This document shows positions 1 to 38,419 of a stretch of 38,419 nucleotides of DNA, piece by piece. Both the position numbers and the translations under genes were made by a program. The number at the start of each line of letters is the position of its first letter. The stretch's first letter is position 1. The notes below the pieces were generated by a model that did not search any database, was not told the origin of the DNA, and worked only from the letters and a program-made list of their open reading frames with translations. Origin of the DNA: a virus; the IMG/VR virus record IMGVR_UViG_3300011114_000210, positions 1 to 38,419 of that record; one strand, 5' to 3'.

Positions 1-262
1 GTTGCGTTGTTAAAGAACTTTTCGCTTCTTCGGATTTCTCCTTAGAGGCTGGAACCTCATCCGAGGTTCCTAGTTTGTTTGTTTCGGCTTCTCCAGCAGG
101 CGCGGGTTTCTGCTCGGTATCTCCGCTGGCCTTTTCTGTAGCAGTTGTTTCTACTTTGGCTTTTTCGTCTTCCTTAGGAGTGGGACTAAAGTCCCGCCCT
201 TCGTCAGCCGCTTGCGCCATCGCCAATACATCCGCTTCAGTCAGGTTATTTGAATCTGCCAT
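1..262 (-). CDS. Putative scaffolding protein, N-terminal 87 residues (gene crosses the window ends)
   Basis: The ATG at 260-262 follows an AAAGGG ribosome site. The frame stays open to base 1, giving 87 residues rich in Glu, Lys, Ala, Ser and Thr with no hydrophobic segment. Joined to base 38419 it stays in frame through a codon made of bases 1, 38419 and 38418, then runs 74 more codons to a stop at 38193-38195, for 162 residues in all. An acidic, hydrophilic, probably helical protein between portal and major capsid is the usual place and composition of a podovirus scaffold, which directs capsid assembly. The function rests on position and composition; I recognise no motif. An unrelated head protein is the main alternative. 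Confidence 0.6.
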   Translation of the reverse strand, partial: MADSNNLTEADVLAMAQAADEGRDFSPTPKEDEKAKVETTATEKASGDTEQKPAPAGEAETNKLGTSDEVPASKEKSEEAKSSLTTQ

Positions 263-309
263 TTGACCCTTTCTTACGCTTGTGGGTAGGGAGTCATTCT
301 ACCTCAAGG

Positions 310-633
310 TTATTCGGCTACTGGTTCATCCGATCCATCCCCATAGCCTGGGACGGCGGAGTTAAGTTTTTGAGATGCGAGCGATTCTAAGGTCGCAACA
401 CACCCTCTGAATCCTTTAGCATAACCACACGCATCCGCAAGTACATCATGCTTCTTCATTACAGCAGATGCGTTTTGGCGAAGGGTTAGGTTCAAAAGTA
501 TAAGACTAAGCTTCTTTCCAGTAGGTGTGGATAGAAAGCCTGTCCACGCCTTCTCATCCTCGTCAACCCACTTAGGTTCGTTAATCCATTCTTGGTCGCG
601 TATGAATGCTAGTGCTGCTTTTAGTTTTCTCAT
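310..633 (-). CDS. Hypothetical protein, 107 aa, between methyltransferase and scaffold
   Basis: The start is the ATG at 631-633, whose TG forms the TGA stop of the upstream methyltransferase (ATGA overlap). A start 15 bases earlier is possible but less well supported. The product begins MRKLKAALAFIRDQEW and contains a motif TGFLSTPTGKKL. It looks soluble, with a Gly/Asp/Glu-rich C-terminus and no membrane segment. I do not recognise the family. Its place between portal and scaffold in a head gene run suggests a structural or assembly role, by context only. Confidence 0.7.
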   Translation of the reverse strand: MRKLKAALAFIRDQEWINEPKWVDEDEKAWTGFLSTPTGKKLSLILLNLTLRQNASAVMKKHDVLADACGYAKGFRGCVATLESLASQKLNSAVPGYGDGSDEPVAE

Positions 634-1160
634 AGCTTTATACCCCATGAATCCCCCTGAAATAGAACTGCTTCCTTATCCTTAAATACCTGAACTAAAG
701 CCTTTTGAACTGTCTTAAAACTCCAATCATGCCCAGCCATTATCCCGCCAGCCCTAAGTTTGGGCATCCAGCCATTCAAGTCTGCAAGCACGCCTTCGTA
801 GCGATGATCTCCGTCTATGTAGATAAGGTCTAGCTCGTCATCCCTAAAGAACTGCAATGCATCTAGGCTTTTGCTTCTGCTGTGTAATACATTTCCAAGC
901 GAAGTGGTACGTTCTTTAAAAGCCTCGAAAACAAACTTCATCGGGCATTGCTGGCTTGCCACATCGTTAATGTCATACCCATTCATCCAAGGATCAACCG
1001 CCATAACCTCCTTGAAATGTTTAGCAATAACCACTGTACCTTCCCCGCTGTAAGACCCAATCTCAACCGCTTTATTATTCGCACCCGCCTCATTCGCCCA
1101 CTCACACAGTTTTGTTAAGCCTTCCGCTTGGAAGGCATCGCGCATTACTGGTACTCTCAA
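630..1160 (-). CDS. Class I SAM-dependent methyltransferase (Methyltransf_24-like)
   Basis: The 176-residue product has a Rossmann-fold SAM site: VEIGSYSGEGT near residues 32-42 (motif I), the acidic end of strand 2 in MAVDPW, and LDLIYIDGDHRYEGV followed by LRAGGIMAGHDW (motifs IV and V). This pattern is typical of small O- or N-methyltransferases next to glycan genes. The chosen start is TTG at 1158-1160, because its TTGA overlaps the portal stop; an ATG 15 bases later (MRDAFQ) is an alternative. It may methylate a sugar or virion component, which is inference. It sits inside the head gene run between portal and scaffold, an unusual place for such an enzyme. Confidence 0.8.
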   Translation of the reverse strand: MRVPVMRDAFQAEGLTKLCEWANEAGANNKAVEIGSYSGEGTVVIAKHFKEVMAVDPWMNGYDINDVASQQCPMKFVFEAFKERTTSLGNVLHSRSKSLDALQFFRDDELDLIYIDGDHRYEGVLADLNGWMPKLRAGGIMAGHDWSFKTVQKALVQVFKDKEAVLFQGDSWGIKL

Positions 1161-3037
1161 GCAGGCATCGGTGCTGGTGCTTGGCCTTGCATTGCTTCAG
1201 GTGGCAGTTGTTGCCCCTGTTGTTGCACTTGAGCCTTGCCTGCATCTCGAAGCTGTTTCTGAATTGCGCGGGATGTGTTGGGATCAATCTTCTCCAACGC
1301 TGCTAAATGCTGTTGGAGATGTGCCATCAGAACTTGCATTGCGCTCTGATCGACCTGTTGTTGCCGCTGTTGAGCAGCTTGGTTAAACGCGAAGAGAACG
1401 GATATATGCGCCTTGTGATCGTCCGAAGGCTTGATAGCAACAGGGAAGCCTGTGGTGAGCATGGTCGCAATTTCAGTCGCTTGATCTTCAGCTTGATCGC
1501 CAGAGGCAGCGTTAGGATCTTGGTAGAGCCTACGGACCAACGATGGATCGTCTTGTTCAAGGACTGATTTAACCAGTTCTCCCTGGTTGATGAAAGGATT
1601 GTTTTGGAACATCTGCATCCGAGATACTGACTTCTGCAACGCAAACTGGCGGTTGATAAAGTCTAACCCACCCTTTGGTTCAATGGAGTACTCATCATGG
1701 ATGCCGTCTGGTGGCATTGAGCCTGTCTCTTCAGCATACCGATACATCAAGTCTTTCTTGTTGTACTGCGTGTAGAGTGACCAGCATTGTTTGAATAGGT
1801 GGGATAGACCCATCCTAAACATACGATTGCGAAGATCCCCAGAGGACGCTGACTGCGACTGCAACGCTTGAATCTCGGTGGCAGTCTTTCTATCACCAGC
1901 GTTATACTGCGAGCCTGCGCCAAAGTCTGGATTGCCCATACGCTGTTCAGCAAGCTGACGCTCCTCAAGCATCAAACGCTGGAAGTCGAATGGAGGCTGG
2001 CTGAACTGAACTGGCTTTAATCCTTGTGGCAGGATCTGACCAGGTTGCATTTTCAAGTTCGCTGTGTTTAGCGAGATAGGATTCTGTGCTTCAAAGACGG
2101 GTCGGTTGGCAAGCTCAACGTAATCACTCAACGAGTTCTTGAGCTTATTTAATAGATTCTCGCCAGGGAGGAGAATTTCTGCAACTCCGCGAGGGCTATA
2201 CCAACCGCCCCCTGTGACCTCATAGGGGAAATCTACGAAAGGTGGTTCACCATGTCGGTAGGGTAGCGTGAAAGGTTTACGAATGTCTTCGTCTATAACC
2301 AGAGGACTGTAGGTTTCAACCTTCCATCCATCTTCGGACGGCGTATACATTTCCCAAAGGACAATACGATCATTGTCAGATTCTTGAGTAATTCCTTCGC
2401 GCCTGTAAATTTCGTCTTGAATCTCACTTCGTAAGCCCACCGATTTGGATGGTTTACCCGAAATGATTTTAACGAACTCGTCCCCCTGCTTGTAAAGCGG
2501 ATTTGCCTTATAGGAATCGACACTCGTTGAGATGATGTGAACAATGAAATCGGCATCTTTGAACTCCTTTGTGTAAGAAGGAACGATGATATGAAAGGGG
2601 TCAATAGCCTCGAAGTCAATACGCTTCTTGTCCTCGTTCCAGATTACTTTAGCTACTCCGCGCCCATAGAGCAGGATGTTGTCGATGACGGAAACAATCT
2701 CTTTCTGAAAGTTTGTACGCTCGCGCATCTGGTAATCGAACCAACGCTCGGCTGAGACTGTCAGCGGAGTCAACTGCTGGCGCATAGGAACGAAACTAGA
2801 AAGAATGTCGTTACCGATTGCGCTATTGACGAAGGAAGGTTTTAGCTTCTCGATAGCAGAGTCAATTAACTGAACGTGTAGGTCGGCTGCTGTAGGCCAA
2901 GGCTTAATCTTGCGCCTAACACCAAAATAGCGAGCCTGGTAGAACAGCCGTTGGCGATTCTCCCAAGTCTCACGCTGGTTGAGCGAATCAATAATCCGTG
3001 TGTAATAACTATTCCTGCGTGTATCTTTAGCGTTCAT
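1157..3037 (-). CDS. Portal (head-tail connector) protein
   Basis: The 626-residue product follows the terminase and lysis-like genes and precedes scaffold and capsid, the standard portal place. The sequence fits podovirus portals. The N-terminus has an aromatic region and KPWPTAADLHVQ. A wing/stem region contains YEVTGGGWYSPRGVAEI and NLLNKLKNSLSDYVELANRP. The C-terminus, after about residue 560, is Gln-rich and coiled-coil-like, ending in a Pro/Ala tail. Twelve copies would form the ring through which DNA is packaged and ejected. The start ATG at 3035-3037 overlaps the stop of the upstream lipoprotein (ATGA). Confidence 0.88.
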   Translation of the reverse strand: MNAKDTRRNSYYTRIIDSLNQRETWENRQRLFYQARYFGVRRKIKPWPTAADLHVQLIDSAIEKLKPSFVNSAIGNDILSSFVPMRQQLTPLTVSAERWFDYQMRERTNFQKEIVSVIDNILLYGRGVAKVIWNEDKKRIDFEAIDPFHIIVPSYTKEFKDADFIVHIISTSVDSYKANPLYKQGDEFVKIISGKPSKSVGLRSEIQDEIYRREGITQESDNDRIVLWEMYTPSEDGWKVETYSPLVIDEDIRKPFTLPYRHGEPPFVDFPYEVTGGGWYSPRGVAEILLPGENLLNKLKNSLSDYVELANRPVFEAQNPISLNTANLKMQPGQILPQGLKPVQFSQPPFDFQRLMLEERQLAEQRMGNPDFGAGSQYNAGDRKTATEIQALQSQSASSGDLRNRMFRMGLSHLFKQCWSLYTQYNKKDLMYRYAEETGSMPPDGIHDEYSIEPKGGLDFINRQFALQKSVSRMQMFQNNPFINQGELVKSVLEQDDPSLVRRLYQDPNAASGDQAEDQATEIATMLTTGFPVAIKPSDDHKAHISVLFAFNQAAQQRQQQVDQSAMQVLMAHLQQHLAALEKIDPNTSRAIQKQLRDAGKAQVQQQGQQLPPEAMQGQAPAPMPA

Positions 3038-3285
3038 TTGTTGCGCTCCGTTTGAAGTTCATAAGAAAGATCGTTGACATAGTTAAGTGCCTTCTTTGCC
3101 CAAGCACGAATGGCTGGAGAGGCAGTACGAACCGCAGGGTAGCTATCGTCTTTCATTAACGACTCAACTGCCCCCGATGTGTTCGTTATCGGACTTGTTG
3201 TCGCGCACCCACCAAGCAACAGAGCCAAGTTCACGATCAATAGCTTCGCGATTGTTCTTCCACTCGGTAGCGTTCTTGTCAACAC
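3034..3285 (-). CDS. Lipoprotein, candidate outer-membrane spanin subunit
   Basis: From a GTG at 3283-3285 this frame encodes about 83 residues. It has a basic n-region, a hydrophobic core LLIVNLALLLGGC with lipobox LGGC, then a mature domain ending NDLSYELQTERNK. Signal peptidase II processing and lipid anchoring are expected. Its 5' half lies inside the 3164-3352 gene in another frame, an architecture seen in many Rz/Rz1-type spanin pairs, which fuse inner and outer membranes at lysis. The mature part is longer and less proline-rich than classic Rz1. The start is uncertain: GTG at 3300 or TTG at 3240 would also keep the lipobox. The stop overlaps the portal start. Confidence 0.6.
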   Translation of the reverse strand: MLTRTLPSGRTIAKLLIVNLALLLGGCATTSPITNTSGAVESLMKDDSYPAVRTASPAIRAWAKKALNYVNDLSYELQTERNK

Positions 3286-3352
3286 GCTTCTCACGCCAAC
3301 CCGGTATGAGGCGAAGGACTGATGCGATGATTTGAAGTATCGCACCGATCAC
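3164..3352 (-). CDS. Small membrane protein, candidate inner-membrane spanin subunit
   Basis: A GTG start at 3350-3352, 6 bases after the holin-like gene, opens a 62-residue frame. Residues 1-19 are hydrophobic (MIGAILQIIASVLRLIPGW). A basic, then mixed-charge helical segment follows (REKRVDKNATEWKNNREAI). One N-terminal membrane segment and a periplasmic helix fit an i-spanin. The overlapping lipoprotein frame and the neighbouring holin-like gene support a lysis role. It is short for an i-spanin and I see no clear Shine-Dalgarno sequence, so an unrelated membrane protein is possible. Confidence 0.55.
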   Translation of the reverse strand: MIGAILQIIASVLRLIPGWREKRVDKNATEWKNNREAIDRELGSVAWWVRDNKSDNEHIGGS

Positions 3353-3358
3353 TTAAAT

Positions 3359-3529
3359 TTATTTGATGTTTAACCCGACAGTCTTCAGGAATGCAACAAC
3401 CTTTTCCAAGATCGTATCATCCGCTGGAGTGGGAGTAAGCTTCACAATAATACGAGCAGCCAATACAATGCCGCCAACCGCAGCGACTACGTCTGTCCAA
3501 TTCGATGTGATCCAGTTCCATATATTCAT
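3359..3529 (-). CDS. Holin-like small membrane protein, 56 aa
   Basis: The ATG at 3527-3529 has a perfect AGGAGG eight bases upstream, which also encodes the last residues of the large terminase. The product begins MNIWNWITSNWTDVVAAVGG and has one membrane segment around residues 12-28 (VVAAVGGIVLAARIIV). It then carries LTPTPADDTILEKVVAFLK, a motif I associate with small holin-like phage proteins. A holin would form the membrane lesion that releases the lysozyme. The strong ribosome site suggests high translation. A single membrane span and position are the only functional evidence. Confidence 0.6.
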   Translation of the reverse strand: MNIWNWITSNWTDVVAAVGGIVLAARIIVKLTPTPADDTILEKVVAFLKTVGLNIK

Positions 3530-3533
3530 AGTT

Positions 3534-4958
3534 TTATCCTCCTGCTTCAAACCCAGCCATGACAGGGTCATGGAAATCCATCATGGCCTGAAGTGATTTC
3601 CAAGTTGGCCTTTCGATCTGAAAGGTCAAGTCGAACCTCATGTTGCCACCATCCAAACATAAAGCAAGTGCGTCTGCCTTGTCGGGCGAGGCAAGACCCC
3701 TTGCACGCATCGAATCCTTAGATTCCACGCCTAGCTTGCCTTTTGAGTTGACCAAGCTTTTCCTGCAAGTTAGCTGTGCAGTTAGGTCATCGTCTTCTGG
3801 CAAGATGATCTCAGCCCCATCAATCTTCTTTGCCATGCCATACCACATCTCAGCAGACCTATTGGTATAGGCATCCGCATCGTAGGCAGTAGAACCAAAG
3901 TTGACTCGGTTGACCTCCCAGCCTGCCTCTGCCAGCGCATCGCACATAGGCATCCCCAACCCACTCGCATCAGCAAATATGTTGTTAGGCTCTAGTCCAG
4001 CTTTCTTGAACTCTACAATGAATCTTCCAACGGCTGCCATCGTGTCACGATCACGCCAGGCTAGGAATGGCAGAACCTTATTGCCATCTCTTATCGCAAG
4101 CACGTTGCAATCCCCGCCTGCTGCAAAATCCACGCCTGCTACCCTAGTGCCAGGTTTGAATGCTGGTGGAGTGGTTAAGCAATGCTGAAGTTGGTTTAGG
4201 CTGATGACAAGGCTCTCGGAACCTATGTCAACAAACTCGCCGTAGATCATAGAGCGTGTCAGCGGGTGCTTCTCGCCGTAACGCTGGATAACCTCATCAA
4301 TCTGTACCTGTGTGATGTGGGGGCAGTCAAACGCTGTAACGGAGTGCTTCTTCCACATATCAGCCTCCTTGGTGAAGGCGCGGTAGAACGCACCGCTAGA
4401 CCCGCCTGGGCTGGATGCGATCAACAGTCTAGTTGGTTGGCAACGGCTGATGGCCTCGAATAGAGGGTCAGCTACAGTCTTGGCTTCGTCCACTACCATG
4501 AGCAGAGGATGGTTGTCGTGGTCCTCAGCGTGCCAGCCTTCTGCACGACCCGCATCGGTGGCTGAGTACCCGATAATGCGCGATGTGTTGCCGTTAGGGT
4601 GGAGGTAGCGGATCTCGCCAGATGTCACTTCCCATGCACCACCGAGTTTAGAAATGTGATGGCGAAGGCTAGGCCACAACTGACTTTCAACTTGTCGGTA
4701 CACGCCTGCGGTTGTGACAGCAATTGAGCGGGGGTAAACTAGGGCGTGCCATATCAAAATAGACGAAATAACTGTGCTGGTCTTGCCAGATCCGTTGGCT
4801 GCACGCAATGCTACGCGACAGTCTCTTGGCTCTAAATCGCGTAATACCTTCCGTTGCCAGTCATAAAGTTTGATACCCAATGCGTTAGATGCGAAATTGG
4901 CTGGTTTACCAAGGTCTTCTAATGCTTCTTCTTGGCTACGTTTGGGTGGCTTTGGCAT
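3534..4958 (-). CDS. Terminase large subunit (packaging ATPase and nuclease)
   Basis: The 474-residue product shows both terminase domains. The ATPase has Walker A AANGSGKT at residues 53-60 and Walker B LLMVVDEAK with its acidic pair near 157-158. SSPGGSSGAFYRAF corresponds to the coupling/motif III region. The RNase H-like nuclease begins at RVAGVDFAAGGDC (Asp near 276), followed by NIFADASGLG, and a C-terminal KADALALCL supplies the last acidic residue. The protein docks on the portal, drives DNA into the head and cuts it. The ATG at 4956-4958 has little visible Shine-Dalgarno sequence. The small subunit lies directly upstream. Confidence 0.93.
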   Translation of the reverse strand: MPKPPKRSQEEALEDLGKPANFASNALGIKLYDWQRKVLRDLEPRDCRVALRAANGSGKTSTVISSILIWHALVYPRSIAVTTAGVYRQVESQLWPSLRHHISKLGGAWEVTSGEIRYLHPNGNTSRIIGYSATDAGRAEGWHAEDHDNHPLLMVVDEAKTVADPLFEAISRCQPTRLLIASSPGGSSGAFYRAFTKEADMWKKHSVTAFDCPHITQVQIDEVIQRYGEKHPLTRSMIYGEFVDIGSESLVISLNQLQHCLTTPPAFKPGTRVAGVDFAAGGDCNVLAIRDGNKVLPFLAWRDRDTMAAVGRFIVEFKKAGLEPNNIFADASGLGMPMCDALAEAGWEVNRVNFGSTAYDADAYTNRSAEMWYGMAKKIDGAEIILPEDDDLTAQLTCRKSLVNSKGKLGVESKDSMRARGLASPDKADALALCLDGGNMRFDLTFQIERPTWKSLQAMMDFHDPVMAGFEAGG

Positions 4959-5019
4959 GGTGGTATGCTAGAACCTCTTTTTGTTTTGAGCCACAATAAT
5001 TTAGGGGGGGTTATGCGTA

Positions 5020-5628
5020 TCAAGCGGGGGCTGGGGGCGTGGCGGGTGGTGTCGTGGTGTACCTAGCCAATGACTCAGCCCTAGGTTTTCTTCTCTTCAT
5101 GGCTACCTTGCGAGGCTTACAGATTTTTAATTGTGTTGTAGTGACAACATCTTGCGTACCACTTGTCGCACAATTGCTATTGTATGAACTATTAAGTTGT
5201 GGTTTCTCTTTAACATCCTGTAGTTCAATCACTTGCGCCTTCTTCTTAACCGCAATCCCTGCGAGGAGTGAGGCCAAGTTCGAGGAGATGCCGTGGGTGA
5301 CATCCTGGTTAACTTGCAGCCTGGCAGAGGGTTGTGCATATTGAAAGATTCGTTCAGCCATCCACGCCTTGGCTTGCCAACTCTTCTCTCCCGCTAGGTT
5401 AATGGAATCTAGTAAGGATACCTCTAGGTCACGCCTTGCTTTTTTTAGGGCATTGTCGAATTGCTTGTTTCTTGCTTGCCAGTTCTGAATTGTGGTTGGT
5501 AATATTCCCAGTGCCTCACCCGCTCGCTCATAGGTCAACCCCTTGCGGATATATCCTAAGAGTTTTTCTTGAATCTCTGGGGTGAGTGAAGTTTTGCGGC
5601 CAAGTTTCTTTTCTTCTATTTCGTCCAC
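5020..5628 (-). CDS. Terminase small subunit-like DNA-binding protein
   Basis: The 202-residue product has an N-terminal helix-turn-helix (TPEIQEKLLGYIRKGL, then YERAGEALGILPTTIQNW) and a helical middle, as in phage small terminases that recognise the packaging site. The C-terminal third is low in order: lysine/arginine-rich (KPRKVAMKRRKPRAE) and ending in Thr-Pro repeats. It lies 61 bases upstream of the large terminase on the same strand. The start is a GTG at 5626-5628 with AGGGTGA upstream. A general HTH regulator is the alternative, but position favours terminase. Confidence 0.78.
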   Translation of the reverse strand: MDEIEEKKLGRKTSLTPEIQEKLLGYIRKGLTYERAGEALGILPTTIQNWQARNKQFDNALKKARRDLEVSLLDSINLAGEKSWQAKAWMAERIFQYAQPSARLQVNQDVTHGISSNLASLLAGIAVKKKAQVIELQDVKEKPQLNSSYNSNCATSGTQDVVTTTQLKICKPRKVAMKRRKPRAESLARYTTTPPATPPAPA

Positions 5629-5698
5629 TTGTTCACCCTACCCTAAAATATATTAAAATAAAGTTGACAATGATGCAAGGAGCAGGCATCTTGTCCTA
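5629..5698. promoter_or_regulatory. Divergent control region between leftward terminase and rightward early island
   Basis: This 70-base AT-rich gap separates divergent genes and must serve both. It contains a perfect TTGACA (5664-5669, plus strand) and an AT-only tract around 5645-5662. No convincing -10 box sits 16-18 bases after TTGACA. On the minus strand TTGCAT and TAATAT are 17 bases apart, a weak match. AAGGAG near 5679 is about 16 bases from the first rightward ATG, farther than usual. Promoter function is inferred from layout. Confidence 0.35.
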
Positions 5699-5947
5699 AT
5701 GAATAACACAACACACACCGAATCCAGCGCGGTTAAAGCCGCTGGTAAAACTATCTATGACAATCAAGATTCCATGAATCGCCAATTCCTATGGAATCTT
5801 TTTGATGATGGTTCCGCGATGACTCGCGAGATCACGCATCATACTGGAGACGCTGCGCGGCCATCCAGAGAAACCTATCGTGAGACTCACGCCGCAGGAT
5901 CAGAGATGGCGCGTTTAATCGCGCGCATGATGGAGAATCAAAAATGA
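5699..5947 (+). CDS. Hypothetical protein, 82 aa, first gene of the rightward island
   Basis: The product is soluble and polar, beginning MNNTTHTESSAVKAAG and ending with a helix SEMARLIARMMENQK. The middle contains SAMTREITHHTGDA, a possible short helix-turn-helix-like segment, but I cannot assign a family. Its stop overlaps the start of the next gene (ATGA at 5944-5947), so the two are probably translationally coupled. As the first gene after the divergent control region it may be expressed early; that is inference. Confidence 0.65.
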   Translation: MNNTTHTESSAVKAAGKTIYDNQDSMNRQFLWNLFDDGSAMTREITHHTGDAARPSRETYRETHAAGSEMARLIARMMENQK

Positions 5948-6021
5948 ATAACCTACCTCTAATCATCGGCGCAGTCTTCATCATCGGAATCGCATTCGGT
6001 TATCTCATGGGGAGAAATTGA
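5944..6021 (+). CDS. 25-residue membrane microprotein
   Basis: The ATG at 5944 overlaps the upstream stop. The frame encodes MNNLPLIIGAVFIIGIAFGY and a short basic end (LMGRN), so it is almost entirely one membrane helix. The next gene starts 3 bases after its stop. Perfect coupling on the left and close packing on the right argue that it is translated. Function unknown. Confidence 0.55.
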   Translation: MNNLPLIIGAVFIIGIAFGYLMGRN

Positions 6022-6024
6022 GTT

Positions 6025-6771
6025 ATGAATAATAAACCTACCAGGATACTAGGATGGAACGATGCGCCGCCGTTGGTGCATCTAACATTAAGCAGCGCGA
6101 ATATTAAAATCGGGCCTATGCCCGCGACTACATCTGGACGCTCTACTTGTCCCGATGCTTGTCCGCTTAAGCGTAGCAATGGCGGCGGTTGCTATGGTGA
6201 GTCGGGCCCAATGGTATTCCATTGGAACGCCGTTGACCGCGCAGAACGTGGGACCACGTTTGAGGGATTGTGTGAGGCAATCGCCAAGCTTCCCCAAGGT
6301 CAGATCTGGAGACACAACCAAGTAGGTGATTTGCCTGGTGAGAATAATGAGATAAACGGCACGCTACTTGGCAAGCTTGTAAACGCAAATCGTGGGCGGC
6401 GTGGCTTTACCTACACGCACAAACCAGCACTAGATGAGCAGGACAAGCACGCGCGAAAGAATAGAGAAGCGATAGCCAGCGCAAACCTTGGCGGATTCGT
6501 AGTAAATCTCTCCGCGAATGGTTTGACGCATGCGGATAAACTCGCAGAACTAGGCATAGGACCAGTTGTCACAATATTACCCGAGGGAGTGGAAGAGAAT
6601 ACCCTGACCCCTGGAGGGAGGAAAGTTGTGGTTTGTCCCGCGCAAAAACGCGAAGGAGTAACGTGCTTAAGTTGTCGCCTATGTTCTAAGGGTGACCGCT
6701 CGTGCATCGTGGGATTCATTCCGCATGGCTCATCCAGGCGCAAAGTTGCCAAGATTGCGAGTGGCTCATGA
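6025..6771 (+). CDS. Cysteine-rich conserved phage protein (GP88/DUF7227-like)
   Basis: The 248-residue product has an N-terminal pattern I recall from a widespread phage/plasmid family: LSSANIKIGPMPATTSGRST followed by CPDACPL, GGGCYGESGP and FHW. A second cysteine cluster is at the C-terminus: VVCPAQ, VTCLSCRLC and DRSCIVGFIPHG. Conserved Cys near both ends could bind a metal or an Fe-S cluster. Residues around ANGLTHADKLAELGIGPVV resemble a TIM-barrel strand-loop pattern, which is weak evidence. Its biochemical function is unknown to me. It is the largest gene of the rightward island and couples to the next gene by ATGA. Confidence 0.75.
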   Translation: MNNKPTRILGWNDAPPLVHLTLSSANIKIGPMPATTSGRSTCPDACPLKRSNGGGCYGESGPMVFHWNAVDRAERGTTFEGLCEAIAKLPQGQIWRHNQVGDLPGENNEINGTLLGKLVNANRGRRGFTYTHKPALDEQDKHARKNREAIASANLGGFVVNLSANGLTHADKLAELGIGPVVTILPEGVEENTLTPGGRKVVVCPAQKREGVTCLSCRLCSKGDRSCIVGFIPHGSSRRKVAKIASGS

Positions 6772-6902
6772 CATCCTATGCCGTTTACAATTCGCTAGGC
6801 CAATTCCAGGCGCGTTTCCTAACCTATAAGCGCGCCATGTCTTGGGCAATCCGCCACGACATGGAATGGTCCGCCGTTATTAGAAAGGAGGAAAGATCAT
6901 GA
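6768..6902 (+). CDS. Hypothetical protein, 44 aa
   Basis: The ATG at 6768 overlaps the previous stop (ATGA) and its own stop overlaps the next start. The product begins MTSYAVYNSLGQFQARFLTY and continues KRAMSWAIRHDMEWSAVI. This looks like a small folded alpha/beta protein resembling short phage proteins of unknown role. An upstream in-frame start would place most of the extra sequence inside the GP88-like gene and is less likely. Confidence 0.6.
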   Translation: MTSYAVYNSLGQFQARFLTYKRAMSWAIRHDMEWSAVIRKEERS

Positions 6903-6997
6903 ATGACCCAGCCATGTATGCCTTAGGCATGATGCACGCAACCGCGCTATGCCTTTTTGTATGGCTATGCACGCCTAAGGATAAGCGGAAAAAGTAA
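6899..6997 (+). CDS. 32-residue membrane microprotein
   Basis: The ATG at 6899 overlaps the upstream stop and has AAAGGAGG about 8 bases upstream, the best ribosome site of the island. The product (MNDPAMYALGMMHATALCLF, then VWLCTPKDKRKK) is one membrane helix with a strongly basic tail, so the C-terminus probably faces the cytoplasm. Function unknown. Confidence 0.55.
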   Translation: MNDPAMYALGMMHATALCLFVWLCTPKDKRKK

Positions 6998-7011
6998 AAG
7001 CTTTCCCTCGT

Positions 7012-7038
7012 CTCTCCTCGTTACTGAGGGGAGGAGAG
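7012..7038 (+). other. Hairpin in the 118-base gap of the rightward island
   Basis: CTCTCCTC at 7012-7019 pairs perfectly with GAGGAGAG at 7031-7038 across an 11-base loop. No T-run follows, so it is not a standard intrinsic terminator. It could be an RNA processing site, mRNA stabiliser or protein site. The rest of the gap (6998-7115) contains two of the recurring AAACGG motifs and no gene that I can support. Confidence 0.45.
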
Positions 7039-7115
7039 GCAACGCGATAGCGGAACCTAACAAACGGCAGCGCAGCCATAAACGGCGGCGCGGAACTATA
7101 AAGGAAACATGACAT

Positions 7116-7385
7116 ATGAAACTAACAGATAAAAACGCGGTCGAGATTTACAATAAAGGCGGCGCGGTCGCTAGTAGCGATTGGATGCGCGGGAGCGGTA
7201 ACTTTGTGGCGGCTAGGCCGACTCCAGAGAAGTGCGTCAAGATTCTAGCAAAGGACATTGGGGAGTTGTGCGGTTTCTCAAAAAGAGCAGCGCAGGAATT
7301 ACTCCTGGCACGTCCAAAGGTACGCAAGGTAATCGTGGTAAAGGATTGGCAAGCGGTGAGGCAATTGGCAGAGGTTTGCGTATGA
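7116..7385 (+). CDS. Hypothetical protein, 89 aa, possible HTH
   Basis: The ATG at 7116 has AAAGGA about 10 bases upstream. The product begins MKLTDKNAVEIYNKGGAVAS and has a helical central part, IGELCGFSKRAAQELLL, that could be a helix-turn-helix, then a short strand-rich end (KVRKVIVVKDW). No family recognised. It couples to the next gene through GTATGA. It may be a small regulator, which is weak inference. Confidence 0.6.
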   Translation: MKLTDKNAVEIYNKGGAVASSDWMRGSGNFVAARPTPEKCVKILAKDIGELCGFSKRAAQELLLARPKVRKVIVVKDWQAVRQLAEVCV

Positions 7386-7609
7386 AAGACATTACTGAAA
7401 TTATTAAGTCTAAGGCTCATTCGTCTTATGTTCAAAAGGATATATTAGAAAGAATTGAGCAAATTAAAGAAGAGAATTCAGAAGCTTGGGTGAAATACGA
7501 GGATGGTTGTTCTTGCAAAAAAGATCCCTTCCACGCAGCGCACTACTTGGCTTTTGATGAAATTATGCACGCGGTAGAATGGTGCGTAAAGCAAGTGAGG
7601 ACACAATGA
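7382..7609 (+). CDS. Hypothetical protein, 75 aa
   Basis: The ATG at 7382 overlaps the preceding stop. The product MKDITEIIKSKAHSSYVQKD continues as a charged helix (ILERIEQIKEENSEAWVKY), then a Cys/His segment (GCSCKKDPFHAAHY) and helix AFDEIMHAVEWCVKQV. The two cysteines and two histidines could bind metal, but the spacing is not a standard finger. Unknown function. It ends in ATGA with the next gene. Confidence 0.6.
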   Translation: MKDITEIIKSKAHSSYVQKDILERIEQIKEENSEAWVKYEDGCSCKKDPFHAAHYLAFDEIMHAVEWCVKQVRTQ

Positions 7610-7767
7610 CATTGAGCGAAATCTTTGAACTACCAAAAACCGATCCAAGGTGGCTAGAGTTTGTTAGGGAAGTATCTATTGAATACCCTTGTTATTATCT
7701 GCACGGTTCGCAGATAGAAGAGGGGAGCAGTGAGGAATTTGATAGATATATTGCTGGAGACAGATAA
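7606..7767 (+). CDS. Hypothetical acidic protein, 53 aa
   Basis: The ATG at 7606 overlaps the previous stop, so I prefer it to the ATG at 7579. The product, MTLSEIFELPKTDPRWLEFV then REVSIEYPCYYLHGSQIEEG, is acidic and soluble. No family recognised. Confidence 0.55.
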   Translation: MTLSEIFELPKTDPRWLEFVREVSIEYPCYYLHGSQIEEGSSEEFDRYIAGDR

Positions 7768-7847
7768 TCCCCACCTAAGTTCAACCCTTGGCGCGGGAAT
7801 GTCTTGCAATGGATTGCGCTGGTGCGCTATTCAAACGGAAGTGTAGG

Positions 7848-7869
7848 GCATATAAGGAGCATATAAGGA
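7848..7869 (+). repeat. Perfect 11-bp tandem repeat carrying a doubled ribosome site
   Basis: GCATATAAGGA occurs twice back to back (7848-7858, 7859-7869), immediately before the ATG at 7870. The first copy gives AAGGAG at a usable distance; the AAGGA of the second touches the start codon. The duplication could tune translation of the 72-residue protein or be a small protein-binding site. Confidence 0.7.
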
Positions 7870-8088
7870 ATGGATAAAAACCAAATCATAAAAGAATACT
7901 TTGCGTCCATCGGACGTAAGGGCGGGAGCGTTACAGGAATTACCAAGGCTCGCAAGATGTCGCGGGAGCATTACCAAATGGTAGCGCAGACCCAGCGGGA
8001 GCGTTGGCAAAAGTGGAGGTTAGAAAACGGCAGGCCAGAGGTCAAACGGAAGCGTAGTCGCGGGAGCGTCAGACAAACGGAAGCCTAG
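7870..8088 (+). CDS. Basic small phage protein, 72 aa
   Basis: The product begins MDKNQIIKEYFASIGRKGGS and has a basic helix (REHYQMVAQTQRERWQKW) and an Arg/Lys-rich tail. The IGRKGG motif recalls short phage proteins of unknown function and is compatible with nucleic-acid binding. The gene carries several GCGGGAGC and AAACGG motifs. It overlaps by 4 bases the end of a leftward gene, so transcription converges here. Confidence 0.6.
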   Translation: MDKNQIIKEYFASIGRKGGSVTGITKARKMSREHYQMVAQTQRERWQKWRLENGRPEVKRKRSRGSVRQTEA

Positions 8089-8225
8089 CGACCAATACGG
8101 CAACAGCACGCTCTGTTGCCTAGTGGTCTGTTTGGAACGTCCACTGCATCAGCCTTGGCTTTAAGACGCTTTCTAGGGGCATCCTTGCTAGATTGCGTGG
8201 CATTGTAGCGTGTTTTTTTAGACAT
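8085..8225 (-). CDS. Basic small protein, 46 aa
   Basis: A leftward ATG at 8223-8225 with GGTGA five bases upstream encodes MSKKTRYNATQSSKDAPRKR and then LKAKADAVDV, ending with three adjacent cysteines. The last codons overlap a hairpin and the 3' end of the opposite-strand gene, so the C-terminus may be incidental. Nucleic-acid binding is possible from the basic composition. No family recognised. Confidence 0.4.
   Translation of the reverse strand: MSKKTRYNATQSSKDAPRKRLKAKADAVDVPNRPLGNRACCCRIGR
8099..8120. terminator. Candidate bidirectional hairpin at the convergent junction
   Basis: GGCAACAG (8099-8106) and CTGTTGCC (8113-8120) form a perfect 8-bp stem with a 6-base loop, 11 bases after the last rightward stop codon and near the end of the leftward transcript. 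No T-run is present on either side, so termination is inferred from position; it could instead be part of an origin or RNA structure. Confidence 0.4.
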
Positions 8226-8245
8226 AGTTGTCACCAGTTGGGTAC

Positions 8246-8497
8246 TTACGTCTCATCCACCTCATCTTGATCCCAAACGGCAGGGCAAGCCTCCTGGAGC
8301 GATTGTAGGGCCTTCTGGTGCGTGCTGAAGAACTCCGACAAGCCCTTAACGTAGTTAGTCAACCCTTCCCACTGCGCCTCGAACACCTCATAGGAGCAGT
8401 TGGCCTCCATATCGTCCACTAGCCCACCCAGCAACCTAACCACGCCATGCAGCTTGGCGTTCTCTTGCTGGAGCAAGGTAATAAACTGGTGCGCCAC
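8246..8497 (-). CDS. Hypothetical helical protein, about 83 aa
   Basis: The GTG at 8495-8497 is preceded by GGGAG at nine bases; a TTG at 8503 is the alternative. The product is helical and acidic: HQFITLLQQENAKLHGVVRL, then GGLVDDMEANCSYEVFEAQW, ending AVWDQDEVDET. It probably forms a coiled coil. No family recognised. It lies at the 3' end of the leftward replication transcript. Confidence 0.6.
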   Translation of the reverse strand: MAHQFITLLQQENAKLHGVVRLLGGLVDDMEANCSYEVFEAQWEGLTNYVKGLSEFFSTHQKALQSLQEACPAVWDQDEVDET

Positions 8498-8520
8498 CTT
8501 CAACTGCTCCCTATCGGGGT

Positions 8521-8655
8521 TCAGAATGTACCCTTCTTAGCTTTCATCATACGCCAAATCTTAGGCTTGATGGTGCTTTGCGATTTAGGACGGCTAGTGC
8601 CTGCCTTACGGCGAGCGTTGATATTTGCATACAAACCAGGTTTTGATTTATTCAT
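8521..8655 (-). CDS. Small basic phage protein, 44 aa (LYANI-type)
   Basis: The ATG at 8653-8655 opens MNKSKPGLYANINARRKAGT, ending KIWRMMKAKKGTF. The KPGLYANI motif followed by basic residues is common in very small phage and bacterial proteins of unknown role, which supports it as a real gene. It is strongly basic and may bind nucleic acid. Confidence 0.6.
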   Translation of the reverse strand: MNKSKPGLYANINARRKAGTSRPKSQSTIKPKIWRMMKAKKGTF

Positions 8656-8711
8656 TTGCGTACTTTATCACACGCCGACCACGATGCCATTTGTTTTTTT
8701 TTAATTCACGC

Positions 8712-8813
8712 TCAAGGCTGCTTCGGATCGGCTGGGGGAAAGGCGGATTCAGGGAGCCTTTTCCCCTCTCCTTTGCAGATTGTATTTCTATATGTACTAT
8801 AGGGGTCTGTCAT
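8712..8813 (-). CDS. Possible 33-residue ORF
   Basis: An ATG at 8811-8813 encodes MTDPYSTYRNTICKGEGKRL and a proline-rich end. No ribosome site is visible. It fills the space between the helicase and the LYANI-type gene. A second frame over the same bases could encode a basic peptide ending RGRRVIKYANE but lacks a normal start. At most one of them is likely real. Confidence 0.25.
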   Translation of the reverse strand: MTDPYSTYRNTICKGEGKRLPESAFPPADPKQP

Positions 8814-8855
8814 AGTGTACTTGTCAGTAGTTTTGGCAGTAACGCTGTCAGTGAC
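8809..8855. repeat. Four 10-bp iteron-like repeats (TGTCAGTA-type)
   Basis: TGTCATAGTG (8809), TGTCAGTAGT (8822), TGGCAGTAAC (8834) and TGTCAGTGAC (8846) share T-G-(T/G)-C-A and are spaced 13, 12 and 12 bases apart. The array ends at the helicase stop codon. Regular spacing near one helical turn is typical of sites bound by a repeated protein, such as replication iterons or operators. The copies are degenerate, so chance cannot be excluded. Confidence 0.4.
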
Positions 8856-9871
8856 TAGAAACTGGCTTGATTGGCAGAATACAATCCGTTGTCTATTAGG
8901 ATTTTGCCAGCGTTTGTCAGTCTCTTAATATAGCGATAAACAGTTCTGTCCGAAACTTCCATCTTTTGCGCTATATTCTTGACCAGATCATTTGCTACCC
9001 AAGCTTTGCTACCCATTGCTTTTAATAGGTCCGAATCGTTGATCGCCTTGTGCGCTCCAGCCTTCTTTAAATTGTCTGGGTTTAGGCAATAGTTGGTCAA
9101 GAATAGTGGGTAGTGCCATTGAACTACGAAGCTGTCTAATGGGGGGAAGTTCCTCAGCGTGACCTCACAAGTAAAGCTCCTCTCATCCTCTTCATGTGCC
9201 GTAAGTACTACAAGCGAGTCTGGATTGCGTGCAAAGACACCTGACCCACTGAATCTGTCAATAGATTCTGAATTACTCTTGTTTCCCTTGCCAAAATGAT
9301 GTGACAATATGACACTTAGATTGTGTCTAACTGCCAGAACCTCAAACTCATTCATCAAATTTGCCATGTCTCCAGCGTTGTTCTCATCACGATCACCCAT
9401 AAGCATATAGTTAGGGTCAAGAATGATCGCTTGGTAGCCCTTACCCTCAATCTGCTTCTCGATGATAGGTCTGATAGTTGTCAAGTCGGCGGCGTAACCT
9501 CTCAGCGTCCACACATCGAAGTCTGCAACTTGATCTTGGGTTAAATTCTTTGCCTTCACTACATCGGCTAGACGATTACGGAAACTCCACTCTTGGATCT
9601 CGAAATTTATGAATAAAACCTTGGCACGCTTACACTGTTGCCCCCACCACAACCCGCCCACCTGTATCGACAATGCCAAGTCAATCAATGCCCACGATTT
9701 AAAAGACTTACTGCCTCCACCCAGTAACAACTTGCCTCCCTGATGCAGGATGCCAGCGATTAGAATCTCTGGCTCTGGTAGTTTCTCCACCATTAGTTCA
9801 TCATAGCGTTTAATCGGAGGCCACTCATCGGTTTTGGGTTTAATTCCTAGGGCTACTGCTGGTTCAATCAT
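8855..9871 (-). CDS. RepA-like hexameric replicative helicase (AAA_25) with C-terminal winged helix
   Basis: The 338-residue product has a RecA-type ATPase. The P-loop GGGSKSFKS is at residues 51-59, FINFEIQEW has Glu near 91, YQAIILDPNYML is the Walker B strand (Asp near 152) and VILSHHFGKGN is a motif III-like histidine loop. This is the pattern of RepA/AAA_25 helicases of plasmids and phages. The last 60 residues form a winged helix (LVKNIAQKMEVSDRTVYRYI) that could contact DNA. It starts 2 bases after the primase gene, so primase and helicase act as a pair. It would unwind the replication fork in place of a DnaB-type helicase. Confidence 0.82.
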   Translation of the reverse strand: MIEPAVALGIKPKTDEWPPIKRYDELMVEKLPEPEILIAGILHQGGKLLLGGGSKSFKSWALIDLALSIQVGGLWWGQQCKRAKVLFINFEIQEWSFRNRLADVVKAKNLTQDQVADFDVWTLRGYAADLTTIRPIIEKQIEGKGYQAIILDPNYMLMGDRDENNAGDMANLMNEFEVLAVRHNLSVILSHHFGKGNKSNSESIDRFSGSGVFARNPDSLVVLTAHEEDERSFTCEVTLRNFPPLDSFVVQWHYPLFLTNYCLNPDNLKKAGAHKAINDSDLLKAMGSKAWVANDLVKNIAQKMEVSDRTVYRYIKRLTNAGKILIDNGLYSANQASF

Positions 9872-9872
9872 C

Positions 9873-10814
9873 TTACTTTCCTCCTTGGCAAAACCATAAA
9901 AGACTCTGCGTTTTGTCGTTTCTTTTTACACCTGGCATCCGCACTGGCTGACTCGGTTTGAAGGTAGCAGGGTCGCACCCTAGCGGGATAAGGAAAGCCT
10001 TTAATTGATCGAACCATTCTTGCTTGGGCATTTCCAACCAACCATGCAAACTCTTTCCAGCAGTATCTACAACGGCGTACAACTTCATCTTAAATAGATC
10101 GCGCATCAGTTGGAACACCGCGCCCATCTCTGGCTTAGTCAGAGTGTCTGATTCGATCACCAAGTAACGGCGTGTAATAACATTCTCATTGGCTCGGCTG
10201 ATAGTTCCAGGAGCAAACACCCCAGCAGTCGTAAACTGACTGATGGGCGGTGTCTGCATCCATTCGCGTGCCGTCTTGAAATGCTGTGGGTGATTCCCAC
10301 TATCCTTGACCCCACCTATCCACACGATGTCATCTGGTTTGAACAGCGACAACATGGCCTCGTACTGCGCCTGTGGCTCGTCTGGGATCGGGGTAGGCGA
10401 TTCCTCGAACATATCCGCAGGGTCCCAATTATAGTGCGTGAGATAGCGTTGTTTGTTGGACTCCGCGATAGTCTTGATGCGATCGAGTACTTCTGACTCT
10501 AGATCTTTCTGTATTACCAAGGGCCTTGGTATCGAAGTTCCACCTGAAACCATCAAGGAATCCTTGACAGTTGACCTGTACAGCGGGTCGCTAGATATAG
10601 CACGCCTCAGCTTGCGGTTGGCTTCATCGCGGTATGGTGTGCAGGAAGAGTGCCAGCAGAAGATTGTAGGTGCGCCGTCTATGAACACTGTGGTATCTCG
10701 CACTCTAGTGTGGCTGGTATGCGCGGCTTCCCCAGGGCATTTGCATAGTCCGTGGTTCTCCGACTGCCAATCCACTTCCCCGACTATTGATTCTGCGATG
10801 CGTTGTGGTGTCAT
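9873..10814 (-). CDS. AEP-type DNA primase with N-terminal zinc finger
   Basis: The 313-residue product starts with a zinc-binding module: C24 and C26 in LCKCPG, His near 32-35, and C53/C58 in FCWHSSC, separated by a strand DTTVFIDGAPT. The catalytic part resembles archaeo-eukaryotic primases. ITRRYLVIESDTL gives the acidic pair near 221 and 223 (motif I), AVVDTAGKSLHGW gives a S-x-H-like motif II near 255-257, and QPVRMPGVKR lies further on. It would make primers for replication. Adjacency to the RepA-like helicase supports this. No polymerase gene accompanies it, so the primers would be extended by host polymerase. Confidence 0.72.
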   Translation of the reverse strand: MTPQRIAESIVGEVDWQSENHGLCKCPGEAAHTSHTRVRDTTVFIDGAPTIFCWHSSCTPYRDEANRKLRRAISSDPLYRSTVKDSLMVSGGTSIPRPLVIQKDLESEVLDRIKTIAESNKQRYLTHYNWDPADMFEESPTPIPDEPQAQYEAMLSLFKPDDIVWIGGVKDSGNHPQHFKTAREWMQTPPISQFTTAGVFAPGTISRANENVITRRYLVIESDTLTKPEMGAVFQLMRDLFKMKLYAVVDTAGKSLHGWLEMPKQEWFDQLKAFLIPLGCDPATFKPSQPVRMPGVKRNDKTQSLLWFCQGGK

Positions 10815-10905
10815 ATAAAAATCTACATCTTTGTTTCAAGTGGCCCGACACACAGAAGGATGCCAGCCGCAGGATCTCCCTGCGTACCATGCGATGTACT
10901 CTTTC

Positions 10906-12012
10906 TTACTTCTCTTCTAGCTCCATCGCTTTGTGCGATGCAACAACAATATCTTCCGCCGTAATGTTTCGCAGAGCATTACACCAGTACTGCGTCTTGG
11001 GAGTCTTATTGCTCGCATCCTTACACTTCGCTTGTGGCAACCCACCATGAGGACGGCAAGGTGCGTGAGGACAGGTATCGGGTTTGAACACCGATACGTT
11101 CTTACTATAGTAAGTCATGCGATCCGCTGGGTCGTAGCTGCCCCACAGCGACACACACGGCACATCTAACCCCGCAGCGATATGGTTGACCGAACTATCT
11201 GGAGCCACTACAAAGTCAGCGTTGGCAACCACAGGGAAGATAGCGCGGATAGCCTTGGTAGTGTTGAACAAGTCGATCACCCTGGGGTGATCCACCTTGA
11301 AGTTGTTTGCGTTGTCTAGGCCAATGATAACGGCGTGATGCTTGGGGTAAGTTTCCAGCAATGCCAGCACTGCCTGTTGCCCCATCGCTGGAGGGTAAGT
11401 GCGGGTTGGTCCACTGGAAGAAACATGGTAAGCGAAATAAGGATCTGGTAGTGGCCACTTACCCATCGCCTTTAGCTCTTCGTGATCGGGTTCGATTAAA
11501 TAGAGACTAGGCCTACAATACTTCGCCATCGTCTTCTCATCCCAAACTCCCATCCACTCGTACACACGCTGGTAGCAGTTACCAGGACCAGTGCCTAGCT
11601 TCGTGTTACCAACTTGACCGCTGAACAAGTCATCGGTAGGTAAGTGACAATCATACGAATCCCAAGCCTCTAGCGTGCAAGGCAGAGGAAACAGCTTTGC
11701 TCCTATGCCAGCGTATAGCGGTAAGTTTCGTGCAGGAGCGTAAACATCCACCACTCCACCCGACTCTTGCACCAAGTAATTAACGAATGCAGTAGCGATG
11801 ACTGCATCCCCGATAGCACCAGCGCGGTACACTGCTGTAGCTCCGCCTGCTGCCCTGCCCTTGGCATATGGTTTAATCTTATGAGGACAAGGCACAGCGT
11901 CATCCCATAGCGCACCAGTTAGTTCGTCTGGTATGACGTAGGTGTTGCGAGTGTGGAGTAGGTTGTCATCTACCTTGTGAATTGAGTTAGTGTTATTGAT
12001 CCAGAGTTTCAT
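10906..12012 (-). CDS. GT9-like glycosyltransferase (heptosyltransferase family)
   Basis: The 368-residue product shows GT-B features of glycosyltransferase family 9: AVYRAGAIGDAVIATAFV at the N-terminal nucleotide-binding fold, and VVAPDSSVNHIAAGLDVPCV followed by SLWGSYDPADR in the C-terminal donor-binding fold. Bacterial relatives add heptose to lipopolysaccharide core. In a phage it could alter host surface glycans, for example to block superinfection, or glycosylate a virion or DNA component; the acceptor is unknown. The ATG at 12010-12012 overlaps the stop of the 47-residue gene (ATGA). Confidence 0.82.
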   Translation of the reverse strand: MKLWINNTNSIHKVDDNLLHTRNTYVIPDELTGALWDDAVPCPHKIKPYAKGRAAGGATAVYRAGAIGDAVIATAFVNYLVQESGGVVDVYAPARNLPLYAGIGAKLFPLPCTLEAWDSYDCHLPTDDLFSGQVGNTKLGTGPGNCYQRVYEWMGVWDEKTMAKYCRPSLYLIEPDHEELKAMGKWPLPDPYFAYHVSSSGPTRTYPPAMGQQAVLALLETYPKHHAVIIGLDNANNFKVDHPRVIDLFNTTKAIRAIFPVVANADFVVAPDSSVNHIAAGLDVPCVSLWGSYDPADRMTYYSKNVSVFKPDTCPHAPCRPHGGLPQAKCKDASNKTPKTQYWCNALRNITAEDIVVASHKAMELEEK

Positions 12013-12152
12013 TTAGAGTTCTCCATTTTTGCTGAAACAACCGCGACATAGCACTTAGCTAAGTCATCAAGATCAAGCTTGCAAAGATTATGAAGCTCGC
12101 TTTCTGGAATGGTTGTCATTATTTCCCTTATCATTTCTTGTCTGACGTTCAT
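12009..12152 (-). CDS. Hypothetical small acidic protein, 47 aa
   Basis: An ATG at 12150-12152 with AAAGGA upstream encodes MNVRQEMIREIMTTIPESEL and then HNLCKLDLDDLAKCYVAVV. Its stop overlaps the GT9 start. Helical and acidic; no family recognised. Ribosome site and coupling support translation. Confidence 0.6.
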   Translation of the reverse strand: MNVRQEMIREIMTTIPESELHNLCKLDLDDLAKCYVAVVSAKMENSK

Positions 12153-12164
12153 AATGATTCCTTT

Positions 12165-13823
12165 CTATTTAGATTTCTCTACCGCGTCAATCCTTTTCCC
12201 TATCCAAGCCATGCACGGAACTGCCATTGAATTACCCAACGCTTTGTAGCGTGGGCCGTCGGGGCATTGATCGGCTGGCTTACCCCTCCAACTAATAAGT
12301 GTATGATTATCTGGGAACCCTTGCAAACGCTCGCACTCGACTGGAGTGAGGCGACGAACAGCCATCCTGTCAGCGGGGTTAATCACTCCTCCTGTGTGAT
12401 TAATGTCCGATGCTGAAGAGGAGAGTGTCTGCGAGGTGCTGTTGATTGTCTTGTTGTAGCAATCAACGGCAACCGCCACCTGATTGTCACCCATATCCTT
12501 CCGTAGGGTAGGGGACATCTCCTTGACGAATCTGCTTTCGTTACCTTCTCTGGATGCAATACCAGGTTCAAAGGCAATTGCCTCTTGCACAAGTGGGACA
12601 TTCCCACCACCCGTTCCGTATCTCGACACACAGCTTGGTGCAACTTCAAGTGGACCAGTTACCCGAGAATCATTGGGGTGATTCTCATAGAGGACAACCT
12701 TAACTTCAGTATCACCAGCCTTCGTATTTGCTTTGAGTGTAGGGCAAACAGATTTCTCGGTCAGCTTTCCAGTTAATCGAAGCTCAGAAGTTTGGAACGC
12801 AATAGCGTGCTTGTCGCCTTTGGTCAGGGTAGGGCAGGGGTCACCTGGCTTACCCACTCCAAGTCCATTGCCCTTTCCGTCTTGCTTGTCTCCGTGCTTG
12901 CCAGAGTGTCGTGTCGCTTGGTCGTGGATTGGGATGGTCTGCGAAATGTAGTGTCCAGATTGAGCGTTTTGCGCTCTTTGTGCAGGTATTCTGCAATCAA
13001 TATCCCCGCAAATTTCAGGAACAAACAAAGAGGCACCGCCCAGAGCGTGCTGATCTTCTAATCCTTGCTTAGATCCAAAAGCTGCATTTAGCGTACTTGC
13101 TATATCTGCTGGCCATTTTTTAGTAATGGCTTCGTGAACTGCCTTAATCTCCATTAAGGCCTCGTCACTACATCCTCCTCGACTTCCCTTGCATTGGGTG
13201 ATTGTTGGACTAACTCCAACGCCTGCTTGAGCATTTGTGGCAACTCCTTGCCTCGCTTCTCGGCTCGGCGCAGGATTCCTGCGCACGCTTTCGGACTCAA
13301 ATAGAACCTTTGCGGCAAGACTCCCTTCTCCAAGATGTGCGACAACGAACACACGTCTGCGTCTTTGGGCCACTCCGAACCATTGAGCGTCCAACACTCG
13401 GTACGCCCACTCATACCCCAACTCCCCCAACGCTCCGAGGAAGGAACCAAAATCTTTTCCTCCGTTAGATGACAAGACACCAGGGACATTTTCCCAGACA
13501 AGCCATCTAGGTTTGAGACGTTCAGCGATTGCAAGGTATGTAAGCATAAGATTTCCTCTGGGGTCTTTGAGTCCCTGCCTAAGTCCTGCGACTGAGAAGG
13601 ATTGGCATGGGGTTCCTCCGACCATAAGGTCAACTGATCCGCTTTGTATATTCCATTGTTCATATTTTGTCATGTCTCCTAGGTTTTGTACTTTTGGCCA
13701 ATGATGCTTCAGCACCGCTGACGGAAATGGTTCTACTTCTGAAAATGCAACTGGCTCCCAACCAATCGGCTCCCACGCCTTGGACGCTGCTTCAATTCCA
13801 GAACAAACAGATAGGTATTTCAT
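12165..13823 (-). CDS. dcm: DNA C5-cytosine methyltransferase (Dcm type)
   Basis: The 552-residue product carries the C5 methyltransferase motifs: LSVCSGIEAASKAW (I), GGTPCQSFSVAG with catalytic Cys73 (IV), WENVPG at 110-115 (VI), QRRRRVF at 153-159 (VIII), and GNSMAVPCMAWIGKRI near the C-terminus (X). Between VIII and IX lies a long, Gly/Ser/Asp-rich variable region of about 260 residues. It contains several CPTL-type segments and probably serves target recognition. It would protect phage DNA from restriction; the target is not predictable by eye. The ATG overlaps the preceding stop (ATGA). A second long frame lies inside the first half (13154-13663). Confidence 0.93.
   Translation of the reverse strand: MKYLSVCSGIEAASKAWEPIGWEPVAFSEVEPFPSAVLKHHWPKVQNLGDMTKYEQWNIQSGSVDLMVGGTPCQSFSVAGLRQGLKDPRGNLMLTYLAIAERLKPRWLVWENVPGVLSSNGGKDFGSFLGALGELGYEWAYRVLDAQWFGVAQRRRRVFVVAHLGEGSLAAKVLFESESVRRNPAPSREARQGVATNAQAGVGVSPTITQCKGSRGGCSDEALMEIKAVHEAITKKWPADIASTLNAAFGSKQGLEDQHALGGASLFVPEICGDIDCRIPAQRAQNAQSGHYISQTIPIHDQATRHSGKHGDKQDGKGNGLGVGKPGDPCPTLTKGDKHAIAFQTSELRLTGKLTEKSVCPTLKANTKAGDTEVKVVLYENHPNDSRVTGPLEVAPSCVSRYGTGGGNVPLVQEAIAFEPGIASREGNESRFVKEMSPTLRKDMGDNQVAVAVDCYNKTINSTSQTLSSSASDINHTGGVINPADRMAVRRLTPVECERLQGFPDNHTLISWRGKPADQCPDGPRYKALGNSMAVPCMAWIGKRIDAVEKSK
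13154..13663 (-). CDS. Candidate overlapping gene inside dcm (alternate frame, 169 aa)
   Basis: This same-strand frame is open for 169 codons inside codons 54-223 of dcm, offset by one base. Its product contains ECWTLNGSEWPKDADVCSLS, ILEKGVLPQRFYLSPKACAG and ILRRAEKRGKELPQML. I associate this with a recurrent phage protein family annotated separately in other genomes, some next to methyltransferase genes. The first part (QLTLWSEEPHANPSQSQDLG) also fits that family as I remember it. The ATG at 13661-13663 has AGGAG about 12 bases upstream, a weak signal. Either both frames are used, or the family is a recurring artefact of the conserved methyltransferase sequence. Confidence 0.4.
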   Translation of the reverse strand: MNNGIYKADQLTLWSEEPHANPSQSQDLGRDSKTPEEILCLHTLQSLNVSNLDGLSGKMSLVSCHLTEEKILVPSSERWGSWGMSGRTECWTLNGSEWPKDADVCSLSHILEKGVLPQRFYLSPKACAGILRRAEKRGKELPQMLKQALELVQQSPNAREVEEDVVTRP

Positions 13824-13999
13824 TCGCTCTCCAGTATTTCCTTTGCTATTAGTGCCGCTGCATCCACCATCGTGATAATCTGGATAATGTCAACCGATCT
13901 TCCACGATCCGCGCGATTCTTCTCTACTACCAGTTTCTCTCTGGCAGTGAGAAGTATATCGCGGGACCATTTGAGTCGAGCCTTTGAATCTACAAGCAT
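13820..13999 (-). CDS. Hypothetical protein, 59 aa, upstream of dcm
   Basis: The ATG at 13997-13999 overlaps the previous stop (TAATG) and the TGA overlaps the dcm start (ATGA), so it is coupled on both sides. The product, MLVDSKARLKWSRDILLTAR then EKLVVEKNRADRGRSVDIIQ, is basic and helical and ends AALIAKEILESE. No family recognised. It could assist the methyltransferase, on position only. Confidence 0.65.
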   Translation of the reverse strand: MLVDSKARLKWSRDILLTAREKLVVEKNRADRGRSVDIIQIITMVDAAALIAKEILESE

Positions 14000-14166
14000 T
14001 AGGCCGACTTCATTTTGTACTTAGGCTTTACCCCTGCGGAACGTAGCGCAATGGCTAGGATCTGTTTAGGTCCGCGCACCTTACCACCAGCACCGCGAGC
14101 CTTGCCCTTCTTCATATTGTCTGCACGCAATTCTTTAATGTTCTTACCGATATCTTTTCCGAGCAT
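13999..14166 (-). CDS. Small basic protein, 55 aa (DUF6496-like)
   Basis: An ATG at 14164-14166 with GGAG eight bases upstream encodes MLGKDIGKNIKELRADNMKK, then GKARGAGGKVRGPKQILAIA and LRSAGVKPKYKMKSA. The pattern of a basic glycine-rich stretch followed by P-x-Q-x-L-A-I-A-L-x-x-A-G and a lysine tail is common in small phage and bacterial proteins of the DUF6496 type. Function unknown; probably nucleic-acid associated. Confidence 0.65.
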   Translation of the reverse strand: MLGKDIGKNIKELRADNMKKGKARGAGGKVRGPKQILAIALRSAGVKPKYKMKSA

Positions 14167-14169
14167 ATA

Positions 14170-14418
14170 CTATTCTCCTTGTTTGTAATAGGGATTAGGC
14201 ACTGATGGTGCTTGCACCCCGAAACTTGGGTTCTCACATCTGCGACAATCGCGTAGGTCAAAGTCAAGAATCTCACCGTGGTTGAGCATGATCGTAAAAA
14301 TCTTGTTGTGATCCATTCCGTAATCAGTAACCAGAAATGCAAGCCCCTCACCCTTGGGGGTCATCATCCATAGCTCTGGATTGAGTTGTACTACTTCCAC
14401 GCTGGTCCTGTAAACCAC
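14170..14418 (-). CDS. Conserved small phage protein with TDYGxDHN motif, up to 82 aa
   Basis: The frame contains GLAFLVTDYGMDHNKIFTIM followed by LNHGEILDFDLRDCRRCENP. The T-D-Y-G-x-D-H-N core followed by a predicted strand and an acidic loop recurs in small phage proteins, with no known function. Two GTG starts are possible: 14418, overlapping the oxygenase by 28 bases, and 14397, overlapping it by 7 bases. Two cysteines (CRRC) could bind metal. Confidence 0.65.
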   Translation of the reverse strand: MVYRTSVEVVQLNPELWMMTPKGEGLAFLVTDYGMDHNKIFTIMLNHGEILDFDLRDCRRCENPSFGVQAPSVPNPYYKQGE

Positions 14419-14966
14419 GCTACCAATACCCAGCGTGTGCCAAAGATAGGTGCGCGAGCACGATGCTCGATGTAGGATGGAAACCAGCAGCCAGCCCCCT
14501 GCGCTCGTATAAACCTAGAATTCTCCAAGTCAGCCTTGACCTGTAACCCACCGCCCAGGTACTCGCTAGGATCAGATAGGTTGACCACTGCCGTCAGCTT
14601 ACGCACTGGAGCCTCGGAGGTGTAGGTGTCATAGTGCCAGCTAAACTTCTGGAGTGGGCGATAGCGCAGGATCTGCAACTGCTGGATGCCCTGGATGTCG
14701 AATCGCCATACATCGGCATTGATGCTCTCCGTAAGCTCTCGCATAACTTTGTATATCCACTCGTAATGCGTTGCGAATGGAATCCAGCAGGATGAACAGG
14801 TTCTTGTACGTGATACTGTACGTGTCACTCCATCCTTGGCTAGCACAGGCGCACGCTTCATGCCCATGACCTCGGCATCCTGGCGCAGCATGGTGCATTG
14901 CGTAGGCGTGAGGACGTAGCGATCCACGCTGGCGGTTAAAACCTTCTGCTTGAATGCTTCGTTCAT
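14391..14966 (-). CDS. 2-oxoglutarate/Fe(II)-dependent oxygenase (prolyl 4-hydroxylase type)
   Basis: The 191-residue product has the double-stranded beta-helix signature: WHYDTY supplies H111 and D113, YIEHRARAP supplies the second iron-binding His (168), and FGTRWVLVAWF supplies the arginine that binds 2-oxoglutarate (178). LQILRYRPLQKFSWHYDT and LSDPSEYLGGGLQV are typical of P4Hc/PKHD proteins. It would hydroxylate a protein or small substrate using oxygen and 2-oxoglutarate, so replication probably occurs in an oxic host. The substrate is unknown; a virion or host translation protein is plausible. The start overlaps the preceding stop (ATGA). Confidence 0.85.
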   Translation of the reverse strand: MNEAFKQKVLTASVDRYVLTPTQCTMLRQDAEVMGMKRAPVLAKDGVTRTVSRTRTCSSCWIPFATHYEWIYKVMRELTESINADVWRFDIQGIQQLQILRYRPLQKFSWHYDTYTSEAPVRKLTAVVNLSDPSEYLGGGLQVKADLENSRFIRAQGAGCWFPSYIEHRARAPIFGTRWVLVAWFTGPAWK

Positions 14967-15157
14967 TTAGTCATCTCGGCTAGTTCTAGCAACGCCTTAT
15001 TCAGTGCGTACTCAAAGCACGCCTTCTTATCCTTCTGAAGATGAATCCTGCCAGCCTCGGCTAGTGCGTTAAATGTTTCTTTGTCCACCTTAATGTCGAT
15101 CACTGCCGACTTAACTTCACGAATGTCTAGTACTTCAATTTGTTTCTTTTTTCTCAT
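14963..15157 (-). CDS. Hypothetical protein, 64 aa
   Basis: The ATG at 15155-15157 overlaps the preceding stop and has AAAGGA nearby, so I use it rather than the longer frame from 15265. The product begins MRKKKQIEVLDIREVKSAVI, then has strand-helix VDKETFNALAEAGRIHLQ and a helix CFEYALNKALLELAEM. The shape (strand, then two helices) resembles ribbon-helix-helix regulators, a weak suggestion. Confidence 0.6.
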   Translation of the reverse strand: MRKKKQIEVLDIREVKSAVIDIKVDKETFNALAEAGRIHLQKDKKACFEYALNKALLELAEMTK

Positions 15158-15294
15158 TCTAGTTCCTTTCTTATAAAATCTATGATTTTCAATATGATGT
15201 AAAGCGCAAAGAAGACAGTTGAGAAAATCATCCAAATTGCCAATATCAACCATCCAATTACCCACGCTACGCCTGCTATATCAGCAAAGAACAT
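15154..15294 (-). CDS. 46-residue membrane protein
   Basis: An ATG at 15292-15294 encodes MFFADIAGVAWVIGWLILAI and WMIFSTVFFALYIILKIIDF, ending RKELE. It is nearly all hydrophobic and probably two short or one long membrane segment, with a charged C-terminus. It overlaps both neighbours by a few bases (start inside the end of the 105-residue gene; stop in ATGA with the next). Function unknown; holin-like activity is possible but untested. Confidence 0.6.
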   Translation of the reverse strand: MFFADIAGVAWVIGWLILAIWMIFSTVFFALYIILKIIDFIRKELE

Positions 15295-15598
15295 AATCGT
15301 CCTCCCTCATTCGGCGCAGTAATGTTCGGTTACAGATACGAATGCCAGCCGCCCTGCACCACCAGCCAACTGTGCCATTGCGGAAATCTTCTAGTAGCTT
15401 CTGGACGTTGTGCGAGTTTTTATATTCGGGCATATCGCGGAGGTTGGCTAGTTCTGGCCTAGCAATAATCTTCATACACTTAACCACCCCGCGCCTGCGG
15501 AGCGTGCGAAGATCCATAATCGCACGCAAGGCAATTTCGCCTGCCAACTGCTGTAGCTTTTCGTCATATCCACCTTTGACTAATGCACCCTTGATCAC
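15281..15598 (-). CDS. Hypothetical protein, 105 aa
   Basis: The start is a GTG at 15596-15598 that overlaps the upstream stop (GTGA). The C-terminal half, LEDFRNGTVGWWCRAAGI then CNRTLLRRMRED, resembles a short phage motif in which a helix is followed by an aromatic/Cys segment and a basic helix. This may be a small DNA-binding domain. The N-terminal half is basic and helical. Function unknown. Confidence 0.6.
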   Translation of the reverse strand: MIKGALVKGGYDEKLQQLAGEIALRAIMDLRTLRRRGVVKCMKIIARPELANLRDMPEYKNSHNVQKLLEDFRNGTVGWWCRAAGIRICNRTLLRRMREDDYVLC

Positions 15599-15804
15599 TT
15601 ATAGCTTTTCTTAGGCTTGCAAGTTGTAGCCAAGATATTCCAGCATTGCGCTGCATCCTGGGCTTCATCCTTGGTATCAAAGATGTCCATGAAAGGAGCC
15701 ACGCCTTCTATGTGCGCTCCGATTAGGCGCGGTCCTAGAGCCTCTCCGTTCATGGTGTGCAACCGCCACTTACCACACTCTGGAACTACCCGCACAAAGT
15801 TCAT
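15595..15804 (-). CDS. Hypothetical protein, 69 aa
   Basis: The ATG at 15802-15804 overlaps the glycosyltransferase stop (GATGA). The product MNFVRVVPECGKWRLHTMNG then EALGPRLIGAHIEGVAPFMD looks like a small beta-rich domain followed by a helix (EAQDAAQCWNILATTC). No family recognised. Confidence 0.6.
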   Translation of the reverse strand: MNFVRVVPECGKWRLHTMNGEALGPRLIGAHIEGVAPFMDIFDTKDEAQDAAQCWNILATTCKPKKSYK

Positions 15805-16466
15805 CGGCCTAGCTCGACTAGCTTCGCGTCATCGGCTTTAATCTGGTTTGATAATCTAGTTAGATCGTTTGACTGCCCAGCGTAATGAATGCACATAGCA
15901 TCCTTGTAGCGGTCTAGGCCAAAGTGTAGTTCAACGCTGGTCATGCAATTGTAAACAGGGTCAAGCTCGGTAAGTGGTATGTTCCAGATGTGAACCATTA
16001 TGTTCATCCAGGTCTGCTCCGCGAAGTGGTTAGGCAGTAGTCCTAGTGGCGGCATAGACAGTGCGCCTACTGCCTTGGAGGAGATAACGAATACACCAGT
16101 GTTGACGTAGAAGCGCGGGTCAATGATTGCTCCGAAAGCACCAGCGAGCTTACCCATTGCCAACTTGCGATCTAAGAAGGCTCCCTCATCAAAGGCACAG
16201 AATACACCAGCGTCTTCGCCTATGTCTGGGCAATCTTTAGTAATAAGAACATCTGAGTCCACAAAGGTTACTTGATCGTAGCCCTTAGTAGCCATGATGT
16301 TTCCTATGGCTGATTTAGTGTATTGGACAGGCTCGGTGAGTGGCTTCTCTAAGGCTATGAAATCTATCTTGTGACGCTGGCAGTAGGCTTCCATGCGCGG
16401 CCTAGTTAGGTCTAGGATCTTCTTCCACTCATCTCCGAATGCTTGCGTGACTAATGCTTTTTTCAT
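15801..16466 (-). CDS. GT8-like glycosyltransferase (GT-A fold, DSD motif)
   Basis: The 221-residue product has the arrangement of small GT-A enzymes. There is an N-terminal ALVTQAFGDEWKKIL strand-helix, VTFVDSDVLITKDCP with the D-x-D metal/nucleotide-sugar motif, NTGVFVISSKA, and a late histidine in AMCIHYAGQSND. That order matches GT8-type transferases using a nucleotide sugar and Mn2+. The acceptor is unknown; host glycan or phage protein are possibilities. The start is the ATG at 16464-16466, because it overlaps the upstream 51-residue gene (ATGA); a start at 16481 is less likely. Confidence 0.72.
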   Translation of the reverse strand: MKKALVTQAFGDEWKKILDLTRPRMEAYCQRHKIDFIALEKPLTEPVQYTKSAIGNIMATKGYDQVTFVDSDVLITKDCPDIGEDAGVFCAFDEGAFLDRKLAMGKLAGAFGAIIDPRFYVNTGVFVISSKAVGALSMPPLGLLPNHFAEQTWMNIMVHIWNIPLTELDPVYNCMTSVELHFGLDRYKDAMCIHYAGQSNDLTRLSNQIKADDAKLVELGR

Positions 16467-16618
16467 TTTACGTCCTTCCATAAGACTCCGTTTTCATCTA
16501 GGTCTGAAGACCAGATCATAAGGCGATTGTAGGTTGAATAACCCAACCCACACCGCATCAAGGTTAAGCTGATTATGTTTCCTATGTGGTAGCAGATCCA
16601 TGATAGGGCGAGTTTCAA
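16463..16618 (-). CDS. Small phage protein with TTG start, 51 aa
   Basis: This frame uses TTG at 16616-16618, overlapping the previous stop as TTGA, and ends in ATGA with the glycosyltransferase. It encodes MKLALSWICYHIGNIISLTL then MRCGLGYSTYNRLMIWSSDL, ending VLWKDVK. The order of a hydrophobic helix, a Y-x-x-Y-N-R-L-M-x-W-S motif and a short Leu-Trp-Lys end is one I have seen in small phage proteins. A rare start codon plus double coupling makes it easy for gene finders to miss. Confidence 0.65.
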   Translation of the reverse strand: MKLALSWICYHIGNIISLTLMRCGLGYSTYNRLMIWSSDLDENGVLWKDVK

Positions 16619-16881
16619 TTAGAACGCTCCCAATCATCTCCTGCCTTCAAGCAGAGAAGGCTATCTGCTTTATCAAATAAATCCTTAGCAGGATCATCTA
16701 CAAGCTGTCCGTCTTTCAATATTTCAATGTCAGACATTTCTACTGAATCCACAGACTCTGACATAAAATGTTCACCCCACCTACAGGGTCCAATGTCCTC
16801 TTCAGTAGTCTCAATATATGGTGTTCCATATGCAGAGTACTCTTCTCCATTCCAGTTAAATGATACTTCCGTCTCTTTCAT
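16615..16881 (-). CDS. Hypothetical acidic protein, 88 aa
   Basis: The ATG at 16879-16881 overlaps the preceding stop (ATGA) and has AGAGGTGA upstream; the longer frame from 16926 is therefore not preferred. The product begins MKETEVSFNWNGEEYSAYGT and is acidic throughout, with a predicted strand-rich first half. Acidic single-domain proteins of this size in phage early regions are sometimes inhibitors or DNA mimics, but nothing specific is seen. Confidence 0.6.
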   Translation of the reverse strand: MKETEVSFNWNGEEYSAYGTPYIETTEEDIGPCRWGEHFMSESVDSVEMSDIEILKDGQLVDDPAKDLFDKADSLLCLKAGDDWERSN

Positions 16882-17174
16882 AGTCTTGTCACCTCTTTCC
16901 TTATTTGTGCGAGCGTAAACAAACACCGAACCAATGCACGCTCTAAATGATCAACACTTGTCTCGCCGTTGTTGTCTGGGCAGGGCGTTGACTTGTGCAG
17001 TTGCATCTGCGCTGTGGCTAGGTGGCGGATCGCCCTGGCTATGTGGTAGTCATGGGTTGGCCTATCCTTTTCCAACCAATCTCCGTAGGCTGACTTGTCT
17101 GAACCCTTACCCATAACACGCCACGTTATAGCTGCCGCCTCGTCACCCATCTCGGCAATGGTTGGAGCAGTCAT
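16878..17174 (-). CDS. Hypothetical helical protein, 98 aa
   Basis: The ATG at 17172-17174 overlaps the stop of the 37-residue gene. The product has YGDWLEKDRPTHDYHIARAI then RHLATAQMQLHKSTP and VDHLERALVRCLFTLAQIRK. Two helices, each containing a conserved-looking His and an acidic residue, resemble the all-alpha phage family DUF5664, tentatively annotated as dATP/dGTP diphosphohydrolase. The similarity is by eye and weak. Confidence 0.6.
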   Translation of the reverse strand: MTAPTIAEMGDEAAAITWRVMGKGSDKSAYGDWLEKDRPTHDYHIARAIRHLATAQMQLHKSTPCPDNNGETSVDHLERALVRCLFTLAQIRKEVTRL

Positions 17175-17284
17175 TTTCTCCATTCCTTTATGCAGTACCA
17201 CGAAACCATTAAGAAAAAGCCTGCATTGAATAATCGAAGTAATATATCAGCAATTTTTATGAACAAGTCCCACGCCTCACTCAT
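17171..17284 (-). CDS. 37-residue membrane microprotein
   Basis: The ATG at 17282-17284 overlaps the exonuclease stop and its TGA overlaps the next start, both as ATGA. The product MSEAWDLFIKIADILLRLFN then AGFFLMVSWYCIKEWRK is one amphipathic-to-hydrophobic helix with a basic end. Function unknown. Confidence 0.55.
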   Translation of the reverse strand: MSEAWDLFIKIADILLRLFNAGFFLMVSWYCIKEWRK

Positions 17285-18102
17285 AACTTACAACCTGGGG
17301 GCGTGTAGCCCTTAACCCAGCACCAAATTTTCAGCATAGCTTGGAAGGCAATACCAGATTGGTAAAGCTCATCATCCTCCCAGGTCCTAGTGGTAATCTT
17401 GTTGGCATCGTTGGATGCAAGCACGATTGACACGCAGGCCGCCTTGGGATTCTCGCTGGCAATCCTGTATGCCCAAAGCTGGGGGCAATCAGAAGTTTCG
17501 TAGAATGGTGAGTACTTTGGATTCACCTTCCGATTCTTCAAGTCTATGATAGCGTCACCAATACCGCGTAGCTTGACGTAGGCATCGCATCTCCCCGCAT
17601 ACCCCGCGCCAACAAGGGCTTTTTCACACCAGTAGGTTTTCTCGACATTTTCACTTGCCCAGTTCCTAAAGGTTTCGATGTAAGGTTTAAGGACTTCATC
17701 TGTGGAGCAAGCACGTCCCAGAAGGATGTTTTCCATTTCGGTATGCATCTTTGTTCCATGCTCCGCTGCTTTGCTTGTGGACTCCTTGCTGTCCTTAACG
17801 ACCCTGCGTGCGTAATCTTCGAGAGTTTCATTTTCCTCCTTGGGAAGAGTAAGCGAGGACATAATGCCTTGCTCTATCTTCCAGCTTGTTAATTGTGGTT
17901 TGTCTAAGATTCCAATAATAGATGTAACGCTTGGGAGTAAACCAAGCTTGCGAGCATCGGTAACTGTAGTGTTACGTTCCTTGCCGTTTGCTCCAATAAT
18001 TACATGAGCCGAATCGCCATTTTGACTGTACCAATGACCCGCTTGATCCGTTTGGACCAAGCGGGAATTGGAAGGCTCTTTAGCTGATATGGTAAGAGCC
18101 AT
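17281..18102 (-). CDS. PD-(D/E)XK exonuclease (RecB/Cas4-like)
   Basis: The 273-residue product has the RecB-family nuclease order: HGTKMHTEME near residues 115-124 (the H and E of the first motif), AGRCDAYVKL with Asp near 173, DAIIDLKNRK with Asp187 and Lys189, then CPQLWAYRIA, the Q-x-x-x-Y motif. Such phage enzymes resect DNA ends for recombination or host DNA breakdown. The SSB-like gene lies 5 bases upstream and two resolvase-like nucleases lie further upstream, forming one recombination module. I see no four-cysteine iron-sulfur cluster, so it is closer to RecB nucleases than to classical Cas4. Confidence 0.82.
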   Translation of the reverse strand: MALTISAKEPSNSRLVQTDQAGHWYSQNGDSAHVIIGANGKERNTTVTDARKLGLLPSVTSIIGILDKPQLTSWKIEQGIMSSLTLPKEENETLEDYARRVVKDSKESTSKAAEHGTKMHTEMENILLGRACSTDEVLKPYIETFRNWASENVEKTYWCEKALVGAGYAGRCDAYVKLRGIGDAIIDLKNRKVNPKYSPFYETSDCPQLWAYRIASENPKAACVSIVLASNDANKITTRTWEDDELYQSGIAFQAMLKIWCWVKGYTPPGCKL

Positions 18103-18107
18103 ACAAC

Positions 18108-18743
18108 TCAGAACGGAACCTGGTTGCCGTCTCCGTCTTCACCGCCAACCTTGGTTGTGACCGCTGCACCAGCAAACTCCTTGCTTGCACGGATCTTGTC
18201 CTGCAACCACTCTGGCATATCTGCGAACTGACCTCCTTCTTTCTGCTCAATCTCGTAGTAAACAAGATCGTTGGCAGGCTTAGCTGGAGCAGTCATGCCC
18301 TTGGGCAGTTTAGACGCACCAGCAATCGCGCAGTAAGCGCGACCAGCTTGGCTAGTCTTGTGAACGAGGGTAAGCATGGCTGGCTTGCCCAACAGATTCT
18401 TTAAGCTGAATGACTTTAACTCTGCTGCGGTGAACGTCTGACCGCGCCACTGTTCCAAGAGTTTCCGTAGGCTGGCCTTCTCGCCAAGACTGCGGGTCTG
18501 CTCAATGGAAACCACCATCGGCTTGCTGACCTTGGTGCGCTTGCCATTCTCCTCTACCTCGAACTCATCTAACTGGTCGGGCAACTCAAAGGTCAATCGG
18601 ACCTTGGGCATAAATTTCTTTTCGCCGTCCCAGTTTTGCTCCTGCGTGCCTAGATCAACTAGGCTATAGAGGATTCCGATTGTTGCTCCCGATTCTGGTA
18701 GCTTGCGCTCCATCTTTGCTGATTCACTTAATGTTAGTGCCAT
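18108..18743 (-). CDS. Single-stranded DNA-binding-like protein with acidic VPF tail
   Basis: The 211-residue product has a strand-rich body (MPKVRLTFELPDQ, KVSKPMVVSIEQT, KPAMLTLVHKT) compatible with an OB fold. It ends in an acidic, glycine-rich tail, GGEDGDGNQVPF, very like the D-D-x-I-P-F tip of bacterial SSB that docks replication and repair partners. It is placed directly before the RecB-like exonuclease. It would coat ssDNA during replication and recombination. A recombination annealing protein is the alternative. Confidence 0.68.
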   Translation of the reverse strand: MALTLSESAKMERKLPESGATIGILYSLVDLGTQEQNWDGEKKFMPKVRLTFELPDQLDEFEVEENGKRTKVSKPMVVSIEQTRSLGEKASLRKLLEQWRGQTFTAAELKSFSLKNLLGKPAMLTLVHKTSQAGRAYCAIAGASKLPKGMTAPAKPANDLVYYEIEQKEGGQFADMPEWLQDKIRASKEFAGAAVTTKVGGEDGDGNQVPF

Positions 18744-18755
18744 TGTAGTATCTCC

Positions 18756-19199
18756 TTATTTATTTGGGTTTATTGTTGTGGGTTGAAGTTGTTCTAAATC
18801 TTCTGGAGTGTTGATGTAAAATCCTTTGGCAATCGCTGGCACATATTCGACTTTGACATCAGAAGGCGCGATCTGTCGAGCTAATTCGCACACGCTGTCG
18901 GCGGTTAGGATAACAAGCCATTCTTTGCGACCATTGCGCCTAAAGAATACTGCTGGGATCTTCCCCTCTGGGCAATCACGCTTGGCCTGCGCCATCCAAT
19001 CTTCGGGCTTTAATGCTTGGCAACGCTTGCCTTCGATATGAAATGGAAAGTTCGCACAAACCACATCCCCGCTACCACCCTCTGGATTACCAGCGTATTG
19101 CTGACTGCGCCTAGCCTTCTGCCAACCCTGTTCGCGCAAGTAACTTGCTAACTCTCTCTCCCCTGCTGCACCTTTTGCCCTGCTATTGATTTTGCCCAT
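18756..19199 (-). CDS. Holliday-junction resolvase-like nuclease (Hjc/PD-(D/E)XK)
   Basis: The 147-residue product starts MGKINSRAKGAAGERELASY, where the Glu of GEREL is the first catalytic motif. GGSGDVVCANFPFHIEGKR then gives the G-D and E-x-K motifs of archaeal Hjc-type resolvases. KPEDWMAQAKRDCP and PAVFFRRNGRKEWLVIL complete the fold. It would cut four-way junctions before packaging. The C-terminal tail is long and polar. Confidence 0.75.
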   Translation of the reverse strand: MGKINSRAKGAAGERELASYLREQGWQKARRSQQYAGNPEGGSGDVVCANFPFHIEGKRCQALKPEDWMAQAKRDCPEGKIPAVFFRRNGRKEWLVILTADSVCELARQIAPSDVKVEYVPAIAKGFYINTPEDLEQLQPTTINPNK

Positions 19200-19242
19200 C
19201 CATCGGGTCTAGCGATGTAGGCCAATGCGTGTCAACTAAAAT

Positions 19243-19422
19243 TTAATTACGCCAAGCTTTGTTCGATTTGCTAATGTCATCATTAAACTTACGAATCATT
19301 GCTCTGATGGTCAGTTTCTCTACAATCTTTTGATTCTTCTTCACCCACGCAATTGCTTCTTCCATCGAAGTAACATTTTTTAGACCATCCTCAAATTTAT
19401 TCCACGCCTCTAGGTCAGTCAT
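19243..19422 (-). CDS. Hypothetical helical protein, 59 aa
   Basis: The ATG at 19420-19422 overlaps the stop of the upstream nuclease (ATGA), so I use it rather than the longer frame. The product MTDLEAWNKFEDGLKNVTSM then EEAIAWVKKNQKIVEKLTIR is all helical. No family recognised. Confidence 0.55.
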   Translation of the reverse strand: MTDLEAWNKFEDGLKNVTSMEEAIAWVKKNQKIVEKLTIRAMIRKFNDDISKSNKAWRN

Positions 19423-19799
19423 AGGTTTGAAAATACACGCCAGCTTTGACCTGTCGAGGGACAAAGTTTAGTGGTAATGGTTTTGCATTTTGAAATTGGG
19501 ATTAACCAAAATAAATCATCACTCATCGCCCAGCACGCAACGTAATCGACTCCAGCGATCAGCCTCTTAACTTCATTTCCAGAGGCAGTAGTAAACCTAT
19601 ACTTGGTTCGGTTCGGTTCCATTACTTGCGCCGTCTTAACTTGAATGCGAAAGAATTTATTATTTTTCTCAGCCACCACATCGTACCCAGCAAAGTCTTC
19701 GTATGGGGTAAGCACGTTATACCCACACCGCAGCAACGCACCTGTTACCCTAGCCACGCCTACCGCACCCACTTGGCGCGAAGATAATTTGTTTGACAT
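19419..19799 (-). CDS. PD-(D/E)XK endonuclease-like protein, 126 aa
   Basis: The product has VGAVGVARVTGALLRCGYNV, then FAGYDVVAEKNNKFFRIQVK with the Y-D and Q-V-K-T-A motifs of the PDDEXK_5-type endonucleases, then VDYVACWAMSDDLFWLIPI. The catalytic pair is the Asp of GYD and the Gln/Lys of IQVKT. A junction or DNA-end nuclease is likely. It stands next to the Hjc-like nuclease, so this phage encodes two small nucleases of the same superfamily. It is divergently placed from the rightward secreted gene. Confidence 0.7.
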   Translation of the reverse strand: MSNKLSSRQVGAVGVARVTGALLRCGYNVLTPYEDFAGYDVVAEKNNKFFRIQVKTAQVMEPNRTKYRFTTASGNEVKRLIAGVDYVACWAMSDDLFWLIPISKCKTITTKLCPSTGQSWRVFSNL

Positions 19800-19827
19800 G
19801 GCTTTATTTAAGGTACAGAGTTTTTAC

Positions 19828-20208
19828 ATGAAAGCGATAACAATGATTGCAGTAACGGCGATGCTGATGGCATCGGTGATGGCGGAAGATGATGAAACCG
19901 AGATGAACGACTTTGTTGCTGGAGTTTATCATGGAGGCGGAAGTGTTCATAGGGCTGGAAATGTTCTTATGACTGAAGAGGGCTTGATATTTAAGTCTGG
20001 TAGTAGATTTATTTATCAAGATGGCAGAGTCTGTCAGCACGTTGGATCAACATATATTCGAGAAGATAATAGTGTTGTGGTTCGCGCTGGTAATGCATTT
20101 GTTTCAAATGATGGACTAACCGAAAAAGTTGCATCTTGCTATATTGGTCCAGTTAATTCTTTTACTGCTGGATCAACCACAGTAAGGCAGGGATGGGCAA
20201 CTCGCTAG
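19828..20208 (+). CDS. Secreted repeat protein on the opposite strand (moron candidate)
   Basis: The ATG at 19828 gives 126 residues. The signal peptide is MKAITMIAVTAMLMASVMAE with an Ala-x-Ala-like cleavage region near residue 19. The mature part has at least four repeats of about 20 residues built on G-(S/N)-x-x-(I/V)-x-x-(D/E)-(G/N), such as AGNVLMTEEG, GSRFIYQDG, GSTYIREDN and AGNAFVSNDG, suggesting a small beta-solenoid. It is the only rightward gene between 8.1 and 38.4 kb, flanked by leftward genes, as expected for an independently expressed cargo gene. A role at the cell envelope, such as superinfection exclusion, is inference. Two cysteines could form a disulfide. Confidence 0.65.
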   Translation: MKAITMIAVTAMLMASVMAEDDETEMNDFVAGVYHGGGSVHRAGNVLMTEEGLIFKSGSRFIYQDGRVCQHVGSTYIREDNSVVVRAGNAFVSNDGLTEKVASCYIGPVNSFTAGSTTVRQGWATR

Positions 20209-20927
20209 CCTTGTCCAAAGGTTGACAATCTATTCCTAATCCTGCTCTCCAACCCATTTAGAAACTTCTTTCTATCTGGGTTTTTCTCAGCCATTCGATA
20301 TTCGTCATCCAATTGCGCTTTACTTGCGGCCTGCATCAACGCCCTAGGATTTACCTGGTTGATTGCATCTAGGGTCTTTGGTCCCATCCCGCCATCAACT
20401 TTCACGTTCATACCAAGCGTATTCAATCCTTGTTGTAGGTATTTTGTAGCACCACCAAGACCACGATTGAACGCCATGTCTTGCGTGAATGGCTGTAGTG
20501 CTTGTGGCAATCTTTCTACAAGTGGCGCAGTATATCCCTGGATATACTCAGCCGCTGCTTTGGCTCGTTCTTGTGGAGGAAGAGAGGAGATGGCCTTAAA
20601 CGCCTCTGGATGGTAGCGGTCATTGATTCCAGCCACCTCGTAGTTCCCGCCCATATCACCAGAGGGTAATTTATAGACGGCGAGATTGCCCTGCTTATCC
20701 TTGCGACCTTCCCACTCTACTGTTTGTAATGGTAGCGGAAGCCCACCAGGAGCCTGTTGCTCTGGTGCTGTTGGTGGTTTTACATATTCATTCATAGGTT
20801 CAATCCTTGCTGCTTGTTCTTGCGGTTTGGTATAAGGCTCAAACTCCATGCGGATTGCGTTGTTACGATCTTGCTGACCCAATCCAGTTTGGCGTGACGA
20901 AGATCCAGAGATGTCGAACTTAGCCAT
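20205..20927 (-). CDS. GH108-like peptidoglycan hydrolase (endolysin or virion lysozyme)
   Basis: The 240-residue product has a disordered Gln/Pro-rich first third. A region follows that resembles glycoside hydrolase 108 phage muramidases: YEVAGINDRYHPEAF, QDMAFNRGLGGATKYLQ, KVDGGMGPKTLDAINQ (a peptidoglycan-binding-like motif) and FLNGLESRIRNRL. It would cut cell-wall glycan. It is last in the virion gene run, one base after the 1339-residue protein, so it may travel in the virion to help DNA entry. It is also the best endolysin candidate in the genome. No signal peptide is seen. Confidence 0.68.
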   Translation of the reverse strand: MAKFDISGSSSRQTGLGQQDRNNAIRMEFEPYTKPQEQAARIEPMNEYVKPPTAPEQQAPGGLPLPLQTVEWEGRKDKQGNLAVYKLPSGDMGGNYEVAGINDRYHPEAFKAISSLPPQERAKAAAEYIQGYTAPLVERLPQALQPFTQDMAFNRGLGGATKYLQQGLNTLGMNVKVDGGMGPKTLDAINQVNPRALMQAASKAQLDDEYRMAEKNPDRKKFLNGLESRIRNRLSTFGQG

Positions 20928-23900
20928 TTACTCTCCTTGTTGCATCATAAGCTCTCGGCCTATGTCTTGACGCTTTTGCATTTCTTCTGGAGATAGCTCG
21001 CGGCGCATCTGTTTGGAAAGAGATTTGCTTATCCTGTAGTCCCTATACCTATTGTTTGCTATTGCAGAGGCATTGTCACCGCTTAACCCGCCAACACGCA
21101 TAGCTGATATTGCTTCTGATCGGCTAAGACCAAGCAACATAGAGGCGTGAAAATCCTTATTAGCTTCATCAAACATAACCTTGCGCCGATTCTCCATCTT
21201 TGAGAATTGCTCACGAATCTTTGATTCTGGGACATTTCCAACCGCGCCGTAAGTCTCTGTGAATATCCGCCCAACATCTGTCATGTTTGTATTGAACCTA
21301 GATGCCTTGGATTCTAGTGCCTTGGATATATTTAGAGACTGAGGACGGATTCCGAATAATGCAGATAACTCTTCTGATGGCTTGAATACGCGACCATATT
21401 TAGATACGGATGTGTCTGGTTGTCCTGTTAAGGCGTAGAAAATCCTACGCATTTGAGAAACTGTTGCAGGCTCATTCTGACGCTCCAAGTAGCTGATGGT
21501 ATCTATTACTTGATCAACATTACTATCTTGCGGATTTCGGATTGACCTACCCTGTGGTGTTTTGCCATAGATTGCAGAAGCTATTGAATTCGCAAGAATG
21601 CTCGGACCAATATAAGAATCAAGAAATTCATTTATTCCAGATAGTATTGAATCCTCTGGATCTCTTCCAGATGCAACTGCCTGTATTGGTCCACGCATAA
21701 CTTCGTATGGATCGGTATATGAAATATCAACATATCCAACGCTTTTACCATCTGAACCTGTTGGCATTAGCGTTGCATTCTTTTGGTACGGAGCAACAAA
21801 ACGTCTCAAGGCTTCCATCTTTCTTCCATTAAAATCAGTTGCCCACATACCAAGTTTAGCAACACCTATTGCAGCACCCAATGCAATTAAAACTCCAATC
21901 AATCTTGTAAGACCATATCTACGCATACCAGGGGTTTTAATATCTTCTGCCGCATATCTAATTGTGTTTGGAATAACCCTCAACATTTCAGATGGCCAAG
22001 ATATAAAGTTACCAAATAGAGGTTGAAGTCTAAGTGCTTTGATAAACCTTGGAACGCGTGAATAAGTTGGCCTTGTATTCTTCACACGCTCGGCTGCAAT
22101 AACCTCTGCCTCTTGGCGTGAAATCTTTCTGCCATCCATCAATTGCTTTGTTTCATTCTCCCAGGCCATAAGCTTGAATAAATTATCACCAGCGCGGTAT
22201 GTTTTATTTAGGGCATCAAGACCTTTCTTCGCAAGTCCACTACCCTTTCCAGCCATTTGTTCTGCAAAATCAATTGTCGATCCTTTGTACTGCTGTGCAT
22301 CCTTGAGCATCTGGGTAAACTCATTGAGAACAGTATTGTCGTAAATACCAAGTTGAGTTGCCCTAGTCAGATAGGCTCGGCCTTCCTTGGTATCCATGCC
22401 TGGAACACCAAACTCAGCTAAGACTGTTTTAATTGGTTTTAGGCTTCCACCAAACGCTATGTTTCCGTTTGCAACCTCAATCAATACATTGGACATTGGA
22501 TTTCTAAATTGAGCCTGGATGCTTCCAACTGTCTTGCCCCACTTCACCCAGGCATTAGCCATCGAATAAAGTTGATACATTGTTCCACCCTTATGCATCA
22601 TCTCAAAATTCTCAATAGCATCGACAAGTTCTGGTTCTGCATAAAGACCATTAAGAGGCGAGCGTGTATCTGATCCATCAGCCGCGATCTGTTTAACAGC
22701 AGTTCCAGTTGGCTTGTCAAAAAATAACTTGTTTGCAATTCCAAAATTCTTTAATTCATTTAACTGCTTTTGGGACTGCAAAAGGTTAATCATCTTGCTT
22801 GCTGACCTGGCGTAATTGATTACTGGATCAGAGTACTCGCCCATTAAATATCGGATCTGTCCTGGAATGTCTTGCCTTGCCTTTGTTATGCCCAACTTTT
22901 TTCCAATCCCAGATACCTGTATGAGTGATTCCATCGGCTTGTCACGCCCTTGCTCAACTAACTCACGAATCCTTCCTTGCACTTGGTCTTCGGTAATGGC
23001 TGGATCTATTGACTTTAACTGATCTCGGACAAATTTCTCAGCAACAGAATATGCGGCAGGATCTCTTTTTCTTAGCAAATCAACACTGAATTTAGGATTA
23101 TCAAACTTCTCATACGAGCGAGTTAGGTACTCACCCTTACGCTCTCTGATAACATCAGCTTTGCTTTTTCCAGATGCACCAACCTCCTGCGAAAATGTGC
23201 CTTCTTGAATAAGACCTTCAGACAAGTTATCCAACTGCCTACGCATTTGATTTGCTATTGGCTGGATGGATTCTGGAAGCGTAGTCACATCGGTAGCACC
23301 GCGCAGGAATTGGTCTAGCTGACCAGATTGCTCTGGCGTAAGCCTAGGCTTGCCATTCAAAATCCTTGCTTCTTTAGCCAAGTCTTTGAGCGTAAAATCA
23401 ATCTGCTTGAGCATCGCCTGCGTGCGCGATCCCTTGGATTCCATAATGTCAAACATCTCTTTAGGAAGATTGCCTTCAGTAGTAAGCCACTTCTTTGCTA
23501 CCTTGGCCGCGCCTTCTTGCACATCGGACACGATGAATCCAGCCTCACCAGCCTTGCCACCCATAGGGCGAGGGATGGTTGGTTTTGAGACAGTAGGGGT
23601 CTCTACTGGTGCAACCTCACCTTCCGCTGGCAATGCCAACCTCTCCGTACTAGGCAACTGCGTCCTAGGCGTAACAATCGGACCTTCGCGCACAATCTCG
23701 CCCTGCATCCCCCTTGTGTCTGGAGTAATCGCCTCACGATTGATGCCTTGTGATTCAATTGTAAATACGCCTGTCCTTGGTACTGGATCGTTTAGATCGA
23801 CCAAGCTTTCCTGCATTGGCGTGATAATTCCACGCCGTTGCATTTCTGCTGTATCGGCTTGTGTTCCGCGCACGTTCCCGCGCACGCCTGACTCGGCTAA

Positions 23901-24947
23901 TTCTACTGGAGGTACTGGTTGTACTGGTGGTAGCTCAGCAGTTGGCATTTGTTGCATCGGTTGCTTTTTGGGCAATGTAAGCTCAGTCTTTTCAAACACT
24001 GGCCTGCCAGCTAAATCAACTGTTGTTCGTTTTGCCGATTCAACACCCTTGGCTCCAGTTTTCTGTGCTTCAGCAAGTATTCCATTCCAATCGCGGTATT
24101 CAGCTTCGGTAGCCTTTCCAGCCTTAACTCTTTCATTCAGCGAAATGGCTTGTTCCCTGTTATATCCCTTGACCCTGCTTCCGCTGCCTAGACCAGCAAA
24201 TAACGCACCAAACAAAGCATCTTCTGCAATTGTACCAGGGCTAACTTGTCCACCAATAATCGCCCTAACTCCAGTACCAACTCCAGCACCAATCCCAGCA
24301 GAAACTCCTAGTGCTTTAGCCATTTCCTCGGCTCCACGTTTTGCACCTAGTTCAGCAAATAAGGTTTTTCCAGCTTGGACAAGTTGTGCGCCACCAACTG
24401 TTCCAGCAACAACAGCAGGAGCATATTCACCAGCAGTAGCATAACCAGGTGCAAACTCTCTTGACCTAGCAACATTAGGCGTAAATTTCTGTAGTCCAGA
24501 TTCAGCCAATTGACCTCCAGCTATTGCGCCACCAACTCCGCCAGCAATAGCTCCTACTGGCCCACCAATCAATCCACCCCCAAGGCCACCAGCAATACCA
24601 CCCAAAAGCTGCGATGACCCCTTGACCAATCCAGCAGCACCAGCAGCTATCTTTACATCTGTTGGAACATCAACTGCCTCTTTATTTACAAAATCATCTA
24701 TTTGCGCCCCCTGTTCTGGCGTATAGCTCTGAAGGGATGCGGCGTATTGTTTTGTTTCAGCCCCCCATTGGCGGGCAAGATTAACTTGCTCTGGATAATT
24801 AAGAGTCTTGTAGTCCTCGGAATTCTTAATTTCACTCCACGCTGGAGGTTCTTCTTGTCTTGGGGCTGGTTGTGCCTCAATTGGCATTCCAGCTAGTTCC
24901 CTTATCTTGTTGGCTGAAGATAGCTCCTGTATTGGGGCTTCAGCCAT
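20928..24947 (-). CDS. Giant internal virion / DNA-ejection protein, 1339 aa
   Basis: This is the longest gene. Residues 100-150 are a glycine-zipper-like hydrophobic stretch (LLGGIAGGLGGGLIGGPVGA). A second such stretch is near 210-260, and a hydrophobic segment (LIGVLIALGAAIGVAKLGMW) lies in the C-terminal third. The rest is helical and charged. Size, place at the end of the tail cluster and membrane-active segments match T7 gp16-type ejection proteins that build a channel across the cell envelope. Motifs AENETKQ-like and PLFGNFISWPSEMLRVIPNT recur, as I recall, in large podovirus virion proteins. No transglycosylase motif is evident; the lysozyme is a separate gene. Confidence 0.72.
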   Translation of the reverse strand: MAEAPIQELSSANKIRELAGMPIEAQPAPRQEEPPAWSEIKNSEDYKTLNYPEQVNLARQWGAETKQYAASLQSYTPEQGAQIDDFVNKEAVDVPTDVKIAAGAAGLVKGSSQLLGGIAGGLGGGLIGGPVGAIAGGVGGAIAGGQLAESGLQKFTPNVARSREFAPGYATAGEYAPAVVAGTVGGAQLVQAGKTLFAELGAKRGAEEMAKALGVSAGIGAGVGTGVRAIIGGQVSPGTIAEDALFGALFAGLGSGSRVKGYNREQAISLNERVKAGKATEAEYRDWNGILAEAQKTGAKGVESAKRTTVDLAGRPVFEKTELTLPKKQPMQQMPTAELPPVQPVPPVELAESGVRGNVRGTQADTAEMQRRGIITPMQESLVDLNDPVPRTGVFTIESQGINREAITPDTRGMQGEIVREGPIVTPRTQLPSTERLALPAEGEVAPVETPTVSKPTIPRPMGGKAGEAGFIVSDVQEGAAKVAKKWLTTEGNLPKEMFDIMESKGSRTQAMLKQIDFTLKDLAKEARILNGKPRLTPEQSGQLDQFLRGATDVTTLPESIQPIANQMRRQLDNLSEGLIQEGTFSQEVGASGKSKADVIRERKGEYLTRSYEKFDNPKFSVDLLRKRDPAAYSVAEKFVRDQLKSIDPAITEDQVQGRIRELVEQGRDKPMESLIQVSGIGKKLGITKARQDIPGQIRYLMGEYSDPVINYARSASKMINLLQSQKQLNELKNFGIANKLFFDKPTGTAVKQIAADGSDTRSPLNGLYAEPELVDAIENFEMMHKGGTMYQLYSMANAWVKWGKTVGSIQAQFRNPMSNVLIEVANGNIAFGGSLKPIKTVLAEFGVPGMDTKEGRAYLTRATQLGIYDNTVLNEFTQMLKDAQQYKGSTIDFAEQMAGKGSGLAKKGLDALNKTYRAGDNLFKLMAWENETKQLMDGRKISRQEAEVIAAERVKNTRPTYSRVPRFIKALRLQPLFGNFISWPSEMLRVIPNTIRYAAEDIKTPGMRRYGLTRLIGVLIALGAAIGVAKLGMWATDFNGRKMEALRRFVAPYQKNATLMPTGSDGKSVGYVDISYTDPYEVMRGPIQAVASGRDPEDSILSGINEFLDSYIGPSILANSIASAIYGKTPQGRSIRNPQDSNVDQVIDTISYLERQNEPATVSQMRRIFYALTGQPDTSVSKYGRVFKPSEELSALFGIRPQSLNISKALESKASRFNTNMTDVGRIFTETYGAVGNVPESKIREQFSKMENRRKVMFDEANKDFHASMLLGLSRSEAISAMRVGGLSGDNASAIANNRYRDYRISKSLSKQMRRELSPEEMQKRQDIGRELMMQQGE

Positions 24948-24948
24948 T

Positions 24949-25716
24949 TTATCTACCTAGTCTTGTTTTGATCCAGCTTGCGGCTTTAGGTTCTTCTTGT
25001 TGTCCAAAAATAGAATTTAATTGCATCTTAATTCCTTTAGGAGTTTGAGGATCTCTCCATTTTCTTTCGGCCTCTTCATTTGAATATGATATAGTTCCAC
25101 CATCTCCAACAGGAAGAACAACTTTTCCGCCAGTAGATGCTTTGACAAGTTCTTTTCTTATATCTGCACTTGCCATTCTTACTGCAGTATCACGATCATA
25201 TCCTTCGGCAATATATGTTTCAGCAAGTCTTGGAACTTGGCTTCTATAAATTTGACCATAAATATCTGCACCAGTTTTCCCAGCTTCGGGTGCAAGAACA
25301 GTTTGTTTTACACCACCAACATCAACGCTTGCATTGGGCAATAAAGATTTTTCTCCAGCAGCAAAATTCATTAATGCTGCCTTTCGAGCCTCGGCAACTT
25401 TTCCAGAAACATCTAACTCACCCTGCATCCTTGTAGCATCCAAGATTCCAGGACCTCCAGCAGATGTCATGCGTTGTGCCATTCCTTCTTGAATTGGAAT
25501 ACCAAATTGTTTTTGCTTATCTTGTTCAAGAGTTGCAGCAATCTCAGCAGCTTTGGTCGAGCGACCACTTGGGCTAGACATTTCCTGCTCGTCCCTTGCT
25601 TTAGCTAAATCAAACTGAAGTTTTTGCAATTCAAGATCAGATTTGATTGCCTTGTTAGAGGCCATCTGTTGAAGTGCTGCATCGTAGTCTTTCGCTGCTT
25701 GTGTTATGGCTGGCAT
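24949..25716 (-). CDS. Internal virion protein, 255 aa
   Basis: The product is helical and Lys/Gln/Ala-rich, starting MPAITQAAKDYDAALQQMAS and containing coiled-coil-like SDLELQKLQFDLAKARDEQE. It lies between the 541- and 1339-residue proteins with 1- and 6-base gaps, so it is probably an ejection-complex component like T7 gp14 or gp15. No sequence motif gives a finer role. Confidence 0.6.
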   Translation of the reverse strand: MPAITQAAKDYDAALQQMASNKAIKSDLELQKLQFDLAKARDEQEMSSPSGRSTKAAEIAATLEQDKQKQFGIPIQEGMAQRMTSAGGPGILDATRMQGELDVSGKVAEARKAALMNFAAGEKSLLPNASVDVGGVKQTVLAPEAGKTGADIYGQIYRSQVPRLAETYIAEGYDRDTAVRMASADIRKELVKASTGGKVVLPVGDGGTISYSNEEAERKWRDPQTPKGIKMQLNSIFGQQEEPKAASWIKTRLGR

Positions 25717-25722
25717 AAATTA

Positions 25723-27348
25723 TTACCTAAAGAATGCGCTTGATGACGGCGATCCAAAAAATCCTGAAGCTGATTTACCAAGATCGCCAATACCACCAGC
25801 AATTGTAGCAAACTGCTGCGCTCCGCTTTGCTGCCTAGAAATTGCACCAACCTGTGCGCCATAGGTGCTTGAAAGATAATTGGCTTGCGAACCATAAAGG
25901 TTTGCAAAACTATTGTTAAGCGAAACAGGAATGCTCTGATCCACAGCCTGGTAGAAAGGCGATGCAGTAGAGGCAGCCTGCCCAAACTGACCAGGCAACG
26001 CTTGGTTGGCTTGGATGTACTGTTGCATTGCGCTCTGTTGTTGGCCTGTACGCTGGTTAGCCAAGTTGTAGAGCGAAGGCCCACCAGCGATGAAGTTGGA
26101 AGCAGCACCAAGGCGATTCTGTTGCAGGCTATCTCGCAAGGCAAGATCGCGTGCTGCTGCTGCACCAGTAGTCTCGCCAGAACCAAGGAAGCTTTGCGCT
26201 GCACCATAGCGTGCCAGCTTGCGTTGTTCGCCAGCCATACCAATCTGCGAGGCTTCTTGCACTGCTGGTCCAAGGCCAAAGATATTGCCTCTTGCAGTCT
26301 GTGCCCCACGGATGGCTTGTTCGTAGCCACGGCGTTCTTCCGCGCCAATGGTCGAGCCTAGGCGGAGTTGGTTCATCGCCTCTTGTTCGAGGGTATTGCG
26401 AAGTTCCTCAGTCTGCGGAGTAGTAGTCGCGCCTAGTGGCTGGGTAGCCATCTGGCGATACTGACGGCCAAGGCCAACAGCAGTCTTGTAGGACTCTGGA
26501 TCAATCTGGCGAAGTTGCTGTGAAGCCTTTTCTTCTGGTAGTTGTAGGTATTCCCTAAACGAAGTGATCTGACTAGAGGCTTCAGGCGAGCCTGCCGTGA
26601 TTGGCTTGAAATCATTGATCTGAGAATTGGCATCAGTAATTGCACTCTGCACGCTGGACAAGTCTGACTTCAGTTGTTTAACATAAACATCGCTGGAGGT
26701 ACGCCTAGGATCTCCTTCTGGAAGTTGATTGAGTAATGTTTGCGCTGAATTAAGTCTTTCTGTAATTCCAGCAATTTGTGCGCTACCTCTATCAGCAATA
26801 GACTTCAGCTTGGTCATCCTGCTGTTGTTGTAGTCGTTTAGAATCTGATCATCTGATACTTGAAAATTGAGTTTAGAGGAAAGATCAGAAGCACCAAAGT
26901 TATTATTAGCCGAAAGGGATTGAACTGCTGGTGATGTTACATACTGTCCAGTTTGCTCATTAAAGTTTGGAGTACCACCAGCAGATTGAGTCCCGCCACC
27001 AGCAAGACCAGCAATTTGTTGAGCAAGGCTATTGTAGGTATTTTCTTTAGCTTGAATTTGAGCTAGGGTTTCTTTTTGATCAGCAGCAGAAGCAGTTTCT
27101 TTGTAGTCTGCATAAGCATTATCAAAATCACGAAGCATTGCGCTTTTGTCTTTAGCGGAATTTCCATATGTGCGTGGACCAGAGTCCCATCGTCCATTGT
27201 AACTTCCCTCTCCAGCCAAGAATCCCTTGTAATCTGATGGAGGATTAAGTGAGTTAAAATGTTGAAATCCAGTTGGGAACCATTGACCCCAATCTTGTTT
27301 TGGAGCGTACTCCTTATTGTAAAACTCTTCTTTGGTTAATGCTGCCAT
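25723..27348 (-). CDS. Internal virion protein, 541 aa, Gln/Ala-rich
   Basis: The chosen start is the ATG at 27346-27348, right after the upstream stop; an ATG at 27366 is possible. The protein begins MAALTKEEFYNKEYAPKQDW. It is then mostly helical and very rich in Gln, Ala, Ser and Asn, with long coiled-coil regions (IAGITERLNSAQTLLNQL) and a glycine-rich hydrophobic end. Size and place fit a T7 gp15-like internal core protein. Low-complexity composition limits homology detection. Confidence 0.6.
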   Translation of the reverse strand: MAALTKEEFYNKEYAPKQDWGQWFPTGFQHFNSLNPPSDYKGFLAGEGSYNGRWDSGPRTYGNSAKDKSAMLRDFDNAYADYKETASAADQKETLAQIQAKENTYNSLAQQIAGLAGGGTQSAGGTPNFNEQTGQYVTSPAVQSLSANNNFGASDLSSKLNFQVSDDQILNDYNNSRMTKLKSIADRGSAQIAGITERLNSAQTLLNQLPEGDPRRTSSDVYVKQLKSDLSSVQSAITDANSQINDFKPITAGSPEASSQITSFREYLQLPEEKASQQLRQIDPESYKTAVGLGRQYRQMATQPLGATTTPQTEELRNTLEQEAMNQLRLGSTIGAEERRGYEQAIRGAQTARGNIFGLGPAVQEASQIGMAGEQRKLARYGAAQSFLGSGETTGAAAARDLALRDSLQQNRLGAASNFIAGGPSLYNLANQRTGQQQSAMQQYIQANQALPGQFGQAASTASPFYQAVDQSIPVSLNNSFANLYGSQANYLSSTYGAQVGAISRQQSGAQQFATIAGGIGDLGKSASGFFGSPSSSAFFR

Positions 27349-27349
27349 G

Positions 27350-27841
27350 TTATTTAGCCGTCCCAATCGTTAAGTCTGGATTTGAAATGTTAGTACCAAT
27401 CGTCCCATAGATGTCTTGAGGTGGCATATTACGAGGAGCAAAAGCAACGCTAGGTTCAACCGAGGAGTAGGGTGAAGTGCCATAAAGCCTGCTGAACTGG
27501 CGAGTCATCTGATCCCCTAGCCCACGATTCAAGGCATATGCTTGGGGGCTTTGTTCGTAAGACCTACGCAGTGCTTCGGTGGTACGCTGTGAGCCAAACT
27601 GCCGTTCATTCTGTAACGCTGACAAGGTTGCAGCCTGCTGGTCTAAAGCCGATAATTGACGCTCCAGCGAGCGTTGCTGTGGCATATACTGGATGCGAAG
27701 CTTGTTCTCCATCGCAGCCATCTCTGGAGATTTCTCCAAGTAGGTCTCAACATTCTTCTTGTAAGCATCAGCATTAGCCTGCGCTACCGCTGCTGGATCG
27801 GGCGGTGGGGGCGGTGAGGGAATAGATGGAGAGCCACCCAT
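27350..27841 (-). CDS. Internal virion or tail-associated protein, 163 aa
   Basis: The product opens MGGSPSIPSPPPPPDPAAVA, a Gly/Pro-rich N-terminus typical of T7 gp14-like internal virion proteins. It continues as a Gln-rich helix (MPQQRSLERQLSALDQQAAT). It lies between the GNAT-like gene and the large internal proteins. Role in the ejection complex is inferred from place and composition. Confidence 0.6.
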   Translation of the reverse strand: MGGSPSIPSPPPPPDPAAVAQANADAYKKNVETYLEKSPEMAAMENKLRIQYMPQQRSLERQLSALDQQAATLSALQNERQFGSQRTTEALRRSYEQSPQAYALNRGLGDQMTRQFSRLYGTSPYSSVEPSVAFAPRNMPPQDIYGTIGTNISNPDLTIGTAK

Positions 27842-27842
27842 A

Positions 27843-28232
27843 TTAAGCCAAAGCTTTCTGCATAAATTTCATATAATCGTACTTTTTTTGGACTCCATTG
27901 CGGTTAAAGATTAGGCTCCTGCGGGGGCCAAACCTATCCCACAGGATAGTCAGCAGGCATTGCATAGCCCTTCGGCTACGAGCAGTACTTCTACCATCGG
28001 TAGAGGTCACAGTCAAGTCAACAAAGGCAGTATCTCCATTAGGTCTATGTAGGTAATGGGTAGGTTCTTCTGATCCGTTGATTACCCTGGCAACAGCTAC
28101 CCCTACTATTTCCTCGCCATCCTTGGCAACACCAACCATGCCACGCTGGTTATACCAGCTAAACCATTCCCTAAAAATAGGCCAGCGAGACTCTGGTACG
28201 CCAGATAACTCAATGTACTCCATAGCGTTCAT
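27843..28232 (-). CDS. GNAT-like internal protein, 129 aa (T7 gp13-like position)
   Basis: The product starts MNAMEYIELSGVPESRWPIF and has VGVAKDGEEIVGVAVARVI, HYLHRPNGDTAFVDLTVTST and RRAMQCLLTILWDRFGPRR, the strand-helix order of a GNAT acetyltransferase core. Podovirus proteins in this place, after the gp12-like tail gene, often have a degenerate GNAT fold and assist virion assembly. I do not see a clear Q-x-x-G-x-G/A acetyl-CoA motif, so catalysis is doubtful. The start overlaps the preceding stop (ATGA). Confidence 0.6.
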   Translation of the reverse strand: MNAMEYIELSGVPESRWPIFREWFSWYNQRGMVGVAKDGEEIVGVAVARVINGSEEPTHYLHRPNGDTAFVDLTVTSTDGRSTARSRRAMQCLLTILWDRFGPRRSLIFNRNGVQKKYDYMKFMQKALA

Positions 28233-30079
28233 ATGGTCTTTTGTACTTCAATTGTATCTGGGTTGGCCGCTGCCACAATTTGTCGGATAGCCATCTTGTT
28301 TGCTGAACTGGAAATCTTGATATTGATTAAACGCCATTTCTCATACTTGCGAAGGTCACTAGCAAGCTTCTTCTTAACCGAGGAAGGTAAGATGGCTGGT
28401 AAAGTGAATGGCAGGGTTAAGGTCGAACTTGCAATGTCTATGTTTGGAACAACGCTTACATCCCCAACATCAACGTCACGCTGAATAAAGATGTTGGCAT
28501 CATTGGAGAATGAGTTGTCAAAGATAACCTCGAAATGGCTGCCATATTTAAGAGAAAAAGGATCGTTAAAATTAAAATCTTTAGTCCTTACGAATGACTC
28601 ATAGGCTGTTCCTGCATCAGCGTAATCAGAAGAAGTGGTTCCAGCTGGACTCTTAAACCCAGCGTACTTACTAATAATTCCTGTTGTGTTTTTCAGCATC
28701 AACCTAGACCCTTCGGCGTTGAAATTGGTCAAAGCAAACTGCATTGCTTTCAGGGTCCAGGTTCCTTCAAATACGCCTAACGCAGTGTTGTACACCAGTA
28801 GAGTGTCATTGGTATCATTGGCCTCAGTAGGTATAGACAGGAAGTATCTATTGTCGTAATACATAGCAGTAGATACAGCAATAGCCTGCGTGTTAATGCT
28901 CTGGATAACGTCCTTAACTATCTCCGAAATAGGTATTCCAACTGAGCTAAAATCATCCGCTACTGACCGCACCAGCGACCTAATACCATTGTCCGACAAG
29001 AACAATATGTCGCTACTGACTTGAACCGCAGTACCAGTGGCAACGCACCCTGTATTGTTGGATATAATTGAAACAACCCAATCCGCTGCCGTTACTGCAT
29101 CGCTAGGGATGTCCACTTGGAATACCCTGCGCTTCTTGAATACGATGATCCTATTCTTGTAATACGGAACAATAGCAGTTATCTCGTCACCATCATCGCC
29201 ATTAACAACTATGCTGTTGGTTGCATCCCATACCGAGGGATCTAATATGTCCGAGGCGTAAAGCGTGTTTCGGTTAGATGCAGAACCAACTGCAAACAAC
29301 CTATTCTCTGTGTTAATCAAAAGCCTCAAGCCTTGTGGCGGGGGGCTGGCAGTAGCTGTAGCAGTTGCGCCAGATCCATTGCCTACAATTGTGATTGTTG
29401 GATTGGCTGAATAACCAGAACCACCATCAACAACAGTCACGCCTGTTACCGATCCGCCAGCAACTGTTGTAATAAAGGTTGGAACTGTCCCGCCAAAATT
29501 AGGTCCAGAAGCAATTGCGGTTGCGCTTGTGTACCCGCTTCCTGCGGTTGTAATTGTTACAGCGCGAACCTTACCACCCTGCCTAGTAATGATGCTACCA
29601 TTCCAGAAATGAAAGTCTCCGTCTGCATCAGCTAAGTACATCTTGTCGTTAAACTGAGCCATCGAAACTTCAGTTGCGCTGTTGATTGAATATCCATTAG
29701 ACCATTGTTGAGCGTAAGAGTTCCATGCGCTTGTTGATTGGCTCCAAGTAGCATCAATTGGATGCATGGTGGCAGTTCCATTTGACTCAATACTAAAGAA
29801 CCTTCCGTTGGTTACAATCAATAACTGCTCGTTGGCAGATGTCTCGTAGTAACGCATGCCACCTACAGAACCAACCGCGCTGGTAGCAGTAGTGCAAAAG
29901 TTTGTTGTACCAACGCGAGTTTCAAGATTGCCCTTTGGAGAAAGGGTCATGTTTTGTAACTGCTGTACTTGGTTCTCGGCTAGTAAATCAGACTGCAAAC
30001 CACTGGCTTGCCCACCTGTAAAACTCCTAATGCCATCGAACGTCAGGACATCATCCGTTGCGTCAACGAAATATGGCAT
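28229..30079 (-). CDS. Tail tubular protein B-like (T7 gp12-like), 616 aa
   Basis: This follows the gp11-like gene, and the sequence is strand-rich with repeated propeller-like segments (GMRYYETSANEQLLIVTNGR, MYLADADGDFHFWNGS, RNTLYASDILDPSVWDATN, RIIVFKKRRVFQVD), as in T7-type nozzle proteins. Residues about 172-244 hold an extra domain with two GSGY repeats (ITTAGSGYTSAT and VVDGGSGYSANP). This is a module found in varied phage structural proteins, apparently inserted here. It would form the tail tip through which DNA leaves. Confidence 0.75.
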   Translation of the reverse strand: MPYFVDATDDVLTFDGIRSFTGGQASGLQSDLLAENQVQQLQNMTLSPKGNLETRVGTTNFCTTATSAVGSVGGMRYYETSANEQLLIVTNGRFFSIESNGTATMHPIDATWSQSTSAWNSYAQQWSNGYSINSATEVSMAQFNDKMYLADADGDFHFWNGSIITRQGGKVRAVTITTAGSGYTSATAIASGPNFGGTVPTFITTVAGGSVTGVTVVDGGSGYSANPTITIVGNGSGATATATASPPPQGLRLLINTENRLFAVGSASNRNTLYASDILDPSVWDATNSIVVNGDDGDEITAIVPYYKNRIIVFKKRRVFQVDIPSDAVTAADWVVSIISNNTGCVATGTAVQVSSDILFLSDNGIRSLVRSVADDFSSVGIPISEIVKDVIQSINTQAIAVSTAMYYDNRYFLSIPTEANDTNDTLLVYNTALGVFEGTWTLKAMQFALTNFNAEGSRLMLKNTTGIISKYAGFKSPAGTTSSDYADAGTAYESFVRTKDFNFNDPFSLKYGSHFEVIFDNSFSNDANIFIQRDVDVGDVSVVPNIDIASSTLTLPFTLPAILPSSVKKKLASDLRKYEKWRLINIKISSSANKMAIRQIVAAANPDTIEVQKTI

Positions 30080-30094
30080 GGTTATATTCTCTCT

Positions 30095-30796
30095 TTAATT
30101 AGAGAACATCTCTTCAATAGAAAGTTCGCCCAAACTAATTGGTGTGATCTGTTTCATTCCACCAACTTGAGAGAGTTCATAATTTGCCATCGCAGCGAGG
30201 TCAGCGTTAGCGGCCTGCGTAACAATCTGCGACTTGCCATATTGACGCTCGCGCTCTAGTGCATCGGCATGAGTTAGTGCAAGAACAACGTGGCTTACAT
30301 GGGGTAGGCGAAGCTCATCAGCAATTGCGCTGGCAGAGGGAGGAAAGTCAACAACGTAGTTTGTTCTAGTTAGGCATTGAAGCTTCTCAACAACCAAGAG
30401 CGTGTTTGTACTAGTAGTCTCTAAAATTGGATATAGGTCTAGTTCTGCTGTTCCGCTTGTGTTGCGACCCTTAAAGTAAAAGAATACAGGAGTGCCTGTG
30501 CTGGCATTGTTAAGTAAGGAAGAGTTTTGACTTACAATTGTCGATAGATCCATTGCCTGTAGCTCTGCATTATTATATGCAACCGAAAGTGGATTCTCAA
30601 CATTTGATCCAAGGGTTACTGTCCTACTCCCAGCAGTAACGGAGTAGGTAGATGTGGTTACAGTCTCACGCCAGGGCGCGAAGTTCCATACACGCCTATA
30701 GTTTAGGCTGGCTGACTTCTGTAAGAAGGTAAGTGTGTCGGCATCGGTCTTGCCGATTTTCTCACCAGCGTATTGTGCAATTTCAGTTAGGGTCAT
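30095..30796 (-). CDS. Tail tubular protein A-like (T7 gp11-like), 233 aa
   Basis: The product begins MTLTEIAQYAGEKIGKTDAD and has NYRRVWNFAPWRETVTT, a central strand-rich part and a helical end (ALTHADALERERQYGKSQIV). Size, fold pattern and position directly before the gp12-like gene support a gp11-like gatekeeper between portal and nozzle. The start overlaps the stop of the 36-residue gene (TAATG). Confidence 0.72.
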   Translation of the reverse strand: MTLTEIAQYAGEKIGKTDADTLTFLQKSASLNYRRVWNFAPWRETVTTSTYSVTAGSRTVTLGSNVENPLSVAYNNAELQAMDLSTIVSQNSSLLNNASTGTPVFFYFKGRNTSGTAELDLYPILETTSTNTLLVVEKLQCLTRTNYVVDFPPSASAIADELRLPHVSHVVLALTHADALERERQYGKSQIVTQAANADLAAMANYELSQVGGMKQITPISLGELSIEEMFSN

Positions 30797-30906
30797 TAAA
30801 CTAGAGCCTGATCATTCACAATGGATGATGGGTCAATCTCATTGTTGTTTTCATCAAAGTATTTAACTTCTCTTGTTTGGCAATTTGATTCGATTCTTGT
30901 AATCAT
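30796..30906 (-). CDS. 36-residue microprotein before the tail tube genes
   Basis: An ATG at 30904-30906 with GAGGGAT just upstream encodes MITRIESNCQTREVKYFDEN and then NNEIDPSSIVNDQALV. Its TAA shares bases with the next ATG (TAATG). The small acidic peptide is coupled to the gp11-like gene. Function unknown; it may mainly serve to couple translation. Confidence 0.55.
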   Translation of the reverse strand: MITRIESNCQTREVKYFDENNNEIDPSSIVNDQALV

Positions 30907-30908
30907 AT

Positions 30909-32156
30909 TTATCCCTCGTACATAATGTTAATTGATCCAGCGTCAAATGTGTCTGTGCCACCAACTGTTGTTATCCTGACTCTATCAAGCACTCCACCAG
31001 TTAAAGTCTTTGATCCTCCACCACTACTTTGTATGTCTGAACCTCCTTCTTGATAAAATCCACATTGCTCAACCCATCTATTGCTTCCAAGAGTTGAGAT
31101 TATCATTGAACCGTGCAGTAGATTGGCTGCACTTACTGCAAGCGTTGCTCCATACGGTATAAATCCAGTAGTTGATACGCCGTAAGCACCTCCACCACCA
31201 CCCCATCCAGACGCACTTTTATAGCCAGTAGCCTCAATTCCAGAGGTTGTGCCAATTCTAACTTCTATTAAGGATGTTCCGCTAACACTAACACCATTCA
31301 ACATTACTGTAACTCTTTTTGCCCAGCTAGGAATGCTTGTAAAGTCAATTGCTGTTCCGCTGGTAGAGGCAACGGCAGTAGCGAGAGTTAATGGTTGCGA
31401 CAACTTGGCTGGAGTTATTGATCCATCCGCAGGAGTTGTTGAAAAAGTTCCAGTTGTAGCCGATGTAATTCTTCCTTTTGCGTCAACAGTTATGAATGGG
31501 ATTGCAGAAACGCTTCCATAGGAACCAGCGGTAACTGCCGTTGTCCCAAGCGTTCCTGTTCCCTGGCTAATCGTAAAGTCACCAGCGAGTGTGGTGGATA
31601 GATTGGTAATAGTTCCAGTAGTGCTGTTTAGAGTAGCAATAGTTCCAGTAGTGCTGTTAAGCGTGGCAACTGTTCCAGACGTAAAGATTCCTGCCGTGCC
31701 AGTTGTAGTTCCAGCCGTAAGCGTTGGAATTAAGGCCGTTGTAATCGTTCCGCTGGTAATTGTCCCATTCGTAATCGTGGCCGCTGTTGATGTAGTCGTT
31801 CCAGCGGTAAGATTGGGTATCGTTCCAGTAGTAATAGTCGCGCTGGTGCTAATCGTGCGATTCCCAGTAGCAGTTCCGTAAGTAAGTTGCTCGGCAATGT
31901 TTGCGTTGGTATAGGTTCCGCCAGTAAGAGCATCGTCAAACAGATTTAGTACTGTGGTGCTGAATGGGCTTGTTGTGTCTCCTCCAGAAGCTTGAGCAAT
32001 TAAGAGTTTATCGCCAGTGCCTACTGAAGCAAGGTTGGTCTGGGTCGTAATTAAGCCAGAGTATATCGCCGTATCATCAATAAGGTTATGCAGACCAGCC
32101 GCAGTAACAGTGCCATTAGTGGCAAATGTAGTTGTTCGATTTAGAATTGTTGCCAT
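30909..32156 (-). CDS. Tail fibre/spike-like protein, 415 aa, Thr/Gly-rich repeats
   Basis: Residues about 90-200 are low-complexity Thr/Gly/Ile repeats (ITTGTIPNLTAGTTT; IATLNSTTGT repeated). A fibre motif YGSVSAIPFITVDAKGRITS follows, a linker ADGSITPAKLSQP, and a C-terminal beta-rich domain with IPSWAKRVTVMLNGVSVSGT. The last parts match modules common in phage tail fibres. It probably binds the host surface. Gene order (just upstream of the tail tube) supports this. The repeats may vary in copy number between relatives. Confidence 0.7.
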   Translation of the reverse strand: MATILNRTTTFATNGTVTAAGLHNLIDDTAIYSGLITTQTNLASVGTGDKLLIAQASGGDTTSPFSTTVLNLFDDALTGGTYTNANIAEQLTYGTATGNRTISTSATITTGTIPNLTAGTTTSTAATITNGTITSGTITTALIPTLTAGTTTGTAGIFTSGTVATLNSTTGTIATLNSTTGTITNLSTTLAGDFTISQGTGTLGTTAVTAGSYGSVSAIPFITVDAKGRITSATTGTFSTTPADGSITPAKLSQPLTLATAVASTSGTAIDFTSIPSWAKRVTVMLNGVSVSGTSLIEVRIGTTSGIEATGYKSASGWGGGGGAYGVSTTGFIPYGATLAVSAANLLHGSMIISTLGSNRWVEQCGFYQEGGSDIQSSGGGSKTLTGGVLDRVRITTVGGTDTFDAGSINIMYEG

Positions 32157-32159
32157 AAA

Positions 32160-33125
32160 TTAAGCTATGAACCTCATTGCGGTTGCGTAAAGCGTGCCAG
32201 AGGGAATTGTTCCGTGTGAAACTGTATCTGTATTAACAATTGTGTATCTAATAACATTTGATCCCTCAACCCTAAATTGGCTCATCATTCTTGCACCAGC
32301 GGTAGGTACTCCAGCGGTTCCAGAGCTTGAGCTAAGTGAGTTAAGTCCACCAAATACAATATCACCAATCGCTGCACCAGAAACTGTAAATGTTCCAGTT
32401 GTTATGTTTGATCCACTTGTTGCTGAATCAAGGTCTTGAAGTGTCGCTCCAGTAAATGCAGCAGTGCCATAATTAAATGCTGTAACTCCGCCAGTAGAGC
32501 CAGTAATCCTAGCTGTTCCAAATGTAGCAGAAGCAATTGTTGATACGTTTACCGATTCAGTTCCAATTGTAGCTGTTCCAGTTGACGCTGTGATGTTAGA
32601 GCCAAATGTAATCGCTCCAAGCTGTAGTGGAATAGTTGCCGTAGAAATTGTTGCTGTGCCTGCTGATAATGTTCCGATTGTGGCAGTACCAGTAGATGCC
32701 GTGATATTGGAGCCGAATGTAATCGCGCCAAGCTGTAGAGGAATGGTTGCTGTGGATATGGTGGCAGTGCCTACGGAAAGAGTGCCAATCGTAGCAGTCC
32801 CGCTAGATGCGTTGATGCTTGTGCTGAACGTGGCAACGCCAGTTACGCCTAGGCTAGAGGATAGGGTAACTGCACCAGTAATGCCTAGGCTAGAGCTAAA
32901 GGTAGCTGCGCCTGTGACGGCTAGGCTAGATGCCAGGGTAGTCGCACCAGCCGAGTTAAGCGTGCCACTAGAGCTAACCCCAAGAGTAGATATTTGTAGC
33001 GCGGAGACAGATGATTCATCTCCAGAGGCAATTGCAACCAGCGTGCCTGTAAATGGAGTATTGCCAGACACCTTCAATAATTGAGGGTAGCTAGTCGAAA
33101 TGTTCTGCGTTCCTAATGTAGCCAT
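32160..33125 (-). CDS. Repetitive fibre-like protein, 321 aa
   Basis: The product is built of short Ser/Thr/Gly repeats: three 15-residue units near residues 66-103 (SSLAVTGAATF, SSLGITGAVTL, SSLGVTGVATF), then two 37-residue units at 104-140 and 141-177 and a partial third. The C-terminal end is a small beta domain (MSQFRVEGSNVIRYTIVNTD). It is placed 3 bases before the other fibre-like gene, so the two probably form one fibre or spike. Beta-helical structure is inferred from repeat pattern. Confidence 0.65.
   Translation of the reverse strand: MATLGTQNISTSYPQLLKVSGNTPFTGTLVAIASGDESSVSALQISTLGVSSSGTLNSAGATTLASSLAVTGAATFSSSLGITGAVTLSSSLGVTGVATFSTSINASSGTATIGTLSVGTATISTATIPLQLGAITFGSNITASTGTATIGTLSAGTATISTATIPLQLGAITFGSNITASTGTATIGTESVNVSTIASATFGTARITGSTGGVTAFNYGTAAFTGATLQDLDSATSGSNITTGTFTVSGAAIGDIVFGGLNSLSSSSGTAGVPTAGARMMSQFRVEGSNVIRYTIVNTDTVSHGTIPSGTLYATAMRFIA
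32595..32816 (-). repeat. Tandem 111-bp repeat within the fibre-like gene
   Basis: Two diverged copies of a 111-bp unit (37 codons) lie head to tail; for example TGATGTTAG at 32591-32599 corresponds to TGATATTGG at 32702-32710, and AATCGC(T/G)CCAAGCTGTAG is nearly identical in both. Most differences are at third codon positions, so the protein repeats are almost identical. This suggests an older duplication kept under protein-level selection. Confidence 0.75.
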
Positions 33126-33133
33126 TTTATCTC

Positions 33134-33382
33134 CTATCCGTTAAAGCGGTGTTTAAGTACATCCCACGCCATTGAGCAGGCCAGCCCAACGACTCCAGCT
33201 ACAGCCAAAACCTTAGTCTTTAAGGTTTCCAGCGCACTCAATCTATTAGCAGTATCACCATGAAAAGCAAGTGACCTTTCGATCATGGAGTATAGGGTCA
33301 TCTGGCGTTCTTCCATTCGCACCAAACGCTCTGACACGTTAGCGACCCTATCGCGCAGATCCGCTACCTCATCAAGACTCAC
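33134..33382 (-). CDS. XhlA/holin-like membrane protein with coiled coil, 82 aa
   Basis: The start is a GTG at 33380-33382 that overlaps the preceding gene by 11 bases; GAGG lies about nine bases upstream. Residues 1-50 form a charged coiled coil (SLDEVADLRDRVANVSERLV). Then comes one membrane segment, VLAVAGVVGLACSMAWDVL, and a short basic end. That order (cytoplasmic coiled coil, C-terminal span) is the hemolysin XhlA/holin-accessory design. It could be the holin or a lysis regulator, giving a second lysis-like locus. Confidence 0.55.
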   Translation of the reverse strand: MSLDEVADLRDRVANVSERLVRMEERQMTLYSMIERSLAFHGDTANRLSALETLKTKVLAVAGVVGLACSMAWDVLKHRFNG

Positions 33383-33602
33383 GACCCTTACCCTCCAAGT
33401 ATCTTAGTGCAACTGCAAGATGGACAACTGCATCCGTCACCTCGTCCCGATTGCGTCCATCGTCCACAATCCGCTTGATTGAGCGGTTGACCGATAGTAG
33501 GTGCTTCACCTTGCCTACATACTTTGTCTCTCTGACAATCGTGTTGTTCTCCGTTGCAAACTTTAACGCCTCCTTGAAGCAAGCATACTCGGCTCGCGTC
33601 AT
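33372..33602 (-). CDS. Hypothetical helical protein, 76-92 aa
   Basis: From the ATG at 33602 the product is MTRAEYACFKEALKFATENN, then a basic helix and DEVTDAVVHLAVALRYLEGK. An upstream ATG at 33650 would add a hydrophobic N-terminus (MKTIGTWLINLSLRLI). Neither start has a good ribosome site. No family recognised. Adjacent lysis-like genes hint at a related role, but this is only position. Confidence 0.5.
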   Translation of the reverse strand: MTRAEYACFKEALKFATENNTIVRETKYVGKVKHLLSVNRSIKRIVDDGRNRDEVTDAVVHLAVALRYLEGKGRES

Positions 33603-33652
33603 TATCAAACGCAAACTCAAATTGATCAGCCATGTGCCTATGGTTTTCATGT

Positions 33653-33811
33653 TTAATAAGAAGACTTGTTATTCAGGGTTGGGCTGGGGGTTTGGCCTGC
33701 ATCGGATGCGGCTCCCATGTCGCTATAACTAGGTAATGGGTTCACGTCACGCTGGTCATGTTGCTTGGGAGAACATGATGCTAGGCAGAGGATGAGAAGG
33801 AGGAGGGGCAT
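33653..33811 (-). CDS. 52-residue lipoprotein, Rz1-like outer-membrane spanin candidate
   Basis: An ATG at 33809-33811, overlapping the sulfotransferase stop as TAATG, encodes MPLLLLILCLASCSPKQHDQ and a short Pro/Ser/Asn-rich mature part. Hydrophobic core plus lipobox L-A-S-C predicts signal peptidase II processing, leaving a 40-residue lipoprotein. Small size and modest proline content fit Rz1-type o-spanins. With the XhlA-like gene downstream this forms a second lysis-like cluster, separate from 3034-3529. Confidence 0.6.
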   Translation of the reverse strand: MPLLLLILCLASCSPKQHDQRDVNPLPSYSDMGAASDAGQTPSPTLNNKSSY

Positions 33812-34611
33812 TATAGTTCTTTAACCCATTTAAAGGACTCCGCAATCTGGCGAGAAAATTCTTTTCCCAATACATTGTCCCAATCTTTTCCCAATGGCTC
33901 AACCTTATTGCGAATAGTGTGATCACCATAAGGCCAACCAAGTTCATGTTCTTTGGTGTATTGTTCAACATTATCAAAGTCGTGGCTAGGTGATTCTAGT
34001 TCTAAATACTTCCACACGGCATCCATAGTTTCCTGGGGTTCTTCTGTCAAAGATTCAAAGCTAACAAAGTGTAGTTTGTCCTTATGCCTCTTTACTGCGT
34101 CCGATAATCTTTCTACAGCAATGCCTAATGGTGGCATATTCAACCAACCCTGCGCTCTTTTCTCTACAGTAGTCCAGTTTTGGGGGTTTTCTTTTTCAAC
34201 TCCAGTAAATGGAAATGGATGTTTCTGCCACTTCTTCTCAAAAGAAGATAGGATGCCACGCATATCGCGAACTGGAACCAACATCTTAGCGTTAGGCCAA
34301 ATTGCAAAAAGCATATCCAAATGACCAATCCAAGAACGGCATTTATCTGCTACAATAGGTCTGTCAGTTAGCCTATTAAAAGCGTTCTCGCACCCGCCTT
34401 TCACATAGTCATAAAACAAAGTCTCGCCGTCCTTTGGGCTGGGGATTGCTTTAAATTCTTCTGTGGTGTGAAATTGTCTGGCTATATAACCAATTTCATG
34501 CAATCCGCTGGTGGCTGTTGAATGAACTTTAGGATTTTGTGCAAGCAAATTCATTAGCAGAGTTGATCCTGCTCTCGGCAGGCCAGAGACGAAGTGAATG
34601 GTTTTAGACAT
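33811..34611 (-). CDS. Sulfotransferase (PAPS-dependent)
   Basis: From the ATG at 34609-34611 the 266-residue product begins MSKTIHFVSGLPRAGSTLLM. The SGLPRAGSTL loop at residues 9-18 is the 5'-phosphosulfate-binding motif of sulfotransferases. VADKCRSWIGHLDMLFAIWP and MLVPVRDMRGILSSFEKKW match the 3'-phosphate-binding region. It would transfer sulfate from PAPS to a sugar, lipid or protein. A longer frame from 34707 has no support. Position between a leucine-rich-repeat virion protein and lysis-like genes suggests a virion or host-surface substrate, which is inference. A host source of PAPS is required. Confidence 0.82.
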   Translation of the reverse strand: MSKTIHFVSGLPRAGSTLLMNLLAQNPKVHSTATSGLHEIGYIARQFHTTEEFKAIPSPKDGETLFYDYVKGGCENAFNRLTDRPIVADKCRSWIGHLDMLFAIWPNAKMLVPVRDMRGILSSFEKKWQKHPFPFTGVEKENPQNWTTVEKRAQGWLNMPPLGIAVERLSDAVKRHKDKLHFVSFESLTEEPQETMDAVWKYLELESPSHDFDNVEQYTKEHELGWPYGDHTIRNKVEPLGKDWDNVLGKEFSRQIAESFKWVKEL

Positions 34612-34640
34612 ATGAGAATTGTAAGTTAAAATAATGATTA

Positions 34641-35618
34641 CTACAAGGTCTTTATGACTGTGACATTTGTGTTTCCTTGGAAAGTTAATCCAACCCCAGC
34701 CGTCCAAGAGGCATCGGTGATTCTGGCTTGGATAACTAATAGCGAGGCGGTGTTGTAAAATGCATTACTTCCAACAAAAGCTGATTGTGCAACACGGCAA
34801 GTAACTGTAGCTAATGTAGTGCACTGGCTGAACGCATCATTCCCAATACTCGTCACGCTGCTAGGGATAGTTATGCTGTTTAAGCTGGAGCAACTATAGA
34901 ACGCAGAACTATTGATGGTTAAAACACTGTTTGGAATAGTGATGCTGGTTAGGCTGGAGCAATAAGCGAACGCTTTACTACCAATACTCGTAACGCTTGA
35001 AGTTGGCGTAAATGTAACGCTGGATAAACCACTACAATTATAAAATGAATAATACGGAATACTCGTTAATCCGTTTCCAATTGTAGCTGTAGTCATATTC
35101 AAGCAACTCCTAAAGGCATAATCTCCAAGGCTCGTTACATTATTTGGAATTGTGATGCTGGTTAGGTTAGTACAGGATTCACATACATGATCACCAATAC
35201 TTGTTACGCTGCTTCCAATTGTAAATGTGATTAGACCAGTGCAACCTTGGAACACATAACCAAGAATACTTGTCACGCTGTTAGGGATAGTTATGCTGGT
35301 TAGGCCACTATAGGAAAACGCATTACTTCCAATGCTCGTTACACTACTAGGAATGGTAATGCTGGTTAGGCTAGTGCAACTAGCGAACGCATAACCTCCA
35401 ATACTCGTTACGCTGTTGTTATTGGCGAATATAACAGAGGTAACAGTAGTTTCGCTTACTACCCAATTTGCAGGTATATCCCCTATATTTGTAGCACCAA
35501 CTTGACCACCAGTATAGTTGAATGCTTTTGAGGTTGTAATAGTGGATCCACCAGATGCTATATGCCTAAATATCTTCCTATTGAGTGGAAGTGGGCAAAC
35601 TGTTGAATACAGAGGCAT
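34641..35618 (-). CDS. BspA-type leucine-rich-repeat protein (LRR_5), 325 aa
   Basis: From about residue 60 to 290 the protein is made of roughly ten BspA-type repeats of about 23 residues, built on LTSITIPSSVTSIG-(N/S/D)-x-A-F-x-x-C/S. The N-terminus (SGGSTITTSKAFNYTGGQVG) is not part of the repeat. There is no signal peptide, and it lies in a virion gene run, so it is more likely a structural or adhesion part of the particle than a secreted protein. BspA repeats in bacteria and protists mediate surface binding, so receptor binding is a reasonable guess. A C-terminal non-repeat region may attach it to the virion. Confidence 0.78.
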   Translation of the reverse strand: MPLYSTVCPLPLNRKIFRHIASGGSTITTSKAFNYTGGQVGATNIGDIPANWVVSETTVTSVIFANNNSVTSIGGYAFASCTSLTSITIPSSVTSIGSNAFSYSGLTSITIPNSVTSILGYVFQGCTGLITFTIGSSVTSIGDHVCESCTNLTSITIPNNVTSLGDYAFRSCLNMTTATIGNGLTSIPYYSFYNCSGLSSVTFTPTSSVTSIGSKAFAYCSSLTSITIPNSVLTINSSAFYSCSSLNSITIPSSVTSIGNDAFSQCTTLATVTCRVAQSAFVGSNAFYNTASLLVIQARITDASWTAGVGLTFQGNTNVTVIKTL

Positions 35619-35627
35619 GATCCGCCT

Positions 35628-36041
35628 CTAACTCAATACTGTAACTCTAGCTGTTCCTGCTGTAGCAAATATACCACCAATAAGACCTGTGTAGTTCATT
35701 GGGACCTCGTAGTACTCGCCACTCCCAATGCTAATAGTATATGATGCAGTTGACGTAGTAGCTGTTCCAAGGGTTGTGTATAATCTTCCAGCACCTTCAT
35801 TAAATATCGTGCATCCAAGTCTTCCAGTTGAAGATGTGGCAATTGTTCCGTAGCTAGTAGATGTAAAATCTCTAGGACCAGTTCCGCTGGTTGTTGCATT
35901 TGGCAATCGAATGCCATCAGCCACATCCGCCTGGAGCGTGGTCAGTAACGCTTCAATGTCACCAAGGTTAACATTGATTACAGAAGTGCCACTTGAGATT
36001 GCCTCAAGATCATCAATGATCTTATTCCACTGGCGGCCCAT
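35628..36041 (-). CDS. Head or tail-associated protein, 137 aa
   Basis: The N-terminus is a helix (MGRQWNKIIDDLEAISSGTS, then GDIEALLTTLQADVADGI) and the rest a strand-rich Thr/Ser/Gly domain ending TGLIGGIFATAGTARVTVLS. A short coiled coil plus beta domain is common in small fibre or decoration proteins. Located between head proteins and the leucine-rich-repeat gene. No specific family. Confidence 0.6.
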   Translation of the reverse strand: MGRQWNKIIDDLEAISSGTSVINVNLGDIEALLTTLQADVADGIRLPNATTSGTGPRDFTSTSYGTIATSSTGRLGCTIFNEGAGRLYTTLGTATTSTASYTISIGSGEYYEVPMNYTGLIGGIFATAGTARVTVLS

Positions 36042-36050
36042 GTTAAGACC

Positions 36051-36287
36051 TTAATCCTTGCGAGCGTAGATTGCCATTGCGCCACCTGTTAACGCCACTT
36101 GGTCAATGTCTCCATAGACAGTGACGCCAGCGGTAAAGGTTGCAGCGGTAGTCGCACCACTAATGACAAGAGTTGCGGTAGAAAGCGTTAGGGCAGTTAC
36201 TGCATCGTAGCTTCCAGTATTAGTGGAAGCTGACGATGCAATAATTGTCCCGCCATTACCAAGAACAAGGCGAGATAAGAGTCGCAT
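36051..36287 (-). CDS. Small structural-like protein, 78 aa
   Basis: Strand-rich and Thr/Ala/Gly-rich: MRLLSRLVLGNGGTIIASSA then ALTLSTATLVISGATTAATF, ending AMAIYARKD. Its ATG overlaps the stop of the upstream gene (TAATG). It is probably a virion component by place and composition, perhaps a decoration protein. Confidence 0.55.
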   Translation of the reverse strand: MRLLSRLVLGNGGTIIASSASTNTGSYDAVTALTLSTATLVISGATTAATFTAGVTVYGDIDQVALTGGAMAIYARKD

Positions 36288-36481
36288 TAGGTGTGAAGGG
36301 CAATTCTGTACGAAGTGCCGTTAAGAGTCACATTCAAGGACGCAGGGGCTGTTGCAACAGTATTAACTGTGCCACCGCTGGAACTTGCCGTAATCTCAAA
36401 CACGTTAGCAAAACTAGCAGAATCAAAGCGTAACGCCTTGTTCTTAGCCTTGCGAGTATTCCGCATAAACTCAGTAGCCAT
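36287..36481 (-). CDS. Small structural-like protein, 64 aa
   Basis: The product MATEFMRNTRKAKNKALRFD has a basic N-terminus and a strand-rich end (GGTVNTVATAPASLNVTLNG, TSYRIALHT). It is coupled to the next gene (TAATG) and lies 1 base after the FmdB-like gene. Head-associated by place. Confidence 0.55.
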   Translation of the reverse strand: MATEFMRNTRKAKNKALRFDSASFANVFEITASSSGGTVNTVATAPASLNVTLNGTSYRIALHT

Positions 36482-36482
36482 A

Positions 36483-36761
36483 TTATTTTCTCCTTAAAGT
36501 AGCACGTTTGATACTATCTGGCGTGTACTTGCTTTTAAATCTACTGCCAAGCTTTTGTTCCTGGCGGTAGTACCCCTTCATCAAATTTGTTTCATTAACT
36601 CCAAGCGGGTTGTCGAGGGGTTCGCCAACACCCACTAGGGTCAATTTTCGAGGGACTGTGAATCTTTTAAGGTAACGAGGGACTAAATCCCTTTCAGCTA
36701 CTGTCTTTTCGAGTTCGACAACTTTTCCATTTCTGGTGTCCTCGTACTCGTAAATAGGCAT
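36483..36761 (-). CDS. FmdB-like protein without its zinc cysteines, 92 aa
   Basis: The start MPIYEYEDTRNGKVVELEKT matches the opening of FmdB/zinc-ribbon proteins (M-P-x-Y-E-Y-x-C), but the expected cysteines are absent: Asp stands where the first Cys should be and no Cys occurs in the protein. The rest is basic (RYLKRFTVPRKLTLVGVG, SIKRATLRRK). It therefore looks like a family member that has lost metal binding. It is coupled to the upstream gene (TAATG). Function unknown. Confidence 0.6.
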   Translation of the reverse strand: MPIYEYEDTRNGKVVELEKTVAERDLVPRYLKRFTVPRKLTLVGVGEPLDNPLGVNETNLMKGYYRQEQKLGSRFKSKYTPDSIKRATLRRK

Positions 36762-37129
36762 TAGCTATAGTTTTCCTTATCAGATTCCTCGGCCATCTTC
36801 ATCATCTTTTCTTCTTCGGACATTGAGTTTTCACCTTCAGACATATCTTCCGATTTATCTTTAGGAGCATTCTCACCAACAGCATGTTCCACCATAACGT
36901 GTGCCACGCCATTCTTGATCATGTCAATCGTTCCAGAAAGCTCAACAGAATCGCCAACCTCAGGGGCAACATTCTCACTGCCATCGTTCATCTCGAACTT
37001 TGACATTGGTAGCATTACCATTCCAGATTTTAGAATTTTATCCATTGGTTTTTCAGATGAGGAAGAGGCTGGGGAGGTTTGACCCTCCCCAGCTTTCCTA
37101 GGTCCCATAGCGATTACTAGGGTTCCCAT
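36761..37129 (-). CDS. Small acidic head protein after the capsid gene, 122 aa
   Basis: The product has a middle strand-rich segment (VGDSVELSGTIDMIKNGVAH, VMVEHAV) and a strongly acidic, Met/Glu/Lys-rich tail (MSEGENSMSEEEKMMKMAEE). It begins 7 bases after the capsid stop. Position suggests a head decoration or accessory protein. The beta domain could be OB-like. No family recognised. Confidence 0.6.
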   Translation of the reverse strand: MGTLVIAMGPRKAGEGQTSPASSSSEKPMDKILKSGMVMLPMSKFEMNDGSENVAPEVGDSVELSGTIDMIKNGVAHVMVEHAVGENAPKDKSEDMSEGENSMSEEEKMMKMAEESDKENYS

Positions 37130-37136
37130 TTAATTA

Positions 37137-38165
37137 TTAGCTGTAGTTAGACTTAGAAACAATGACTCGGAAGAACCGAGGATCAAGTTGTTTCGCAGCA
37201 TAGAACGTCTTAAAGGACGCAATAATTTTTTGGTTATAGGGGTCGCTTTTGTCAGGCGCATCAAGGATCGACACCTTCGGGGAGAAGGGCGAGCCAGAAG
37301 CCGCAAGACCAGACATATTAGGAACACCAAACGCGCCACCACCGAGGAGGACATTGGCGTAACCAGTGTTAACACCAGTTGTTCCCACGCTGTTTTCAGC
37401 GATACCAGAGGCAGAGGTGTTGAAGGTCTGGACGTTGGTCGAAGAAATGACCGACACGCCAAACAACTTGCCAATTTCACCTTTGAAGATGGCCTCAGGA
37501 TTCGAGTAGCTCGAAACCTTCAACCAATCGTCATCCTGCTGTAGATCCCGAATCACGGCAGGGTGCGCTACGAGAGCGTATCCGTCCTTGATTTTAGGAG
37601 CGCGAGCGATGAACAACGAAGTCGCACCATCGAGCAAGTCGGTGGCGGTCATTGCGCTGTTAGCAACTGAACCAGTAGCCCAGGTCGTGCCGTTAGTGCT
37701 GTTCTGAGCATAGCGGTTATACGATTTGGTGGCTACACCAGTACCAGTGCTGGTCGAAGAATCTTGCACCAACGCGCGGTGACAGAGTGTGTCAGCGTGG
37801 AGTGCGGCATCTTCGCCGAGTTGCTTAGTGGCCTGCGCCAAATGACTGAATAGCTCTGTCGCGAGCAAAATATCCGTGAGGATAATCTTGCTGCCGTACT
37901 GAACCAGCGTGGCTTCCACCGAGGACAGCGTGAGATCACGCTCGTCACCAGAGGCAGGAGTCGTTCCTTCCGAAAGTGCGGCGATAGCAGTGATGCTTGG
38001 ATCGCCGAAACGGAAGAACCGAATCGTTTTGTTGCCACCAGTTTTTGTGGGGTAGGGGGATTTCATTGCGAATTGCTCCATTTGGAGCAATGGGATCGCA
38101 CGTTCCAATAACGCCTTCGAGAAGTACGTCTGGAACTGTGCGCTGACTGAGCCTGAAGTTACCAT
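37137..38165 (-). CDS. Major capsid protein (N4 gp56 family)
   Basis: The 342-residue product shows the N4-gp56 capsid pattern. QFQTYFSKALLERAIPLLQM comes first, then FAMKSPYPTKTGGNKTIRFF, LSEGTTPASG and VEATLVQYGSKIILTDIL, and later ALVAHPAVIRDLQ. These form the N-arm, E-loop and P-domain of an HK97-fold coat protein. AAAGG precedes the ATG at 38163-38165. The scaffold-like gene is directly upstream. The combination of an N4-type capsid with a T7-type tail tube is mosaic. Confidence 0.85.
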   Translation of the reverse strand: MVTSGSVSAQFQTYFSKALLERAIPLLQMEQFAMKSPYPTKTGGNKTIRFFRFGDPSITAIAALSEGTTPASGDERDLTLSSVEATLVQYGSKIILTDILLATELFSHLAQATKQLGEDAALHADTLCHRALVQDSSTSTGTGVATKSYNRYAQNSTNGTTWATGSVANSAMTATDLLDGATSLFIARAPKIKDGYALVAHPAVIRDLQQDDDWLKVSSYSNPEAIFKGEIGKLFGVSVISSTNVQTFNTSASGIAENSVGTTGVNTGYANVLLGGGAFGVPNMSGLAASGSPFSPKVSILDAPDKSDPYNQKIIASFKTFYAAKQLDPRFFRVIVSKSNYS

Positions 38166-38192
38166 ATAATTTAATTACCTTTGTTGTTTTGA

Positions 38193-38419
38193 CTATCCGT
38201 TTCTGTCAACCTCGCCAGCCATCTTCATCAATTCACGTTCTTGCTCATCTAATGAGAGTTCGTGAAAAGCTTTAGTCTTTGCTGGACCTGTTGGTTGTCC
38301 AGAACCAGGTGTAGTCGCTTTTCTGAGTTGAGCCAATTCTGACTCATACTCTGCAACCTTCTTCTTCAACTCGGAAGCGGTCTCCGCCTGAAGCTTTACC
38401 TTTGCGATGCCAACCGCGT
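38193..38419 (-). CDS. Putative scaffolding protein, C-terminal 74 residues (continues from base 262)
   Basis: This frame enters from the window end with no stop and runs to TAG at 38193-38195. It contains a coiled-coil-like KLQAETASELKKKVAEYESE, a Gly/Pro linker and a charged helical end (FHELSLDEQERELMKMAGEV). A helical, basic/acidic C-terminal helix is the usual capsid-binding part of scaffolds. The frame phase matches the segment at 1-262 exactly, giving 162 residues when joined. The capsid gene starts 27 bases after its stop. Confidence 0.6.
   Translation of the reverse strand, partial: AVGIAKVKLQAETASELKKKVAEYESELAQLRKATTPGSGQPTGPAKTKAFHELSLDEQERELMKMAGEVDRNG

Follow-up and report, generated by a model that had tools for sequence, protein, structure and literature searches.

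The DNA analysed here (the window) is a virus record of 38,419 bases, taken over its whole length. It carries a gene for a phage C5-cytosine DNA methyltransferase, dcm, and, enclosed within it, a shorter open reading frame (ORF) in the +1 frame (Table 1). The dcm product has the PF00145 fold and keeps motifs IV, VI, VIII, IX and X in its sequence; M.HaeIII and M.HhaI align with its residues 2-163, i.e., through motif VIII, and again in the motif IX-X region. The original prediction claimed that a shifted frame of dcm encodes a second gene of 169 codons, and this was borne out: the frame is present, starts with an ATG, lies entirely within the dcm ORF and is read from the same strand. The two signatures that had been named, CSLSHILE and YLSPKACAGILRRA, were both found in the embedded protein.

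Table 1. Positions of dcm, the embedded gene and their features in the window
Feature	Position	Strand	Remarks
dcm, phage C5-cytosine DNA methyltransferase	12165..13823	-	552 aa; PF00145 E 4.2e-52; phrog_116 E 2.7e-94
Embedded gene, +1 frame of dcm	13154..13663	-	169 codons, opposite dcm codons 54-223
Start codon of embedded gene, ATG	13661..13663	-	ATG in 64/65 homologues starting at the same dcm codon
Shine-Dalgarno-like AGGAG	13676..13680	-	12 nt upstream of embedded ATG
+1-frame TGA stop before embedded start	13670..13672	-	Formed by dcm Met51-Thr52
Helical C-terminal part of embedded protein, residues 105-166	13166..13351	-	Predicted by AlphaFold2
Best-conserved block of embedded protein, SLSxxLE...LSxxACxGILRRAxxRGKxLPxxLxxAL	13217..13345	-	
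dcm motif IV PCQ, catalytic Cys73	13602..13610	-	Within overlap; motif IV pattern in 236/245 homologues
dcm motif VI ENV	13485..13493	-	Within overlap; 245/245 homologues
dcm motif VIII QRRRR	13353..13367	-	Within overlap; 244/245 homologues
dcm motif IX RRLTPVECERLQGFP	12312..12356	-	Outside overlap; aligned to M.HaeIII and M.HhaI

Elsewhere in the window, a 2OG-Fe(II) oxygenase (14391-14966, minus strand; phrog_61, E 2e-22) lies closely upstream of dcm and looks by eye more prolyl-hydroxylase-like than TET-like, and a 364-codon ORF (23350-24444, plus strand) runs antisense to a 1339-aa virion structural ORF (20928-24947).

The +1 frame is open throughout the dcm homologues

The +1 frame was open in all 245 non-redundant dcm homologues, with runs of 135-298 codons (median 165); the median run of the +2 frame in the same homologues was 57 codons. 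In most homologues the +1 frame becomes open at dcm codon 52. When synonymous codons were permuted within each gene (400 shuffles, 111 distinct homologues), the window's dcm yielded a longest +1 ORF of 74 codons on average, and 171 codons were attained in one shuffle of the 400. Mean longest +1 runs of the shuffled homologues were mostly 50-125 codons, as compared with 135-229 observed. For about half of the 111 homologues the observed run was never attained in 400 shuffles, and p was small for the others, reaching 0.1-0.31 in a minority, mostly those whose shuffled mean was already long.

This openness is not an effect of ascertainment, since the loci recruited by a dcm query were all open: the minimum +1 run was 153 codons among 37 non-redundant loci (L104-L159), and the streptococcal dcms had runs of 141-191 codons. 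The PF00145 enzymes encoded in genomes with such loci served as a control. Of these enzymes, the ones with a clear match to the embedded protein had +1 runs of 158-240 codons, whereas the ones without a match had runs of 43-115 codons, except for L353 (299 codons), whose +2 frame is open too; L357, which matches the embedded protein only weakly, had a run of 91 codons. Frequent stops among relatives, which had been named as evidence against a second gene, were nearly absent: across 328 loci (some contigs counted twice), an early stop fell in the embedded frame in one contig only, and a stop fell in dcm in two.

The embedded frame is conserved as a protein-coding sequence

Since each embedded codon consists of dcm positions 2 and 3 and the first position of the next dcm codon, the wobble position of the embedded frame is dcm position 1. 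Changes were counted by parsimony, on a tree for which only the dcm columns beyond the overlap were used. In dcm codons 181-192, changes per sequence were 0.264, 0.073 and 0.060 at positions 1, 2 and 3, so that the pattern was inverted, third positions changing least and first positions (the +1 wobble) most, while the motif regions of dcm outside the overlap gave third/first ratios of roughly 2.3-4.5. Likewise, codons 166-192 accumulated 1252, 476 and 579 changes at the three positions, compared with 1189, 853 and 3744 in codons 1-50. Inverted counts of this kind could not be produced by a gene that encodes dcm only. In the streptococcal phages, third-position change dropped from 9-16 to ~2-8 per codon between codons ~51 and ~180 and then recovered, and in the P1 dmt clade changes were 84/34/33 in its codons 226-240 versus 28/17/117 in codons 1-15. 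The depression of synonymous change that the original prediction anticipated was thus strong, even to the point of inversion.

We further resampled synonymous codons with the dcm protein held fixed (60 resamplings, 240 pairs). Identity of the +1 protein averaged 73% across dcm codons 147-204, against 29% expected from the dcm constraint alone, and was higher than in all 60 resamplings in 240 of 240 pairs; the identity of dcm itself over this stretch, 63%, was below that of the +1 protein. In the N-terminal part (dcm codons 55-146) identity was 50% versus 30% expected, an excess that was weak or missing in the P1-like and Ruminococcus-phage lineages. The claim that catalytic motifs IV-VIII are dual-coded holds in so far as they lie inside the overlap and are constrained there, but the +1 constraint across them is weaker than that at codons 158-205, after motif VIII, where it is strongest. 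Taken together, codon-position rates and excess +1 identity demonstrate, at the level of sequence comparison, strong purifying selection that is specific to the second frame and acts on it as protein-coding sequence, in phages of many phyla.

The embedded gene has its own start and ribosome-binding site

Two embedded starts dominate, at dcm codons 53 and 58. The codon-58 type has AAGGAG 7-8 nt upstream, and there dcm encodes Lys by AAG in 48 of 48 cases and Glu by GAG in 51 of 63, compared with ~50% each elsewhere in the same genes. For the window's type, in the 65 homologues starting at that codon, dcm Gly at the Shine-Dalgarno (SD) site is GGA in 55 of 56 (31% elsewhere) and dcm Leu is CTA or TTA in 49 of 51 (29% elsewhere). 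The spacing between AGGAG and ATG in the window's clade, 12 nt, exceeds the usual. A +1 stop sits just before the start, which disfavours a frameshifted fusion or an extension of the +1 frame from upstream. The retained start and the codon bias at the SD site establish, as read from aligned genes, a conserved ribosome-binding site and start codon belonging to the embedded gene.

Order and conservation alternate between the two proteins

We modelled both proteins with AlphaFold2, using 87 sequences for the embedded protein and 37 for dcm. The embedded protein was predicted to be disordered at its N-terminus, with confident helices confined to residues ~107 to 166 and a pLDDT of about 86-91 at residues 121-150. 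In dcm, residues 1-178 were modelled confidently save for 74-87, and residues 180-218 appeared unfolded; dcm codons 177-220 encode embedded residues 124-166. The models thus suggest that the ordered part of each protein tends to face the flexible part of the other. Per-residue conservation was 0.90 for dcm and 0.65 for the embedded protein at dcm codons 110-124, and 0.52 and 0.80, respectively, at codons 185-199, a crossover that coincides with the switch between order and disorder.

The embedded ORF is widespread and accompanies dcm

The embedded ORF was found in phages or prophages of Proteobacteria, Firmicutes, Actinobacteria, Acidobacteria, Cyanobacteria, Verrucomicrobia and Planctomycetes, as well as in P1 Dmt and in mycobacteriophages. 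All 154 matches from scans of distant viruses and genomes overlap dcm in the same +1 relation. The original prediction had looked to standalone homologues away from dcm, and here it found no support: a search of viral contigs, species genomes, phage and plasmid records and 399 genomes of one phylum yielded no free-standing homologue, every match examined lying in the +1 frame of dcm. The nearest approach to independence was that of the truncated ORFs of omegaviruses. One candidate for a free gene, L449, was rejected, being a short piece of the C-terminal end with matches in both frames. The original prediction also spoke of separately annotated phage proteins with this signature; the ones checked (MM1 orf14, P0092_45 and Thibault gp104) are the overlapping ORF itself, listed beside dcm.

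Individual sequences depart from the common arrangement. Two single metagenomic sequences, L019 and L200, have a nonsense codon in dcm and an intact embedded ORF, reflecting either a real state or a sequence error. In L178 (E. coli plasmid CP088431.1), a P1-like dcm is fused to the embedded frame via an indel just after motif VIII; this fusion may be natural or erroneous.

P1 Dmt is a bifunctional Dam-Dcm protein, and its Dcm part holds the same +1 ORF, open for ~163 codons and with the same conserved block, though the ORF starts near dcm-domain codon 97-102 and accordingly has a shorter N-terminus. It is left unannotated in the P1 record. The apparent absence of the ORF from nine P1-like sequences was rejected: an intein lies upstream, and the ORF is intact wherever readable. 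In the P1-like viral contigs L508-L532, the Dcm part of Dmt carries an intein-like insert of ~341 aa (CFTAGHMVLCKNG...GAVVHN/C), which falls precisely on the catalytic Pro-Cys of motif IV, with the embedded ORF lying downstream of it.

In the omegaviruses, a group of mycobacteriophages, dcm is split or frameshifted ahead of motif IX. Motif VIII is directly followed by an HNH endonuclease ORF in KashFlow, HokkenD and Thibault, with the result that the embedded N-terminus is missing; Thibault gp104 (81 aa) is the surviving C-terminal domain of the embedded protein. The dcm copies with the HNH insert lie at L454:1324-3208, in L455 and at L456:1539-3340, and in KashFlow and HokkenD the dcm frame is open right through the HNH ORF. 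Between KashFlow and Thibault, the embedded C-terminal region differs at 17 nt, 12 of them at the +1 wobble, giving 2 changes in the embedded protein and 14 in the dcm frame. Though the numbers are small, the persistence of the C-terminal domain is a hint of a role that continues once the overlapping dcm is no longer intact. Against this, the motif I-VIII and IX-X pieces of the omegavirus dcm have kept their frames open and might work together as a split enzyme.

Discussion

We consider it very probable, on the grounds of sequence, that the catalytic half of this orphan phage C5-methyltransferase carries a genuine same-strand overlapping gene, dual-coding and with internal initiation. Ribosomes would initiate internally on the dcm mRNA at the embedded SD and start, giving a product of ~140-170 aa whose N-terminal region is flexible and whose C-terminal domain is helical. 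The methyltransferase's rigid catalytic core would share its DNA with the disordered part of this product, and the flexible linker that joins motif VIII to the target-recognition region would share its DNA with the helical domain; the two products would tolerate the overlap because constraint is divided between them.

Other explanations of the open frame fare poorly. Conservation of the +1 frame might be a translation artefact that follows from dcm motifs and a stop-avoiding codon bias, and motif VIII by itself does give a similar +1 peptide, and the open frame of a minority of high-GC homologues is non-significant by shuffling (p up to 0.31). However, the inverted codon-position pattern with its +1 wobble periodicity contradicts this, the +1 identity is more than twice the resampling expectation and above that of dcm, and other C5 methyltransferases in the same genomes lack the embedded ORF, so that we regard an artefact as highly improbable. 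Suppressed third positions, taken alone, would fit any nucleotide-level constraint, such as an RNA structure or a DNA site; yet the constraint has a three-base periodicity in the +1 frame, leaves the wobble free and, in different clades, begins and ends where the ORF does, making a non-coding element scarcely credible. Expression of the +1 sequence by frameshifting, as an extension of the dcm N-terminus and not as a separate protein, is also very unlikely: the frame does continue from dcm, and the L178 plasmid offers a fusion through an indel, but SD and start are conserved, a +1 stop lies upstream near dcm codon 52 in most homologues, and a casual, non-systematic look revealed no conserved slippery site.

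What the embedded protein does is a matter of more evenly balanced readings. Searches of Pfam, NCBIfam and PADLOC, and of PDB by sequence, PDB by fold and BFVD by fold, gave no functional lead; the best BFVD match, G1FGG9, is itself the embedded protein, in the truncated form that omegaviruses have. Since one gene has hardly ever been found without the other, we tentatively propose that the small protein may be an accessory of the methyltransferase encoded on the shared mRNA, either working alongside it or acting upon it, bearing in mind that overlap alone would yield such co-occurrence. Alternatively, it may be a real protein independent of the methyltransferase, e.g., an early anti-defence or host-takeover protein that originated inside dcm, a possibility that we hold about equally likely, with the accessory role as first choice. 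The omegaviruses speak for independence, in that their dcm is broken while the embedded C-terminal domain is kept and changes mostly at the +1 wobble, as do the dcm stops of L019 and L200 and the frequent location of the dcm loci examined here among recombination or replication genes. On the other hand, apart from the omegaviruses the two genes were never found separately, the open pieces of the omegavirus dcm may still make an enzyme, and L019 and L200 are one metagenomic sequence each. Somewhat more speculatively, the embedded gene could represent an ancient overprinted family, present wherever this orphan C5-methyltransferase clade occurs (in P1 and in streptococcal, lactococcal, mycobacterial, cyanobacterial and proteobacterial phages), with a phage function that survives breakage of the methyltransferase, something at which the omegaviruses hint.

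Whether as an accessory or otherwise, the embedded gene bears on several matters. Long same-strand overlaps are seldom proven outside small viruses, and this one embeds ~150 codons across many host phyla. The enzyme family that hosts it is among the best known, and phage P1 offers a system for testing the overlap. Annotation would gain a family of phage proteins that pipelines discard because they overlap another gene, or wrongly call DNA methyltransferase, and the overlap implies that phage dcm sequence just past motif VIII is shaped by another protein. Recoded or engineered phage methyltransferase genes may silently lose a second gene.

Comparison with known systems

The overlap has precedents in streptococcal elements, which contain a homologous +1 ORF inside dcm. 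In phages of the S. thermophilus 5093 group the total overlap of two ORFs was termed striking (PMC5601072), and a passage of the same paper refers it to MM1 orf13/orf14 and Tn5252, citing Obregon 2003 and Sampath & Vijayakumar 1998. The streptococcal versions differ from the window's in ending shortly past KYFLS, without the GILRRA...LPxxLxxAL helical block. In the open-licence literature we found no published report of selection analysis, RBS analysis, function or distribution beyond streptococci. The overlap itself was already noted in streptococcal phages and Tn5252.

Existing labels cast the embedded protein as a methyltransferase. In the MM1 record, orf14 is called a C5 methyltransferase beta subunit; P0092_45, an ORF of S. 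thermophilus phage P0092, matches phrog_16143 at 2.3e-86, the window's embedded ORF matches it at E 1.4e-14, and so do 81 of the 87 aligned members. The phrog_16143 label "DNA methyltransferase" would misfit the embedded protein and suit the overlapping ORF, since the embedded frame has neither a methyltransferase motif nor a Pfam match in its sequence. M.AquI and M.EcoHK31I are two-subunit C5-methyltransferases whose small subunit bears motif IX or IX-X (PMC3404938). They resemble the present pair in that a C5-methyltransferase is accompanied by a second small polypeptide, but we rejected the embedded protein as a small subunit of this type because motifs IX and X sit in dcm and none is found in the embedded ORF.

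In its layout, the pair resembles Rz/Rz1 of phage lambda, where a gene is likewise embedded on the same strand in a different frame and one message gives two products. Rz1 partners Rz in lysis. The proteins themselves are unrelated, however, and a partnership of the embedded protein with dcm is putative. Embedded genes of the Rz/Rz1 kind are, according to a general statement in PMC11445585, overlooked by gene callers.
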